From a bacterium BMS3Bbin13 (GTDB lineage: Bacteria; Pseudomonadota; Gammaproteobacteria; 21-64-14), in NCBI GenBank assembly GCA_002897735.1, contig BDTW01000021.1, positions 1 to 64,000 of the forward strand: a stretch of 64,000 nucleotides of DNA. The letters are read 5' to 3'. The notes below the pieces were generated by a model. The model was not told where the DNA came from, did no database searches, and saw nothing but the letters and a program-made list of their open reading frames with translations. Position 1 is the first letter of the stretch; the number at the start of each line of letters is the position of its first letter. The position numbers and the translations under genes are program-made. Below, piece after piece: positions 1 to 64,000 of the stretch.

Positions 1-116
1 CGCCCCATATCCCGAGGTCATCGAGGTTCCTTCCGGCGGGGGGCGCTTAGAGAAGCCGGGGTTGCTTGGCCGCCGACGGTGGACATCGCCTATCCGACGC
101 CGGTCCGTCCGATGTT

Positions 117-141
117 GCCGGCGGGGCAGGCCTCGCCCTAC
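117..141 (-). repeat. Family-2 GTAG palindromic repeat, lone copy at left edge
   Basis: A short imperfect palindrome that on the minus strand begins with GTAGGGCGAGG and ends in a GC-rich arm. It resembles the dispersed repeats near 14.1, 24.1 and 46.8 kb. The rest of bases 1-222 shows no convincing gene. A TACAAT hexamer at 189-194 could be the -10 box of the exporter genes that follow, but no good -35 is seen. Confidence 0.5.
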
Positions 142-222
142 GGGAACCTCCATCGCGCTGACGACCCGGGGGCCTTGCGGTGAAGGCGTACAATGGGGCG
201 CCGTCGCAACCGGAGCCACCCC

Positions 223-1194
223 GTGAACGCCGCCGTATCCGCAATCGTTACCCGTGGCCTTACCAAACATTACGGGCACATAGAGGCGCTGCGGGGGATC
301 GACCTTCAGGTTGAACGGGGCGAGATGTTCGCCCTGCTTGGCCCCAACGGTGCCGGCAAGACGACCCTGTTCTCGATCCTTTCCACCCTGCGCAGACCGA
401 GCGGCGGCGAGGCCCGGGTGCTGGGCCATGATGTCGTCTCCGACCGGGCCCGCATTCGCCGGGCGATGGGAGTCGTGTTCCAAGAACCGGCCCTGGAACG
501 GCGGCTGTCGGTGCGCGACAACCTGTTCCTCATGGGGTTGTTCTACGGCCTCCCGCTACGGAAGGCGCGCGCGCGGGCCGGTGAAATCATGGAGGCCCTG
601 GGACTCACGAACATCGCGGGGCGGCGTGCGGAGGACCTCTCGGGGGGGCAGAAGCGCCACCTGGAGCTTGCACGCTCGATGGTGCCCCGCCCGGACATCC
701 TCTTTCTCGACGAGGCCACGCTGGGGCTCGATGTGGATGCGCGCCGGAGCTTCTGGGCGCAGGTGCGGGAATTCGCGCGCGCGGGGCACACGGTGTTTTT
801 CACCACCCATTATATGGAAGAGGCCGAGGTGGCCGACCGCATCGCCTTGATCAGCGACGGGCGGATCCTTGCGCTGGACACCCCTTCGGCGCTCAAACAA
901 CGTATCGGCGGCGGCGTCATTCTGTTGTCCACCGAGGACGATTCCGTAGCGCAGGCGTGGCTGCTGGAGCACGGCTATGCGGTCGAGTCCAGCGAACGGG
1001 GTCTGATGCTGGTCGGGGACGACCCCGCAGCGCTGCTGCCGGCCCTTTTGGGCGCCTTGCCGGTCAAAACGCGGCGGGCGGAGATCCACGAACCGAGTCT
1101 CGAGGATGTGTTTCTCACCCTGACCGGGCGCGCGTTGAGCGCCAACGAGCGGGTATCCGGGCAGGATCGCCCTAATGCGGGGGCGGCGCCGTGA
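223..1194 (+). CDS. ABC exporter ATP-binding protein (DrrA/CcmA-like)
   Basis: ATPase subunit that powers an ABC-2 type exporter at the cytoplasmic membrane. Visible motifs are Walker A GPNGAGKTT (about residue 40), the Q-loop FQEPALE, the ABC signature LSGGQKR (about 139-145), Walker B ILFLDE followed by ATLGLD, and the switch histidine in TTHYMEEAE. About 100 residues follow the nucleotide-binding fold, as in drug and polysaccharide exporter ATPases. The GTG start at 223 has GGAG seven bases upstream. An in-frame ATG at 193 overlaps a TACAAT box, so it is less likely. The stop overlaps the start of the permease gene, so the two are translationally coupled. The substrate cannot be told from sequence. 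Confidence 0.9.
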   Translation: MNAAVSAIVTRGLTKHYGHIEALRGIDLQVERGEMFALLGPNGAGKTTLFSILSTLRRPSGGEARVLGHDVVSDRARIRRAMGVVFQEPALERRLSVRDNLFLMGLFYGLPLRKARARAGEIMEALGLTNIAGRRAEDLSGGQKRHLELARSMVPRPDILFLDEATLGLDVDARRSFWAQVREFARAGHTVFFTTHYMEEAEVADRIALISDGRILALDTPSALKQRIGGGVILLSTEDDSVAQAWLLEHGYAVESSERGLMLVGDDPAALLPALLGALPVKTRRAEIHEPSLEDVFLTLTGRALSANERVSGQDRPNAGAAP

Positions 1195-1934
1195 GGGGGC
1201 TGTTCGCCGTCATCGTACTGGATATCAAGCGGCTGTGGGCGGACAAGATCCGCCTGTGGGCCAACCTGATTCAGCCGCTCCTGTACCTGTTCGTGCTGGG
1301 GACCGGCCTGGGTGCGAATTCCGTGCTGGGTCGTGAACACTACCTGCAGTACATCTTCCCGGGGGTGCTGGGCCTGGCACTGCTGTTTTCCGCCGTGTTC
1401 GCCGCCATGCTGATCGTGTTCGACCGGCAGATCGGGTTTCTCAAGGCCGTGCTGGTCGCTCCGGTCCCGCGTTCGGCCATCGCCGTCGGCAAGATCCTGT
1501 CCGGGGCGATCCAGGCGCTGATTCCCGCCCTGGTCCTCCTCGCGTTCACTCCGCTGCTGGGGATCCACCTCGGGGCTTTGCAGTGGCTCGCGCTGATCGG
1601 AGCCATGCTGGCGGCGGCGGTGACCTTCTCCTCGCTCGGGGTCGCGACGGCGGCATGGTTCAAATCCACGACGGTGTTCCCGGTCATCTCCAATGCCGTG
1701 CTGCTGCCTTTGTTTTTTCTTTCGGGCGCCCTGTTTCCCCTGACGGGGACCCCGCATTGGATTCAGGCGTTGGCGTATTTCGATCCGGTTGCCTACGCGG
1801 TCGATCTGATGCGCGGTGTGATCCTGGGCCGTTGGTATTTCCCCGTATGGCTTTCCCTGACCGTACTGGGCGGAGTCGTCACGGTCCTGCTCCTCATCGC
1901 CACCCGCGTCTTCGCCTCCGGGGAGGACGCTTGA
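1191..1934 (+). CDS. ABC-2 type transporter permease
   Basis: Membrane partner of the preceding ATPase. The 247-residue protein has about six hydrophobic spans and the ABC-2 core pattern: a long hydrophobic stretch, then DRQIGFLKAVLVAPVPR, a loop typical of DrrB/NodJ-type permeases that contacts the ATPase. Its GTG start lies inside the last codons of the ATPase gene (four-base overlap, GTGA), and the length is normal for the family. The pair forms a minimal exporter operon. No promoter or terminator is seen between it and the repeats that follow. Drug, lipid or polysaccharide export are all possible. Confidence 0.88.
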   Translation: MRGLFAVIVLDIKRLWADKIRLWANLIQPLLYLFVLGTGLGANSVLGREHYLQYIFPGVLGLALLFSAVFAAMLIVFDRQIGFLKAVLVAPVPRSAIAVGKILSGAIQALIPALVLLAFTPLLGIHLGALQWLALIGAMLAAAVTFSSLGVATAAWFKSTTVFPVISNAVLLPLFFLSGALFPLTGTPHWIQALAYFDPVAYAVDLMRGVILGRWYFPVWLSLTVLGGVVTVLLLIATRVFASGEDA

Positions 1935-1950
1935 GCCCGAAGGGCGCAGT

Positions 1951-2180
1951 CCCCGGATTTCGGCCTTCGGCCTGCATCCGGGCTACATCGGATCGATGTC
2001 GGAGAACAATCAATATCGGATGGCTCGTCGATGTAGCCCGGATCGAGCAGAGCGGCATCCGGGGCAATGTTCGGCTTGGCGCCGAGGATCCCGGATTTCG
2101 GCCTGCATCCGGGCCACATCGGACCGATGTCGGGTCGGCTCGTCGATGTAGCCCGGATCGAGCGTAGCGGCATCCGGGGG
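1951..2180. repeat. Two diverged REP pairs (BIME-like) downstream of the RAYT gene
   Basis: Four GTAG-type palindromes in alternating orientation. Forward copies GTAGCCCGGAT...ATCCGGGG lie at 2033-2064 and 2148-2179 (115 bp apart), and inverted copies end in CCGGGCTAC at 1986 and CCGGGCCAC at 2117. Each can fold with a CCCGGAT/ATCCGGG stem. The sequence after each forward copy (CAATGTTCG..CTTGGCGCCG) is also repeated, so the block is a decayed two-unit tandem. It lies just beyond the 3' end of the transposase gene and differs from the 104-bp array on the other side. Confidence 0.85.
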
Positions 2181-2210
2181 CAATGTTCGCCTTGGCGCCG
2201 GAATTCTGGG

Positions 2211-2741
2211 TCATTCGCCATACACACCCTTATCCCGACCTACGCCCCCTCCGCCCCAATCCTCCGGGTAGTCGCCCTTGGCGACAAATCGGTGAAAGCT
2301 CGAGTGCGGCCAGTCGCGCACCCGATCCACCCACCCGTGTTTCACCGGGTTGTAGTGGATGTAGTCGACGTGCCGTGTGAGGTCCGCCTCGTCGCGCACG
2401 GTGTGCTCCCAGTAGCGCCGCTGCCAAAGGTCATACTCCCCTTTCGCATTCCGCGGCCTCACCCTGCCCGCCTTCGCCAAGCTGCGCGTGAAACGGCTCT
2501 TCACCACCCACCAACGGCCGGCATAGTCGTCGTCTCCCGGCGGCAAGGTCCATACCGCATGCAGATGGTCCGGCAGCACCACCATCGCGTCCACGACGAA
2601 AGGTCGTGCCCGCATCGCGGCCCGCAGGACCCCGCGTAACACGTCGATATGATCGACCAGCGTGGATGCCCCCCGATCGCGCAGGGTTACGGTGAAGAAA
2701 TAGGTGCCGCCGGCAACGCGGCAGCGGCGATATCGGACCAT
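2211..2741 (-). CDS. REP-associated tyrosine transposase (RAYT, IS200/IS605-like Y1 family)
   Basis: A 176-residue single-domain Y1/HUH transposase of the RAYT type. The metal-binding HUH motif is D58-HLH at residues 58-61. The RAYT-type C-terminal block reads WQRRYWEHTVRDEADL and then DYIHYNPVKHG, which contains the candidate catalytic tyrosines (127, 130). The protein starts MVRYRRCR..GTYFFTVT, as is usual for RAYTs. Family members act on GTAG-starting REP palindromes in cis. Here such palindromes flank the gene on both sides, which strongly supports the assignment. It carries no IS ends of its own and no accessory gene. The reading frame looks intact, so the protein is probably functional. 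RAYT transposition is usually rare; the domesticated role is unknown. Confidence 0.93.
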   Translation of the reverse strand: MVRYRRCRVAGGTYFFTVTLRDRGASTLVDHIDVLRGVLRAAMRARPFVVDAMVVLPDHLHAVWTLPPGDDDYAGRWWVVKSRFTRSLAKAGRVRPRNAKGEYDLWQRRYWEHTVRDEADLTRHVDYIHYNPVKHGWVDRVRDWPHSSFHRFVAKGDYPEDWGGGGVGRDKGVYGE

Positions 2742-2800
2742 CCGTGATCCCCTCCTTGGCTCGCCGCGAACATCCGAGGCGCGCCTTTTGGCGAAGTTGT

Positions 2801-3569
2801 CCCTGGATTTCGCTTCGCTGCATCCAGGCTACATATGCTACATATGCCGATGGTGGCCTGGATGCAGGCCGCAGGCCGAAATCCGGGGATCACGGTGCCG
2901 AGAGAAAACCCGTCCCCGGATTGCGCTTCGCTCCATCCAGGCCACATATGCCGATGGTAGCCTGGATGCAGGCCGAAGGCCGAAATCCGGGGATCGCGGT
3001 GCCGGGAGAAACCTCGTCCCCGGATTGCGCTTCGCTCCATCCAGGCTACAGATGCCGATGGTGGCCTGGATACAGGCCGCAGGCCGAAATCCGGGGATCA
3101 CGGCGCCGGGAGAAATCCCGTCCCCGGATTGCGCTTCGCTCCATCCAGGCTACATATGCCGATGGTAGCCTGGATGCAGGCCGCAGGCCGAAATCCGGGA
3201 ATCACGGCGCCGGGAGAAACCTCGTCCCCGGATTGCGCTTCGCTCCATCCAGGCTACATATGCCGATGGTGGCCTGGATGCAGGCCGCAGGCCGAAATCC
3301 GGGGATCACGGCGCCGGGAGAAACCTCGCCCCCGGATTGCGCTTCGCTCCATCCAGGCCACAGATGCCGATGGTAGCCTGGATACAGGCCGAAGGCCGAA
3401 ATCCGGGGATCGCGGTGCCGGGAGAAACCCCGTCCCCGGATTGCGCTTCGCTCCATCCAGGCTACAGATGCCGATGGTAGCCTGGATGCAGGCCGAAGGC
3501 CGAAATCCGGGGATCGCGGTGCCGGGAGAAACCTCGTCCCCGGATTGCGCTTCGCTCCATCCAGGCTAC
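2801..3569. repeat. Tandem REP/BIME array, 104-bp period, about seven units
   Basis: Forward REPs beginning GTRGCCTGGAT occur at 2853, 2957, 3061, 3165, 3269, 3373 and 3477, exactly 104 bp apart. They alternate with inverted REPs ending ATCCAGGCYAC at 2832, 2945, 3049, 3153, 3257, 3361, 3465 and 3569. Forward copies have an inner GGCC-GAA-GGCC or GGCC-GCA-GGCC hairpin; inverted copies have a GGAGCGAAGCGC-type loop. Both close with CCTGGAT/ATCCGGG stems. Spacers (TACATATGCCGATG; GATCRCGGYGCCGGGAGAAA) are nearly invariant. The first unit carries an extra 9-bp TACATATGC duplication. Open frames crossing the array are by-products of the period. The array sits upstream of the RAYT gene and runs to within 45 bp of the APS kinase gene. 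Confidence 0.95.
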
Positions 3570-3612
3570 ATCAGAGACCGGCGTTTTCTGGTCGCCGGTC
3601 TTCCGGCCACTC

Positions 3613-5328
3613 TCACGTTACCGAATCCAGGTAGCCCTCCCGCAGCAGGAAGAGAAAGATCTCCTGCGCCGCTTCGACCGGGCTCAGGTCGGTGGTGTCG
3701 AGCCGGATCTCGGGGTGCTCGGGGACCTCGTAGGGATCGCTGATGCCGGTGAATTCGGGGATGAGGCCCTTGCGTGCCTTCTCGTAGAGACCCTTGCGGT
3801 CGCGCGCCTCGCAGACTTCGAGCGGGGTGGCGACGTGGATCTCGATGAAGGCGCCGTGCCCGGCGATGCATTCGCGCACGGCGCGGCGGGTGGCGGCGTA
3901 GGGGGCGATCGGGGCGCAGAGGGCGACGCCGCCGTTCTTGGTGATCTCGCTCGCGACGAAGCCGATGCGGCGCACGTTGAGGTCGCGGTGGGCGCGTGAG
4001 AAACCGAGTTCGCTGGAGAGGTTGCGGCGCACGATGTCGCCGTCGAGGAGCGTCACGGGGCGCCCGCCGGCCTCGACGAGTTTGGCGTAAATGAGCTTGG
4101 CGAGGGTCGACTTGCCGGCGCCGGACAGGCCGGTGAAGAACAGGGTGAAGCCCTGGCGGCTGCGCGGGGGGTAGACGCGACGCAGTTCGTCGATCACCTC
4201 GGGGTAACTGAACCAGTCGGGGATCTCCTCGTCGGCGCTCAGGCGCCTGCGCAGTTCTTCCTCACCGAGGTCAGAGGCGGTCTCGCCGTCGCGCTCGATG
4301 ACGCTCGCCGGCAGGTAGCACCCACGGCGCGGCACGTAGCGCAGTTCCTCGACGGGGACGGGACGGAGGGCGAGTTCGGATTCGTGGCGGGCGAGGAGTT
4401 CCTGCGCGGCGAGGGGTTCGTAGAAGCGCCCGTCGGGGGCGGGGGCGCCGTGGTAAGGCTCGATCAGCAGGTGGGAGCAGCCGTGGTTCTGGTGGACGAT
4501 CGCGTGCCACAGGGCCGAGCGCGGCCCGGCTTGGCGCCGGGCGAGGGGGAGTAACGAGAGCGCAACCAGGCCGTGCGGGAAACGCCCGCGCACGGCCTGG
4601 TAGCCGCGCACGCGCGCGTAGTAGTGCAGGTCGCCGGGGGTGGTGACGCCGACGGCGGGATGCAGCAGGACGTGGGCCTGGGTCTCCTTCGCGGCGGCGA
4701 GCACGATCTCGCGCTCGCGGCGATGGATCGGGCCGGGGGGCTGGAAGGCGAGCACTTGCCGCCAGCCCAGGCGGGCGAAGAGCCGGCGCAGTTTCTCGGG
4801 CGTGTCCCAGAGGTTCTCGAAGTCGTAGTGCGCAGGCGGCTCGATGCCCTCGACGGGGCCCCCGACATAGGTGTCGTGGACCTGCTCGTAGAGGTAGCGC
4901 ACGCCGGGGTGTGCGTCGGAGGTCGTGCCGTAGACGGCCTCGGCCTCGCGGCGCTTGTCGGGGCGCCAGACGTCGCCGACGCTCAACAAGGCGTGGGTGA
5001 AGCCTTCGGGATCCTGCAGGGCCAGGCGCTCGCCGGCGGTCAGGCCCTCGGCGAGCGCGTCGGGCACGTCGAGGGTGACGGGGATCGGCCAGAGCAGGCC
5101 CGATTCCAGGCGCATCGTGTCGAGCACGGATTCGTAGTCGGCGCGCCCGAGGAAGCCGCGCAGCGGGGAGAAGCCGCCGTTGAGGAGCAGGTCGAGGTCC
5201 GAGATCTGGCGCGGGGAGAGTACGACCGCGCGGATCGCGCGCGCTTCTCCTTTGAGCCGCTCGACGCTCTCCGGGGCGGCGAGCTGCCGGCACAGGGTGC
5301 CGCCGTGAGGGGGAATCAAGAAGTCCAT
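3613..5328 (-). CDS. cysC: Adenylylsulfate kinase fused to a degenerate ATP sulfurylase domain
   Basis: A 571-residue two-domain protein. The C-terminal third is a complete APS kinase, which makes PAPS from APS and ATP: P-loop GLSGAGKST at about 398-406, then DGDIVRRNLSSELGFSRAHR and a conserved KNGGVALCAPIAPY stretch. Residues 1-380 have the ATP sulfurylase fold (PUA-like N-terminus, then a catalytic-domain-like part). The catalytic motif is lost, however: QxRNPxHxxH is QPPGPIHRRE at 196-205, and the GRD motif is missing near HQNHG (about 279). The domain may be structural or regulatory. No cysDN or other sulfate genes adjoin it. The gene faces the REP array. Kinase function is well supported; sulfurylase activity is doubtful. 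Confidence 0.88.
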   Translation of the reverse strand: MDFLIPPHGGTLCRQLAAPESVERLKGEARAIRAVVLSPRQISDLDLLLNGGFSPLRGFLGRADYESVLDTMRLESGLLWPIPVTLDVPDALAEGLTAGERLALQDPEGFTHALLSVGDVWRPDKRREAEAVYGTTSDAHPGVRYLYEQVHDTYVGGPVEGIEPPAHYDFENLWDTPEKLRRLFARLGWRQVLAFQPPGPIHRREREIVLAAAKETQAHVLLHPAVGVTTPGDLHYYARVRGYQAVRGRFPHGLVALSLLPLARRQAGPRSALWHAIVHQNHGCSHLLIEPYHGAPAPDGRFYEPLAAQELLARHESELALRPVPVEELRYVPRRGCYLPASVIERDGETASDLGEEELRRRLSADEEIPDWFSYPEVIDELRRVYPPRSRQGFTLFFTGLSGAGKSTLAKLIYAKLVEAGGRPVTLLDGDIVRRNLSSELGFSRAHRDLNVRRIGFVASEITKNGGVALCAPIAPYAATRRAVRECIAGHGAFIEIHVATPLEVCEARDRKGLYEKARKGLIPEFTGISDPYEVPEHPEIRLDTTDLSPVEAAQEIFLFLLREGYLDSVT

Positions 5329-5522
5329 GCCGGGAGTCGCCGCAGAGTCCCCATGTAACCGTATGTTTTTAGGTTGTTATTCTTGATGGTGGATGATCGG
5401 GATTCTACCCCGGAAAGAGGCCCCGCCGCAATGTGCGGGACCGGGAGCCTGTCCGGGCCATCGTGGCGCTACGGTGTCCGCCCGGGGTGGGGGAGGAAAT
5501 CGGAAGTTCAGACAAAGCATCG

Positions 5523-6545
5523 TTAGCCGGAAACATGAAACTGCACGGCCTCACGCAGCAGCGGCAGACTTTTCACACGATACCGGTAATGAAGGTGTTT
5601 TTCGGAAACAGGGTCCACCGTGGCCAGACCAAAAAACCCGGCAAAATACCCGAGCGTGCGCCGGGTGTAGCAGGTGCGCACTTCCTCCTCCGGGGTAAAC
5701 ACCGAGTCCGGCGGCACTTCGTCCAGCAGCACGGGGAAGGCGCGCAGAAAACTGTCTTCATAGAATTCATGTGGCAACCAGTTTTCACCGTAAAGCGTCA
5801 GCAGATAGAGCGTGAAAAGAAATGTCGCCTGAATGAAACGAAGTTCAACGCGACGATCGCGATAGGCCCAGTTGAATTGTTCGACATAGGCCCTGAAAAG
5901 CCGCGGGTAGATGGCTGCCGGACCTTCCCCGGCCAGTAATGCACGGCAGTCGCGGCCGAGGATGAATCTGCCCTTATGTTTTCGGATCAATCCGGCCAGT
6001 TCGGCGACCAGGCGGGTGATATGCAGATCGGGGAAGTCGTACTCACGGTTGATACCGCCAAGCCGCGTATTTTCCCGGTAGGCCGTTTCTCCCCAGTAGG
6101 CCAAGGCGGCCTCCCGGCAGAATTTCTGCGGCAGATTCCCCTTGGCGGTCGGTTTCAATCCCTGCTCGCCGATGGTTTCCGTCAGCAGGCTGAAAAGGGT
6201 CAGTATCGGTGCCTTCGGGTTTGTGTCGAGTATCGCGGGGAATCGGATCACTTCCGGCGATGCAAACGGGAAGTGCAGCATGCGGTGCATCTGTTCCGGA
6301 GACAGACCATGAAACTCATCGACCGGCGTCTGATTTCGTTGTTGCGTATGGTGCTCGATAAATTCCTGGACCTCGGAAAGTGAGGTGAATTGCCTGCCCT
6401 CCAGTGCCTGGCGCAGTTCCGCGGACGCCCCCGTGCCCCCGCGGCCGGATGTGCCAAGTCCATCTTTCCCCAGACAGCATCCCTTGAATTTTTTCCCACT
6501 ACCGCAGGGGCAGGGGTCGTTGCGGCCGGTAACCGGTATTTTCAT
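5523..6545 (-). CDS. SEC-C metal-binding motif protein of unknown function
   Basis: A 340-residue soluble protein that opens with a SEC-C motif: GRNDPCPCGSGKKFKGCC at residues 7-24, the zinc-binding module first known from the SecA C-terminus. The remaining roughly 300 residues are mixed helix-rich sequence with no enzyme motif recognised. A poorly conserved linker (GKDGLGTSGRGGTGAS) separates the two parts. Local composition is a little more AT-rich than the neighbours. The gene lies between the APS kinase and rhlE, all on the minus strand, with gaps of almost 200 bp on each side, so it is probably transcribed separately. The function is unknown. Confidence 0.8.
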   Translation of the reverse strand: MKIPVTGRNDPCPCGSGKKFKGCCLGKDGLGTSGRGGTGASAELRQALEGRQFTSLSEVQEFIEHHTQQRNQTPVDEFHGLSPEQMHRMLHFPFASPEVIRFPAILDTNPKAPILTLFSLLTETIGEQGLKPTAKGNLPQKFCREAALAYWGETAYRENTRLGGINREYDFPDLHITRLVAELAGLIRKHKGRFILGRDCRALLAGEGPAAIYPRLFRAYVEQFNWAYRDRRVELRFIQATFLFTLYLLTLYGENWLPHEFYEDSFLRAFPVLLDEVPPDSVFTPEEEVRTCYTRRTLGYFAGFFGLATVDPVSEKHLHYRYRVKSLPLLREAVQFHVSG

Positions 6546-6742
6546 GGCGCCTCCGGGGCAGGCTTGGCCACGATTCTCGCATCGACAAGGCGGACAATAA
6601 AGAGGGACATGCCGCGCTCAACGCCAAGGCCCGCACGCAGGGCCTCGGCCGCGACGGCGCAAGCGCACCGGGGTCGTGTGGTGCATCAGGGCTGTCTTGC
6701 GCGACCGTTCCCTCCAGGCGTTTATGGCCCGGCCGTGCCGCT

Positions 6743-8047
6743 CTATCTGTGACGATGGGCGGTATAGCCTCCGGACGACTCACGCCGGGCGGCCACCGGT
6801 CTTTTGGCCGGCGACCTGCCGCGGCTACGGGCTTCGGTCTGTTTGCGGGGCTGGGATCGACCCTTGCCGTTGCGCCCCGTCTGGATGGGCTCCGCCCGGA
6901 TGCTGGGATCCGGCTCATACCCTTCCAGGACCACCTTGGAGATCTCGCGTTTCAACAGCCGCTCGATATCCCGCAGCAGTTTGTGTTCGTCCACGCAGAC
7001 CAGGGAGGTCGCCGCACCCTCGTTTCCGGCGCGACCGGTGCGGCCAATGCGGTGCACATAGTCCTCCGGCACGTTGGGCAGTTCGTAGTTCACCACGTGG
7101 GGCAGCTGATTGATGTCCAGGCCGCGCGCGGCGATATCGGTGGCTACCAGCACCCGCACCTCCCCGCTCTTGAACCCGGCCAACGCGCGGGTACGAGCCC
7201 CCTGGCTCTTGTTGCCATGGATGGCGGAGGCGCGCAGACCGTCATTCTCCAACTGCTGAGCCAGGCGGTTGGCGCCGTGTTTGGTGCGAGTGAATACCAG
7301 CACCTGGCGCCAGTTGCGCGAACCGATCATGTGGCTGAGCAGTTCCTGTTTGCGGCACTTGTCCACCGGGTGAACCACCTGCTCGATCCGCTCCGCGGTA
7401 GCGTTGCGGCGTGCCACTTCGATCAACTTGGGACGATTGAGCAGGCGCCCGGCGAGCTGTTTGATCTCATCGGAGAAGGTGGCGGAGAACAGCAGGTTCT
7501 GGCGGACGTTGTTCTCGGGCAGCAGGGCAAGCAGCTTGCGGATATCGTGGATGAAACCCATATCCAGCATCCGGTCGGCTTCATCGAGCACCAGGATTTC
7601 GATCTGCGACAGATTCACCGTCCTCTGACTGACGTGATCCAGCAGTCTGCCGGGTGTGGCCACGAGGATGTCGACGCCCCGCCGCAGTCTTTCTATCTGC
7701 GGATTGATCTTGACCCCGCCGAAGACCACGGTCGATCGCAGCGGCAGGTGACGACCGTAGATCTTCATGCTGTCGCTTACCTGGGCGGCCAACTCCCGGG
7801 TCGGGGTGAGGATCAGGGCCCGAATCGGGCGCCGACCGTTCTTTGGAGGATTCGTGCTCAGCCGCTGCAACAACGGCAGAGCGAAGCCGGCCGTCTTGCC
7901 GGTTCCGGTCTGGGCGCCGGCCATGACATCTTGGCCCTCCAGAATGAGGGGGATCGCCTTGCGCTGGATAGGGGTGGGTTCGCTGTAGCCTTGTTCGCCG
8001 ATGGCACGCAGAAGTTCAGCCGACAGGCCGAGGGTATCAAATGACAT
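6743..8047 (-). CDS. rhlE: DEAD-box ATP-dependent RNA helicase RhlE
   Basis: RNA-unwinding helicase involved in ribosome maturation and RNA turnover. The Q motif (GYSEPTPIQ), motif I AQTGTGKT (45-52), motif II DEAD (155-158), motif III SATFS and motif [12 protein letters not shown] are all intact. A basic, low-complexity tail of about 55 residues rich in R, K and S follows the helicase core, as is usual for RhlE. The N-terminus [16 protein letters not shown] matches the RhlE branch rather than SrmB or CsdA. An extended -10 promoter about 180 bp upstream would give a long 5' leader, common for cold-inducible helicases. The gene is probably monocistronic. Confidence 0.93.
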
Positions 8048-8537
8048 TGGGTTATTTACTCCAGTCTTGCCCTCCCAGCGGCAGCCGGTTCGGGCTGGCT
8101 GGATAAGGGAATTCTTTGATTAAGCGGGAGGTCCTGAATGTAGGAGGACGAACAGCCCAAAGAGTTTCTCCGGCGAACTCGATGTCACAACGGATACTCA
8201 TCCGGTCCGGGCGCGCGGGAACCCGGCAGTATACCAGAAATCCGGCCGGAACCTTCCTTCCAATGGAGTCGGATTCGATTGGTTTTGTATTTCTCCGATA
8301 CTGCCGGCAGGCTTTGGCCCGCCTTACCGGGATGCTTACATACAAAGCAAAGCCCCAGAATTTTACTACACCCCAAAATTCCCTCTCGCACCACCTATGC
8401 CACGGTATCCGGCGTGGACCACGCGATGGCAGCCCGGCGCACGCTGAGCGGGGCGCTTCGCCCAGGTCCCTTTCAGGTCTTTTCAATACAGGGACGAGCC
8501 TGAGCGAGGGCGTGTGAGTGCGCCCTGCCGGGCGCAC
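8048..8537. other. Gene-free stretch upstream of rhlE
   Basis: No gene is supported in these roughly 490 bp: frames on both strands lack homology-like content and ribosome sites. It holds the predicted rhlE leader and promoter (8229-8237) and an AT-richer section around 8260-8400. Beyond 8537 lies the porin terminator. Nothing else was recognised. Confidence 0.6.
8229..8237 (-). promoter_or_regulatory. Extended -10 promoter, probably for rhlE
   Basis: On the minus strand this reads TGGTATACT, an extended -10 box (TGnTATACT, five of six matches to TATAAT). There is no strong -35, as expected for this class. Transcription from about 8222 would leave a leader of about 175 nt before the rhlE ATG. 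Confidence 0.5.
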
Positions 8538-8565
8538 AAAAAAAACGGGGCCCGAAGGCCCCGTT
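8538..8565 (-). terminator. Rho-independent terminator of the porin gene
   Basis: A perfect 9-bp stem AACGGGGCC/GGCCCCGTT with a CGAA loop. On the minus strand it is followed by a run of eight T. It lies 23 bp past the porin stop codon. Confidence 0.9.
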
Positions 8566-8588
8566 CGGATCGAACCCGCGAGCGCGGA

Positions 8589-9731
8589 TCAGAAGCTGTG
8601 GGCCATGCCGATGGTGAGCAGGTCCTGGTGCTTGAAGCCGACCGCCTCGGTGTTGGCCGCGACGCGCGCCCACCCGCCGTAGACATAGGTGCGGCGGCTG
8701 AAGGCGTACTTACCGCCGATCAGGTAGGCGGTCTCGTCGTTGTTCTGGTTGATCCCCTTCACGCGCGACAGGCCGCCCTGGCCGTACTCGACGACGACCA
8801 TCCCACGGCCCATCTTGTAGGAGCCGCCGAGGAACCACGTGTTGGCCTTCCCGGCATTGGCATTGGAAGTCGTGTACTTCACACCGACATCACCAAAACT
8901 CCGGGTGATCAGGCCATTGTCCTTTTCGAACTGGCCGAACAGCGCGGCACCCGCGTAGCTGAACTTGCCGCCGATCTTCCACGCCGAGTCATTGCCGCCG
9001 TGGCTGTTCGTGATGTAGCTCGCGAAGCCCAGGATCGGACCCTGGTGATACACCATCGCCAAGCTGTACGGATCGTCGTTGGCCGTTGAGGTATTGGAAT
9101 GCAGCGTGTAGGTGCCGATCAGCTTCGCGCCCATCATGGACGGGGAATCGTAGCGGATCGTGCGGTTGGCGCGGCCCTGGCCGTCCTCGCCCGCGCCCTT
9201 CTGCAGCGGCGACTCCATTCCGAGGTTACGTGCCTGGAGCGAGGTGCGCCACAACGGATCGACCATCTTGCCGGTCTGTTTGTAGGAAGTGGTGACGGTG
9301 CCGAACCGGACGATGCCCATGCCGGCGCTCTTCAGGCCGATCCACATGTCGCGGCCCTTCCACGCATCCTTGGAACCCCCGCCGTTTCCGATGTAACCAC
9401 CCATCTTCCCCCGGTTGCCACCGCCGGACACCGTCGGGTCGAGCTGCCACTCCAACTGATAGATGGCCTTCAGCCCACCACCGAGCGCTTCGGAGCCCTT
9501 GACGCCGACCGCGGTCTGGTTGCTGTCGAGGTCGATGTTGTGGCCGCGGTTGATCTTGGCGCCGCGGAACTTGGCGGAAACCCCCGTGAAGTTCTGGGCC
9601 GAGGTCTGCGTGTCCCATGCATCCACGCTCAGATTGACCTTTCCATAGACGACGGTCGCCGCTCGCGCGGCGCCGAGCGGGGCCGCGGCAGCCGCAGCCA
9701 CCGACAGCGCGATCAGCAGTTTTTTGTTCAT
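8589..9731 (-). CDS. Gram-negative trimeric porin
   Basis: Outer-membrane general diffusion porin of the beta/gammaproteobacterial 16-strand type. A clear signal peptide (MNKKLLIALSVAAAAAAPLG, cleavage after ARA at residue 24) precedes the first strand ATVVYGKVNLSVD. The porin hallmark G(V/I)KGSEALGGGLKAIYQLE is present near residue 80. The protein ends in a beta-signal with terminal phenylalanine (IGMAHSF). Length (380) is normal. It has its own promoter (9776-9804) and terminator (8538-8565), so it is monocistronic. Substrate preference cannot be read from the sequence. Confidence 0.93.
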   Translation of the reverse strand: MNKKLLIALSVAAAAAAPLGAARAATVVYGKVNLSVDAWDTQTSAQNFTGVSAKFRGAKINRGHNIDLDSNQTAVGVKGSEALGGGLKAIYQLEWQLDPTVSGGGNRGKMGGYIGNGGGSKDAWKGRDMWIGLKSAGMGIVRFGTVTTSYKQTGKMVDPLWRTSLQARNLGMESPLQKGAGEDGQGRANRTIRYDSPSMMGAKLIGTYTLHSNTSTANDDPYSLAMVYHQGPILGFASYITNSHGGNDSAWKIGGKFSYAGAALFGQFEKDNGLITRSFGDVGVKYTTSNANAGKANTWFLGGSYKMGRGMVVVEYGQGGLSRVKGINQNNDETAYLIGGKYAFSRRTYVYGGWARVAANTEAVGFKHQDLLTIGMAHSF

Positions 9732-9775
9732 CAGAATGCTCTCCCTCTCCGGAAAGTGGTGGTTGGACGCGGGTT

Positions 9776-9804
9776 ACTGTACGAAGACCATCATCAAAAT
9801 GCAA
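9776..9804 (-). promoter_or_regulatory. Sigma-70 promoter of the porin gene
   Basis: On the minus strand: TTGCAT (9804-9799), a 17-bp spacer, and TACAGT (9781-9776). This places the start point about 45 bp before the porin ATG. Confidence 0.55.
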
Positions 9805-9891
9805 CAGTTTCCAGGGGCTGGCCACATTCCTTCATGTGTTGCAGCGAGACAACGCGGGCCCGGAGCGGCCACCCGGGCGGGCGTGAGGGAT

Positions 9892-9965
9892 TGGCTGGGG
9901 GACGTGGATTCGAACCACGGTTGGCGGAGTCAGAGTCCGCTGTCCTACCACTAGACGATCCCCCA
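9892..9965 (-). tRNA. tRNA-Gln (anticodon CTG)
   Basis: The minus strand folds into a complete cloverleaf: acceptor TGGGGGA/TCCCCCA, D arm with AGTGGTAGGAC, anticodon stem GCGGA/TCCGC with loop CTCTGAC (anticodon CTG, reading CAG), T arm with GGTTCGAATCC, discriminator G and an encoded CCA end. It stands alone between the porin promoter region and rpsI. Confidence 0.95.
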
Positions 9966-10071
9966 AAAGAACTTGGGCGCCCGCCCCGCGTGTCAGCGGC
10001 ACTCCCCGCCGCGCGACGGGCGCGTAACCCGCGACTCCCGGCCGCGGGGCGACCGCAGGGGGGCGGCGCGC

Positions 10072-10473
10072 TCAGCGCTTGGAGTATTGGGGCGCCTTGC
10101 GGGCCTTGTGCAACCCGACCTTCTTGCGCTCGACCTTGCGCGCGTCCCGGGTCAGGAAACCGGCCTTGCGCAGCACTCCGCGAAGCCCTTCGTCATGGGC
10201 CAGCAGCGCGCGCGCCAGCGCATGGCGGATCGCACCCGCCTGCCCGGTCCCGCCGCCGCCGCGGACTACGGCGTGGACGTCGAAGCGCGTGGCGAGATCG
10301 GCGGCCTCGAGCGGCTGGCGGACCACCATGCGCGCGGTCTCACGCCCGAAATACTCATCCAGCGAGCGGCGGTTGACGAGGATCCGACCGCTGCCGGGCT
10401 TGAGATACACTCGCGCCGTCGAGGTCTTGCGCCGCCCGGTACTATATACCGCCTGTTCCGCCTGTTGCGCCAT
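10072..10473 (-). CDS. rpsI: 30S ribosomal protein S9
   Basis: Small-subunit ribosomal protein whose basic C-terminal tail reaches the P site. The 133-residue sequence has the S9 hallmarks: [18 protein letters not shown] near the N-terminus, the [21 protein letters not shown] core, and the terminal [11 protein letters not shown], where the final arginine contacts P-site tRNA. It follows rplM by 31 bp on the same strand, the universal rplM-rpsI operon, and is probably co-transcribed from the promoter upstream of rplM. Confidence 0.98.
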
Positions 10474-10504
10474 CGTATCAATGGTCCTTGTCTGTCGGTA
10501 AGGG

Positions 10505-10933
10505 TTACAGATCCAGCGCCCGCGGCTGTTGGGCCGCGTGCTTGTGCTCGGGGCCGGGATACACCTTGAGCTTGCGCATCATCGCCCGGCCCAGGCTGTT
10601 CTTCGGCAGCATGCCGCGCACCGCGTGCTGGATGACGCGCTCGGGCGCCTTGTCCAGCAATTTACCCAGGGTGATCGACTTCAGGTTGCCGATGTAGCCG
10701 GTATGGTGGTGATAGACCTTGTCGGTGCGCTTGGCCCCGGTGGTATGGATCTTCGCGGCGTTGACGACGACCAGGTAATCGCCGGTATCCACGTGCGGCG
10801 TATACTCGACCTTGTGTTTGCCCCGCAGACGCCGCGCGAGTTCGGAGGCGAGCCGCCCCAGTGTCTTGCCCGCGGCATCCACAACGTACCAGTCGTGGAC
10901 CACGCTCTCCGGTTTGGCTACAAAGGTCTTCAT
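10505..10933 (-). CDS. rplM: 50S ribosomal protein L13
   Basis: Early-assembly large-subunit protein. Starting at the ATG at 10933 gives a 142-residue protein, [26 protein letters not shown], matching the family start. An upstream in-frame ATG at 10990 would add 19 atypical Pro/Gly/Arg-rich residues and is rejected. The [22 protein letters not shown] region and the [22 protein letters not shown] block are diagnostic. First gene of the rplM-rpsI operon. Confidence 0.98.
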
Positions 10934-11065
10934 ACGCCGCTCTCCCAAGGCACCGCCGCGTCCCGGCGCGCCGGGGCCGCGGAAAGGCACGGATAGTACA
11001 AAAACGGAGCAGGACTTACAAGGACCGGACTTCGGGGACGTTAACCCGATGCCCCCCTCCGCCCC

Positions 11066-11093
11066 ATTCTAAAATGTGCGGACATGGGGTCAG
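11066..11093 (-). promoter_or_regulatory. Sigma-70 promoter of rplM-rpsI
   Basis: On the minus strand: CTGACC (11093-11088), a 16-bp spacer, TAGAAT (11071-11066). The -10 matches five of six and the -35 four of six. The leader to the rplM ATG would be about 125 nt. Confidence 0.5.
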
Positions 11094-11253
11094 GCTTGAC
11101 ATATGGGCATTCGGGGACCCGCGCCCGACCGGGGAAAGAGGGTCGCTTAAATCACGATCTTCGCTTCTATCACTTCATAATCCGCTTGCACGCCGCCATC
11201 CCCGATGTCGAGCGACCCGGCGGCCGCCAGGGCCGGGACCGCCGGCGACGGGC

Positions 11254-11285
11254 AAAAAAATAGCGCGGCCTGTAGAGGCCGCGCT
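11254..11285 (-). terminator. Intrinsic terminator, minus strand
   Basis: A perfect 10-bp stem AGCGCGGCCT/AGGCCGCGCT with a four-base loop. On the minus strand it is followed by ATTTTTTT. It is well formed but 210 bp from the nearest upstream gene on that strand. Confidence 0.85.
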
Positions 11286-11494
11286 TAAACCACCAAAGGA
11301 GGATGGAGGAGTCGCATGATCCCGGATTGCGGGGTCCAGAATCAGCGTATGAGTATCTTCTAATATTCTGTCTCAATAGTCAACCCCCTCGCCGCAGCCA
11401 TGACCGAAGGCCCGATTTTCGACGATTTCGGCAATGCGTCCGCCCCCTCACCGACGGGCATCGGCGCGGCCCATGTGGGCGCAATGGGCGGGAT

Positions 11495-11803
11495 TCAGAT
11501 GCGCAGGCGCTCGACGGGTCGGCCGTGAAGCAGGTGCTCGTCGACGATCTCGTCGATATCCGCCGTATCGACATAGGTGTACCAGACCCCCTCGGGATAG
11601 ACCACCAGCACGGGGCCCTCACTGCAGCGGTCCATGCATCCCGCCAGGTTGATGCGCACCCCGCCCGCGCCGCTCAGTCCAAGCGCCGCGACCCGCTCCT
11701 TCGCGTAATCACGCAGCGCACGCGCGCCGTGGTCCTGGCAGCACGCGGCCCCGGACTCACGCTGGTTGGTGCAGAAAAAGACATGATATCGATAGTACGA
11801 CAT
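11495..11803 (-). CDS. Thioredoxin-like [2Fe-2S] ferredoxin domain protein
   Basis: A 102-residue protein of the thioredoxin-fold ferredoxin family (like the NuoE C-domain and Azotobacter-type shethna ferredoxins). The cluster ligands are C11 (in HVFFCTNQ), C21 or C22 (AACCQDHG), C56 and C60 (AGCMDRCSEGP). The sequence after the last cysteine, VLVVYPEGVWYTYVDTADIDEIVDEHL, is typical of the family. It probably acts as a small cytoplasmic electron carrier or Fe-S scaffold; the partner is unknown. It lies 40 bp after the DUF481 gene on the same strand, so the two may share a transcript. Confidence 0.9.
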   Translation of the reverse strand: MSYYRYHVFFCTNQRESGAACCQDHGARALRDYAKERVAALGLSGAGGVRINLAGCMDRCSEGPVLVVYPEGVWYTYVDTADIDEIVDEHLLHGRPVERLRI

Positions 11804-11843
11804 AAGGCGGATTATTCCGGATCGTCACAAGGGACGCAAACGA

Positions 11844-12560
11844 TCAGAAATGATAGACCAGGTTTACGGAAGTCAGCAGATCGGTGTTCCGGGTCCCCGG
11901 CGGGACACTCGTGTTGTACTTCACGGTCTCCGAGAGCTTCAACGCCAGGGACCCGATGATAGTGCTCCGCACCGACGTGACCGACTCGATCGTGGTATTG
12001 GCGCGCCCGCTGTCGAGCCGAACCCGCTGCTCGAACCCGGCGTTCGGGGTCAGATGCCAGGTCAGCTTGCCGGCGGTACGGAAGATCGCCTCGTTGGTCT
12101 GCGCCCCGGGGCTCTCGCGGCTCTGGCGCAGGCCGGGGCCGGCCTCGAGTTCGGCCCGCAATTTCCCCGTCGGCAGGAAGCGGCGCCCGTAGCCAAGCGC
12201 CTCGGCGGCCTGATAAGAATAGCCGCTGAAGCGGTCCGATTCGTAGCGGATGTTGCCGAACAGGTAGGAGGACCCGGACAGGTCGTAGTGATTGTTCAAT
12301 GCCCCCACATAGCGCTCCGCGGTGGTGGTACCGTGATCCGAAGCATGCAACACCTCGACGCGCAACGCATGGCGCCAGGCGGCATGCACGACTTGCAGGT
12401 CGAACGCCCCATTGAACGTGGCGGTATCGGTATTGCCCTGCGTGGCGACCAAGCCCAGATCGATTTCGCCTTTCCAGCCCATCGCCGCCGCGAACGGCGA
12501 CCACGCCGCCAAGCTCAGGGCCAATACAAGTCGCAACCGTGCGCTCGCCGCTTCCACCAT
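11844..12560 (-). CDS. DUF481 (YdiY-like) outer-membrane protein
   Basis: Predicted salt- or acid-responsive beta-barrel of the DUF481 family. The ATG at 12560 gives 238 residues with a signal peptide (MVEAASARLRLVLALSLAAW, cleavage near FAAAMG). Then come WKGEIDLGLVATQGNTDTAT, the family's opening motif, alternating beta-strand sequence, and a terminal phenylalanine (VNLVYHF) used as an outer-membrane sorting signal. Longer upstream starts in the same frame add about 107 residues of low-quality sequence and overlap the divergent Fe-S protein gene, so they are rejected. Function in other bacteria is largely unknown. Confidence 0.88.
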   Translation of the reverse strand: MVEAASARLRLVLALSLAAWSPFAAAMGWKGEIDLGLVATQGNTDTATFNGAFDLQVVHAAWRHALRVEVLHASDHGTTTAERYVGALNNHYDLSGSSYLFGNIRYESDRFSGYSYQAAEALGYGRRFLPTGKLRAELEAGPGLRQSRESPGAQTNEAIFRTAGKLTWHLTPNAGFEQRVRLDSGRANTTIESVTSVRSTIIGSLALKLSETVKYNTSVPPGTRNTDLLTSVNLVYHF

Positions 12561-12586
12561 GCCCCCTCGGGTGCCCTGCCCGGCAT

Positions 12587-13993
12587 ATGCCGGACGAACG
12601 CCGTATACTAACCGTTGCGACTGCCACTGCAACCGCGCGGCTCGGACGGATCGGGACGACCTCGCGCCGGTGCCCCGCCGCATCGAGCCCACACCCTGCG
12701 TTGGCCCCCTCAACCGACAAACCGGAACCGAGCGCCCGGAGCGCCCTGCAGGGCAAGACGGATCTGTGTGTCCAGTGCGGTCTGTGCCTGCCGCATTGCC
12801 CGACCTATGCGCTGTACCGTATCGAGGGGGAATCGCCCCGGGGTCGCCTCGCCTTGATCCAGGGCGCACTGACCGGCGCACTGCACGCCGATGCGCGGTT
12901 GTCGGCGCTCCTCGATCACTGCCTGAGCTGCCAGGCCTGCGAGGCGGTGTGCCCGTCGCGGGTGCCGTTCGGGGAGATCATGGACGAGGCCCGGGCGATG
13001 CTGGAACCGGCCCGGCACCGAACGCCGGCGGCGCGCCTGCTGCGACGCGGGTTGCTCGACGGTCTGGTCCCGCACGGTGCGGCGTTGCGGCTCGCCGGAC
13101 GGCTGCTGCGCGTCTATCAGCGCAGCGGTCTGCAGGCCGTGGCGCGGCGCGGCGGGCTGTTGGGGGCGCGGCGCCTCGCCGACGCCGAGGCGCTGCTGCC
13201 GCCGCTGGCGCCCGTGCGGCGCTGGCGCAGTCGCTACGCGGCGCAACCCCCGCACCGCGGCGTGGTGGCGCTGTTTATCGGCTGCGTGGCCTCCGTGGCC
13301 GACCGGCCGAACCTGGAGGCCGCCGTACGGGTGCTCACGCGCCTCGGGTTCGAAGTCCGCATCCCCCGCAACCAGACCTGCTGCGGGGCACTGCACCGGC
13401 ACGAGGCGGCCCCCGAGGCGGAACGGCGCCTGGCGCGGCGCAATCTCGAGGCGTTCGGCGACAGCGACGTGCCGATCGTGTCGCTGGCCAGCGGGTGCTG
13501 CGCGCAACTCGTACGCTACGGGACGCTGCTCGCGACACCGGGGGGCGCGGCCTTCGCGACGCGCGTGTACGACATCAACCGATTCCTGGTGGAGAGCCCG
13601 TGGCCGGCCGACGCACAACCCGCGCCGTTGCGCGCCCGGGTCGCGGTACACGAGCCATGCACGCTGCGCAACGCACTGCATGGACAGGACAAACCCTATC
13701 GCCTGCTCGAACGGATCCCGGGCCTGGACGTCGTTCCCCTGGGCGGCGGGGCGCACTGCTGCGGCGCCGCGGGCGCCCACCTGCTGCACTACGCCGAAGA
13801 CGCCCGCCGGCTGCGCGAACCCAAGCTCCAGGCGGTGCACGCGCTGCGCCCCCGATTCGTGGTCACATCGAACATCGGCTGCGCACTGCACCTGGCGGCC
13901 GGGTTGCGCAGCGACCCGCAGGCGCCCGAGGTGCTGCATCCGGTGACCCTGCTGGACCGCCAGCTCCGCGCGGGTGCGACCCGATCCGACTGA
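12587..13993 (+). CDS. GlcF-like iron-sulfur protein (two 4Fe-4S sites, two CCG domains)
   Basis: Cytoplasmic electron-transfer subunit resembling glycolate oxidase GlcF. Two ferredoxin motifs are visible: CVQCGLCLPHCP from residue 61 and CLSCQACEAVCP some 60 residues later. Two cysteine-rich CCG domains follow (NQTCCGALH; GGGAHCCGAAG with TSNIGC). No GlcD, GlcE or other flavin subunit is adjacent, so the dehydrogenase partner must lie elsewhere. The start is uncertain. ATG 12587 leaves only 26 bp to the divergent gene, and the first 38 residues look non-coding. A TTG at 12701 (430 aa) is a good alternative, and TATACT at 12603 could be its -10 box. Confidence 0.83.
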   Translation: MPDERRILTVATATATARLGRIGTTSRRCPAASSPHPALAPSTDKPEPSARSALQGKTDLCVQCGLCLPHCPTYALYRIEGESPRGRLALIQGALTGALHADARLSALLDHCLSCQACEAVCPSRVPFGEIMDEARAMLEPARHRTPAARLLRRGLLDGLVPHGAALRLAGRLLRVYQRSGLQAVARRGGLLGARRLADAEALLPPLAPVRRWRSRYAAQPPHRGVVALFIGCVASVADRPNLEAAVRVLTRLGFEVRIPRNQTCCGALHRHEAAPEAERRLARRNLEAFGDSDVPIVSLASGCCAQLVRYGTLLATPGGAAFATRVYDINRFLVESPWPADAQPAPLRARVAVHEPCTLRNALHGQDKPYRLLERIPGLDVVPLGGGAHCCGAAGAHLLHYAEDARRLREPKLQAVHALRPRFVVTSNIGCALHLAAGLRSDPQAPEVLHPVTLLDRQLRAGATRSD

Positions 13994-14068
13994 TCGGTAC
14001 CCGCGCCGGGGCCGGTGAGGGGGCTGATGGCGCCGGCCGGGCGAGCCCCTCGGCGCCGAAAGAAGATG

Positions 14069-14249
14069 GTAGGGCGGGGCTCGCCCCGCCGACGACGGTG
14101 GAAGGTTTCGATGCACCGGGGGACTCGGCGATGCCGGCCGGGCGAGCCCGGCCCTACAGGTGGGTGTGGTCGCCAAGGTGGGTGGATCGGGGCGGACTCC
14201 GCGGGGCGGCGGTATCCACCTGTAGGGCGGGCCGAGGCCCGCCGACGAC
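14069..14249. repeat. Cluster of three family-2 GTAG palindromic repeats
   Basis: Palindromes of the form GTAGGGCGGGGC-TCG-CCCCGCCGACGAC start at 14069 and 14222 on the plus strand. One inverted copy (GCCGGCCGGGCGAGCCCGGC then CCTAC) occupies 14133-14157. They fill the gap between the Fe-S protein gene and speD, which face each other. Arms change from GGCGGG to GGCCGGG between copies but stay self-complementary, which implies selection on the hairpin. Confidence 0.8.
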
Positions 14250-14264
14250 ACCGAACCCTAATCG

Positions 14265-15077
14265 CTACCGGCGCAGGTTGCGCCCGTAGAACATCTCCAT
14301 CATTTCGCGTTGCAGCAGGCCGCGGATGCGCTTTTCCTCGCGCGGCGACAGGTCCTCGCGGTCGAGCCCGAACAGGTAGTTGTCGAGATCGAACTCCTTG
14401 ATCACCATCTTGGTGTGGAACAGGTTCTCATGGTAGACGTTCACGTCCACCATCTGATAGCGCTCGAGGGTGTCCTTGGAGATGAAGTTCTGGATCGAAT
14501 GGATCTTGTGGTCGATGAAGTGCTTCTTGCCCTTCACATCGCGGGTGAAGCCGCGCACGCGGTAGTCGATGATGACGATATCCGACTCGAAGCTGTGAAT
14601 GAGGTAGTTCAGCGCGCGCAACGGGGAGATGCGCCCGCAGGTCGATACGTCGATGTCGGCCCGGAACGTGCTGATCCCGTTGTCCGGGTTCGGGTGGCTC
14701 TCGGGGTAGGTGTGCACCGTGATATGGCTCTTGTCGAGGTGGGCGACGACCGCCTCGGACAGCGGGCCGGGGGCCGCGGAGTTCGACGACTGGCCCAACG
14801 CCAGCGACTCTTCGGCGATCAGCATGGTGACGCTGGCACCCTGGGGTTCGTAGTCCTGATGCGCGATGTTGAGGATGTTCGCGCCGATGATGCCGGTCAC
14901 GCCGGTCATGATCTCGGTGAGGCGCTCGGCATTGTAGGCCTCGTCGATGTACTCGATATACTCGCGGCGCTGGGCGGCGGTCTTCGCGTAGCAGATGTCG
15001 TAGATGTTGAAACTCAGGCTCTTGGTGAGATTGTTAAAGCCGTGGAGTCTCAAGCGCGGGCTTGATTTCGCCACCAT
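14265..15077 (-). CDS. speD: S-adenosylmethionine decarboxylase proenzyme, E. coli type
   Basis: Pyruvoyl enzyme that supplies decarboxylated AdoMet for spermidine synthesis. The processing site is intact: [19 protein letters not shown], with self-cleavage between K116 and S117 to make the pyruvoyl group. Length (270) and overall sequence match the long gammaproteobacterial SpeD rather than the short archaeal-type SpeH. Two adjacent ATG codons exist. The inner one (15077) sits five bases after GGGAGG and is preferred over 15080. No speE is adjacent. The gene ends close to the family-2 repeat cluster. Confidence 0.96.
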
Positions 15078-15174
15078 CATGGCCTCCCGTACCCTGAAGA
15101 AAACACCGCTTCGCGACGCGCCGATTATGCCGCGGGCCGATCCCGGTGCGCAGCGGAAATCGGCGCGGCCGGAA

Positions 15175-15594
15175 TCAGCCTGCGGCGGTAATTTCGAAAT
15201 CGTGGGTGATCTCCGCGCTCTTTCCGAGCATCACCGATACCGAGCAGTACTTTTCGGCGGACAGGGAAACGGCCCGTTGCACGTGGTGCTCGGCCAGGGC
15301 GACCCCGCTCACCCGGTAGTGGACATGGATCCGCGTAAACACCCGCGGCACGGCGTCCGCCCGCTCCGCGGAGATCTCCACCACGCAGCCGCTGACCGGC
15401 TGGCGCGCCTTCTTGAGGATCTGCACCACGTCGAAGCCGGTGCACCCGGCCAGCCCGAGGAGGACCATCTCCATCGGGCGCACGCCGAGATTGCGCCCGC
15501 CCGCCTCCGGCGCACCGTCCATCACCACGGCGTGACCGCTGCCGGACTCGCCGACGAACATCACATCCTGCACCCAGCGGGCGACGGCCTTCAT
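15175..15594 (-). CDS. OsmC/Ohr family protein (YhfA-like)
   Basis: A 139-residue OsmC-fold protein. Members reduce organic hydroperoxides through two cysteines. Here the conserved cysteine lies in [20 protein letters not shown], and a second cysteine is in YCSVSVML near the C-terminus, as in the YhfA subgroup that often neighbours crp. The ATG at 15594 has GAGAGG at a good distance; the longer frame to 15654 adds an unconserved leader. It is divergent from the Crp-type regulator, with about 100 bp between starts. A role in oxidative stress is likely but not shown. Confidence 0.88.
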
Positions 15595-15634
15595 CGCGAC
15601 CTCTCCCCTCGAACGCCCGGGGGGGCCGACGCGG

Positions 15635-15664
15635 TTCGACAACCCCGGATACATTGCTTACACT
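15635..15664 (+). promoter_or_regulatory. Candidate sigma-70 promoter of the Crp-family gene
   Basis: TTCGAC (15635-15640), an 18-bp spacer, then TACACT (15659-15664), about 30 bp before the predicted ATG. Both boxes are four of six matches. Confidence 0.4.
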
Positions 15665-15695
15665 GACTTCGGATCGCGCGCCCCGAGGACATCCC

Positions 15696-16331
15696 ATGTC
15701 CCAACAGTCGGCCCCCAAGGGTAATCCGACCATCGAGCGGTTCCTTACCCACTGTCACCGCCGTCGCTATCCCGGCAAGAGCGTCATCATCTACGCCGGG
15801 GATCAGCCGGACGCCCTGTACTATATCACTGAGGGTTCGGTCACTGTACTCATCGAGGACGAGGACGGGCGCGAGATCGTGCTCGCCTACCTCAACCCGG
15901 GCGACTTCTTCGGGGAGATGGGACTGTTCGACGAGCGGCAGAACCGCAGCGCCTGGGTACGCGCACGCACCCGTTGCGACCTGGGTGAGATCAGCTACGC
16001 ACGTTTCCGCCAGCTTGCCGAGGAAGACCCGAGCCTCCTCTTCGCGCTGGCCTCGCAGATGGCCCTTCGCCTGCGCAAGACCAGCCGCAAGGTGGGGGAT
16101 CTCGCGTTTCTCGACGTGACCGGCCGGGTTGCGCGCACCCTCCTGGAACTGTGCAAGGAACCCGACGCCCTCACGCACCCGGACGGGATGCAGATCCGCG
16201 TCACGCGCCAGGAGATCAGCCGCATCGTCGGCTGCTCGCGCGAGATGGCGGGGCGGGTGCTCAAGGTTCTCGAGGAGCAGGGGCTGATCTCGGTGAAGGG
16301 CAAGACGATCGTGGTACGCGGGACCCGCTGA
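15696..16331 (+). CDS. crp: Crp/Vfr-type cAMP-responsive transcription regulator
   Basis: A 211-residue global regulator. The cyclic-nucleotide-binding domain includes [39 protein letters not shown], with the phosphate-binding [15 protein letters not shown] stretch. A long dimer helix follows, then a C-terminal winged HTH with [21 protein letters not shown] as recognition unit. The similarity is to Crp/Vfr rather than Fnr: there is no N-terminal cysteine cluster. The ATG at 15696 follows GAGGAC. A class I adenylate cyclase is encoded at 55.2-58.0 kb, so cAMP is a plausible ligand. Position next to an OsmC gene is common. Confidence 0.93.
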
Positions 16332-16362
16332 GGGAGACCGCCGCCCCGCGCCGCGGCCGCGG

Positions 16363-17178
16363 TCAGGCGCCGAACAGTTCCGCCAGCTTGGCGCCCGGAT
16401 CGGCGGCGCGCATGAACGCCTCTCCGACCAGGAAGGCGTGGATGCCATGGCCCCGCAGGCGGGCGATGTCGGCGCGGGTACGGATGCCGCTCTCGGTGAC
16501 TACGAGGCGCCCCGCCGGCACGCGCCCGGCCAGTTTCAGGGTCGTCTCCAGGTCGGTCTCGAAGGTGTGCAGATTGCGGTTGTTGATGCCGATCAGGGCG
16601 TCGTCCAACGCCGTCGCGCGCTCGAGTTCGCCCTCGTCGTGGACCTCCACCAGCACGTCCATGCCCAGTTCGGCGGCGAGCCCGGACAGCTCGCGCAGCG
16701 AGGGATCATCGAGCGCGGCGACGATCAGCAGAATGCAGTCGGCCCCGAGCGTTCGCGCCTCATAGACCTGATAGGGGTCGATGATGAAATCCTTGCACAG
16801 TACCGGCAGCCCGCAGGCGGCGCGGGCCTCGACCAAGTGGCGGGCGTCGCCCTGGAAGAACCCGCGGTCGGTGAGGACCGACAGGCAGCTCGCGCCGTTG
16901 GCCGCGTAGGAGGCGGCGATGCGCGCGGGATCGAACGCCTCGCGCAGCAGGCCCTTGCTCGGCGAGGCCCGCTTGATCTCGGCGACCACCCCCGCGCGCC
17001 CGGCGTCGAGCGCCGCGAACAGCCGCCCGGCGAATCCGCGCGGGGCGGGCGCCCCGTCCACCTGCCGGCTCAACTCGCGGATCCCGACCTCGGCGCTGCG
17101 CCGCGCGATCTCCGTCGCCTTCGCGTTCAAAATGCGCTGGAGGATATCGGCCCTTGCCTCCCGTTCGACACCACCCAT
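16363..17178 (-). CDS. trpC: Indole-3-glycerol phosphate synthase
   Basis: Converts CdRP to indole-3-glycerol phosphate in tryptophan synthesis. The TIM-barrel motifs are clear: [15 protein letters not shown] (substrate-binding lysine), [18 protein letters not shown] (catalytic lysine), [27 protein letters not shown] and VTESGI. The 271-residue monofunctional form, not fused to TrpF, is usual outside the enterics. The ATG at 17178 follows GAAGGTGATCGC. An earlier in-frame ATG at 17217 overlaps the rhodanese stop and is less likely. No trpD or trpG is next to it, so the trp genes are split. Confidence 0.96.
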
Positions 17179-17210
17179 GCGATCACCTTCCCGCACCACG
17201 CCCGGCGCGT

Positions 17211-17636
17211 TCAACACTGCTCCCAGGGCAGCCCCTCGTGGCGCCAGCCGCCGAGCGTGCTGCGGTGGTGATCCGGGTCCAGGGGGCCCTCGAAGCCGTC
17301 GGTCACGTTGTACACGTCGGTCAAGCCCTCACGCAGCAGGAGTTCGCCCGCCTCGCGCGAGCGGTTGCCGCTACGGCAGATCAGGATCACGGGGGCGCAA
17401 CCCTCGCTGTGGGCCGACACGCCGCCCAGCATCACCTTGCGCACCAGCAGCGCGAACTCCGGGTTGATCTGCCAGTCGGGCTCGTCGATCCAGGCGATGT
17501 GGATCGCCCCGCACGGATGCCCCACGAACAGGTACTCCATCGTCGAACGCACGTCGATGAGCACCGCCCGGGGGTTGCCCCGCAGCAGCTCCCAAGCCTC
17601 TTTCGAGATGAGCCCGTGGACGTCGGTTTGCGTCAT
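17211..17636 (-). CDS. Single-domain rhodanese-like sulfurtransferase
   Basis: A 141-residue rhodanese domain. The catalytic loop is CRSGNRS, with the cysteine that carries persulfide, and the upstream [20 protein letters not shown] matches the CH2 signature region. No signal peptide is seen, so it is cytoplasmic. It is immediately upstream of trpC on the same strand (about 30 bp), and the TtcA thiolation gene diverges from it, which makes sulfur relay a possible role. The substrate is not known. Confidence 0.9.
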
Positions 17637-17745
17637 CGGCGTACCCTTCCGGAGAGAGGGAGAACGATCTGCGCGCGTGCAGTATACCGCGCGAGCCGAT
17701 CGGGCGCCCTTGCGGGGCCGGGGGCCGGACCGCTATCTTCCCGGC

Positions 17746-18507
17746 ATGGACGCCCCCGCGGTCCCTCCCAAGAACCTGCTGCGCCTCGCCGGCCGGGCCA
17801 TCGCCGACCACGGCATGATCCGCGACGACGACCGGGTGCTGCTCGGACTGTCCGGCGGCAAGGACTCGCTCTCCCTGCTGCATGTCCTGCTGCATCTGCG
17901 CGCGCACGCACCGATCCGGTTCGAACTGGGCGCGGCGACCGTGGACCCCATGGTGGAGGGTTTCGACCCCCACGCATTGCGCCCCCATCTCGAAGCACTG
18001 GCGGTGCCCTACCACTACCGGGCCGAACCCATCCTGGAGCGGGCGCTCCGGCACATGGGCAACACCTCGTTCTGTGCCTTCTGTGCGCGCATGAAGCGCG
18101 GCATCCTATACGACATCGCGCGCCGGGAGGGGTACACGGTGCTGGCCCTGGGTCAGCACCTCGACGACGCCGCCGAGAGCTTCCTGTTGTCCGCGTTCCA
18201 CGGCGGGCGCCTGAAGACCATGAAGGCCCACTACCGCAACGATGCCGGGGACCTGCGCATCATTCGACCTCTCATCTATGCCCGCGAGCGCCGGACGGCG
18301 GCGTTCGCACGCGCCGCTTCGCTGCCGGTGATCCCCGACAACTGCCCGGCCTGTTTTCAGGCCCCGACCCAACGCCTCCACATGAAGGAGCTGCTGGCGC
18401 GGGAAGAACAAGCCAACCACGGCCTTTTCAAGAGCCTTTTTCGGGCATTGTACCCACTATTGTCGGAGAACAACGAGAAAAGAGACACATCTTCCCACTC
18501 TGAGTAA
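17746..18507 (+). CDS. ttcA: TtcA-family tRNA 2-thiolation protein
   Basis: ATP-pyrophosphatase that activates cytidine 32 of tRNA for 2-thiolation. The PP-loop is SGGKDS (36-41). Conserved Fe-S cysteines are C110-AF-C113 (SFCAFCARMKRG) and C200-PA-C203, with GQHLDDAAESFLL between them. At 253 residues it is shorter than enteric TtcA (about 310), lacking part of both ends, so a close paralogue is possible. It diverges from the rhodanese gene, a potential sulfur donor. The charged tail (ENNEKRDTSSHSE) is unusual but in frame. Confidence 0.85.
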   Translation: MDAPAVPPKNLLRLAGRAIADHGMIRDDDRVLLGLSGGKDSLSLLHVLLHLRAHAPIRFELGAATVDPMVEGFDPHALRPHLEALAVPYHYRAEPILERALRHMGNTSFCAFCARMKRGILYDIARREGYTVLALGQHLDDAAESFLLSAFHGGRLKTMKAHYRNDAGDLRIIRPLIYARERRTAAFARAASLPVIPDNCPACFQAPTQRLHMKELLAREEQANHGLFKSLFRALYPLLSENNEKRDTSSHSE

Positions 18508-18624
18508 AAACGGGTCGATGTGGGACATTCCGCATATTGATCGGGGATTTTTCACCATGCAGTGGTGGATGTCCTCACATTTCGCCGATCGACACCTCGG
18601 GATCGCGGCGGCCGCCGGCCGCGC

Positions 18625-20073
18625 TCAACGGCGCCAGAACGCGGGCGTGAACAACACCAGGACCGTGAAGATCTCCAACCGGCCGAGCAGCATGGCAAGG
18701 CTCAGGGCCCACTTCGCGACGTCGTTGAGCGCCTGGTAGTTGGGACCGACCCCCCCCAGCCCCGGACCCATGTTGTTGAGACACGCCGCCACCGCCGAGA
18801 ACGAGGTGATCTGGTCGAGTCCGGTGGCCATCAACACCAGGAGCAGTACCACGAATACCGCCACGTAGGTGGAAAAGAACCCCCATACGGCGTCCACCAC
18901 GCGGTCCGGCATGACCTTGCCGCCGACCTTGACCGGTATCCGGGCGCTCGGGTGCACGAGGCGGTTGATCTCGCGCGCCCCCTGCTTGTACAGGAGCAGA
19001 AAGCGGATCACCTTCATCCCGCCCCCGGTCGACCCGGCGCAGCCGCCGATAAAACTCACCATGATCAGCAGGATCGGCAGGAAGCCCGGCCAGCGCTGGT
19101 ACTCGGCGGTGGTGAACCCGGTGCTGGTGCCGATCGAGACCGCCTGTACGATGCCGTGGTGCAGGGCGGTGGTGAAATCGAAGGTGTGGCTCAGGTACAG
19201 ATACAGCACGGTGATGATCGAGGTCACGAGCAGGATGACGGTGTAGCCGCGCACCTCGGGATCCGACAGGTAGGGCCGGAGGCTGGACGAGCGCCACGCC
19301 GTAAAGTGCAGCGCGTGATTGATGCCGGCCAGATACATGAAGACCACGGCCACCGCGTCGATGCGCGCGCTGTGGAAATAACCCAGGCTCGCGTCATGGG
19401 TGGAAAAACCGCCGGTCGATACCGTCGCGAAGCTTTGGGCGACGGCGTCGAACGGCGTCATGCCGAACCGCCAGTAGGCGAGCGCGCACAGCACGGTGAG
19501 ACCCAGGTAGATATACCACAGCGCCTTGGCCGTCTCGGTGATGCGCGGGGTCAGCTTGTTCTCCTTCATCGGACCGGGGATCTCGGCCCGGTAGAGCTGC
19601 ATGCCGCCCACCCCCAGCATGGGCAGGATCGCCACGGCCAGCACCAGGATCCCCATGCCGCCGAGCCACTGGAGCTGCGCGCGGTAATACAGGATGGCCT
19701 TGGGCAGGCGGTCGATACCCGTTATGACCGTAGCGCCGGTAGTCGTGATTCCGGAGAACGACTCGAATACCGCGTCGGTCAGAGACAGGTGCGGGTGAGT
19801 GGAGAGCATCAGCGGCAGGGCGCTCGCCAGGCCGAGCAGCGTCCACGCCAGCGCCACCACCGCGAAGCCGTCACGCAACGCCAGATCCCTGCGCGACCGG
19901 CGCCCCGGCAGCCAGAGCGCGATACCGGCCGCCAGGGTGATGAGCATCGTATACAGGAACGGGGTCCATTCGCCGCCGTGGTACCACAGCGATACGCCGA
20001 TGGGCGGGAGCATGCTGATGCTGTAGAGCATCAGCATCAGTCCCAGGGGCTTCTGGATGGTCGGGTTGAACAT
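18625..20073 (-). CDS. trkH: Trk potassium uptake channel subunit
   Basis: Membrane subunit of the Trk K+ uptake system. The 482-residue protein carries four pore repeats whose filter segments are visible as SGITTTGATV, ATVSTGGFSTHD, IGTSTGFTTAEY and AACLNNMGPGLG, each with the central glycine. About ten membrane spans and the FIGGCAGSTGGGMKVIRFLLL region are typical. It follows trkA by about 45 bp on the same strand, so the two probably form one transcript with the def-fmt-rsmB genes further upstream. Confidence 0.96.
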   Translation of the reverse strand: MFNPTIQKPLGLMLMLYSISMLPPIGVSLWYHGGEWTPFLYTMLITLAAGIALWLPGRRSRRDLALRDGFAVVALAWTLLGLASALPLMLSTHPHLSLTDAVFESFSGITTTGATVITGIDRLPKAILYYRAQLQWLGGMGILVLAVAILPMLGVGGMQLYRAEIPGPMKENKLTPRITETAKALWYIYLGLTVLCALAYWRFGMTPFDAVAQSFATVSTGGFSTHDASLGYFHSARIDAVAVVFMYLAGINHALHFTAWRSSSLRPYLSDPEVRGYTVILLVTSIITVLYLYLSHTFDFTTALHHGIVQAVSIGTSTGFTTAEYQRWPGFLPILLIMVSFIGGCAGSTGGGMKVIRFLLLYKQGAREINRLVHPSARIPVKVGGKVMPDRVVDAVWGFFSTYVAVFVVLLLVLMATGLDQITSFSAVAACLNNMGPGLGGVGPNYQALNDVAKWALSLAMLLGRLEIFTVLVLFTPAFWRR

Positions 20074-20116
20074 GCCGGCGGTGGATCCGGGTTGGGCCTG
20101 CGGATGCCGGTGCGGG

Positions 20117-21490
20117 CTACAGGAAGGTCACACCGACCTGGAACAGCCGCTCGACATCCGGAATATGCTTCTTGTCGGCCAGGAACAGGATGACGTGGTC
20201 CTCGGGCTCGATCACCGTGTCGTGATGGCACATGATCACTTCTTCGCCGCGCACGATACCGCCGATGGTCGTACCCGGCGGCAGCTTGATCTCCTCGATC
20301 GCCCGGCCGACGACCTTGGAGGTGCGGTCATCGCCGTGGGCGACGGCCTCGATCGCCTCCGCGGCGCCGCGACGCAGCGAATGCACCACGACGACGTCGC
20401 CGCGGCGCACATGGGCGAGCAGGATCCCGATGGTGACCTGCTGCGGAGAGATCGCCACATCGATCAACCCGTCCTGGACCAGATCGACATAGGCCGGCCG
20501 GTTGATGAGCGACATCACCTTGCCGGCACCGAGCCGGCGCGCCAGCATCGCCGAGAGGATGTTGGCCTCGTCGTCGTTGGTCAGTGCGCAGAACACGTCC
20601 GTGTTCTCGATATTCTCCTCCGCCATCAGTTCTTCGTCGGCCGCATCGCCCGACAGCACGATGGTGCGGTTGAGTTCCTCGCAGAGCAAGCGGGTGCGCT
20701 CGACGTCGTGCTCGATGATTTTGACCTGATAACGCGACTCCAGCGCCTTGGCCAGCCGCAGTCCGATATTGCCGCCGCCGGCCAGCATGACGCGCTTGGT
20801 CGGCTTGTCCATGCGCCGAAGTTCGCTCATCACCGCACGGATATTCTTGCGCGGCGCGATGAAGAACACCTCGTCGTCGGCCTCGATCACCGTGTCGCCC
20901 TCGGAGGCGATCGCGGTCCCGTGCCGGTAGATCGCCGCGACCCGCGCGTCGATCCCCGGCATGTGCCGCCCCAGGGTGCGCAGTTCCCGGCCGACCAACG
21001 GCCCGCCGTAGTAGGCGCGCACCGCGACCAGTTGGACCTTGCCGCCCGCAAAATCCAGGACCTGCAGGGCGCCGGGGTGTTCGATCAGACGCAGGATGTA
21101 GTCGGTGACGATCTGCTCGGGGCTGATCAGCACGTCGATCGGCAGCGCTTCCTGCGCGAAGATTTGGGGATAGGCCAGATACCCCCCGGAGCGCACCCGC
21201 GCGATCTTGGTGGGCGTGTGGAACAGGGTATAGGCGATCTGACAGGCCACCATGTTCGTCTCATCGCTGTTGGTGACGGCGATGATCATGTCCGCCTCTT
21301 CGGCCCCGGCGCGCTTGAGCACGTCCGGGTGCGAGGCGTGCCCGGTCACGGTCCTCAGGTCCAGGCGGCCCTGGAGATCGGCCAGGAGCCTGGATTGGGT
21401 GTCGACCACGGTGATGTCATTGGCCTCGCCGGCCAGGTTCTGCGCGACCGAGGTCCCGACCTGGCCGGCGCCCAGGATGATGATCTTCAT
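20117..21490 (-). CDS. trkA: Trk potassium uptake regulatory protein (two RCK domains)
   Basis: Cytoplasmic NAD(H)-binding gating ring of the Trk system. Two RCK-N/RCK-C repeats are visible. The first starts [20 protein letters not shown] with [13 protein letters not shown]; the second starts near [20 protein letters not shown] with [16 protein letters not shown]. Each is followed by a TrkA-C ligand domain. Length 457 is typical. The position between rsmB and trkH reproduces the common gammaproteobacterial order. Confidence 0.97.
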
Positions 21491-21624
21491 GCGCGGCGGG
21501 CGCGGCGTTCAGCCGCCGGCGCCCTTCTCCGGATCGGAGCCCGAGGCCCGCGGTCTCCCGCGGAGGCGGGCGCGGAGACGGGCGCGACCCCTTCCGATGC
21601 GCGCGGCGATTTCTTCGCAACCCA

Positions 21625-22935
21625 TCAGCACTTCTCCACGCAGGCGTAGTAGAACCCGTCCATGCCGTCCGCGCCCGTGAGGATTCGGCGTCCGAACGCG
21701 CATGCCCGCCCCCACTCGGCGCGGATCTCGCGGACCCGCGCCTCCGGATGCCGATCCAGGAACGCCTCTATCCGCCGGTCGTTTTCCTGCGCGAGGAGCG
21801 AACAAGTCGCATATAGCAGCATACCGCCGGATCCCAGCAAGGGCCACAATGCCTCGAGCAGTCCGTCCTGCACATGCGCGAACGCATCGATGTCGGAGGG
21901 GCGGCGCAGCACCTTGATATCCGGATGGCGGCGCATCACCCCGGTACCCGAGCACGGCGCGTCGAGCAGGATGCGGTCGAACGCCCGCCCGTCCCACCAG
22001 TCGCCGGGACGTGCGGCGTCCGCCGCCTGCGCCTCGGCCCGCACGCCCAGGCGCCGCAGGTTCGCGCGCAACCGCGTCAGGCGCGCGGCATCACGATCCA
22101 GCGCCAGCAGGTACCCGAGCCGCGGCTCGAGTTCGGCGATATGCGTGGTCTTGCCGCCCGGCGCCGCGCACGCGTCCAGTACCCGCTGTCCGGGGGCGGA
22201 ACACAACAACGGTGCGGCAAGCTGCGCGGCGGCGTCCTGCACGCTGACCAGGCCGGCATCGAAACCCGGCAATTGCGCCACCGGGACCGGGGGTTCCACC
22301 ACCACCCCCGAGGCGGTGTAGGGCAGCGCCCGTGCGGCGAGACCGGCCTGCGCCAACCGCTCGAGGTAGGCGGGGCGTGCGATGTGCATGCGGTTGACGC
22401 GAAGGTGCAGCGGCGGACGCACATTGGCCGCCCGTGCCAACGCATACCAGTCGCCCGGCCAGTCGCGGCGCAAAGCCTCGAGCAGCCAGGGCGGGTGCGC
22501 GAGGCGGGCGTCGCCTTCGTCGGGCGGTCCGGAGGCGGGGCCCTCGCGCAGCCGCCCGCGCAGCACCGCGTTGATCAGGCCCGCCGCCCACTCCTTACCG
22601 AGGGCGCGTGCGGCCCGTACGGTGGCATCCACCGCCGCGTGGCCCGGGATGTCCAGTTCGGTGAGTTGATACAGCCCGACCAGCAGCAGCGCGTGGACGT
22701 CGGCGTCCCGCGCGCGCAACGGGCGGCGCAGCGCCCGATCGGCCAGGGCCGCGAGCCGCCAGTACCAGCGCAACGTGCCGAAGCAAAGCTCCTGGACGAG
22801 GGCGCGCTCGCGCGGGTCCGCGATCCGCGCGAGGGCCGCGGGGAGCACCTGCGACAGCGAGCGCCCGCGCCGCGCCACCAGGCTCACCACGCGGGCCGCC
22901 TCCGCCCGGGAATCGACGGGTGTGGCACGCGCCAT
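21625..22935 (-). CDS. rsmB: 16S rRNA (cytosine-967-C5)-methyltransferase
   Basis: Methylates C967 of 16S rRNA. An N-terminal NusB-like RNA-binding domain (SRAEAARVVSLVARRGRSLS..LVQELCFGTLRWYWRL) precedes a Rossmann methyltransferase. Its SAM loop is LDACAAPGGKTTHIAEL, and its catalytic cysteines are in DAPCSGTGVMRRHPD and YATCSLLAQEN. The ATG at 22935 (MARATPVDSRAEAARVV) gives 436 residues. The frame stays open far upstream across fmt, but that part is a shadow of fmt. It starts 29 bp after fmt in the def-fmt-rsmB order. Confidence 0.95.
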   Translation of the reverse strand: MARATPVDSRAEAARVVSLVARRGRSLSQVLPAALARIADPRERALVQELCFGTLRWYWRLAALADRALRRPLRARDADVHALLLVGLYQLTELDIPGHAAVDATVRAARALGKEWAAGLINAVLRGRLREGPASGPPDEGDARLAHPPWLLEALRRDWPGDWYALARAANVRPPLHLRVNRMHIARPAYLERLAQAGLAARALPYTASGVVVEPPVPVAQLPGFDAGLVSVQDAAAQLAAPLLCSAPGQRVLDACAAPGGKTTHIAELEPRLGYLLALDRDAARLTRLRANLRRLGVRAEAQAADAARPGDWWDGRAFDRILLDAPCSGTGVMRRHPDIKVLRRPSDIDAFAHVQDGLLEALWPLLGSGGMLLYATCSLLAQENDRRIEAFLDRHPEARVREIRAEWGRACAFGRRILTGADGMDGFYYACVEKC

Positions 22936-22964
22936 GGGCCGGGACCGGGTGTCTTTCCGCGCCA

Positions 22965-23915
22965 CTACCCGGCGACACCCAGCCGCGTGCCCGCAATGGC
23001 ATGTCCGGCGAGAAACGCGCCGGCATCCAGGCGGCGCCCGCCGGGCAACTGCACCTCCAACAGGCGCAACACCCCCTCGCCGGCGGCGACGTCGATCCCG
23101 GTCGCGCCCGCGTCGAGCACCGAGCCCGGGGGGCCGCCGGGTGCGTGCGGCAGCGCGCGCGCACGCCAGATCCGCAGCACCGCCCCGCCCTCGAGGCGGG
23201 TCTGGGCGACCGGCCAGGGGTCGAAGGCGCGCACCCGCCGCTCCAGTTCCGGCGCCGGGCGCCGCCAGTCGAGCACCGCCTCCGCCTTGGACAGCTTGGG
23301 CGCATAGCACGCCCGCGCCGGGTCCTGGGCAAGGGGTTGCACCCCGCCTTGCGCGAGCCGGTCCAGGGTCTCCAGCAACAGATCGGCCCCCTGCGCGGCG
23401 AGGCGCTCGGCGAGCCGCGCGGCGGTGTCGTCGGGACCGATCGAACAGGTCGAGCGGGCCAGGATGGGTCCGGTATCGAGGCCTTTGTCCATCTGCATGA
23501 TGCTGACCCCCGTCTCGGTGTCGCCGGCCAGCAACGCGCGCTGGATCGGGGCCGCGCCGCGCCAACGCGGCAGCAGCGAGGCGTGGACGTTCAGGCAGCC
23601 GAGGCGCGGGATCGCCAGTACCGCGGGCGGCAGCAACAGACCGTAGGCCACCACGATCAAGGCATCGGCGCCGAGCGCGCGCAGATCGGCCTGGACCGCC
23701 TCCTCGCGCAGGCTCGGCGGCTGCTCCACGCTCAATCCGCACTCGAGCGCGAGGGTCTTCACGGGGCTCGGCCGGGGCCGGCGCCCGCGGCCGGCGCGGC
23801 GATCGGGCTGGGTGTAGACGGCGCGTACCCGATGGCCGGAGGCGCACAGGGCGCGCAGCGTCGGCACCGCGAATTGCGGGGTCCCGGCGAACACGAGGTC
23901 GAGGCATTCGGTCAT
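22965..23915 (-). CDS. fmt: Methionyl-tRNA formyltransferase
   Basis: Formylates initiator Met-tRNA. The N-terminal formyltransferase domain has [20 protein letters not shown], the folate-site [20 protein letters not shown] with the catalytic N-x-H, and [15 protein letters not shown]-terminal tRNA-binding domain follows. The ATG at 23915 gives 316 residues; the frame extends 21 codons upstream without support. It is usually directly after def, but here about 460 bp of repeats separate the two. Confidence 0.96.
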
Positions 23916-24321
23916 TGCGGCGGCGCTGCACGATCGGCGCGCCGGCAGGCGCGGAAAGCCGGGAAAATCCCTCGTCACGGCTGCACAACGGCGTTCCCCG
24001 GATCACCGCGGCGGCGGGCAATCGGTCCATCCCCGGCGGTCTCGGCCGGGCAAGCCCGGCCCTACGGGGACTTTGCCCGACCGCACTGTTGTTTGGGCTG
24101 TGGGACCCGGCGGTCTCGGCCGGGCAAGCCCGGCCCTACGGGGCCGGAGCCACCGGGAGCCATTCACGCCGGGCGGCGAATATCCTGTAGGGCGGGCCTC
24201 GGCCCGCCGACGACGGCGGATCATCCCGCAACGTCCGATGTGAACGTGAAATGCCACCGGACAGGCGATTTCCCGTAGCGCGGGCCTCGGCCCGTCCGTT
24301 CCCCCGATTCCCCGCGCACAT
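23916..24321. repeat. Repeat-filled gap between def and fmt (family-2 palindromes)
   Basis: No gene is seen here. Four family-2 hairpins lie in it: inverted copies CGGCCGGGCAAGCCCGGCC then CTAC end at 24065 and 24139 with nearly identical context (CCGGCGGTCT before, GGGG after), and forward copies begin GTAG at 24187 and 24275. The block interrupts an otherwise compact def-fmt operon, so the repeats probably accumulated in the transcribed spacer. Confidence 0.75.
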
Positions 24322-24378
24322 CGGAAAACCGTCCTCGATCGCCCACCCGCCTCGCTACGAACCCCCGAGTCCGACAGA
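24322..24378 (-). repeat. Solo end of the YTAG-flanked repeat, abutting the def stop codon
   Basis: This 57-bp stretch matches the inner and right part of the 44.5-kb element: GGAAAACCGTCCTCGA, then CGCCCAC, CGCCTCGCTACGAAC and AGTCCGACAGACTAG. Read on the minus strand it begins immediately after the def stop codon TAG with TCTGTCGGACTCGGGGG. Confidence 0.7.
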
Positions 24379-24921
24379 CTAGATCACGGTCCCCTCGCGG
24401 CGCTTCGGCGCAGGCGCCTCGACGCCCTGGCGACGCTGCTTCTCCAGGCGCTTGCGGATTCGCCGGCGCTTGAGTTCCGAGAGGTAATCCACGAACAGGC
24501 GCCCTTCCAGGTGGTCGCATTCGTGCTGGATGCACACCGCCAGCAGCCCCTCGGCGTCCGCCTCGAACGGCACCCCGTCCCGGTCGAGGGCGCGGAAGCG
24601 GATACGCTCGGCACGGCGCACCATTTCGTAGACGCCGGGCACCGACAGACACCCTTCCTGCGACTCCTCCTCGCCCTCGCGCCCGAGGATCTCCGGGTTC
24701 ACCAGCGTGAGCGGCGCACTCTTGTCCTCGGAAGCGTCTACGACCACCACGCGCCGGTCCACGCTGACCTGGACGGCCGCCAACCCGACCCCCGGGGCGT
24801 CATACATGGTCTCGAACAGATCGTCGATCAGGCGACGGACCTCGTCGTCCACGCGCTCTACGGGCCGGGCGCGGTGGCGCAGCCTCGGGTCGGGGTAGCG
24901 AAGAACCTGGAGCAGCGTCAT
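24379..24921 (-). CDS. def: Peptide deformylase
   Basis: Removes the formyl group from nascent N-termini; a metalloenzyme. The three signature motifs are intact: [17 protein letters not shown] (metal cysteine) and QHECDHLEG (HExxH-type metal ligands). The ATG at 24921 ([15 protein letters not shown]) gives 180 residues. The C-terminal tail is basic ([19 protein letters not shown]). First gene of a def-fmt-rsmB-trkA-trkH-ordered minus-strand run; its own promoter lies at 24986-25014. The stop codon coincides with the edge of a repeat element. Confidence 0.97.
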
Positions 24922-24985
24922 TGTGAAGCCCGTCACGAAGTCGTCAGACCGCCCCATCAATAATCGACGGGGACGGACGCTAACC

Positions 24986-25014
24986 ATGATACGAATTCCA
25001 CAAGGTGTTGGCCA
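24986..25014 (-). promoter_or_regulatory. Sigma-70 promoter of def
   Basis: On the minus strand: TGGCCA (25014-25009), a 17-bp spacer, TATCAT (24991-24986). The -10 matches five of six. The leader would be about 58 nt. Confidence 0.55.
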
Positions 25015-25082
25015 CACTCCTATATGGGGTGGGGTTTTTGGGCTAAACTCCGGCGATCCGCCGGGCAAGGGGTTGCGAAGAT

Positions 25083-26132
25083 ATGGCTACAGCACGATGG
25101 CTTGCCATGGGATTGGCGTTTCTGCTGTCCGGCGTCGCACTCGCCGAATCCGTCACGCTGCGACCGGATCACCCGAACCGCTACGTGGTCGTGAAAGGCG
25201 ATACGCTATGGGGGATCTCGGCGCGCTTCCTGCGCGATCCCTGGCTCTGGCCGGAGGTGTGGTCGGTCAACCCCCAGATTCGCAATCCGAACCTGATCTA
25301 TCCGGGTGACGCGATCACGCTGGCCTACGTCAACGGCAAGCCGCGGTTGCGCCTGCAACGGGGTGCATCGGCGCCCCACGGGATGCGGACCGTGCGCCTG
25401 GTACCGGAGGTGCAGCGCGAACCGCTGCCCAAGGCGATCCCGACCATTCCCCTGGACGCGATTCGCCCGTTCCTGACCCGTACGACTGTGGTTTCCAAGG
25501 GGGAACTGGCCGATGCCCCCTACGTGGTGGACATCGCCGGCGAGCACTTGGTGGGCGCCGACGGCAACCGGATCTACGTGCGGCGGCTCGACGACACCAC
25601 CCACCGGCGCTTCGTCGTAGTCCGTCAGGGCGACACCTACCGCAACCCCCGTACCGGCAAGATCCTCGGCTACGAGGCGATCCACCTCGCCGACGCCGAG
25701 CTGGTGCGGGCGGGGCATCCGGCGACCCTGCGTCTCTCGCACGCCGACCAGGAGGTGCGGATCGGCGACCGCCTCCTCCCCCTGCCCGCGCAACGCCTGC
25801 CCGACGATTTCGTCCCGCAGGCACCGAAGCGGCCGGTGGACGGGCAGATCATCTCGGTGTTCCACGGCGTCTCGCAGATCGGCCAGGATCAGGTCGTGGT
25901 GCTGGACGTGGGCAAGGAGCAGGGGATCCGCGCCGGTGACGTGCTCGCGATCTACCAGGCCGGCAGGCGGATCCGCGACACGGTGGAGGGAGGCATCGGG
26001 CGGACCGTGAGCCTCCCCGACGAGCGGGCCGGCATTCTGATGGTGTTCCGGCCGTTCCGGCGGGTGAGCTACGCTTTAGTGATGAGCGCCACGCGCGCCA
26101 TCCACCTGGAAGACGTCGTCCGGAATCCGTAG
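25083..26132 (+). CDS. Exported LysM domain protein
   Basis: A 349-residue exported protein. A signal peptide ([20 protein letters not shown], cleavage near ALAES) is followed by one LysM domain at about 33-82 ([29 protein letters not shown]), which binds peptidoglycan. The remaining 260 residues are the conserved partner region seen in LysM proteins located between def and dprA in many gammaproteobacteria. It diverges from def and precedes dprA. A cell-envelope role is likely; no hydrolase motif is present. Confidence 0.9.
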
Positions 26133-26207
26133 TTCCATGCCGGTCGCGCCCCGGGGGCGCGGCGGCGATGGCGCCCGGCACGGAAGCCGGCGCGCCCGGA
26201 GGCGGTC

Positions 26208-27320
26208 ATGGAAGACCCCGATTCGGAAACGGCCCACGCCCTGACCCTGCTGCGCACGCCCGGCGTCGGCCCGGTGGCGCACCGCCTGCTGATGGAGCGC
26301 TACGGATCGGCGCGAGGCGCGCTGGCTTGGCTGGCGGGGCAGGGGGGCACGCGTGACCGGGCCGCCCTCGCATCCGATTCCCGCCCCGATCCCGACCGGC
26401 GCGCCGTAGAGCGCGACCTGGCCTGGCTGGCGCTGCCCGGGCACCACCTGCTGGCACTCACCGATCCCGCCTATCCGGCCCGGCTCCGGGAGATCCCCGA
26501 CCCCCCGCCGTTGCTGTTCGTCACCGGCGATCCGGCGTTGCTCGCGACACCGCAGGTGGCCGTGATCGGCAGCCGCAACCCGAGTCTCGGCGGGCGGGAG
26601 CAGGCGGAGTCCCTCGCGCGCGGACTGGCGGCGGCGGGGGTGACCGTGACCAGCGGGCTCGCCCTGGGCATCGACGGGGCCGCCCACCGCGGCGCCCTGG
26701 CGGGCGGCGGGTACACCGTGGCGGTGGCCGGCACGGGACCCGACCGGATCTACCCGGCGCATCATCACGCCCTGGCCCGCGAGATCGTCGCACGAGGGGC
26801 CATGGTCACGGAATTTCCGACCGGCACCCCGCCGCGACCGGAGCACTTTCCGCGCCGCAATCGAATCATCAGCGGCCTGAGCCTCGGGGTCGTGGTGGTG
26901 GAAGCGGCGCTGCGCTCCGGATCGCGGATCACCGCCCGCCACGCCGCCGACCAGGGCCGCGAGGTGTTCGCCGTGCCCGGCTCGGTCCGCAACCCCCTCG
27001 CACGCGGCTGCCACGCGCTGCTGCGCGACGGCGCCAAACTGGTGGAGACCGTAGAGGATATCCTGGAGGAGCTGGACCCCGGGTTCCGGCGCGCCCCCGC
27101 ACCCGCCCCGGGATGCGTTGCGTCGGGGCCGGATCCCGACACGACGCAACGGCGGATCCTGGAGGCGCTCGGCCACGATCCGGCGCCGGTGGACCACCTG
27201 GTCGAGCGCACCGGATTGACGGCGGAAGCGGTTTCGGCCATCCTCCTGACCCTGGAGTTGCGCGGCCTCGTGGCGTCCGCCCCGGGCGGGTGCTACGAAC
27301 GGATCGGGACGGGACCTTGA
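26208..27320 (+). CDS. dprA: DNA processing protein DprA/Smf
   Basis: Loads RecA on incoming single-stranded DNA during natural transformation. The extended Rossmann fold is clear: VAVIGSRNPSLGGREQAESLA, TVTSGLALGIDGAAHRGAL, VAVAGTGPDRIYP and FPRRNRIISGLSLGVVVVEA, with SGSRITARHAADQGREVFAVPG. An N-terminal SAM/HhH-like region and a C-terminal winged helix (residues about 310-365) complete the usual layout. It is followed by smg with a five-base gap, then topA: the conserved dprA-smg-topA order. Confidence 0.96.
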   Translation: MEDPDSETAHALTLLRTPGVGPVAHRLLMERYGSARGALAWLAGQGGTRDRAALASDSRPDPDRRAVERDLAWLALPGHHLLALTDPAYPARLREIPDPPPLLFVTGDPALLATPQVAVIGSRNPSLGGREQAESLARGLAAAGVTVTSGLALGIDGAAHRGALAGGGYTVAVAGTGPDRIYPAHHHALAREIVARGAMVTEFPTGTPPRPEHFPRRNRIISGLSLGVVVVEAALRSGSRITARHAADQGREVFAVPGSVRNPLARGCHALLRDGAKLVETVEDILEELDPGFRRAPAPAPGCVASGPDPDTTQRRILEALGHDPAPVDHLVERTGLTAEAVSAILLTLELRGLVASAPGGCYERIGTGP

Positions 27321-27325
27321 GAGAG

Positions 27326-27808
27326 ATGAAAGAAAACGTGCTCGACGTACTGATGTACCTGTTCGAGAACTACTATCTCGACAGCGAGACGGAATGGAGG
27401 CCCGAGCGCTCAGTCCTTCAGGGCAAGCTCCTGGAAGCCGGATTCCCCACCCTGGAGGTGGAGCAGGCCTTCGACTGGCTGGAAGATCTCGTCGCACGAC
27501 GCGATGCACACCTGCACGGCGGCAGCCAGACCCCCGATTCGCTGCGGCTGTTCAGTGATCACGAGATCCGCAAGCTCGATCTGGAGGCGCGCGGGTTCCT
27601 GCTGTTCCTCGAACAGATGGGGATTTTGACGCCGGCCAACCGCGAGTTGGTGATCGACCGGGTGATGGCGCTGGAGACGGAGGAAATCGACCTCGACCAG
27701 CTGAAGTGGGTCATCCTCATGGTTCTGTTCAACCAGCCCGGCCAGGAGGCGGCCTACGCATGGATGGAGGATCTGGTCTTCGACAACGCCGGCGGCTATC
27801 TCCACTGA
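27326..27808 (+). CDS. smg: Smg family protein (DUF494)
   Basis: A 160-residue acidic protein of the Smg/DUF494 family. It starts MKENVLDVLMYLFENY, ends EDLVFDNAGGYLH, and has LKWVILMVLFNQPGQEAAYAWMEDL near the C-terminus, all diagnostic. The ATG at 27326 follows GAGAGAG and lies five bases after the dprA stop, so translation is probably coupled. The family is almost always found between dprA and topA, but its biochemical role is not established. Confidence 0.95.
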   Translation: MKENVLDVLMYLFENYYLDSETEWRPERSVLQGKLLEAGFPTLEVEQAFDWLEDLVARRDAHLHGGSQTPDSLRLFSDHEIRKLDLEARGFLLFLEQMGILTPANRELVIDRVMALETEEIDLDQLKWVILMVLFNQPGQEAAYAWMEDLVFDNAGGYLH

Positions 27809-28017
27809 TCGCCCTGGGGCGCCCGGAGCCCGCCTATCATCCCATTGTTTCCATAGAAATAATTCCCCTCATTCCCGACCTGGGCCGGATACCCGCCGGA
27901 TCCTGCCTCAACTCGCCCCCGGTCCGGCCGATACGGCCTCCGGCGCCCGGTGAGGTGGCGCCGCGCCGCCGGTACGGGTAAAGTCCGGCGCGTCGCCACC
28001 CGTAAGCGGATCGCACC

Positions 28018-30342
28018 ATGGGCAAGAATCTCGTCATCGTCGAGTCGCCGGCCAAGGCCAAGACCATCAAGAAGTACCTCGGCAAGGGCTTCGAGGTATT
28101 GGCCTCCTATGGCCACGTGCGCGACCTGGTACCCAAGGGCGGCGCGGTCGACCCGGACCATGACTTCGCCATGAAATACCAGATGATCGAGAGGAACGAG
28201 CGCCACGTCGCGGCGATCGCCAAGGCGGCCCGCAACGCCGACGCGCTCTACCTCGCCACCGACCCGGACCGCGAGGGCGAGGCGATCTCCTGGCACCTCT
28301 ACGAACTGCTCCGGGCGCGCAAGGTCACGGACGACAAACCGGTGCAGCGGGTGGTGTTCCACGAGATCACCCAACGGGCCATCACCGAGGCGGTGGCGCA
28401 CCCGCGGGAACTGTCCATGGATCTCGTCAACGCCCAACAGGCACGGCGCGCGCTGGACTACCTGGTCGGCTTCAACCTCTCACCGCTGCTCTGGAAGAAG
28501 ATACGGCACGGGCTGTCCGCGGGACGTGTCCAGAGCCCGGCGCTGCGCCTGATCGCCGAGCGCGAGGAGGAGATCGAGCGGTTCGAACCGCGCGAGTACT
28601 GGAGCATCGAGGCGGACGCCGCGAAGGACGGCCAAAAGTTCGTCGCGCGACTCACCCATTTCGGCGACACCAAGCTCACGCAGTTCTCGATCACCGACGA
28701 GGAGAAGGCGCGCCGCATCGAGACCGAACTCCACGCGCACGGCGGCGGCCGCCTGATCGTCGCCAAGGTCGAGAAGAAGCAGCGCCGGCGCAACCCCGCG
28801 GCGCCTTTCATCACCTCCACCCTCCAGCAGGAGGCGTCACGCAAACTCGGGTTCTCGGCCCAGCGCACCATGCGCGTCGCCCAGCAGCTCTACGAGGGCA
28901 TCGAGGTGGAGGGCAGCGCGGCCGGCCTGATCACCTACATGCGCACCGACTCGGTCAACCTGGCCCGGGAGGCCCTGGACGAGATCCGTGAGTTGATCGC
29001 CGAACGTTACGGCGGGCACAACCTGCCGAAAAAACCGCATACCTACAAGACGCGCGCCAAGAATGCGCAGGAGGCCCACGAGGCGATCCGCCCGACCGCC
29101 GCGGCGCGCACGCCGGACTCGTTGCGCGCGTACCTCACCGCCGAGCAGCTCAAGCTCTACGAGTTGGTGTGGAAGCGCACGGTGGCCTGCCAGATGATCC
29201 ACGCGACCATCGACACCGTCGCCGTGGATCTGTCCTGCGGCGCAGGGAACCTCTTCCGGGCGACCGGCTCGACGATCGTCGACCCCGGTTTCATGGCGGT
29301 CTACCAGGAGGGCGTGGACGACGCGAAGGCGGACGGCGACGACCGGCTGCTGCCGCCGCTCAAGGTCGGTGACGAGGTCGCACTGGAGCGCATCCGCACC
29401 GAGCAGCACTTCACCGAGCCGCCGCCCCGCTATAGCGAGGCGAGCCTGGTCCGGGTCCTGGAGGAGTACGGCATCGGGCGCCCGTCGACCTACGCCTCGA
29501 TCATCTCGACTCTGCTGCAACGCGAGTACGTGCTGCTGGAAAAACGCCGTTTCCACCCCACCGACGTGGGCCGCATCGTCGCGCGCTTCCTCAGCCGGCA
29601 CTTCACCCGCTACGTGGACTACGACTTCACGGCGCAGTTGGAGGACGAACTCGACGCGGTGGCGCGGGGGGAGAAGAACTGGATCCCGCTGATGCGCGAG
29701 TTCTGGGGGCCCTTCAAGGAGCTGCTCGAACACAAGGAGGAAAGCGTCTCGCGTGCGGAGGCCACCACCGAGGCGATCGACGAGAACTGCCCGAAATGCG
29801 GAAAACCGCTCGCCATCCGGCTCGGCCGCCGCGGGCGCTTCATCGGCTGCAGCGGCTACCCGGACTGCGACTACACGCGCGACGTGGACACCGGCCGCGA
29901 GGAATCCGGCGACGAGGCCCTCGAGGGACGATCCTGTCCGAAATGCGAATCACCGCTGGTGATCCGGCACGGGCGTTACGGAAAGTTCATCGGCTGCAGC
30001 GCCTACCCCAAGTGCCGCCACATCGAGCCCCTGGAGAGGCCCTCGGACACCGGCGTATTGTGTCCGCAGTGCGGCAAGGGCACGATGCTCAAGCGCAAGT
30101 CACGCAACGGGAAGATCTTCTATTCCTGCTCGACCTACCCGACCTGCGACTACGCGGTCTGGAACGAGCCCCTGGACGAGCCCTGTCCGCGCTGCGGCTG
30201 GCAGATGCTCACCGTCAAGGTGACCAAGCGGCGCGGCACCGAAAAGGTGTGTCCGCGCAAGGAGTGCGGGTTTTCCGAGCCCTTCGCCGGCGCCGGGACG
30301 GCCGAGGAGGAGTCACAGCACGGCGAGGCCGCCGCCCACTGA
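28018..30342 (+). CDS. topA: DNA topoisomerase I
   Basis: Type IA topoisomerase relaxing negative supercoils. The TOPRIM domain (KNLVIVESPAKAKTIKKYLG, TDPDREGEAISWHL) supplies the metal-binding acidic residues. The active tyrosine is Y307 in LITYMRTDS. Four C4-type zinc ribbons follow the core: three of the form CPKCG...GCSGYPDC and a last CPRCGW..CPRKEC. At 774 residues it is shorter than the E. coli enzyme because the C-terminal non-zinc domains are missing, as in many relatives. Third gene of dprA-smg-topA, with a 209-bp gap upstream that may hold its own promoter. Confidence 0.97.
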   Translation: MGKNLVIVESPAKAKTIKKYLGKGFEVLASYGHVRDLVPKGGAVDPDHDFAMKYQMIERNERHVAAIAKAARNADALYLATDPDREGEAISWHLYELLRARKVTDDKPVQRVVFHEITQRAITEAVAHPRELSMDLVNAQQARRALDYLVGFNLSPLLWKKIRHGLSAGRVQSPALRLIAEREEEIERFEPREYWSIEADAAKDGQKFVARLTHFGDTKLTQFSITDEEKARRIETELHAHGGGRLIVAKVEKKQRRRNPAAPFITSTLQQEASRKLGFSAQRTMRVAQQLYEGIEVEGSAAGLITYMRTDSVNLAREALDEIRELIAERYGGHNLPKKPHTYKTRAKNAQEAHEAIRPTAAARTPDSLRAYLTAEQLKLYELVWKRTVACQMIHATIDTVAVDLSCGAGNLFRATGSTIVDPGFMAVYQEGVDDAKADGDDRLLPPLKVGDEVALERIRTEQHFTEPPPRYSEASLVRVLEEYGIGRPSTYASIISTLLQREYVLLEKRRFHPTDVGRIVARFLSRHFTRYVDYDFTAQLEDELDAVARGEKNWIPLMREFWGPFKELLEHKEESVSRAEATTEAIDENCPKCGKPLAIRLGRRGRFIGCSGYPDCDYTRDVDTGREESGDEALEGRSCPKCESPLVIRHGRYGKFIGCSAYPKCRHIEPLERPSDTGVLCPQCGKGTMLKRKSRNGKIFYSCSTYPTCDYAVWNEPLDEPCPRCGWQMLTVKVTKRRGTEKVCPRKECGFSEPFAGAGTAEEESQHGEAAAH

Positions 30343-30442
30343 ACGGACACCGTTCGGCGGGCCGCCCCGATCTTTGACCGGACTCGGCGCCGCGGCTATC
30401 TTGGTCACCCGACGATGATCCGGATAGCGGCGAGGGGATGCG

Positions 30443-30949
30443 ATGGGCGAGTCGTTCGTTGCGGTGCTGATGGGTTCCGACTCCGACCTGCCGAGGATGG
30501 AGGAGACCTTCGGGGTGCTGCGCGCCCTGGAGATCCCTTTCGAAGCGCGCATCCTGTCGGCCCACCGTACCCCCGACGCCACACATGAATACGTGAGGGA
30601 CGCCGACCGGCGCGGCTGCGCCGTGTTCATCGCGGCCGCGGGCATGGCGGCGCACCTCGCCGGCACCGTGGCCGGTCTCACCATCCGGCCGGTGATCGGG
30701 GTCCCGTTGGACACCGGACCGCTGCAGGGCCTCGACGCGCTGCTCTCCACCGTCCAGATGCCGGGCGGGATCCCGGTCGCCTGTGTCGCGGTGGGCAAGG
30801 CGGGGGCGCGCAACGCGGGCTATCTCGCCGCCCAGGTCCTGGCGCTCGAAGATGCGCGGCTCGCGGCGCGGCTGCGCGCCGACCGGGAGGGGAACGCCGC
30901 GCAGATCCTGGAGAAGGATCGACAGCTCCAGGCGCAGGCCGCGCGCTGA
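30443..30949 (+). CDS. purE: N5-carboxyaminoimidazole ribonucleotide mutase
   Basis: Converts N5-CAIR to CAIR in purine synthesis (class I PurE). The active-site segments MGSDSDLPRMEET, ARILSAHRTPDATHEYV with the catalytic histidine, and FIAAAGMAAHLAGTVAGLT are intact. GVPLDTGPLQGLDALLSTVQMP varies slightly from the usual core. Length (168) is normal. PurK, the usual partner, is not adjacent; the next gene is tsaC. Confidence 0.95.
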   Translation: MGESFVAVLMGSDSDLPRMEETFGVLRALEIPFEARILSAHRTPDATHEYVRDADRRGCAVFIAAAGMAAHLAGTVAGLTIRPVIGVPLDTGPLQGLDALLSTVQMPGGIPVACVAVGKAGARNAGYLAAQVLALEDARLAARLRADREGNAAQILEKDRQLQAQAAR

Positions 30950-31057
30950 GGCGCCCTCTCCCCCGAGCAATGGCGCCCATGTTCGATTCCCGGCTCATAC
31001 GACCTCTCGCCCGTCCACTCACGGTCGCCCCGACCGTGCGGCGCAACGAGTTCGGCG

Positions 31058-31651
31058 ATGGGCCGGAGACCGCGTAGCGACGTGCCGTGCCCCGTCCACC
31101 CCTGGCACCTGCGCCGCGCGGCCGCCGTGCTGCGCGGGGGCGGCGTGTTGGCCTATCCGGCCGAGGGGGTCTATGGACTGGGCTGCAACCCCCTGAACCC
31201 CGCGGCGGTGCGGCGGTTGCTGGCCCTGAAGTCCCGTTCGGCGGACAGGGGCCTGATCCTGATCGCCGCGGACTTCGCCCAACTCCGGCCCTTCCTGCGC
31301 CCGCTCAGGGGCGCGTTGCGCGCCCGGGTACACACCGAATGGCCGGGGCCGGTCACGTGGCTGCTCCCGGCGCAACCGTGGGTCCCGGAGTTGCTGCGCG
31401 GCGCGCACGACTGTCTCGCGGTACGCGTTACCGCGCACCCGGTCGCGGCCGCGTTGTGTACCGCGGCCGGTTTCCCGCTCGTCTCCACCAGCGCGAACCC
31501 CACCGGGCGCCCGCCGGCACGCGACGCGCTGGCGGTACGGCGGTGGTTCGGCCGCGACATCGACTATCTGGTGCACGGGTGTACCGGCGAGCGGCGGCGC
31601 CCCACGGAGATCCGCGACGCACGGACCGGGCGCGTCCTGCGACCGGGCTGA
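31058..31651 (+). CDS. tsaC: Threonylcarbamoyl-AMP synthase (TsaC/YrdC)
   Basis: Makes threonylcarbamoyl-AMP for the t6A37 modification of ANN-decoding tRNAs. The YrdC fold is recognised from VLAYPAEGVYGLGCNPLNP, LKSRSADRGLILIA with the K-R-x(2-3)-RG-type motif, PGPVTWLLPA and PLVSTSANPTGRPPA. The 197-residue protein lacks the Sua5 C-terminal domain, so it is the short TsaC type. An alternative GTG start lies at 31082. Its position downstream of topA resembles the order in many gammaproteobacteria, although aroE, often next, is at 37.7 kb. Confidence 0.92.
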   Translation: MGRRPRSDVPCPVHPWHLRRAAAVLRGGGVLAYPAEGVYGLGCNPLNPAAVRRLLALKSRSADRGLILIAADFAQLRPFLRPLRGALRARVHTEWPGPVTWLLPAQPWVPELLRGAHDCLAVRVTAHPVAAALCTAAGFPLVSTSANPTGRPPARDALAVRRWFGRDIDYLVHGCTGERRRPTEIRDARTGRVLRPG

Positions 31652-32016
31652 GAACCCGTCGGCCAAAAAAAACCCTGCCAAACGGCAGGGTAAGCGCCAT
31701 ATGGCGCAGGAGGAGTTCTTTAGCCGACAGCGGTTCCCGGCCTCTCGTGTCCCGATCGATCCAAGATCACGGCTGCTTGCACGCAACGGGGGGAAACTCA
31801 CCCGGTCTTCGTATCGGCACGATCCCGCCGCACTTGAACGTCCCCGGCGGAACCGATGCCGAACGCCATTTGTACAGTTTGAACACAAGCAATTTACATG
31901 CCGGAAATTTTACGGAACTCGCGGAATGACGGTAATCGCAGGAAATTAAAGTGTTTTATCGGTCCCGATCGGCTTCCCACCCGGGCGTACCGGTGGCGGG
32001 AAACGCCGTTGAGGCT
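31652..32016. other. Gene-free stretch between tsaC and the GGDEF/EAL gene
   Basis: About 365 bp without a convincing gene. A short plus-strand frame (31701-31949) begins after an AGGAGG-like GCAGGAGGAG, but its sequence is unconvincing. A minus-strand terminator sits at 31665-31690. On that strand, just before it, is AACTCCTCC and a GGCGCCATATGGCGC-like hairpin, then 170 nt of moderately structured sequence. An untranslated 3' tail of the GGDEF/EAL gene or a small RNA both fit. Confidence 0.5.
31665..31690 (-). terminator. Intrinsic terminator, minus strand
   Basis: Stem CCCTGCC/GGCAGGG with a four-base loop, followed on the minus strand by eight T. It lies about 330 bp beyond the stop of the GGDEF/EAL gene. 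Confidence 0.85.
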
Positions 32017-34617
32017 TCAGTGACGACGGGCGGTTGACGCCCAGGCGGCCACGACCGGCGGATCGCCGACGCCATGCACGGCCTCCTCCAGGGACAGGAT
32101 CGGCACCGCCAGGTATTCCCCCTGCACGAAATCGACTCCGCATTCCTTCAGCATGCGGAGGGTGGCGGCATTCTCCACGCACTCGGCGACCGTGCGCCGG
32201 CCCAGGGAGTGGGCGATGTCGTTCATCGATCGCACCATCGCCCAGTCGATCGGATCGTGCGCGATGTCCTGCACGAACGAGCCATCGATCTTGACCATGT
32301 CCACCGGCAAGTGCTTGAGGTGGGAGAAGGAACTGAATCCGGATCCAAAGTCGTCGAGCGCGAAGCGGCAACCGAGATTCTTGAGTTCGGCGATAAAACG
32401 CCGCGCCGCCTCCAGATTGTGGATCGCTGAACGTTCGGTGATCTCGAAGATCAGGCAGCCGGGGTCCAGATGCAGGTCCTCCAGCGTTCCCTTGATGTAC
32501 GGCAGGGCGAAGCGGTCCTCGAGAATGCCCGCCGAAAGATTGACGGAGAGCACCACCCGCTGCGCCGCCTCCCGAAGGGCGACCAGTTCCTCCAGGGCGC
32601 GGGTCAGGATCCAGACATCGATCTCATGCATGAAACCGAAACGCTCCGCGGTGGGCAGGAACGCATTGGGCGGGATGAGCGTACCGCCCGGGCCACGCAG
32701 GCGCACGAGCACCTCGAGACAGATCGGGCCGTGCGGCGCGCGCCGATTGAGTTCGGTCCACAACACCCCGGCACGCTCCGGGAGATGCGCGATATCCACG
32801 GCCTCCATGGGCAGGATCGGCTGGTAGTGCAAAACGAAACGATCGTACTGCAGGGCCTCGCGCAGGCGGCTGTGCCAGCCGAGGTCCTGCTCCATGGCCT
32901 CCTTTTCCTTGCGCCCGTCCTCATAGAGGTGGATCTGGTTGCGTCCGGCGCGCTTGGCGACGTGACAGGCGATATCCGCGTTGGCCAGCACGTCGCCCGG
33001 AGACGGGCTGTTCTTATCCATCTCGGCGACGCCGATACTCGCGCAGACTCGATACTGCTTGTCGCCGTCCACGAAGCTGTAGCGGTCGAGCAGGTTGCGG
33101 AACTTGTCCGCTGCGTCGTGCACATGCCCGGGGGTGATATTGCGCAGGATGACGGCGAACTCGTCACCGCCCATGCGGCCCAGAAGGTCCGTCTCGCGCA
33201 GCAGGATGCGCAGTTGCTGGGCGACGGCGATCAGCAATTGGTCGCCGGCCGCGTGCCCGGCCGAATCGTTGATGTATTTGAACCGGTCCAGATCGATGTA
33301 CAACAACGCGCTGTGTTCGCCGCTGCGCTTCAGGCGCCGCACCTCCTGCCCGAGTTGTTCCTCGAAATAGCGGCGGTTGATCAGTTCGGTCAACGGGTCG
33401 TGGGTGGCCTGCCAGCGCAACCGATCCTCGAGGATCCTGCGCTCCGAGATGTCGCTGAACGCGACCACCGAGCCCCGCCGGCGGCCCCCGATGGTCAGCG
33501 GGCAGACGGTGCATTCCACCGGGATCGGTTTCGCGGCGCGGCTCCAGAAGACCGTCTCCCACGAGGTGACCTCTTCGTGCCCGCCGTAGGCGCGGGTGAG
33601 CGTACAGGCCTGCGCTTCGATCGCGGTGCCGTGTTCGTCGGCGTAGTGGAACAACGCGCGCGGTTCGCACCCCTCCAGGCGCTCGTCCTCCGGATAGCCG
33701 AGGATCTTCAGCGCGGCCGGATTGAGGAAGGTGATCCGCCCGGCCTCGTCGACGCCGTACACGCCCTCCCCCACGGAGCTGAGGATACCTTCCAGGCGCC
33801 GGCGCTCCGCCTCGATGGACCGCTGGAAACGGATTGCGCGCTCCATCGCGGCGATCCGGGCGAGGAACAGTTCGTCGGCCTCGTTCTTGAACATGCATTC
33901 CACGGCGCCGGCGTCCAGGCAGTCCCGGATCACCTGCTCGAGGTAGGTGCTGGTGATGATGGAACTCATGATGCCCCGGGTGCGCGCATTCTCGCGCAAT
34001 TTCCGGCACAACACGTCGCCGGTCGCCTCCGGCATGTAGTAGTCGATGATCGCGATGTCGAACTTCGTGTGCAGGGCCTTTTCCATCCCCTCGCTCACGC
34101 CGGCCGCGGTATCGGTGCGATAGCCGTGCCGCTGCAGCAGACGCCGGAAGAAGCCGCGCACGCTCGGGGAATCGTCGACGAACAGGATCCGGATGGAGTG
34201 CTCATCGACCGCGGACGACGGCGCGTCGTGCTCCTCCCGGACCCTGGGCGTGAGCAGCTTGCCCAGGGTCGGCACCGCCTCGGTGTAGTTGTCCCACAGC
34301 AGCAGGGCGGTGCCGGCGCGGTTGGATACCCATTCGCGCAACGTGGCACCGGAGTCATGGGCGAGGATCAGTACCGCCTGGCCCCGTCGCTCCGGGTCGT
34401 CCAGTACCGAGAGGAATTCATCGGCATGGGGATCGGTGCGCGTCGGCCACCCGACCACGATCCCGCTGTAGTCGGGATCCTCTCCCGCGCGCACCAAGCG
34501 CTCGAGCGCCTGATCGTAGCCGCTCAACTGTTCGACCCGATACCCGTGGTCGCACAATCGCTTGCCCACGGCGTGGCGGAGCGTGGCGGAGCGCTCGATG
34601 AGAAGAATCCGTTGCAA
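32017..34617 (-). CDS. Response regulator with GGDEF and EAL domains (c-di-GMP turnover)
   Basis: A large cytoplasmic signalling protein of about 866 residues. Order: a receiver-like domain (1-125) whose phospho-acceptor aspartate is replaced (SGIVVGWPTR); a true receiver (about 143-265) with VDDSPSVRGF and aspartate 192 in IIDYYMPEA; a PAS domain; a GGDEF domain with intact RMGGDEFAVIL; and an EAL-type domain with EVLVRLRG in place of EALVR but with ITERSAI, DDFGSGFSSFSHL and VKIDGSFV retained. It may both make and degrade c-di-GMP. The TTG at 34617 follows GGGAGG; another TTG lies at 34635. No cognate kinase is adjacent, and no other domain gene shares its transcript. Confidence 0.92.
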   Translation of the reverse strand: MQRILLIERSATLRHAVGKRLCDHGYRVEQLSGYDQALERLVRAGEDPDYSGIVVGWPTRTDPHADEFLSVLDDPERRGQAVLILAHDSGATLREWVSNRAGTALLLWDNYTEAVPTLGKLLTPRVREEHDAPSSAVDEHSIRILFVDDSPSVRGFFRRLLQRHGYRTDTAAGVSEGMEKALHTKFDIAIIDYYMPEATGDVLCRKLRENARTRGIMSSIITSTYLEQVIRDCLDAGAVECMFKNEADELFLARIAAMERAIRFQRSIEAERRRLEGILSSVGEGVYGVDEAGRITFLNPAALKILGYPEDERLEGCEPRALFHYADEHGTAIEAQACTLTRAYGGHEEVTSWETVFWSRAAKPIPVECTVCPLTIGGRRRGSVVAFSDISERRILEDRLRWQATHDPLTELINRRYFEEQLGQEVRRLKRSGEHSALLYIDLDRFKYINDSAGHAAGDQLLIAVAQQLRILLRETDLLGRMGGDEFAVILRNITPGHVHDAADKFRNLLDRYSFVDGDKQYRVCASIGVAEMDKNSPSPGDVLANADIACHVAKRAGRNQIHLYEDGRKEKEAMEQDLGWHSRLREALQYDRFVLHYQPILPMEAVDIAHLPERAGVLWTELNRRAPHGPICLEVLVRLRGPGGTLIPPNAFLPTAERFGFMHEIDVWILTRALEELVALREAAQRVVLSVNLSAGILEDRFALPYIKGTLEDLHLDPGCLIFEITERSAIHNLEAARRFIAELKNLGCRFALDDFGSGFSSFSHLKHLPVDMVKIDGSFVQDIAHDPIDWAMVRSMNDIAHSLGRRTVAECVENAATLRMLKECGVDFVQGEYLAVPILSLEEAVHGVGDPPVVAAWASTARRH

Positions 34618-34765
34618 TTCGGTGGGGCCTCCCAACCGACCGGAACGCCTGCATGGCGCACTGGTTATCGTATCGGCCGGGGTATCGGGGCCCTTGAGCG
34701 GGTCCGGCGGCAGGGGACGGGGCGGGGACCCTGCGCATTCAGGCGGTTACCATCGGCGACGCCCC

Positions 34766-35536
34766 TCAGGGGGGGCGGTGCGCGGAGGGGCGTGCGAAGG
34801 CGGGGCGTGCAGATCGGCGTCGGCGCACCAGTACGAGGATCGCGAGCAGGACCCCGCCCAGTGCCAGTACCCCGACCGGGAACGGGATAGTCACCATGCG
34901 CGCCTGCGTACGGAACCGCACCGTGGCGCCGGGACCGAGGCGCAGGCGCAGGCGGATGCCCAACTTCCGGCCGGCGGCGGTATCCGCGGGCGCCGGGCCG
35001 GAGCGCCCCGTGAAGGAGTGGAGGGGGATATCGATCACCCCGGACCCGGAGAGCCGCACCGGCGGGCGTAACGATGACGCCACCGGTGTGCCGTTCAGCA
35101 GCAGCGTGAATAGCGGGGCGCCACCCAGCGATGCGAGATCCGGATTTCCGGTGACGTCCCCGGTCGCACCGCTGACCCGGCCGGTCAATATACCGGACAG
35201 TTCCGTCGGCGCGCGCGGCAGGGACAGGGCCAAGCCGAGGCGCACGGCCCGCGCGGTGGAAGCGCCGTTGTGCAGGCGCAGGTCGAGGCGGACGATGGAT
35301 TCGCGGTCCACGACCAGTTCGCCGCGGGAGTCACGACCGCCGGTTCCGCGATCGTCCCACCGGAAGATGCGCGCGCCGCCGGAACTCCGCCGTGGCGCCA
35401 GCGTCCATTCCACCGCCGGGGCGCCCTCCCATTTCAGGGTCAGGTGCAGCGAGTGACCCGGTGCCGCGGCGCCGGCCGATGCCGCCGCGGCGACCCACAC
35501 GGCCGCCGCCAGCAGCAGGTCCGTGCGCACCCCCAT
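34766..35536 (-). CDS. Exported, C-terminally anchored protein of unknown function
   Basis: A 256-residue protein. The ATG at 35536 gives a signal peptide (MGVRTDLLLAAAVWVAAAAS, cleavage near AGAAAPG). A beta-rich, low-cysteine middle region follows. The C-terminus has one hydrophobic span (PFPVGVLALGGVLLAILVLV) and then a basic RRRRSARP end, a stop-transfer layout that would leave the body in the periplasm. No family was recognised. An in-frame extension to 35785 is ignored because a TTGACA promoter lies within it. It starts after an unusual intergenic region and precedes the c-di-GMP gene; whether they are linked is unknown. Confidence 0.75.
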   Translation of the reverse strand: MGVRTDLLLAAAVWVAAAASAGAAAPGHSLHLTLKWEGAPAVEWTLAPRRSSGGARIFRWDDRGTGGRDSRGELVVDRESIVRLDLRLHNGASTARAVRLGLALSLPRAPTELSGILTGRVSGATGDVTGNPDLASLGGAPLFTLLLNGTPVASSLRPPVRLSGSGVIDIPLHSFTGRSGPAPADTAAGRKLGIRLRLRLGPGATVRFRTQARMVTIPFPVGVLALGGVLLAILVLVRRRRSARPAFARPSAHRPP

Positions 35537-35663
35537 GGCTCGCCCCTCTCGCACCGGCCGGACATCCCGGCCACACCCGGGACGCCGGTCCCGGTCCGCC
35601 ACCCATCCAGTGATATCCCAAGGCCAGTGCAAAAACCACGCCACGACAGGTAATCGACTCTTT

Positions 35664-35691
35664 TTCGTACGAATTTCCGATTCGCTGTCAA
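35664..35691 (-). promoter_or_regulatory. Candidate sigma-70 promoter of the anchored protein gene
   Basis: Minus strand: consensus TTGACA (35691-35686), a 16-bp spacer, TACGAA (35669-35664). The -35 is perfect; the -10 is poor. Confidence 0.45.
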
Positions 35692-35709
35692 GCGCGAAGT
35701 GCCGTTTGT

Positions 35710-35734
35710 AAAAAAAACCGACGGCTGAAAGCCG
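35710..35734 (-). terminator. Possible minus-strand terminator ahead of the anchored protein promoter
   Basis: A 5-bp stem CGGCT/AGCCG with a short loop, then TCGG and eight T on the minus strand. The stem is short. No annotated gene feeds into it from the minus strand between 35735 and 36047, except read-through from DUF302. Confidence 0.45.
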
Positions 35735-35998
35735 AAAATCACCTGCCCGGCGCACGCTTCGCGCACGCCATTGGGGACGATTCAACCAGGACTCAAGCGC
35801 TTAATGAACAATCGATGACGCAACCCGTTGTAAGAATTTTCGACAGACGCGCGAATATTCGATGCGGGCCCATAGAAGAAAAGACGCCGATTTGCCGCAT
35901 TTCATTCCGCAACCGCGGGTGGCTGCGCGGGACTGGGGGAGGGGGAGAGGGGGGAGAGGGAACATCACCCGCCGGCATGCGGGGCGTGGCTACGCCCG

Positions 35999-36026
35999 CA
36001 TCTTCCCCGCGGCCGCGGGGAAGATG
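35999..36026. repeat. Perfect 28-bp palindrome
   Basis: Two 14-bp arms, CATCTTCCCCGCGG and its exact reverse complement, with no spacer. It lies just beyond the stop of the DUF302 gene and lacks a T-run, so it could be a 3' stabilising hairpin or a dimeric protein site. Confidence 0.8.
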
Positions 36027-36027
36027 A

Positions 36028-37623
<1,596 letters not shown>

Positions 37624-37658
37624 ACGCGGGCGCGGCGCCGCCGGCGGCGCACCCCGCG

Positions 37659-38576
37659 ATGAGCGAACCGGCCGGCCGCTACGCGGTCTTCGGCAACCCG
37701 ATCGCCCACAGCCGCTCGCCCTGGATCCACCGCCGCTTCGCCGAACAGACCGGGCGGCCCCTCCACTACGAGGCGATCCTCGCCCCGCGCGAGGGCTTCG
37801 CCGCCGCGCTCGACGCCTTTCAGGCCGCGGGCGGACGCGGCGCAAACGTCACCCTGCCGTTCAAGGAGGAAGCGTGGCGGCTGTGCGATGAGCGCACGGC
37901 ACGCGCCGAGCGGGCGGGTGCGGTCAACACCCTGGTGTTGCGCGAGGACGGGTCGCGCCTCGGCGACAACACCGACGGCGTCGGGCTGGTACGCGACCTC
38001 ACCGTCAACCTGGGCCTCGCGCTCGCCGGCCGTCGCATCCTGCTGCTCGGTGCGGGCGGGGCGGCGCGCGGGGTCCTCGCTCCGCTGCTCGGGGAACGCC
38101 CGGCGGCGCTGCACATCGCCAACCGCACCGCCGCGAAGGCGCTGCGGCTCGCCGCCGAGGCGCACGGCCCGGGACCGGTCTCGGGCGGCGGCCTCGACCA
38201 ACTGCCCGACCTCCCTTCCGGTCTCCTCAAGTTATTCCAGGGTTGGCCCGATTCAGGCGTCATCCTCGACCAACCGCCCGGCCCCCCTTTCGATCTCCTC
38301 GTCAACGCCACCTCGGCCGGAATCGGCGGGACGCCGCCGGCGTTGCCCGACGGTCTGCTCGGGCCGGACGCGGTCTGCTACGACCTCGCCTACGGCGCCG
38401 CGGCGCAGCCGTTCCTGCGCTGGGCGCGGGGCCAGGGGGCGCGCGTGACGAGCGACGGGACGGGCATGCTGGTCGAACAGGCGGCGGAATCGTTCGCGAT
38501 ATGGCACGGCGTGCGCCCGCACACCGCCGAAGTGATCGCGGCATTGCGCCGCGAACTCGCCGCCGGATCCGGCTGA
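37659..38576 (+). CDS. aroE: Shikimate dehydrogenase with an in-frame 24-residue insertion
   Basis: NADPH-dependent shikimate dehydrogenase. Substrate motifs [14 protein letters not shown] and [11 protein letters not shown] (catalytic lysine), the [11 protein letters not shown] segment, the GAGGAARGV dinucleotide fold and [10 protein letters not shown] are intact. At 305 residues it is longer than the usual 270. The extra sequence is a 72-bp insertion within 38193-38280, bounded by direct repeats CTCGACCAACTGCCCG and CTCGACCAACCGCCCG. It duplicates LDQ-P and adds [16 protein letters not shown] in a loop before the substrate-closing region. The frame is kept, so activity may survive. Confidence 0.94.
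38193..38280 (+). repeat. 16-bp direct repeats bounding a 72-bp insertion in aroE
   Basis: CTCGACCAACTGCCCG at 38193-38208 and CTCGACCAACCGCCCG at 38265-38280 match at 15 of 16 positions and are exactly 72 bp apart. The material between them is less GC-rich than the surrounding gene. Confidence 0.85.
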
Positions 38577-38610
38577 CGGCGCAGCGCGGACCGGCGGACC
38601 GGCGGCGCAT

Positions 38611-39966
38611 TCAACGCATGGTGACGAGTTCTTCGGCGCTGGTCGGATGAATCGCCACCGTGTCGTCGAAATCCGCCTTGGTGGCCCCCATCCGGATCGC
38701 CACGGCGAACCCCTGGAGCATCTCGTCGGCGCCGGGGCCGATGATGTGGCAACCCACGATCTTCTCGTGCGCACCGACCGTCACCAGCTTCATGCACGCC
38801 TGGTGCCCGGCCTCCATGGGCGCGTAGTACATCGGTTTGAAGCAGCTCTGGTAGACCTTGACCGCGTCGCCGTGGGTGGCGCGCGCCTGTTCCTCGGTGA
38901 GCCCGACCGTGCCGATCGGCGGATGGCTGAAGACCGCCGTGGGGATATTCTCGTACGGGAGGCGGCGCTCGGGCCGCCCCCCGAAAAGGCGGTCGGCGAG
39001 CCGGCGTCCCGCGGCGATCGCGACCGGGGTGAGCGCGGCGCGTCCGGTGATATCCCCGAGCGCGTACACGCCGGGGACATTGGTGTTCTGGAAGTCGTCG
39101 ACCGGAATGAAACCGTGCTCATCGAGTGCCACCCCGGCGACCTCGAGGCCGAGGCCCGCGCTGTTGGGCCGGCGCCCGATCGCCCAGATGAGTCGGTCGA
39201 GGCCCGGCAGGATCTCGCCCCCGGCGCATATCAGGTCGAGCGTCCCGTCCGTGGCGGCGCGGATCGAGGCGGCCTGCGATTTCGGCACCACGGTCACGCC
39301 GCTGTTGACCATCTCCTCCATCAACGTCTCGCGCAGCATCGCATCGAAGCTGCGCAGAAACTGCTCGTGACGCAGGAGCAACGTGACGTCGCTGCCGAGC
39401 GCATTGAGGATCCCCGCCAGCTCGACGGCGATGTAGCCCGCGCCCACCACCGCGACCCGCCGCGGCAACGACTCCATCTCGAAAAAGCCGTCCGAGGTGA
39501 TTCCCAACTCCGCGCCCGGCAGATCGGGGACCACGGGCGCGCCGCCCGTGGCGATCACCACGTGCCCGGCGCGGTAGCGCTCGCCGCCGACCTCCACCGT
39601 ATGCGAATCGACGAAGCGCGCAGCGCCCGCCAGCAGATCGATATCCGAGTCCGCGAGATAGGTCCGGTACCAGCCGTTGATCCCGTGCACATACTCGTCA
39701 CGGCGCGCGCGCAGCGCGGCGAAGTCGCAGGCCGCAGGCGCCACGGCGAAGCCGTACGCGGGCGCGTCCGAGATGCAACGCGCGATCTCGGCGGCGAACC
39801 ACATCACCTTCTTGGGTACACAGCCGCGGTTTACGCAGGTCCCGCCCAGTGCGCCGGGGTGGACCTCGGCGATGGCACAACGCGCGCCGTGCTCCGCGGC
39901 GCGCTGCGCCACCGACAGGCCCCCGCTGCCGGCGCCGATCGCCAGCAGGTCGTAAGTCTTCGTCAT
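38611..39966 (-). CDS. gor: Glutathione-disulfide reductase
   Basis: FAD- and NADPH-dependent reductase that keeps glutathione reduced. FAD site [18 protein letters not shown], redox pair C44/C49 in [18 protein letters not shown] site [21 protein letters not shown], and dimer-interface histidine in [15 protein letters not shown]. The GCVPKK form and the ending support Gor over mercuric or lipoamide reductase. The ATG at 39966 gives 451 residues. It lies convergent to aroE and divergent from prlC. Confidence 0.94.
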
Positions 39967-40080
39967 AACTGAAATCCCCCGGTCGGTGAGTGTGCGGACC
40001 TTCCCGCGGCGGGCGGGCGCCGGCACCGACTATGGTAGATTATCCGTTTACGGGCAAACCGCGCGAGGACGAGACACCGG

Positions 40081-42135
40081 ATGGATCGATCGACCGAGGA
40101 GAACCCCCTGCTGGAGACCGACTCCCTGCCGGCGTTCCCGCGCATCCACGCCGAGCACGTCGTCCCGGCCGTGGAACGGACCCTCGCCGAGAACCGCGCG
40201 GCGCTGGCGCGACTGCTCGGATCCGCGGAGACGTTCTCGTTCGACGAGCTGGTGGCGCCGATGGAGGAGATGGACGACCGCCTCGACCGGGTCTGGGCCC
40301 CCGTCGCGCACCTCAACGCGGTGCTCGACGGCGAGGCACGGCGCGCGGCCTACCACGCCTGCCTGCCCAAGCTGAGCGACTACGCCACCGAGATCGGACA
40401 GAACGAGGATCTCTACCGCGCCTACCGTGCACTCGCGCGGGCGCCGGACTCCGCGGACCGGGCGCCGGAGCGGAGCAAGATCGTCCGTGACGCCCTGCGC
40501 GACTTCCGCCTCTCGGGGATCGATCTGGATACGGCCGGGCGCGCGCGCTACCGCGAGTTGCAAACGGAACTCTCGCGCCTGAGCAGCCGCTTCCAGGACA
40601 ATGTGCTCGACGCCACGCATGCCTGGAAGAAACCGATCACCGATGAGGCGCTGCTCGCGGGGCTGCCGGAATCGGCGCGCGCCCTGGCCGCCCAGGGCGC
40701 GCGCCGCGCGGGCGTTCAGGGCTGGTTGCTCACGCTGGAGTTCCCCTCCTATCAGCCCGTGCTGACCTACGCGGATCGGCGCGAGCTGCGTCGCGAGGTC
40801 TACGAGGCGAACATCACCCGCGCATCGGGGGCCGGCCCGCACGCGGGGCGCTGGGACAATACCGCGGGGATGGAGGGCATCCTGGCGCTGCGTCACGAGC
40901 TGGCGGTGCTGCTCGGCTTCGGCAACTACGCGGAGTACTCGCTGGCGACCAAGATGGCGGGCGACCCGCGCCGGGTCCTGGACTTCCTGGGCGATCTCGC
41001 CGCGCGCGCCGTACCGCGGGCGCGCGAGGAATTCGCCGAGCTGCGCGAATTCGCCCGCGAACGGCACGGCGCTACGGAGCTGGAGGCCTGGGACGTCGCC
41101 TACTTCGCCGAGAAGCTGCGCAAGAGCCGCTACGACATCACCCAGGAGGAACTCAAACCCTATTTCCCCGAACCGCGCGTGTTCGCCGGGATGTTCGATC
41201 TCGTGCAACGCCTCTACGGTATCCGCGTCCGCCAAGTCGACGGCGTCGACGTCTGGCACCCCGACGTACGCTTCTACGAGATCCGCGACGCCGACGAGCG
41301 CGTGCGCGGGCACTTCTACACGGACCTCTACGCGCGCCCGGGCAAGCGCGGCGGGGCGTGGATGGACGAGTGCCGCAACCGCAAACGCCTCGGCGGGGCC
41401 CTGCAGACACCGGTGGCGCACCTGGTGTGCAATTTCTCCCCCCCGGTGGGGGACGCGCCGGCCCTGTTCACCCACGAGGAGGTGCTCACACTGTTCCACG
41501 AGTTCGGGCACGGACTCCACCACATGCTCACGCTCGTCGACTACCCGAGTATCGCCGGGATCAACGGTGTGCCCTGGGACGCGGTGGAACTGCCGAGCCA
41601 GTTCATGGAGAACTGGTGCTGGGAACGCGCGGTGCTGGAGCGGATCTCCGGGCACTACCGCAGCGGCGAGCCGCTGCCCGAGGCGCTCTACCGGCGCATG
41701 CGCGCGGCGCGCAATTTCCACTCCGCGATGCACATCGCCCGCCAGCTCGAGTTCGCGTTGTTCGACTTCCACCTCCACCTGGACCACGACCCGCGGGCGG
41801 GCGGGCGCATCTACGAGACCCTGCGCCAAGTGCGCGAGCAGGTCGCCGTGGTCGCGGCGGCGCCGTTCAATCGCTTCGCGCATTCCTTCACACACATCTT
41901 CTCGGGCGGCTACGCGGCCGGCTACTATGGTTACCTGTGGGCCGAGGTGCTCTCGGCGGACGCCTTCGCCGCCTTCGAGGAGCGCGGCGGGGTGGACCCG
42001 GAGACCGGGCGGCGGCTGCTCACGACCATCCTCGAACGCGGCGGCTCACGCGAACCCATGGAGCTGTTCCGCGAGTTCCGCGGCCGGGAGCCGACCATCG
42101 ATGCGCTGCTGCGCCACACGGGGCTTGCGGCCTGA
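40081..42135 (+). CDS. prlC: Oligopeptidase A (M3 family)
   Basis: Cytoplasmic zinc oligopeptidase that degrades signal peptides and other short peptides. The zinc motif is HEFGH at 473-477 within LFHEFGHGLHHMLT, with the third ligand in the downstream WDAVELPSQFMENW. The 684-residue length and N-terminal helical domain (FPRIHAEHVVPAVERTLAEN) match the PrlC/OpdA branch. The xthA gene follows on the same strand with a 37-bp gap. Confidence 0.96.
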   Translation: MDRSTEENPLLETDSLPAFPRIHAEHVVPAVERTLAENRAALARLLGSAETFSFDELVAPMEEMDDRLDRVWAPVAHLNAVLDGEARRAAYHACLPKLSDYATEIGQNEDLYRAYRALARAPDSADRAPERSKIVRDALRDFRLSGIDLDTAGRARYRELQTELSRLSSRFQDNVLDATHAWKKPITDEALLAGLPESARALAAQGARRAGVQGWLLTLEFPSYQPVLTYADRRELRREVYEANITRASGAGPHAGRWDNTAGMEGILALRHELAVLLGFGNYAEYSLATKMAGDPRRVLDFLGDLAARAVPRAREEFAELREFARERHGATELEAWDVAYFAEKLRKSRYDITQEELKPYFPEPRVFAGMFDLVQRLYGIRVRQVDGVDVWHPDVRFYEIRDADERVRGHFYTDLYARPGKRGGAWMDECRNRKRLGGALQTPVAHLVCNFSPPVGDAPALFTHEEVLTLFHEFGHGLHHMLTLVDYPSIAGINGVPWDAVELPSQFMENWCWERAVLERISGHYRSGEPLPEALYRRMRAARNFHSAMHIARQLEFALFDFHLHLDHDPRAGGRIYETLRQVREQVAVVAAAPFNRFAHSFTHIFSGGYAAGYYGYLWAEVLSADAFAAFEERGGVDPETGRRLLTTILERGGSREPMELFREFRGREPTIDALLRHTGLAA

Positions 42136-42172
42136 GTGCGCCGGGGCCGATCGCGGAGGAAACGACACCATC

Positions 42173-42940
42173 GTGAAGATCGCCTCCTGGAACGTCAACT
42201 CGTTGCGCGTGCGCCTGCCGCACGTGCTGCGCTGGCTCGAGGCCGAGACCCCCGACCTGGTCGGTCTGCAGGAGACCAAGCTCCCGGACGAGCGCTTCCC
42301 GAGCGCCGAGTTCAAGGCGGCCGGCTATTATGCGATCCACTCCGGGCAGCCCACCTACAACGGGGTGGCCCTGCTCAGCCGCCGCCCGGCGGAGGATCCG
42401 GTCACCGATCTTCCGGGGGCGGGCGACCCGCAGCGGCGCGTGCTCGCCGCCTCCTGCGCCGGCGTGCGGATCTGGAACCTGTACGTGCCCAACGGGCGGA
42501 GCGTGGACTCGGACCAATACGCCTACAAGCTGTCCTGGCTGGAGCGCCTCACCGGGACGCTGCGCGCGGAACTCGAACGCCACCCGCGCCTGGTGGTGCT
42601 CGGAGACTTCAATATCGCGCCGGAGGACCGCGACGTGTACGACCCGGAGCGCTGGCGCGACCGGGTGCTGTGTTCGGGGCCCGAGCGCGCCGCGTTCGCG
42701 GGGCTGCTCGCGCTCGGGCTGTGCGACACCTTCCGCCGGTTCGAGCAGCCGGAGGGCCGGTTCAGTTGGTGGGACTATCGCGCGGCGGCCTTCCGGCGCA
42801 ACCACGGCCTGCGCATCGACCATATCCTGGCGAGCCCCGAACTGTGCCGTCGCTGCACCGCGGCGCGCATCGATCCGGCCCCGCGCGGCTGGGAGCGGCC
42901 CTCGGACCACGCCCCCGTGATCGCCGAATTCGAACCGTGA
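42173..42940 (+). CDS. xthA: Exodeoxyribonuclease III
   Basis: AP endonuclease and 3'-5' exonuclease of base excision repair. The endonuclease/exonuclease/phosphatase fold is clear: [33 protein letters not shown] with the metal glutamate, [60 protein letters not shown] and the terminal [11 protein letters not shown]. The GTG at 42173 follows GGAGGA at 12 bases; 255 residues. Likely co-transcribed with prlC. Confidence 0.96.
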
Positions 42941-43028
42941 GGCCGGCGCACGACTGACGGGACGGGCCGATTCCGATACAGTGCCGACCGAAGGCGGCCC
43001 ACACTCCCCCCCCCAACCGGGACCGGTG

Positions 43029-44504
43029 ATGCGCTACAAGGACCTCAGGGACTTTATCGACGACCTGGAACGGCGCGGGGAGCTGCGCCGGATCGGCGTG
43101 GAGGTCGACCCGCACCTGGAGATGACCGAGATCTGCGACCGCACGCTGCGCCGGGGCGGACCGGCGCTGCTGTTCGAGCGGCCGAAGGGCCACTCGATCC
43201 CGGTGCTGGCCAATCTGTTCGGAACCCCGCAACGGGTCGCGCTCGGCATGGGACAGGATTCGGTCGCGGCGCTGCGCGAGGTCGGGCGGCTGCTCGCGGC
43301 ACTCAAGGAGCCGGAAGCGCCGCGCGGGGTGCGCGAGGCCTGGCGACAGCTCCCGGTGTTCAAACAGGTGCTGAACATGGCGCCGCGGATGGTGCGCAAC
43401 GCCCCCTGCCAATGCCACGTCATCGAGGGCGACGCCGTGGACCTCGGCGCGCTCCCGATCCAGACCTGCTGGCCGGAGGACGCCGGTCCGCTCATCACCT
43501 GGGCGCTGGTCGTGACACGCGGGCCGCGCCGCGAACGCCACAACCTCGGGATCTACCGCCAGCAGGTCATCGGCCGCAACCGGGTCATCATGCGCTGGCT
43601 GGCGCACCGCGGCGGGGCCCTGGACTACGCCGACTGGCAGGGAGCGCACCCGGGCGAACCGTTCCCGGTCGCCGTCGCGCTGGGCGCCGATCCGGCCACC
43701 ATCCTCGGGGCGGTGACCCCGGTGCCGGACACGCTCTCGGAATACGCCTTCGCGGGCCTGCTGCGCGGCGCGCGCACCGAGCTGGTGAAGTGCCTCACCC
43801 ACGACCTGCCGGTGCCGGCGAGCGCCGAGTTCGTGCTCGAGGGCTGGATCCACCCCGGCGACAGCGCCCCCGAGGGCCCGTTCGGCGACCATACCGGCTA
43901 CTACAACGAAGTCGAGTCCTTCCCGGTATTCACCGTCGAGCGCATCACGCACCGCGACGCACCGATCTACCACAGCACCTACACCGGTCGGCCGCCCGAC
44001 GAGCCGGCGATCCTCGGCATGGCGCTCAACGAGGTGTTCGTGCCGATCCTGCAAAAGCAGTTTCCGGAGATCACCGACTTCTATCTGCCGCCCGAGGGCT
44101 GCTCGTACCGGCTCGCCGTGGTGACGATCCGCAAGCAGTACCCGGGCCACGCCAAGCGCATCCTGTTCGGGATCTGGTCGTTCCTGCGTCAGTTCATGTA
44201 CACCAAGTTCGTGATCGTCACCGACGAGGACGTGAACGCGCGCGACTGGAAAGACGTGATCTGGGCCATGACCACGCGCATGGACCCGGCGCGCGATACC
44301 GTCATCGTCGAGCACACACCGATCGACTATCTCGACTTCGCCTCGCCGGTCGCGGGTCTGGGCGGCAAGATCGGCTTCGATGCCACCCACAAGTGGCCGG
44401 GAGAAACGCAGCGCACATGGGGCCGGACGATTCACATGAGCGAGGAGGTGCGCCGTCGGGTGGACGAGGTCTGGTCCGCGCTCGGCATCTTCGACGACCC
44501 CTAG
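43029..44504 (+). CDS. ubiD: 3-octaprenyl-4-hydroxybenzoate carboxy-lyase
   Basis: Prenylated-FMN-dependent decarboxylase of ubiquinone synthesis. The conserved E-R-E-type region is represented by [12 protein letters not shown], with [20 protein letters not shown] for cofactor binding and metal, and [19 protein letters not shown] near the end. The 491-residue length is typical. The ATG at 43029 is preferred over the extension to 42981. UbiX, which makes the cofactor, is not in the window. The stop codon TAG at 44502-44504 forms the left flank of a MITE-like element. Confidence 0.96.
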
Positions 44505-44664
44505 GAGCCCGTCGGACTTAGGCTTGTTCTACTGCGGCAATGGGAGATCGGTCCATTTTTCTGATCGTTTTCGTTAAATAGTGACCACTATTCGCCTCAA
44601 ACGATTGGAAAACCGTCCTCGAGCGCCCACCGCCTCGCTACGAACGCCTAAGTCCAACAGGCTC
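44505..44664. mobile_element. MITE-like element with 19-bp inverted ends and YTAG flanks
   Basis: A 160-bp non-coding element. Left end GAGCCCGTCGGACTTAGGC (44505-44523) and right end GCCTAAGTCCAACAGGCTC (44646-44664) are inverted and match at 17 of 19 positions. It is flanked by CTAG (44501-44504, which includes the ubiD stop) and TTAG (44665-44668), resembling a 3-4 bp target duplication. The interior is AT-richer. No transposase is seen; a full-length parent IS should exist elsewhere. Confidence 0.75.
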
Positions 44665-44752
44665 TTAGTGCTTCGCCTCGAACGAGCGGGAAACGGTCCC
44701 CGATCTCCCGCTCGTCCCGACGCGAACCTTCCAAATCCGACGGGCTCCGGCC
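44665..44752. repeat. Diverged second copy of the element's right half
   Basis: TTCGCCTCGAACGAGCGGGAAACGGTCC and then AATCCGACGGGCTCC parallel the 44590-44664 segment (TTCGCCTCAAACGATTGG, AAACCGTCC, AAGTCCAACAGGCTC) with many substitutions, implying nested or tandem insertion. Together with the preceding element and 44753-44869, where nothing else is seen, it fills a 365-bp gene-free gap between ubiD and the ParA-like gene. Confidence 0.6.
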
Positions 44753-44869
44753 CGGATGCGCGCGGGGCCGGTTTCAGCGCCGCGACCGCCCGGCCGACAA
44801 CCCGGGCAGAGCCGCCTTCGTTGACGGACCCGGAGCGGGATCTGCGGCGGTCCAAGGGGGGCGGTAGGG

Positions 44870-45508
44870 ATGCGTAGCATCATGGTGCTGAACGCCAAGG
44901 GCGGCAGCGGAAAGAGCGTCATCGCGACCAACCTCGCCTGCTTCTACGCACTGGACGGGGCGAACGTGGTGCTCGCCGACTTCGACCCGCGGGGCTCCGC
45001 GCTGGAGTGGCTGGCGCATCGTCCGCCGACGCGGCCCCGGGTACAGGGCATCGCGGCCTGGCGGGGACCGTTCCGGGTCCCGCGCGGCACCGAGTACCTG
45101 ATCATGGACAGCCCGGCGGCGGTGCACGGGGATCAACTCTCGGCGCTGGCGCAGCGCGCCGCCGTGCTCATCGTCCCTGTGCTTCCGTCTCCCCCGGACA
45201 CCCGCGCGGCGGCGCACTTCATCGAGGAACTGCTGCTGGTCGGGCGGGTCTCGCGCCGCGATCCGAGCCTGGCGGTGATCGCCAACCGCGTGCGCGAACA
45301 GACTCCGGGGTTCCAAGACCTCGAGCGGTTCCTCAAACGTCTCGCCATCCCCTACGTCACCGCCCTGCGCGAGAGCCGGAACTACCGTCGCGCGGCCGAG
45401 CGCGGGCTGGGGATCTTCGAACTCGCACCGTCCCTGGTGGCGCCCGACCTGCTCCAGTGGCGCCCGCTGCTGGATTGGCTGGAACACAACCGCCGCCGGG
45501 GATGTTGA
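44870..45508 (+). CDS. Solitary ParA/MinD-family ATPase
   Basis: A 212-residue P-loop ATPase with the deviant Walker A KGGSGKS (10-16), the signature lysine K10, ADFDPRGSALEW in place of the usual DxDPQ, and IMDSPAAVHGDQLS as Walker B region. It ends without a DNA-binding or membrane-targeting tail. No ParB or MinE partner is adjacent, so it is an orphan like the small ParA proteins that position cargo. It lies between the repeat elements and the ferredoxin reductase on the same strand. The cargo or role is unknown. Confidence 0.85.
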   Translation: MRSIMVLNAKGGSGKSVIATNLACFYALDGANVVLADFDPRGSALEWLAHRPPTRPRVQGIAAWRGPFRVPRGTEYLIMDSPAAVHGDQLSALAQRAAVLIVPVLPSPPDTRAAAHFIEELLLVGRVSRRDPSLAVIANRVREQTPGFQDLERFLKRLAIPYVTALRESRNYRRAAERGLGIFELAPSLVAPDLLQWRPLLDWLEHNRRRGC

Positions 45509-45674
45509 CCCTTTCAGGACGCCCGGGCCGTCCATTCAGGCGGACGGCCGGGCCGGTGTGGCATGGCGCCGCACCGGGTCCCTCGTGCAGCCGGCGATCA
45601 CCACAGGGTTCGCGGGTTTTCCCGCCCCGACGAATCGGGGACAATGGTTCGGTTGTCTACGGTGGGATTTGATC

Positions 45675-46709
45675 ATGGCCTTTCACGTCAGCCTACGGCC
45701 CAGCGGGCACGGGTTCGAGATCGAGGACGGCGAGACCGTACTCGAAGCGGCGTTGCGCGCGGACCTCGCCTTACCGTACGGCTGTCGCAACGGCACCTGC
45801 GGCACCTGCCGGGGGCGCGTGCTCTCCGGCGGGATCGACTACCGGGGTCCGACGCCGCCCGGAATCACGCCGGAGGAGGAGGCCGAGGGCCACGCCCTGC
45901 TCTGCAGCGCCTACCCGGTCTCCGACCTCGTGATCGAGATGCGCGAGATCGGCGCCGCCAAGGGCATCGTGGTCAAGACCCTGCCCTGTCGGGTGACGCG
46001 CATGGAGCGGCTCGCACCGGACGTGATGCGCCTGTTCCTGAAGACGCCGGACGCCGAGCGTCTGCAGTTCCTCGCCGGGCAGTACCTCGACATCCTGCTG
46101 CGCGGCGGCGGCCGGCGTTCGTTCTCGCTCGCCAACGCCCCGCACGACGGCGAACTGCTCGAGCTGCATATACGGCATGTGGAAGGCGGGCGTTTCAGCG
46201 GTCACGTCTTCACCAAGATGAAGGAAAAGGACCTGCTGCGCTTCCAAGGGCCGCTCGGCGGTTTCTTTCTGCGCGAGGACTCGGAGCGCCCGATCATCAT
46301 GGTGGGCGGGGGCACGGGCTTCGCGCCGCTCAAGGGTATGCTCGAACACGCCTTCCACGAAGGGATCGAGCGCCCGATCCACCTATACCGGGGCGCGCGT
46401 GCGCGGCACGACCTCTATCTGCACGAACTGCCGCTCGGCTGGGCCGGCCGATATCCCGACTTCCGCTACACACCCGTGCTCTCCGAGGCCGGTCCCGCCG
46501 AGGACTGGGGCGGGCACCGGGGCTTCGTGCATGAGGCCGTGATCCACGACCATCCGGACCTGAGCGCCCACGAGGTCTACATGAGCGGTCCGCCGCCCAT
46601 GATCGAGGCGGCCAAGCGCGTCTTTCACGAACACGGCCTCCCCCTCGATCGCCTCTACTACGACTCCTTCGCGCCCGCGCGGGATTCCCACTCCACAGCG
46701 GCGGGCTGA
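45675..46709 (+). CDS. [2Fe-2S] ferredoxin-NAD(P)H oxidoreductase (AscD/DdhD-like)
   Basis: A 344-residue electron-transfer flavoprotein. An N-terminal plant-type ferredoxin domain carries C37, C42, C45 and C77 (YGCRNGTCGTC..LLCSAYP). A FAD domain (RRSFSLANAP) and an NAD domain (GGGTGFAPLKGMLEH, MSGPPPMIEAAKRVF) follow. Databases often call this family CDP-6-deoxy-delta-3,4-glucoseen reductase by similarity, but no deoxysugar genes are nearby. Being near ubiD, a role in ubiquinone hydroxylation or flavin reduction (Fre-like) is an alternative. Confidence 0.88.
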   Translation: MAFHVSLRPSGHGFEIEDGETVLEAALRADLALPYGCRNGTCGTCRGRVLSGGIDYRGPTPPGITPEEEAEGHALLCSAYPVSDLVIEMREIGAAKGIVVKTLPCRVTRMERLAPDVMRLFLKTPDAERLQFLAGQYLDILLRGGGRRSFSLANAPHDGELLELHIRHVEGGRFSGHVFTKMKEKDLLRFQGPLGGFFLREDSERPIIMVGGGTGFAPLKGMLEHAFHEGIERPIHLYRGARARHDLYLHELPLGWAGRYPDFRYTPVLSEAGPAEDWGGHRGFVHEAVIHDHPDLSAHEVYMSGPPPMIEAAKRVFHEHGLPLDRLYYDSFAPARDSHSTAAG

Positions 46710-46710
46710 G

Positions 46711-46922
46711 GCTCGCCCTACACGCGTATCGGCAACCGCGCCCCGCCCTACACACCGATCGGCGACCGCGCCCTCCTGTAGGGCCGGGCTCGCCCGGCCG
46801 GCACCGTGAAACCACCCCGCCGCAACTCGGGAATATCCAACGTCGTCGGCGGGGCGAGCCCCGCCCTACACGCCGATCAGCGACCGCGCCCTCCTGTAGG
46901 GCCGGGCGTGCCCGGCCGACCA
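46711..46922. repeat. Cluster of five family-2 GTAG palindromic repeats
   Basis: Inverted copies end in CCTAC at 46721, 46751 and 46869; forward copies GTAGGGCCGGGC begin at 46778 and 46896. Two of the pairs form a larger tandem unit: CCGCCCTACAC, CCGATC, GCGACCGCGCCCTCCTGTAG and a hairpin recur about 118 bp apart. The cluster fills the gap between the ferredoxin reductase and hemY, which converge. Confidence 0.8.
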
Positions 46923-46972
46923 CCGTGGAGGGGCCGATCTCCCGCATGCCCCGCCAGGAGCCCCCGAGTCCG

Positions 46973-48244
46973 TCAGGACGCGGCGCGGGCGCCGGGTACG
47001 AGACCGGACGCGGCGGCCGGCAGCGGCAGGCCCTTCGGCACCGGACCCGGCAGTCGCGGATCGGTCTCCACCGCCAGATCGAGTCCCTTGCGATAGTGCT
47101 CCCGGGCCGCATCCTGTTCGCCCAGTTGTTCGAGCAGCCGCCCGAGTTCGCGGTAGGCGGCCGGCTGCGGTCCGGCGCCGATGCTCGCCTCCAGGTAGCT
47201 GCGCGCCTTACCCCAGAGCCGGTTGCGCAGGCACAGGCGCCCGAGCGCGAGCAGCAGGACCGGATTGCGCTCGTGCCCCGACAACCATGACTCGGCGGTT
47301 TTCAGTTGGCGACCGGGGTCGGGATCGGCGATCACGCCATAGCACGCGACGAGCGCCTCGCTCCAGGAACGTTGCAACGCCTCGCGCAGCAGCGGCTCGG
47401 CCTCGGCCTCGGCGCCGAACTCGCGCAGGTGGCCCACGTAGCACAGCAACAGCGCCTCGTCGTAGCGCAGGCGCCGCGGCACCCGTGCCCAGGCGGCGCG
47501 CAGTCGGGTCAGGTCACCGTCGCGCGCGGCCTCGTCGAGCAGCGCCGCATGCACACGCCGCTCCAGTTCCGCGGCCTGGACCGGATCGACGACGCGGCGC
47601 CGGCGCAACTCCGGCAGCAAGTCGCGAAGGGCCGCCCATTCGTGCAGATCGCCGTAGAGGGCCGTCAACAGCTTCAGCACGTGGACATGGCGCGGCGCGA
47701 GGGTGCGCAGGTGTGTGAGGGTGGCGAGGGCCTGCTCGGACTGGCGGTCGGCGATCTGCATCTCCGCCTGGGTCAGGCCGACCGCCACATCGGCCTCCGG
47801 CATGCTCTCGTGGGCCCGCGCGAGGTAGCGGTCGCGACGATCGTGCGCGCCCTGCCGGTGTGCCGCACGCGCCGCTCCGAGGTAGTGGAGCAGCGGCGTG
47901 TCGCCGGCGTCCGCGCTGCGCGCCAGGGTGCGCTCGGCGTCCGCCCAGCGGCCCTCGGCGAGCTGCAACAGGCCGCGCGTGAGCGCGCCGCGCGCACGCC
48001 GCGCGTGGCGCTGCACCCGCCAGTGTCGCACACGTCCGGGCAGGTGGCGGGCACCCGAGACGCTCCGCAGCAACAGATAAAAGGCCACGAATCCGAGGAG
48101 CACGACCACCGCCGCCAGCGACAACGTGGTCTCCACACGCCAGTGACCGTAGGCGATCAGCACGTAGCCCGGATCGCGCAGCACGAGCAGGGCGGCGGCG
48201 ACCGCCGCCACCACCGCCGCCAGCAGCAGCGCCAGGGCTTTCAT
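46973..48244 (-). CDS. hemY: HemY-like tetratricopeptide membrane protein
   Basis: A 423-residue inner-membrane protein of the HemY_N family. Two N-terminal spans (ALALLLAAVVAAVAAALLVL; TTLSLAAVVVLLGFVAFYLL) surround GYVLIAYGHWRVE, the family's hallmark. A long cytosolic or periplasmic TPR-like helical region follows (ARSADAGDTPLLHYLGAARA and later repeats). It is unrelated to Bacillus HemY protoporphyrinogen oxidase. Its ATG overlaps the hemX stop (ATGA), the last step of a tight hemC-hemD-hemX-hemY operon. The stop codon lies at the tip of a dispersed repeat. Confidence 0.94.
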   Translation of the reverse strand: MKALALLLAAVVAAVAAALLVLRDPGYVLIAYGHWRVETTLSLAAVVVLLGFVAFYLLLRSVSGARHLPGRVRHWRVQRHARRARGALTRGLLQLAEGRWADAERTLARSADAGDTPLLHYLGAARAAHRQGAHDRRDRYLARAHESMPEADVAVGLTQAEMQIADRQSEQALATLTHLRTLAPRHVHVLKLLTALYGDLHEWAALRDLLPELRRRRVVDPVQAAELERRVHAALLDEAARDGDLTRLRAAWARVPRRLRYDEALLLCYVGHLREFGAEAEAEPLLREALQRSWSEALVACYGVIADPDPGRQLKTAESWLSGHERNPVLLLALGRLCLRNRLWGKARSYLEASIGAGPQPAAYRELGRLLEQLGEQDAAREHYRKGLDLAVETDPRLPGPVPKGLPLPAAASGLVPGARAAS

Positions 48245-49317
48245 CCCCCGGCGCCCGTGCCCGTCGGAGTGGGGCCGTAGGTGCCGCCCGCGATGCGCCG
48301 CAGCAGGCGCAACGAGCCGGAGAGATCGGGGAGCCGCGTGGTGACGCGCGCACCGGCGAGCCGCCGGATTTCGGTCTCGGCCGCGCGGGTGGCGGGCGCC
48401 TGCGGGTCGAAGTACTCGGCGACCCACCGCCCGGCGGTCTCGAGACTCGAGCGGTATATACCGGGCTCACTCCCGAGCAAGGCCAGGCGCGCGGTTTCCA
48501 GTTGCAGGATGAGGTTCTGGTACAGAAAATAGCGTTCCCGGGGCGCCAGCAAGGGACGCGTGGGGTGTTCGACCCGGCGGATGACCACGAGGCTGCGCAG
48601 GCTGTCGCCGACCTCGCGCAACGCCGCCCGCCAGCCGTGCGCCGCCGCGCCGCGGGCGGGTTCGCCCGCGCCCCCGATCGGCCGTACCCGCGCGCCGGCC
48701 ACCGGCAGCGTATCGACCTGCGCGATGAGCGCAGCGATCCGTGCCTCGAGCCCCGTCCGGTCGACACGCGGCGCCGCCTTGAGTGCGGCGATCTCCTGCG
48801 CGAGGCGCTCGCGCACCGGACGGAACGCCGGATCGGCGAGCGCCGCGAGGCGCCGGTCCGCTTCTTCGAGCGCGGCCAGCGCGGTGACGGCGTCGCCGCT
48901 CAACCGGGCGCGCTGGTTGGCGATCGACAACAGGTACTCGGCCTCGGCGACGATCCAGCCGCCGCGATCGCGCCCCAAGCGGGTCCGCAATGACGAGAAC
49001 GCCCGCTCCAGGTCGCGCTCGCGTGCCTCGCGAGCGGCCTCGGCGCGATCCATGCGCGCGGCGCTCGCCGTCAGCCGCACGCGCAACGCGGCGACCTGCG
49101 ATTCGAGGCTCGCGCGCGCGCGCGCCTCACGGTACTGGTGCCAACCCAGCCAGCCGGCGCCGCCGAGGGCCGCCAGGGCGACCAGCAACGCCAGGATCGC
49201 AATCCATACGCCCCAACGGCCGGGACGCGCGCGCGCGGTGTCGTCCGGCGCCGCCCCGGCCTGCGCGTGCTTCTCACCCGCCCCGGCCTGCGCCGGGACC
49301 GACCCCTGTTCGCTCAT
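48241..49317 (-). CDS. hemX: HemX-like membrane protein
   Basis: A 358-residue bitopic protein, historically called uroporphyrinogen III methylase but without that enzyme's motifs. After a Gly/Ala-rich cytoplasmic stretch, one membrane span (VWIAILALLVALAALGGAGW) leads to a long coiled-coil region (ESQVAALRVRLTASAARMDR and on) and the conserved WIVAEAEYLLSIANQRARL. The ATG at 49317 (MSEQGSVPAQAGAG) fits the family start; the extension to 49395 is rejected. It overlaps hemY and follows hemD by about 170 bp. It may scaffold haem enzymes; the function is unproven. Confidence 0.92.
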   Translation of the reverse strand: MSEQGSVPAQAGAGEKHAQAGAAPDDTARARPGRWGVWIAILALLVALAALGGAGWLGWHQYREARARASLESQVAALRVRLTASAARMDRAEAAREARERDLERAFSSLRTRLGRDRGGWIVAEAEYLLSIANQRARLSGDAVTALAALEEADRRLAALADPAFRPVRERLAQEIAALKAAPRVDRTGLEARIAALIAQVDTLPVAGARVRPIGGAGEPARGAAAHGWRAALREVGDSLRSLVVIRRVEHPTRPLLAPRERYFLYQNLILQLETARLALLGSEPGIYRSSLETAGRWVAEYFDPQAPATRAAETEIRRLAGARVTTRLPDLSGSLRLLRRIAGGTYGPTPTGTGAGG

Positions 49318-49488
49318 GCCCGCCGCTCTCCCCGACGCCGCGGCGCCGGTGAACGCCGCAGGCCGTTTCGCTGTCGCCGCGCCCGCCCCCGCCACGCGGG
49401 CGTGCCGGGGCGTTCGCTCCTGTGGGAATGGTAACGGATCACGCGCGCCGATGTAGGGTGGCGGCCGTGCCCCGGCGAGGCGCGCGCG

Positions 49489-50289
49489 TCAATCATGCCG
49501 CCGGCGCACCCATTCCCCGACGGCGGCGACCAGGGCCTCGTCGCTCGCCTCGCGAGCCACCGTCACCGACTCGCGGCAACCGAGTTCCCGGGCGAGCGCG
49601 GCGGTGCGTTCGCTCACGGTCACCAGCGGGGTGCGGCACAGCCACTGCCGGCCGAGCCTCCCGGTCAGTTCGAACAGGTTGCGCAGCCCCTCGCTGCTGG
49701 TGACGGTGACGATCTGCAGCTCGCCGCGCACCCAGTGGCGCAGCACTCGGCCCACGTCGGCGTCCGGACGGGCGCGGCGGTAGGCCTCGGCGTACTCGAC
49801 GCGCGCACCACGCCGGCGCAGCTCGTCACCCAGCAGCTCGCGCCCGCCGTCACCCCGAAAGATGACGATGCGCCGGCCCGCCACCGCCTGCATCGCCTCG
49901 GTCGCCAGCAGCGCCTCGCTGTTGAACGGCGGCGCCGGAACGATGTCCGCCGGTACCCCGGCGCGTGCCAGCTCCTTCGCCGAACCCCGACCGATCGCGG
50001 CGATACGCAACGTCGGCGGCAGCGGGCGGCGGCCGGGCAACCGGTTCAGGGTCCTGGTCACGGCATTGGAGCTGATGAAGATCGCCAGATCGAACTCCTC
50101 GATCCGTTCGATCACCGAGAGCAGGGGGCCCGGATCCGCCGGGTCGAGGATCTCCAGCACGGGGAAGCGGATCGCGCATCCGCCCGCGGCCTCGATCCGG
50201 CGGCAGAGGGGCTCGGACTGGTGCGCCGGACGGGTGACCAGGATCCCCACCCCCGCCAGCGGCGCCGTCTCTCCGGGTGATCGTGCCAT
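49489..50289 (-). CDS. hemD: Uroporphyrinogen-III synthase
   Basis: Closes and inverts ring D to form uroporphyrinogen III. The sequence is the typically weakly conserved two-domain fold, recognised from ILVTRPAHQSEPLCRRIEAA, FISSNAVTRTLNRL, IAAIGRGSAKELARAGV, IFRGDGGRELLGDELRRRGA and VTVTSSEGLRNLFEL. The ATG at 50289 follows GGGGAGGGG; the longer frame upstream is a shadow of hemC. It begins 19 bp after hemC ends. Confidence 0.95.
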   Translation of the reverse strand: MARSPGETAPLAGVGILVTRPAHQSEPLCRRIEAAGGCAIRFPVLEILDPADPGPLLSVIERIEEFDLAIFISSNAVTRTLNRLPGRRPLPPTLRIAAIGRGSAKELARAGVPADIVPAPPFNSEALLATEAMQAVAGRRIVIFRGDGGRELLGDELRRRGARVEYAEAYRRARPDADVGRVLRHWVRGELQIVTVTSSEGLRNLFELTGRLGRQWLCRTPLVTVSERTAALARELGCRESVTVAREASDEALVAAVGEWVRRRHD

Positions 50290-50308
50290 CGCGCCCCTCC
50301 CCGCGGGT

Positions 50309-51241
50309 TCAATCCCCTGCGGAAAACAGCTCCTCGAGGATGCGCGCCGCGCCGCGCCCGAGCAGTTCCTCGGCAAGCGCGCGCCCGAGCGCCGCGGCCT
50401 CGTCGCCCGTCCCCCGCGCCTCGCCTTCCACGAGTTCACGCCCATCGGGGCGGCCGACGAGACCGCGCAGGAGCAGCGCCGTACCGTCGAGCGTCGCATA
50501 CCCGGCGATGGGAACCTGACAGCCGCCGCCGAGGCGCGCGCCGAACGCACGCTCGGCGTTCACCCGGGTATGGGTCGCCGGGTCGTCGAGCGGCAGGATC
50601 CGTTCCATCACCCGTGCGTCGTCCGCCCGGCACTCGATGCCGATCGCGCCCTGACCGACCGCCGGCAGGCTCTGCTCCGGTTCCAGGAACGCGGTGATCC
50701 GCCCGCCCAGGCCGAGACGCTTGAGGCCGGCCGCGGCGAGGATCACGGCATCGTAGTCGCCGTGGTCGAGCTTGGCGAGCCGCGTGCCCACGTTGCCGCG
50801 CAGATCGACGATACGCAGGTGCGGATGGCGCGCGCGCAACTGGCAGGCGCGCCGCAGGCTGGAGGTGCCGACCCGCGCCCCGGAGGGAAGTCCGGCGAGG
50901 TCCGGGCAAGGCGAGAGGAAGGCGTCACGCGCGTCCTCGCGCGGCAGGACGACCGGGAGGACGAGCCCCTCCGGCAGATCGGCCGGGACGTCCTTGAGCG
51001 AGTGTACCGCCAGATCCGCCTGCCGACCCTGGAGGCTCTCCTCCAATTCCTTGAGAAACAACCCCTTGCCGCCAATCTTCGCAAGCGGGCTGTCGAGGAT
51101 CCGATCCCCCTTGGTCTGCATCGCCAACAGTTCGACCCGCAGGCCGGGATTCCGCCGCTGCAACTCGTCGCGAACCCGGTTCGCCTGCCACAGGGCGAGC
51201 GCGCTGCGGCGCGTGGCGATACGCAGCACGGCACCGGTCAC
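50309..51241 (-). CDS. hemC: Porphobilinogen deaminase (hydroxymethylbilane synthase)
   Basis: Assembles four porphobilinogens into hydroxymethylbilane. Signature residues: [25 protein letters not shown], the catalytic aspartate in the [11 protein letters not shown] region, [13 protein letters not shown], and the dipyrromethane-cofactor cysteine C241 in [12 protein letters not shown]. Length 310 is typical. First gene of hemC-hemD-hemX-hemY, located just downstream of algR, an arrangement also seen in pseudomonads. Confidence 0.97.
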
Positions 51242-51353
51242 GAGCCGGTCTCCGATACCAAAACCATATGATTTCCCTCAGGAACCATGCACGATGCAGG
51301 GGCCGGACCCATCCTATGCCGGGGCGCGCTCAGAGGCAAATCGATGCGCGGCC

Positions 51354-52115
51354 TCAGCCAAGCCGGGCACCGGCTGCGAGGCGCACCAGCCGCCGCAGCC
51401 GCGGCAGGTGGCGGCGGCTGACCTCGAGCCGCGTATCCGCACCACGCACCCGCGCGTAGACGTGCCCGTCCGGACCGCGCTCGAGGCCCGCGAGATAGGC
51501 GCGCGCCACCAGGGCGTTGCGGTGTACGCGGAGAAACCGTTCGCCGAATTCCCGCTCCAGGGCCGTGAGGCTCTCTTCGATCAGGACTTCGCGTACGCTC
51601 CCGCGTACGGTGACGTACTTGTGTCCCGCCTGCAGGTAGCGGATGTCCTCGACCGCCACCAGTACGAGGTCGCCGCGCACGCGCGCGCACAAATGGGTAC
51701 GCGCAGCGGTATCTGCCCCGCCGCCCCCGTCCGCGCGCAACGTGTCGAGCTGCGCGCGGGTCAGGCGGCGCGTCCTCTCCAGCGCGGCGGCGAGCCGCTC
51801 GCGGCGGATCGGCTTGAGCAGATAGTCGACGGCGTGGGCCTCGAAGGCCTCCAGGGCGTGGTCGCCATAGGCCGTGGTGAAGATGACGGCCGGCGGGCGC
51901 TCGAAGGCGGCGACGTGGCGCGCCGCCTCGAGTCCGTCCATCCCCGGCATGCGAATATCCAGCAGCACCACGTCCGGGGCGAGTTCGTGGGCGCGCAGGA
52001 TGGCCTCGCGCCCGTCGGCCGCCTCGCCGAGCACCGTGTGGCCCCCGATCTCGGCGATCAGGGCGCGGAGTCGGCGCCGCGCCAGGGCCTCGTCGTCGGC
52101 GATCACGATCTTCAC
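51354..52115 (-). CDS. algR: LytTR-family response regulator AlgR
   Basis: A 253-residue regulator. The receiver domain has the acidic pair in IADDEALARRR, phospho-acceptor D53 in VVLLDIRMPGMDG and the conserved lysine in YLLKPIRRERL. The C-terminal LytTR DNA-binding domain shows VRGDLVLVAVEDIRYLQAGHKYVTV and RFLRVHRNALVARAYL. Its start overlaps the algZ stop (ATGA), and it sits between algZ and hemC. In Pseudomonas the homologue controls alginate and twitching; target genes here are unknown. Confidence 0.93.
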   Translation of the reverse strand: MKIVIADDEALARRRLRALIAEIGGHTVLGEAADGREAILRAHELAPDVVLLDIRMPGMDGLEAARHVAAFERPPAVIFTTAYGDHALEAFEAHAVDYLLKPIRRERLAAALERTRRLTRAQLDTLRADGGGGADTAARTHLCARVRGDLVLVAVEDIRYLQAGHKYVTVRGSVREVLIEESLTALEREFGERFLRVHRNALVARAYLAGLERGPDGHVYARVRGADTRLEVSRRHLPRLRRLVRLAAGARLG

Positions 52116-53206
52116 GGCGCCCCCCCGCCGGCCCGGCCCGCCGGCGCACCGGCCGGGGGCGCGCCGGGAAGCCGCATCCGCACCTCGAACACGCCGCCGG
52201 TGCTGCGCACCGTGAGTGCACCCTCGTCCCCGTAGGCGAGGGCGAGGCGCTGACGGATGTTCTCCAGGGCCATGCGGTGGCCCTCACGGCGCTGCGGCGC
52301 GGCGTCGGGCACCGGGTTGCGAAGCACGAAGACCACCGCACCGCCTTCCCGACGACCCTCGACGCGGATCTCGCCGCCTTCCGCGCACGGCTCGATCCCG
52401 TGATAGACCGCATTCTCGAACAACGGCTGCAGGATCAGCGGCGGCACCGGGAGATCGAGCGGCAGGTCGCCGATCCTCCAGTCGACCCGAAGCCGATCAC
52501 CGAGGCGCAGGGCCTCGATGCGCAGGTAGCGCCGCGCCATCTCGATCTCCTCGCCGAGCCCGACCTGCCGGCGCGAATCGGCCAGGCCGGCCCGAAACAG
52601 GTCGGCGAGGTCCTCCACGGCCTCCTCCGCGAGTTCGGGGTGTTCGCGCGTGAGACCGGCGATGGTATTCATGCTGTTGAACAGGAAGTGCGGGCGGATG
52701 CGCGACTGCAGGGCCTGCAACCGCGCGCGGGCCTCGGCCTGTACGTTGCGCCGCCACTGGTGTTGCACGTACAGGTAGCGCAGCACCACGGCGCTGATGA
52801 TGGCGGCGATCAGCAGGTTGCGCAGGACGAAGGCCCCGTGCGTCTCGTGCACCCCGCCGTAATGCAGCCCCTTCCACTGCAGCAGCCGGAAGGCCGCCTC
52901 GCTCACGGCCAGCGTGACGGCGAGGAGCACGCCGTAGCTCACCCAGCCCGCGCGGGTGTCGCCGAGGCGCGCCAGCCGCGAACGCAGGGCGCACAACGAC
53001 GCGGCCCCGGCCAGGGCGACCCACTGGATGAACAGCGACACCAGGCTCAGGTCGCTCCACGGATCGGCCGGGACGCGCGGCGGCGCGAGCACCAACACCA
53101 CCGCCAGCAGTTCCGACAGGACGACCACGGCGAACACCGTGCGCACGTCACAGAAATCCGGCAGGAACAGCCGCTCCACACCTTTTGTCGCAGGTCGTTC
53201 AGCCAC
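52112..53206 (-). CDS. algZ: AlgZ/FimS-type sensor histidine kinase
   Basis: A 364-residue membrane kinase of the LytS-like His_kinase family. About four to five hydrophobic spans in the first 145 residues form the sensor. The phosphorylatable histidine is H173 in [18 protein letters not shown]. The ATP-binding N box is [17 protein letters not shown], with [12 protein letters not shown] further on. It is coupled to algR by a four-base overlap, making a two-component pair. It diverges from argH with 115 bp between starts. The signal is unknown. Confidence 0.93.
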
Positions 53207-53321
53207 GCACCCGGCCCCCGCTCCGATCGCGCCGCGCCCGATCCCGCCGTCGCACTACGGCGGGAGGGGTCCGGAAACTTGCTATACTGCGGCCCAGTAT
53301 ATCGACAGGCACGGCGGAACC

Positions 53322-54710
53322 ATGAAGGACGGCGCACCGGACAAACCCTGGGGGGGACGCTTCAGCGAACCTACCGACACCTTCGTGGAGGCCTTCACCG
53401 CCTCGGTCCTCTTCGATCGGCGCCTGTACGCCTACGATATCGAGGGCTCCATCGCCCACGCGCGGATGCTGGAGCGGGCCGGCATCCTGGACCGACGCGA
53501 GCGCCAAGCCATCGTCGACGGCCTGAACGAAGTCCTCGGGGAGATCGAGCGCGGCGATTTCGCCTGGTCGCTGTCCCTCGAGGACGTGCATATGAACATC
53601 GAGGCGCGCCTGACCGCGCGCATCGGCGACCCCGGCAAGAAGCTGCACACCGGGCGCTCGCGCAACGACCAGGTCGCCACCGACCTGCGCATGTATCTGC
53701 GCGCCGAGATCGACACCGTGCGCGGGCGGATCCGCGCGCTGCAGACGGCGCTGCTCGACGTCGCCGAGCGCGAGGCCGAGACCGTCATGCCGGGATTCAC
53801 GCACCTCCAGGCCGCGCAGCCGGTCACCTTCGGCCACCACATGATGGCCTGGTTCGAGATGCTCGACCGCGACCACGAACGCCTCGCCGAGTGCCGGCAC
53901 CGGGTCAACGTACTGCCGCTGGGCGCCGCCGCGCTGGCGGGTACCGGATACCCCATCGACCGCGCCTACACCGCCGAGCTGCTCGGCTTCGAGACGATCG
54001 CCGCGAACTCGCTGGACGCGGTCGGCGACCGCGACTTCGTCATCGAGTTCCTGGCCGACGCCGCGCTGCTCATGACACACCTCTCGCGCATCGCCGAGGA
54101 GCTGATCCTGTGGTCATCCGCGCAATTCGAGTTCGTCGAGTTGCCGGACCGCTATTGCACCGGATCCTCGATCATGCCGCAGAAGAAGAATCCCGACGTG
54201 CCCGAGCTGGTACGCGGCAAGAGCGCGCGCGTGATCGGCCACCTGACGACGCTGCTGGTCCTGATGAAGGCGCAACCCCTGGCGTACAACAAGGACAACC
54301 AGGAGGACAAGGAGCCGCTGTTCGACACGGTCGACACCGTGCGCGACGCGTTGCGGGCGTTCACCGGGCTGATCCCGCAGATGCGGGTCGAGCGCGAGGA
54401 ACTGCGGCGCGCGGCGCGGCGCGGCTACACCACGGCCACCGATCTCGCCGACTATCTGGTGCGCAGGGGGGTCGCCTTCCGCGATGCCCACGAGGCGGTG
54501 GGGCGTGCGGTGCGCTTCGGGATCGAACAAGGGCGCGACCTCTCCGAACTGAGCCTCGAGGAGCTGCGCGGTTTCTCCGCGGCCATCGATGAGGACGTCT
54601 ATCAGGTGCTCACGCTGGAGGGGTCCGTGGCCTCGCGCGACCACCCCGGCGGCACGGCGCCCGCGCAGGTGCGCGCCGCCATCCGCCGCGCCCGCGAGCG
54701 GCTCACCTGA
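53322..54710 (+). CDS. argH: Argininosuccinate lyase
   Basis: Splits argininosuccinate to arginine and fumarate. The superfamily signature [20 protein letters not shown] holds the catalytic serine loop, and [17 protein letters not shown] and [17 protein letters not shown] are conserved. The start [19 protein letters not shown] at 53322 gives 462 residues. A TATACT box at 53283 may be its -10. The argH/algZ-algR-hemC neighbourhood is conserved with Pseudomonas. Confidence 0.97.
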
Positions 54711-54721
54711 GGACGTCCCGA

Positions 54722-54964
54722 TCAGGGGTGGTCGGGGTCGCAGGAACCCTCCCGGATCCATATGCCGCAATCGCAACGCAGCAGGTCGGCGCCGCTGCAG
54801 ACGAACTCCCCGTCCTGAAACACGACCCCGTTGAAAAGGCAGACGGGCCGGTCGTCGGCCTGCATGCCGGCCGGCGGAAAGTCCTCATCGGTCTCATCGG
54901 CCACCGGTGAGGTCTCCCGTTCCGGATCCGGGGCACCCACCTGCGGCGGCATCCTCTCTTCCAT
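54722..54964 (-). CDS. Small cysteine-containing protein (possibly DUF1496-like)
   Basis: An 80-residue protein in the 3' shadow of argH (convergent, 11-bp gap). The first 45 residues are acidic and proline-rich. The C-terminal part, DDRPVCLFNGVVFQDGEFVC, then SGADLLRCDCGIW and GSCDPDHP, has five cysteines in a pattern like the small DUF1496 proteins. No signal peptide is seen. The ATG at 54964 follows GGAGGGTGGGCGT, a good ribosome site. A metal-binding role is conceivable; the family link is tentative. Confidence 0.65.
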   Translation of the reverse strand: MEERMPPQVGAPDPERETSPVADETDEDFPPAGMQADDRPVCLFNGVVFQDGEFVCSGADLLRCDCGIWIREGSCDPDHP

Positions 54965-55169
54965 ACGCCCACCCTCCCCGGCGGCCCCGCGGACCTGCAC
55001 CTGCGCCGCCGCTGCATTTCAAGGATAGCGCACCCCGACGGGGCCTGCACCGGAACCGCCCCTTTTCTGTAACCGATTGAGAAATACTCGATTATCTAAT
55101 TTTCGCGGGGGTGCCGACCGGGGCCGCGGACTGTAGATCCGGCCGCCGTTGCCGATAATCGGTACGATC

Positions 55170-58031
55170 ATGGCGGCAAAAATTCTCACCCACCACCGAT
55201 TCACCCGCGAGGTCGACCGCCAGCTGTTGAAGCGGCGCTTCTATGGGATCAACCGCGAGCGCCTCCAGCGCCTGCGCGAGACTCTGCGCCCCAGGCAGCG
55301 CCAGTTCCTCGACCTGCTGCCGCTGCTGTTCCACACCAACCATCCGTTGCTGCCCGGCTTCGTCTCCAAGGGCACACCGTTCGGGATCTCCGACTATTCG
55401 CCGGCCAAGCGCAGCGTCGAAGCGGCGCGGCAACTGACCCGCAGCTTCCACTACCAGAAGCGGGCTCTGCCGACCTACTGGATCCACGCCCTGTACCTGA
55501 TGGGCAGCAGCGGGACCATCGCCTATTCGGAGAACAGCGATTTCGACGTATGGGTCTGCCATCCGCCCGGCCTGACCCGCGAGCAGCGCAACGAACTGCG
55601 CCGCAAGACGGAACGTATCAGCGCCTGGGCCCGCGCCATCGAGATGGAGGTGCACTTCTTCGTGATGGAGGCGGAACGTTTCCGTGCCGGCGGCGAGGAG
55701 GCGCTGTCCACCGAGAGCAGCGGGAAGATCCAGCACCAGCTCCTGCTCGATGAGTTCTACCGCACCGGCCTGCTGCTCGCCGGCCGTCACCCGATCTGGT
55801 GGCTGGTGCCGCCCGAGGCGGAGGGCGGTTACGACGATTACGTCCGCGAACTCAAGCGCCGCCGGTTCGTGCGCGCCGACGAGGACATCGACCTCGGCGG
55901 GCTCGCCCGGGTCCCGGCCGGCGAGTTTCTGGGCGCCTCCCTGTGGCAGCTCTACAAGGCGATCGATTCCCCCTACAAGTCGCTGCTCAAGATCCTGCTC
56001 ATGGAGGTCTACGCCAGCGAGTACCCGCGCGTGGACCTGCTGAGCCTGCGCTTCAAACGTGCCGTCTACGACGGAGAAACGGACCTCGACCGGCTCGATC
56101 CCTACGTCATGCTGGAGGCCAAGGTCGAGGAGTACCTGACCGCCTGCGGTGAGCGTGAGCGACTCGAATTGGCGCGACGTTGCTTCTACTTCAAGGTCGG
56201 CGAGCGACTCAGCGAGCCGGAACCGCACGCGCACACCGGCCGCAGGCGCGAGGTGATGCGCGCACTGACGCGCGAATGGGGTTGGAAGTCGGTGGATCTG
56301 CACGTGCTCGACGCACGCGCCTCATGGAAGATCCATCGCGTGCTCGACGAGCGCCGTATCCTGGTCGACCAGCTCACCCGCAGCTACCGCATGCTGTCGG
56401 ACTTCGCGCGCGAGCACCGGCACACCGCCTCGATCGATCCGCTGGACCTCAATACCCTGGGGCGCAAGCTCTACGCCTCGTTCGAACGCAAAGCCGGAAA
56501 GGTGGAGATCATCAATCCCGGTATTTCGCGCAACCTGGCGGAGGACCGTCTCGTCATCGTGCAGAAGGAGAGCGAGGGGGAACGGCAAAAATGGTCGTTG
56601 TTCCGCGACGAGGTCGGCGAGGAAGACGCGCGCCGGGAGGCTCCGCTCAAGCGCGCCTACGGCCTCGTCGAGCTGCTCGCATGGTGTTATTTCAACCGCC
56701 TGATGAACCATGGAACGGTGATCGGACTGCACACACGCGAGTGCGGGGTGAGCTACGGGGAGCTGCACGGGATATTGGATTGCCTGCAGAGGAGTTTTCC
56801 GGACGCGCGGATCGGTGATGCGCGGATCGAGGAGTTGGCGCGCCCGCCCAAGGTCCTGCAGGCGCTGCTGTTCATCAACCTCGGCATCGACCCCATGGCG
56901 CGGCTCACGCGCTACGGGATGCACCTGACGAGCAATCGCACCGATGCCCTCTGCTACGGCGGGCGCTGGGAGAATCTGGCACTGAGCTTCGACCTGGTGG
57001 TATTGACCAGTTGGCAGGAGGTGCTGACCTTCCGCTATACGGGCCCCGACGCGCTGCTCGACTGCCTGTGCGACTACCTGGCATGGGCGCCCCAGGGGGG
57101 CGGGAGCGTGCCCAGGGCGCCGGCCGCCTACAGCTTTTCCTCGACACGCGGCCCGCTGATCGCGCAGCGTATCGAAGGCCTGTTTCAGGACGTGATCAAC
57201 TGCTTCTACGGGCTGTGCAAGTCCGACGCGGCCCGGTTCGTCCTGCGCGTCGCCCACCGCTACTATTTGCTGGAACCGGAAAACCGGGTCCCGCGCTACC
57301 GGCAGGTGGTCTCCCTGGACGGCCTGCTGGCACGGCTCGCCGAACCGCGCGAGGATTTCAGCCCGATCATCCTGGACGCGCAGACCCTGCGCGAGACGCC
57401 GTTGCCGTTGATCTTCGAGGCCAATCGCCCCGCCGTGGTGCAGTTCTTCTATCACGTGAGCGGTGAGCGGGTCGAGGTGTACATCATCGACGAGCGGGCA
57501 TCGCTGTTCCACCAGTCGCAACCGTTCTACGATGAGAACGCGCTGCTGAGTCAATTCCGGCGTTTCCTCGAGTCGGTCCACCACCGGCACGCGCCGCGGC
57601 CCGGGGGCGGGGAGGCGGCGCGCGACGCGATCGAGTACCACCGTCTGGAAAAACGCGGCCCCGAACTATGGCGCGCGGAGCCCGCGCGGATCGTGCGCCC
57701 GACCCCGGGGCACCACTACTTCGACGTCCAGGTCATCGCGCATTCGGTGGGCCGCCGGACCGATTACACCCTCTACTGCGATCACCGGGAGTTCTCCTCC
57801 CTGCAATACGGCGAGGACCTGTACGCGGAGTTCACCCGCCATATCCTGCAACGGCGGGAGGGAGGCGAGCGCTACCCGATCTATATCACGGACATCGACG
57901 TCTCGCGAGGGTTGCTCGGGGCGGACCCGCAGGGCGGGATGCAGACCATCCACTACCTGAACTACAAGAAGCGCATCGAGGATCGCCTGAACCGCGCCCT
58001 CGAACACCTCGACCCGGACCCCGGCGACTGA
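55170..58031 (+). CDS. cyaA: Class I adenylate cyclase
   Basis: Makes cAMP from ATP. The 953-residue protein matches the enterobacterial class I type in layout. The N-terminal nucleotidyltransferase-like catalytic domain includes LYLMGSSGTIAYSENSDFDV (metal-binding aspartates), VWVCHPPGLT and EMEVHFFVMEAERF. A long regulatory C-terminal half follows, ending YLNYKKRIEDRLNRALEHL. The ATG at 55170 is preferred; a TTG at 55149 is the alternative (E. coli cyaA itself uses TTG), and neither has a clear ribosome site. With the Crp-type regulator at 15.7 kb this implies a cAMP-Crp circuit. The gene is not linked to hemC here, unlike in enterics. Confidence 0.96.
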   Translation: MAAKILTHHRFTREVDRQLLKRRFYGINRERLQRLRETLRPRQRQFLDLLPLLFHTNHPLLPGFVSKGTPFGISDYSPAKRSVEAARQLTRSFHYQKRALPTYWIHALYLMGSSGTIAYSENSDFDVWVCHPPGLTREQRNELRRKTERISAWARAIEMEVHFFVMEAERFRAGGEEALSTESSGKIQHQLLLDEFYRTGLLLAGRHPIWWLVPPEAEGGYDDYVRELKRRRFVRADEDIDLGGLARVPAGEFLGASLWQLYKAIDSPYKSLLKILLMEVYASEYPRVDLLSLRFKRAVYDGETDLDRLDPYVMLEAKVEEYLTACGERERLELARRCFYFKVGERLSEPEPHAHTGRRREVMRALTREWGWKSVDLHVLDARASWKIHRVLDERRILVDQLTRSYRMLSDFAREHRHTASIDPLDLNTLGRKLYASFERKAGKVEIINPGISRNLAEDRLVIVQKESEGERQKWSLFRDEVGEEDARREAPLKRAYGLVELLAWCYFNRLMNHGTVIGLHTRECGVSYGELHGILDCLQRSFPDARIGDARIEELARPPKVLQALLFINLGIDPMARLTRYGMHLTSNRTDALCYGGRWENLALSFDLVVLTSWQEVLTFRYTGPDALLDCLCDYLAWAPQGGGSVPRAPAAYSFSSTRGPLIAQRIEGLFQDVINCFYGLCKSDAARFVLRVAHRYYLLEPENRVPRYRQVVSLDGLLARLAEPREDFSPIILDAQTLRETPLPLIFEANRPAVVQFFYHVSGERVEVYIIDERASLFHQSQPFYDENALLSQFRRFLESVHHRHAPRPGGGEAARDAIEYHRLEKRGPELWRAEPARIVRPTPGHHYFDVQVIAHSVGRRTDYTLYCDHREFSSLQYGEDLYAEFTRHILQRREGGERYPIYITDIDVSRGLLGADPQGGMQTIHYLNYKKRIEDRLNRALEHLDPDPGD

Positions 58032-58041
58032 GCGCCGTGCC

Positions 58042-58737
58042 TCAGGCGGCCCCGGGCGCGGCGAGCGCGACCCGCATCAACCATGCGCGCAGGTCATGGA
58101 TCTCCTCGGGGCAGATCGAGTGGGCCATGTCGTAGAGGCGCCACTGCACCGGGTAGCCCAGTGAGCGCAATCGGTCGCGGGAGCGCTCGGCGATGTCGCG
58201 ACCGATCAGCGGGTCGGCGCTCCCGTGGGCGAGCAGGATCGGCACGTCGCGGTTGGCCGCGGCCGCTTCCTCCGCCAGGCGCCCGGCCAGCGGCAGATAG
58301 GCGGACAGCGCGACGATCCCCGCCAGCCGCTCGGGATGGCGCAGACCCGCGTACAACGCCAGGGCACCGCCCTGGGAGAAACCGCCCAGCACCAGCCGCC
58401 GGGGCGGAACACCGCGGCGCGCCTCCCGTTCGATCAGCGCGCGCACGGTGTCCGCGGCCGCGGCGATCCCCGCCTCGTCCTCCCGCCAACCCGGCCCCGG
58501 GGGCAGCAGGTCGTACCAGGCGCGCATGCGCGCGCCGGCGTTGAGGCTCACCGGGCGATAAGGGGCATGGGGAAATACGAAGCGAACCCCGGGATCCGCC
58601 GGGAGCGCCAGTTCGTCGACCAACGGTTCGAAGTCGTGGCCGTCCGCGCCGAGGCCGTGCAGCCACAGGATACTCGCGGCGGCCGCGCCGCGAGGCCCGC
58701 GCTCCACGCACTCGGGAAGCCCCGTCGCATCGATCAT
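58042..58737 (-). CDS. Alpha/beta hydrolase (carboxylesterase/phospholipase family)
   Basis: A 231-residue esterase of the bacterial carboxylesterase II/acyl-protein thioesterase group. The nucleophile elbow is GFSQGG, the oxyanion strand is LWLHGLGADGHDF, the acid is in HGSADPLI, and the histidine is in YDMAHSICPEE. No signal peptide is seen, so it is cytoplasmic. It converges on cyaA with 10 bp between stops. The substrate is unknown, but short-chain esters are usual for the family. Confidence 0.93.
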   Translation of the reverse strand: MIDATGLPECVERGPRGAAAASILWLHGLGADGHDFEPLVDELALPADPGVRFVFPHAPYRPVSLNAGARMRAWYDLLPPGPGWREDEAGIAAAADTVRALIEREARRGVPPRRLVLGGFSQGGALALYAGLRHPERLAGIVALSAYLPLAGRLAEEAAAANRDVPILLAHGSADPLIGRDIAERSRDRLRSLGYPVQWRLYDMAHSICPEEIHDLRAWLMRVALAAPGAA

Positions 58738-58937
58738 CGCATCACCGCCGCTGCGCCGGGGCGCACGGCCCTCCGCGGGACAGAGCGCCGCAGTGCGGCG
58801 AACGCCCGCGACGAGCCGCCCACACCCCGCCGGCGGCGCTGAACGATGCCGCCGCGGTGAAGGCGCTCACAGCGTGTGATGCCGCGATGCCGAAGAACGT
58901 TTATACTCGGTCCCCTCGTAATGTTGCGGACGGTGAC

Positions 58938-59144
58938 GTGCAACCGGGTCGGTACGCCATTGTGCCACGAACGGTGCTGATTGCGGCCCTGGTCGGCCCG
59001 TTGATGGGCGGGTGCGGTCAGAAGGGTCCGCTGTATCTGCCTCCGGTACCGGCCGCCGCTGTAAACTCCCACCCGGGCGGCCCCCATTCCCCGGGCCATG
59101 AGCGTAAACGCGACCGGAAACAGCCCGCGCCGCCGGCGCCTTGA
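58938..59144 (+). CDS. lptM: LptM-like small lipoprotein (YifL family)
   Basis: A 68-residue lipoprotein. A short signal (MQPGRYAIVPRTVLIAALVG) ends in the lipobox LMGGC, with C26 lipidated, followed by the family motif GQKGPLYLPP. LptM helps oxidative maturation of the LPS translocon LptD. The start is uncertain: GTG 58938 lies after GGACGGTGAC, and GTG 58962 is possible. A TATACT box at 58902-58907 makes the upstream ATGs unlikely. It precedes lysA by 27 bp, the conserved lptM-lysA pair. Confidence 0.8.
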   Translation: MQPGRYAIVPRTVLIAALVGPLMGGCGQKGPLYLPPVPAAAVNSHPGGPHSPGHERKRDRKQPAPPAP

Positions 59145-59171
59145 CCCGGGAATCTGTTCGGCCCGTAGTCC

Positions 59172-60419
59172 ATGGATCATTTCCAATACCGCGCCGGTCG
59201 GCTGTTCGCCGAGAAGGTTGATCTGGAGGCCGTCGCCGCGGCCCACGGCACACCCTGCTACGTCTACTCGCGCGCCACCCTCGAACGCCACTGGCATGCC
59301 TTCGACGACGCCCTCGCCCCCCACCCGCACCTCATATGTTACGCCGTGAAGGCCAACGCCAACTTGGCGGTGCTGGACGTGCTGGCGCGCCTGGGGTCGG
59401 GCTTCGACATCGTCTCGGCGGGCGAACTGGAGCGTGTCCTGCACGTCGGCGGCGATGCCCGCAAGATCGTGTTCTCCGGCGTGGGCAAACGGGCCGACGA
59501 AATGCGCCGTGCGCTGGAGGCCGGCATCCGCGGCTTCAACGTGGAGTCCGAGGGGGAACTCGAACGCCTGAACGAGGTGGCCGGGGCGATGGGCCTGCGG
59601 GCACCGGTCTCGCTGCGGGTGAACCCCGACGTGGTCGCACGGACCCATCCCTACATCGCCACCGGCCTCAAAGAAAACAAGTTCGGCGTCGATCCCGGGA
59701 CGGCCCTGCGCCTCTACCGGCGCGCCGCGGACATGGAACACGTGACGGTCCGCGGCGCAGGCTGTCATATCGGGTCCCAGATCACCGACACCGCCCCGTT
59801 CGTCGCCGCCCTGGAGCGGGTCCTCTCGTTGGTGCACACGCTGCGCGCCGAGGGGCTCGCGCTCACACACCTCGATCTCGGCGGCGGGCTGGGCGTGCGC
59901 TATCGTGACGAGCGGCCGCCGTCGCCCGCGCAATATGCGACCGCGCTGCTCTCGGCGCTGGGTGAGGAACCCCTGGAGTTGGTCATCGAGCCGGGCCGGG
60001 CGCTGGTCGCGAACGCCGGCGTCCTGCTGACACGAGTCGAATATCTGAAGCATACCGGCGCGCGCGACTTCGCGGTGGTCGATGCGGCCATGAACGACCT
60101 GATGCGCCCGGCGCTCTACGACGCCTGGCACGAGATCGTGCCGGTGCGCCCGCGCCCGGATGCACCGCGGACTTACGACGTGGTGGGTGCGGTGTGCGAG
60201 ACCGGAGACTTCCTGGGCAAGGACCGCGCACTCGCCCTGTGCCCGGGCGACTTGCTGGCGATCCGTGGCGCCGGGGCCTACGGCTTCTCCATGAGTTCCA
60301 ACTACAATGCCCGGCCACGCGGCGCGGAGATCCTGGTGGACGGGGATCGGTCGCAAGTCGTACGGCGGCGCGAGACCTTGAAGGACCTTATGCGGGGGGA
60401 GTGCGGGCTGGGCGGTTAG
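59172..60419 (+). CDS. lysA: Diaminopimelate decarboxylase
   Basis: Last step of lysine synthesis. The PLP-dependent fold III enzyme shows the Schiff-base lysine K60 in CYAVKANANLAVL, the phosphate-binding glycines in THLDLGGGLGVRY, the specificity sequence EPGRALVANAGVLL, the second-subunit cysteine in GAVCETGDF, and YGFSMSSNYNARPR. Length 415 is normal. In many relatives dapF follows; here a hairpin and a convergent repeat-protein gene follow, so the usual lptM-lysA-dapF order is broken. Confidence 0.97.
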   Translation: MDHFQYRAGRLFAEKVDLEAVAAAHGTPCYVYSRATLERHWHAFDDALAPHPHLICYAVKANANLAVLDVLARLGSGFDIVSAGELERVLHVGGDARKIVFSGVGKRADEMRRALEAGIRGFNVESEGELERLNEVAGAMGLRAPVSLRVNPDVVARTHPYIATGLKENKFGVDPGTALRLYRRAADMEHVTVRGAGCHIGSQITDTAPFVAALERVLSLVHTLRAEGLALTHLDLGGGLGVRYRDERPPSPAQYATALLSALGEEPLELVIEPGRALVANAGVLLTRVEYLKHTGARDFAVVDAAMNDLMRPALYDAWHEIVPVRPRPDAPRTYDVVGAVCETGDFLGKDRALALCPGDLLAIRGAGAYGFSMSSNYNARPRGAEILVDGDRSQVVRRRETLKDLMRGECGLGG

Positions 60420-60424
60420 AAAGG

Positions 60425-60453
60425 GGGAGGGCGGCCACTCGGGTCGCCCTCCC
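60425..60453. terminator. Hairpin between convergent lysA and the repeat-protein gene
   Basis: A perfect 9-bp stem GGGAGGGCG/CGCCCTCCC with an 11-base loop, placed 6 bp after lysA and 14 bp before the end of the opposing gene. It lacks a T-run, so it is at best a weak bidirectional terminator. Confidence 0.45.
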
Positions 60454-60466
60454 TTCGCGCCGGACT

Positions 60467-61027
60467 TCAGTTGATCTCGGGCCGATTGATCTCGGGCCGA
60501 TTGATCTCCGGCCGATTGATCTCCGGGCGGTTGATCTCGGGCCGGTTGATCTCCGGGCGCTCGATCTCCGGGCGGTTGATCTCGGGCCGGTTGACCTCCG
60601 GTCGGTTGGCCTCGGGGTGGCTGACCTCGGGACGGTTGACCTCGGGGTGGTTGACCTCGGGGTGGTTGACTTCGGGACGCTCGATTTCCGGCTTGCTCAT
60701 CTCCGGCTTACCCATGTCCGGCTTACCCATGTCCGGCTTGCTCATCTCCAGCTTGCTCATGTCCGGCTTACCCATGTCCGGGGTTTCGACATTGGGTCCC
60801 TTGGGCCTGTCGACTTTCGGACCGTCCGCGTGGTCCATGTTCAATCCTTCCCGCCGGTGCATGTCGGCCCGCGCGTTCGGGTTCCCCGGGGTGGCGGGGA
60901 TGGCCGCCGCGGCCGGAGTCGCGGGGGTGGCGGGGGTGGCCGGGGTCGCGGCCAGCACGGGCAGCGCGACCAGGGCAAGCGCCGAGAAGCCCGGAATGAG
61001 AAGACGACGAATGTGCTTGCGGTTCAT
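60467..61027 (-). CDS. Exported pentapeptide-repeat protein, P-(D/E)-(I/V/M)-x-x type
   Basis: A 186-residue protein: signal peptide (RKHIRRLLIPGFSALALVAL, cleavage near LAATP), an A-T-P-rich linker, then about 21 tandem five-residue units. They grade from PDMGK and PEMSK through PEVNH and PEVNR to PEINR repeated almost perfectly at the C-terminus. The DNA repeats every 15 bp. This is not the classical A(D/N)LXX pentapeptide helix. The ATG at 61027 follows AAGGAGG. It lies 28 bp after the outer-membrane protein gene on the same strand. Charge and proline suggest an extended or wall-spanning structure, which is an inference. The DUF5666-like protein at the window end carries similar repeats. 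Confidence 0.8.
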   Translation of the reverse strand: MNRKHIRRLLIPGFSALALVALPVLAATPATPATPATPAAAAIPATPGNPNARADMHRREGLNMDHADGPKVDRPKGPNVETPDMGKPDMSKLEMSKPDMGKPDMGKPEMSKPEIERPEVNHPEVNHPEVNRPEVSHPEANRPEVNRPEINRPEIERPEINRPEINRPEINRPEINRPEINRPEIN

Positions 61028-61055
61028 GGCAGAAACCTCCTTCACAGGGAATGAA

Positions 61056-61823
61056 TCAGAATCGAATTTGTGCCCCGAGGCCGACTCCGTAGTCCGGACT
61101 GCCGTTGCTCAGCCCCAGGTCACCGAAGACCTGGAACCCCGTTCCGGGCCGCAGGTCGTAGTTCCAGGCGACGATCGCGTCCGAGGTCGCCGCGAACCCC
61201 GTTTGCTCCGACTGATAGCCGGAGTACATCACGGTAAAAAACTGGCCCCGGGCCACGCGCAGACTGCCGCCGGCCTCGTAGGTGATCACGTTGCGCAGAT
61301 TGAGATTGGGAGGGGATCCGACTATGCGGTAACCCACCCGGGCGAAGGGAAACAGGCTCGTGCCGATGGTGGTACCGGCGCCCATGCCGAACTCGTAGTC
61401 GTTCTCCCCGGTGCCGAGGCCCTTGCTCGAGGAGGCGGTCGCAAACTTGATCTTGGCGTAGGGGGTGAGATCGGGCATGCGCCCGTCCCCCCGCAGGGTG
61501 TACTTGCCCTCCAGCCACAGATCGCCCAGACCGCTACGGGTCTGGGACGAACCGCCGCCGGTCTTGCCCACCACGGTACCGCCGGAAACCAGTGCGCCGC
61601 TGCTCTTCACCGCGATGTACGGGACCGTGAGTTTGAGTTCGGCGTTGCCATCGCGGTACTTGATATAGGTAGGCACATACCAGATCTGGATGTTGCTCGT
61701 GGTGCCGAAACTCCCTTCGAAATAGGACGGCTGCACGCCGACCGTGGCGTGGGGCTGGGCCGCTTGGGCGGCACCGCCCGCGAGCAGCGCCGCCACCGCT
61801 GTGATCAGATACGCATGACGCAT
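61056..61823 (-). CDS. Predicted outer-membrane beta-barrel protein
   Basis: A 255-residue protein with a signal peptide (MRHAYLITAVAALLAGGAAQ, then AAQPHATVGV), alternating amphipathic strands and a terminal phenylalanine (GVGLGAQIRF), the outer-membrane insertion signal. The middle is rich in G, S and T (KTGGGSSQTRSGLGDLWLEG), resembling the small transporter-like barrels of the Phenol_MetA_deg group. The family is uncertain. AGAGGAG precedes the ATG. First gene of a two-gene minus-strand unit with the repeat protein, divergent from the DUF6502-like gene and probably controlled by the operator at 61908. Confidence 0.78.
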   Translation of the reverse strand: MRHAYLITAVAALLAGGAAQAAQPHATVGVQPSYFEGSFGTTSNIQIWYVPTYIKYRDGNAELKLTVPYIAVKSSGALVSGGTVVGKTGGGSSQTRSGLGDLWLEGKYTLRGDGRMPDLTPYAKIKFATASSSKGLGTGENDYEFGMGAGTTIGTSLFPFARVGYRIVGSPPNLNLRNVITYEAGGSLRVARGQFFTVMYSGYQSEQTGFAATSDAIVAWNYDLRPGTGFQVFGDLGLSNGSPDYGVGLGAQIRF

Positions 61824-61901
61824 CGCTTTCTCCTCTTGAACTTCGCCCGAATCACCTGCCCCCAGCGCGCCGGCCCGTACCCCGGCGGCCCCTGAGAACC
61901 T

Positions 61902-61931
61902 TGTCTAGTGGGAACATTTCCCACGCACCAA
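61902..61931 (-). promoter_or_regulatory. Candidate promoter of the outer-membrane protein gene
   Basis: Minus strand: TTGGTG (61931-61926), an 18-bp spacer that contains operator 1, TAGACA (61907-61902). Both boxes are weak (three of six), but the operator placement is telling. Confidence 0.35.
61908..61924. promoter_or_regulatory. Operator site 1
   Basis: Perfect inverted repeat GTGGGAACATTTCCCAC: 7-bp arms GTGGGAA/TTCCCAC around CAT. It lies between the predicted -35 and -10 boxes of the minus-strand promoter. Confidence 0.75.
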
Positions 61932-61945
61932 GTCGAGAATTCCCT

Positions 61946-61974
61946 TTGCGTTAAACCAAGTTTTGCATTACACT
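61946..61974 (+). promoter_or_regulatory. Candidate sigma-70 promoter of the DUF6502-like gene
   Basis: TTGCGT (61946-61951), exactly 17 bp, TACACT (61969-61974). The start point would be near 61981, just before operator 2, leaving about 80 nt to the ATG. Confidence 0.5.
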
Positions 61975-61984
61975 GGCCATGTTA

Positions 61985-62001
61985 GTGGGAACTTCTCCCA
62001 C
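61985..62001. promoter_or_regulatory. Operator site 2
   Basis: GTGGGAACTTCTCCCAC, the same 17-bp dyad as site 1 with a weaker central pair, starting 77 bp from it. It lies at about +5 to +21 of the plus-strand promoter, a repressor-type position. Confidence 0.75.
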
Positions 62002-62061
62002 TGTCAAATTCCAATCACGGAAATTGTGACCCGGTTCACGATTTCCGGATGGTGGAGATCC

Positions 62062-62889
62062 ATGCCGGATACCGCTCTGCAAACCGCCCTGGTGGAACTG
62101 CTGCGCCCCCTCGTGCGCTACTTGATCGGGCACGGCTGGGGCTACCCGGCTCTGTGCGACCTCCTCAAGGGCCTGTACGTGGCGGAAGCGGCGACGCTCG
62201 ACCGCGCACCGGGGCGGGCGACCGACAGCCGCCTGAGCCTGCGCACCGGGATCCACCGGCGCGAGGTCAAACGATTGCGCAAAGAATGGGAAGGGGCAGC
62301 GACACTCCCGCTGCCCCGGCGCGATGCGAATCTCGCGTCGCGCGTCGTGGCGACCTGGGGCTCGGCGCCCGAGTATCTGGACGCGCACGGCGAGCCGCGG
62401 GTCCTCCCGTTGCGCGACGTCGGCGACGAGCCGGGTTTCGAGGCGCTGGTGCGACGGGTGAAGGCGGACGTACGGCCCCGCTCGGTGCTGGACGAATTGG
62501 TGCGGGTCGGCGTGGCCGCGGAGACGCCCGAGGGCGCGCGCCTCCTGCGCACGGCCTACGTCTCCCCTCTGCCCGAAGAGAAGCTCGAGTTCCTGGCGGC
62601 CAACGTGGGGGATCACCTGCGCAGCGCCCTGCACAACCTGTCCCACCCGCAAGAGCCCTATCTGGAACGGGCCCTGTATCATGAGTCGATCCCCGCGGCC
62701 GATCTGGACCGCCTGCGCCCGGAACTGGTGCGTCTGGCCGAACCACTGCTGCGTGAGGCGAACCGGCGACTGCTGGACGCCGGTACGGTGGGAACCGAGA
62801 CCCGTGCGACGCCGCGTCGGCGGATGCGCCTGGGGCTGTACTACTATGAGGAGGACACCGGTGGTGCACCATCGACCGAGAACACGTGA
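62062..62889 (+). CDS. DUF6502-like protein, probable DNA-binding regulator
   Basis: A 275-residue soluble protein. Its first part (LVELLRPLVRYLIGHGWGYP, then ALCDLLKGLYVAEA and LSLRTGIHRREVKRLRKEW) reads like a helix-turn-helix with a recognition helix near residue 65. The rest has helical segments (LEFLAANVGDHLRSALHNL) and a basic end. It resembles the DUF6502 family by its start and context. The ATG at 62062 follows GGTGGAG. It lies just downstream of two dyad operators, so autoregulation is plausible. Its stop overlaps the next gene by 26 bp, giving translational coupling. Confidence 0.8.
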   Translation: MPDTALQTALVELLRPLVRYLIGHGWGYPALCDLLKGLYVAEAATLDRAPGRATDSRLSLRTGIHRREVKRLRKEWEGAATLPLPRRDANLASRVVATWGSAPEYLDAHGEPRVLPLRDVGDEPGFEALVRRVKADVRPRSVLDELVRVGVAAETPEGARLLRTAYVSPLPEEKLEFLAANVGDHLRSALHNLSHPQEPYLERALYHESIPAADLDRLRPELVRLAEPLLREANRRLLDAGTVGTETRATPRRRMRLGLYYYEEDTGGAPSTENT

Positions 62890-64000
62890 ACGATGCCCGC
62901 TGTGGGCGCGGCGCGCGCGGGCCTCCACCCCGTTGCGCACTCTGCTGCTCGGACTGCTGCTCACGCTGGCGGCGGGACCCATCTCCATGGGCGCGACCGA
63001 CGGCGGCGGGATCGGCGGCACCGGCATCACCGGCTTCGGGCCCATCCAGGGCTTCGGCAGCATCTTCGTCAACGCCCGAGAGTATTTTCTGCGCGCCGAT
63101 ACGCGGATCACGGTCGACGGCCGGGCCGCGGGGCGCAGGGCGTTGCACGTGGGCGATATGGTGGTGGTACGCGGCACGGCGGACCCGGCGCGTACCACCG
63201 GATGGGCGGATGTCGTACAGGTACGCCACCCGCTGGTGGGACGGGTCGATGCGGTGTCGGCGGGTGGTGCGCACCTGACGGTACTGGGTCAGGGGGTGCG
63301 CATCCCGGCCGGTGTACCCGTCGTGGGTGGTGACGGACACACCGTCGCGCTACACGCCGGCGACTGGGTGGCGGTGAGCGCACTGGCGAACGCGCGCGAC
63401 GAGTGGATCGCCACGCGCGTGGCGCTGCGCTACCCCGCGGGCTCCGTCCCCGCGGGGGTCCCGGCGGTGATCGAGGGACGGGTCGCGAGCGTTGGACCGA
63501 ACGGCGTGCTGCGCATCGGCACCCAGGCGGTCCGTCTCGAAGGAGCCGCCGCGCACAAGTCCGCGCCCGCACCCGGCGCGCGGATCCGCGTGGTGGGTCG
63601 CTATCGGGACGGCGTGATCCTCGCAAGCCGGCTCGCGCCGGCGCGGCCGGCGCTGGGCGGCCCGGGCCGCTATGTCGAGATGGAAGGCTACGCGGTGCCG
63701 CGCGCCGCCGGCGGGCTGCACAGCAACGGGATCCTGCTGCGCCCGCCCGGCGGCAAAGAGGGCGCCGGGCCGACCGGAATCCGGGCCGACCGGGCGTTGG
63801 TGTTCACCGGCAGGATCGGGCCGGACGGGTCGTTGGAGATCGAACGCATGGAACCCCCGCATGCGCCGGAGTTGCCGCACGCAGGTGCGGGCGGCGGTGA
63901 AAGGGGGTTCGGGGGACATGGGACACACGGGATCGAACGCCCGGAACTCGAGCGACCCCGAATCGAGCGCCCGGAACTCGAGCAGCCCCGGATCGAGCGC
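62864..64000 (+). CDS. Exported DUF5666-like protein with C-terminal pentapeptide repeats (3' end outside window)
   Basis: The frame is open from GTG 62864 (or 62861) to the window end, 379 codons so far. GAGGAGG lies eight bases upstream, inside the DUF6502-like gene. A basic N-terminus and hydrophobic LRTLLLGLLLTLAAGPISMG make a signal peptide, then GGGIGGTGITGFGPIQGFGS, the family's typical opening. Repeated small OB-like beta units follow, such as ALHVGDMVVVRGTAD and VPAVIEGRVASVGPNGVLRI. After a Gly/His-rich linker the sequence becomes RPELE, RPRIE, RPELE, QPRIE: five-residue repeats like those of the exported repeat protein at 60.5-61.0 kb. Confidence 0.8.
   Translation, partial: MHHRPRTRERCPLWARRARASTPLRTLLLGLLLTLAAGPISMGATDGGGIGGTGITGFGPIQGFGSIFVNAREYFLRADTRITVDGRAAGRRALHVGDMVVVRGTADPARTTGWADVVQVRHPLVGRVDAVSAGGAHLTVLGQGVRIPAGVPVVGGDGHTVALHAGDWVAVSALANARDEWIATRVALRYPAGSVPAGVPAVIEGRVASVGPNGVLRIGTQAVRLEGAAAHKSAPAPGARIRVVGRYRDGVILASRLAPARPALGGPGRYVEMEGYAVPRAAGGLHSNGILLRPPGGKEGAGPTGIRADRALVFTGRIGPDGSLEIERMEPPHAPELPHAGAGGGERGFGGHGTHGIERPELERPRIERPELEQPRIER

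Follow-up and report, generated by a model that had tools for sequence, protein, structure and literature searches.

A widely conserved four-gene unit, undescribed before, closes the window (i.e., the whole 64,000-nucleotide stretch that we analyzed). This cassette spans 60467-64111, running past the window end along the same contig, and encodes an outer-membrane barrel and a DUF6502 protein, together with two exported products, a Pro-pentad protein and a member of the DUF5666 family (Table 1). All four genes proposed by an earlier sequence-only reading were found, as were its two divergent transcription units, a barrel/pentad operon on the minus strand and a DUF6502-DUF5666 operon on the plus strand.

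We think it reasonably probable that the whole constitutes a repressible, self-contained envelope cassette, comprising a DUF6502 repressor, the barrel and two tailed exported proteins. The sequences speak directly to its gene content, conservation, operator, promoter geometry, predicted barrel fold and tail co-variation, and from these we infer the following workings. DUF6502 would be a one-component DNA-binding repressor, a dimer of which would sit on GTGGGA-N5-TCCCAC within the sigma-70 promoter spacer of the divergent barrel/pentad operon, and also on the operator in front of its own operon (autoregulation). Some signal would relieve repression, and a 12-stranded barrel of the FapF/COG4313 class would then be made together with the pentad and DUF5666 proteins, the latter two exported by Sec. 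The tails of both exported proteins, with Pro at every fifth residue, may form an extended spacer or docking module for one partner of both. The barrel is the likeliest candidate for this partner and would either export the two proteins or anchor them at the surface. Such a cassette would define a four-part envelope system, mostly of sulfur- and iron-oxidizing bacteria, in which an amyloid-exporter-like barrel goes together with a pair of exported proteins that have a repeat tail in common.

Table 1. Features of the cassette, in window positions
Feature	Position	Strand	Description
Exported Pro-pentad protein	61027..60467	-	186 aa, ATG start; signal peptide (Sec-exported), linker rich in Ala, Thr and Pro that includes GNPNARADMHRREG, and 21 pentads of the form P-[DE]-[IVM]-x-[RKH]
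Predicted outer-membrane beta-barrel	61823..61056	-	255 aa, 12-stranded, FapF/COG4313 fold class
Candidate operator copy 1	61908..61924		GTGGGAACATTTCCCAC, 0 mismatches
Predicted sigma-70 promoter, barrel/pentad operon	61979..62007	-	TTGACA - 17 bp - TAACAT
Candidate operator copy 2	61985..62001		GTGGGAACTTCTCCCAC, exact fit to spacer of the 61979..62007 promoter
DUF6502 putative regulator	62062-62889	+	275 aa; helix-turn-helix at the N-terminus; predicted topology resembling HetR
Exported DUF5666 protein	62861..64111 (window ends at 64000)	+	416 aa, GTG start, PF18914
DUF5666 C-terminal Pro-pentad tail	63930..64000, on to contig position 64111	+	begins ERPELERPRIERPELEQPRIERPEI

Setting and distribution of the cassette

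The cassette is flanked by lysA and dapF. It had been noted to lie where dapF would be expected, but a replacement of dapF is ruled out, because that gene follows at contig position 64241-65065 (with DUF484, xerC, hslV and hslU downstream); the cassette is thus an insertion between lysA and dapF. The start of the DUF5666 gene overlaps the end of the DUF6502 gene, and both products exceed the Pfam gathering score of 27, DUF6502 for PF20112 (E = 3.3e-25, 88.9 bits) and the DUF5666 protein for PF18914 (E = 1e-13, 51.7 bits).

Of 273 genomes sampled from the class, 75 have DUF6502. The DUF6502-DUF5666 operon order recurs in 43 of the 63 DUF6502 loci sampled, with Pfam confirming all 43, which ties DUF6502 to another uncharacterized family. 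The four families come together, in differing gene orders, in about 15 other loci, mostly of sulfur or iron oxidizers; full cassettes include those at L038, L076 and L087 and many loci from metagenome-assembled genomes. Absence of a conserved neighborhood linking the four families, which would have told against the first reading, is therefore not what we see, since they share many unrelated loci. No additional family was common to the cassettes except among close relatives, and barrel-pentad pairs without a nearby DUF6502 gene occur at L108, L110, L114, L134 and L187. As far as we searched, the cassette still matches no known system, as the first reading had it, and no paper in the literature library searched names DUF6502.

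The gene soxB is present in 19 of 27 genomes with the barrel and in 94 of the remaining 246 (P = 0.0014 by Fisher test, relatedness ignored). We read this modest association as a habitat correlation only and set aside a link of the cassette to sulfur oxidation.

A candidate operator and the proposed role of DUF6502

The palindrome TGGGA-N4-7-TCCCA occurs upstream of 25 of 63 DUF6502 genes, against 0.06 expected from shuffles, and TGGGA ranks first among the 1024 possible arms, the runner-up (an overlapping arm) scoring 6. The exact palindrome is absent upstream of the other 38 genes, 27 of which lack it even with one mismatch allowed. A literature search on such palindromes returned nothing relevant. 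The cassette form is GTGGGA-N5-TCCCAC, and elsewhere in the genome, beyond the cassette region, no copy was found at one mismatch or fewer. In 80 barrel loci (760 kb) there are 22 N5 sites, 18 of them no farther than about 300 bp from where a DUF6502 ORF starts, two more within over-extended ORFs and one immediately upstream of a barrel gene.

The predicted promoter enclosing the second operator copy agrees with consensus at 10 of 12 positions. The same layout, TTGAC-(0-1 nt)-operator-TAnnnT, was recovered at 19 of 24 operator-bearing loci (absent from five), always directed away from DUF6502 and towards the exported genes. In the broad family, the N6 core overlaps the -10 element of DUF6502's own predicted promoter, with a -10-like hexamer in 17 of 18 cases and a -35 as well in 10 of the 18. 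At the sequence level, regulation of the cassette is well supported, and the position of the operator points to DUF6502 as the protein that would bind it. The original suggestion of a DUF6502-like regulator gains strength from having a specific predicted operator, and DUF6502 gains a testable role, that of a DNA-binding autoregulator.

With the operator occupying the whole spacer of a promoter directed away from DUF6502, repression is the most likely mode. Activation, whether by MerR-like re-alignment or in the manner of HetR, we judge unlikely. MerR-type regulators likewise bind promoter spacers, but theirs are 19-20 bp long, whereas the cassette promoters have optimal spacers of 16-17 bp and near-consensus hexamers, so re-alignment would be unnecessary. 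What favors activation is that HetR, an activator (PMC4649674), is the top fold match of the DUF6502 model (pLDDT 80.7).

That match spans nearly the whole length and, judged from sequences, helices, HTH and beta-hairpin come in similar order in the two proteins, but as a match to the HetR fold, with its DNA-binding, flap and hood domains, it is weak (Foldseek E = 0.0086, probability 0.96, TM 0.32) and significant sequence similarity is lacking: profile comparison by hhalign scored 14.9, against a mean of 14.3 and a maximum of 21.2 for shuffled controls, and we reject homology on this test. A search of plasmids for HetR, made for a deeper HetR profile, gave zero matches. Both proteins go with GGG...CCC half-sites, yet the HetR target is GGG-N5-CCC (PMC4649674) while the spacing in the DUF6502 palindromes is N7 or N8, and we saw no PatS-like gene. 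It is very unlikely, in our estimate, that DUF6502 represents a non-cyanobacterial relative of HetR, peptide-controlled and acting on export genes through GGG...CCC operators. HetR is inhibited by a peptide of the RGSGR type; for DUF6502 the controlling short peptide would then come from the exported products, e.g., from the pentads or from the nearly invariant segment with the motif GGIGGTG that follows the DUF5666 signal peptide. If true, proteobacteria would have a feedback circuit of the HetR/PatS kind, linked to a FapF-like barrel that exports surface proteins with Pro pentads. More generally, our findings raise the possibility of HetR-like regulators beyond cyanobacteria.

The barrel and the repeat tails

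The AlphaFold model of the barrel (pLDDT 91.7) has 12 strands. FapF was its top Foldseek match (TMq 0.64-0.74), followed by the COG4313 channel 4rl8, and was also the top sequence-profile match (E = 0.007). Like the cassette, the Fap secretion system of Pseudomonas (FapF with substrates FapB and FapC) encodes a 12-stranded barrel beside exported repeat proteins. FapF carries an N-terminal coiled coil and helical plug (PMC5557850), and both are missing from the cassette barrel model, whose first strand begins at residue 25, right behind the signal peptide and near the predicted mature start. The cassette further differs in its extra DUF6502/DUF5666 pair and in having no FapD-type protease gene, either in this copy or as a shared family, and Pro at every fifth residue disfavors amyloid formation by the pentads.

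A possible but doubtful alternative is that the barrel takes up hydrophobic compounds, with DUF6502 as compound sensor and the exported proteins as periplasmic or surface binding partners. The COG4313/Phenol_MetA_deg channels (Pput2725, SphA, TcpY), linked to hydrophobic uptake (PMC4493636), share the barrel's fold class and are thought to import hydrophobic molecules rather than export proteins; 14 of 35 barrel family members match Phenol_MetA_deg (PF13557), weakly, although the window barrel itself does not. Against uptake, the barrel-inserted N-terminus of COG4313 channels is absent from our model, no catabolic or other enzyme gene lies alongside as a common member of the cassettes, and the shared pentads would be left unexplained.

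About 21 pentapeptide units had been claimed for the pentad protein, and we count 21, from PDMGK to PEIN, one beginning with L and the final one partial. A DNA pattern encoding P-[ED]-[IVM]-x-x four times in a row gave 11 overlapping matches, all at 60474-60736, in the 2.69 Mb genome, where the reversed-pattern control gave none. This strict pattern misses the nine consecutive Pro pentads that close the DUF5666 protein, a more varied sequence; the two repeat tracts were found independently to match each other in DNA (74%, E = 1.9e-8). Pentad proteins adjoin the barrel at L038, L076, L087, L101-L105, L111, L117, L122, L125, L128, L129 and L135.

Known repeats offered only partial likenesses. 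Pentapeptide repeat proteins (PF00805) share the five-residue period and central hydrophobic residue, but their units are A(D/N)LXX where ours each carry Pro, and membership was rejected, the pentad protein having no match to this family at E ≤ 0.1. Titin PEVK and extensin-like repeats resemble the pentads in Pro-Glu-(Val/Ile)-Lys/Arg composition alone, not by homology, and Extensin_1 matches fall under the curated cut-off. Searching solved structures with the DUF6502 and DUF5666 profiles gave no meaningful match.

Whether DUF5666 homologs mostly lack repeats depends on the set considered. In the broad family they do: among 61 loci fetched around DUF6502 genes, runs of at least five pentads occur only at L003, L038, L076 and L087. 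In barrel-linked cassettes, nearly every DUF5666 protein ends in a low-complexity, mostly Pro-rich tail, whose repeat type varies by lineage (Pro pentads, KVE triads, RPD triads) and tends to agree with that of the companion repeat protein of the same genome (P = 0.024; nine loci, partly non-independent). Near-universal tails of agreeing type fit a shared module, so that the pentads are probably a spacer or docking tail common to two exported partners of the barrel. The changing repeat unit and the scarcity of pentads in DUF5666 proteins at large would also suit functionless low-complexity filler, convergent by composition and repeat slippage, which we regard as possible but doubtful; set against it are the tails' persistence and agreement, the restriction of strict pentad runs to this locus in the genome, and the retention of P-x-[IVL]-x-x, with I, V or L at position 3 in 228 of 250 pentads.

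The original idea that the repeats form a shared spacer or binding module fits these data, whereas a general role in metal binding loses support. A metal- or acid-stress module with cation-binding Asp/Glu/His pentads, to us rather improbable, would suit the several named hosts that are acidophilic Fe/S oxidizers, the Asp/His-rich repeats of L117 and L102-L104, and the DUF5666 gene among hub genes in a study of iron in A. ferrooxidans (PMC10714799). The pentads of L112, L115, L119 and L129, however, are uncharged (e.g., PSVQTPAVSV in L119 and PAISTPNVNV in L129) and would be improbable chelators, and those of the window are chiefly E/N/R.

A four-gene cassette and its recurrence

Two divergent units occupy the last 3.5 kb of the window (Table), where the sequence-only reading had proposed a linked four-gene envelope cluster sharing Pro-containing five-residue repeats (pentads); all four genes and their repeats were confirmed. 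Extension past 64 kb completed the repeat tract of the DUF5666 gene, which ends in nine consecutive Pro pentads at the C-terminus, and dapF begins at contig position 64241. The cassette is thus an insertion between lysA and dapF, and it is likewise placed in the other genome of the genus (locus L038), with an additional methyltransferase-like ORF (8404-9132) ahead of dapF. The DUF5666 gene, preceded by a GAGGAGG ribosome-binding site, begins within the end of the DUF6502 gene. Immediately after the DUF5666 signal peptide comes a GGIGGTG motif (window 62987-63040), near-invariant among DUF5666 homologues and present in many copies in some (L139, L177, L087).

Table. Genes and predicted promoter of the cassette
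Feature	Position	Strand	Remarks
Outer-membrane barrel	61823..61056	minus	255 aa
Exported pentad protein	61027..60467	minus	186 aa; C-terminal part is 21 pentads, P-[DE]-[IVM]-x-[RKH]
DUF6502	62062-62889	plus	
Exported DUF5666 protein	GTG 62861 to stop at contig position 64111	plus	
Predicted promoter	62007-61979	minus	TTGACA-[17 bp operator]-TAACAT

DUF6502 was present in 75 of 273 genomes of the class. A DUF5666 gene followed 43 of the 63 DUF6502 genes examined (Pfam confirming 43/43), frequently with a short start/stop overlap. Barrel and pentad protein accompanied a subset of the DUF6502 loci in this class sample (L038, L076 and L087). Several loci (L042, L044, L047, L053, L069) have more than one gene for a DUF5666-type exported protein near a single DUF6502 gene. 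Scanning 84,980 species genomes for the barrel gave 273 relatives; the best 80 of these plus the earlier loci contained 19 rows uniting barrel, DUF6502, DUF5666, pentads and the operator described below, or 17 distinct loci including the window once duplicates were merged (L100 with L038, L166 with L087). The proposed gene linkage is real. A separate pentad protein occurs in 16 of the 17 (15 besides the window), pentads in L106 being confined to the DUF5666 tail; a looser pentad rule adds such proteins in L112, L115, L118, L119 and L126. No further family common to the cassettes was found beyond close relatives, so we regard the four genes as the unit. Gene order varies between loci.

The top barrel matches include Acidithiobacillus, Thiomonas, Halothiobacillus, Thiobacillus, Acidiferrobacteraceae, Mariprofundaceae and many MAGs. 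SoxB had a strong match in the window genome, and soxB was modestly enriched among barrel genomes, which we read as a habitat effect. Close homologues of the barrel, at about 50% identity, are encoded at four Acidithiobacillus loci (L109, L120, L121, L123), where flanks of at most 5 kb per side (shorter for L120, at a contig end) yielded neither DUF6502 nor DUF5666 nor a pentad gene.

A putative operator and the role of DUF6502

The chief new result is a predicted operator for DUF6502 and, likewise predicted, its role as a repressor. The palindrome TGGGA-N4-7-TCCCA lies upstream of 25 of the 63 DUF6502 genes, vs. 0.06 in dinucleotide shuffles, and TGGGA ranks first among 1024 arms. It takes two forms, GTGGGA-N5-TCCCAC in cassettes and TTGGGA-N6-TCCCAA in the broad DUF6502 family. 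The window genome has two copies of the cassette form, both in the gap between the divergent genes, and no other copy even with one mismatch allowed. In 19 of 24 loci the operator lies exactly between TTGAC and TAnnnT of a promoter directed away from DUF6502, most of these aiming straight at a barrel or pentad gene. Since the spacer has the usual length of 16-17 bp, a site inside it speaks for repression; from site position and the predicted HTH of DUF6502 we infer that this protein itself binds there. In the broad family the palindrome core and the -10 of the DUF6502 promoter overlap, with the ATG just a few bases further on; these genes therefore appear leaderless (L055-L060, L069, L070).

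The DUF6502 structure model (pLDDT 80.7) best matched DNA-bound HetR (4yrv; E = 0.0086, probability 0.96, TM only 0.32) and also matched apo HetR (3qod), making a HetR-like architecture plausible. Sequence comparison with HetR (its sequence verified against PDB chains) was not significant, and homology is unproven. HetR requires GGG-N5-CCC (PMC4649674, PMC4192349), whereas the DUF6502 sites read GGG-N7/8-CCC.

Barrel and pentads

The closest fold match of the barrel model (pLDDT 91.7, 12 strands) is FapF, followed by the COG4313 channel; a sequence profile also ranks FapF first, weakly (E = 0.007). Lacking the coiled coil and plug of FapF and the inserted N-terminus of the COG4313 channel, the modeled barrel belongs to this fold class, yet is not a FapF.

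The repeats go beyond chance: a run of four P-[ED]-[IVM]-x-x units is encoded in this cassette and at no other place in the 2.69 Mb genome, and the two repeat tracts match each other at the DNA level. Of 250 pentads, 91% carry I, V or L at position 3; the prevailing residues are E/D at position 2, E/D/Q at position 4 and R/K at position 5. Some lineages have lost these charges (L112, L115, L119, L129). DUF5666 tails of barrel-linked loci are nearly always of low complexity, their unit changing by lineage (KVE, PEKVEK, RPD or pentads). Tail and pentad protein of the same genome were more alike than permuted pairs (nine loci, P = 0.024), a pattern compatible with a docking module or extended spacer that has one partner in common. 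The leading candidate for that partner is the barrel, since some pairs of barrel and pentad protein have neither DUF6502 nor DUF5666 nearby (L187 of genome G263, L108, L110, L114, L134).

Pentad proteins at L117 (5796-6257) and L102-L104 have dense Asp/His repeats (DMDHHDMDH) that possibly bind cations, and in that of L076 (3338-3946) the pentads follow a long, coiled-coil-like N-terminal region rich in Ala, Arg and Gln.
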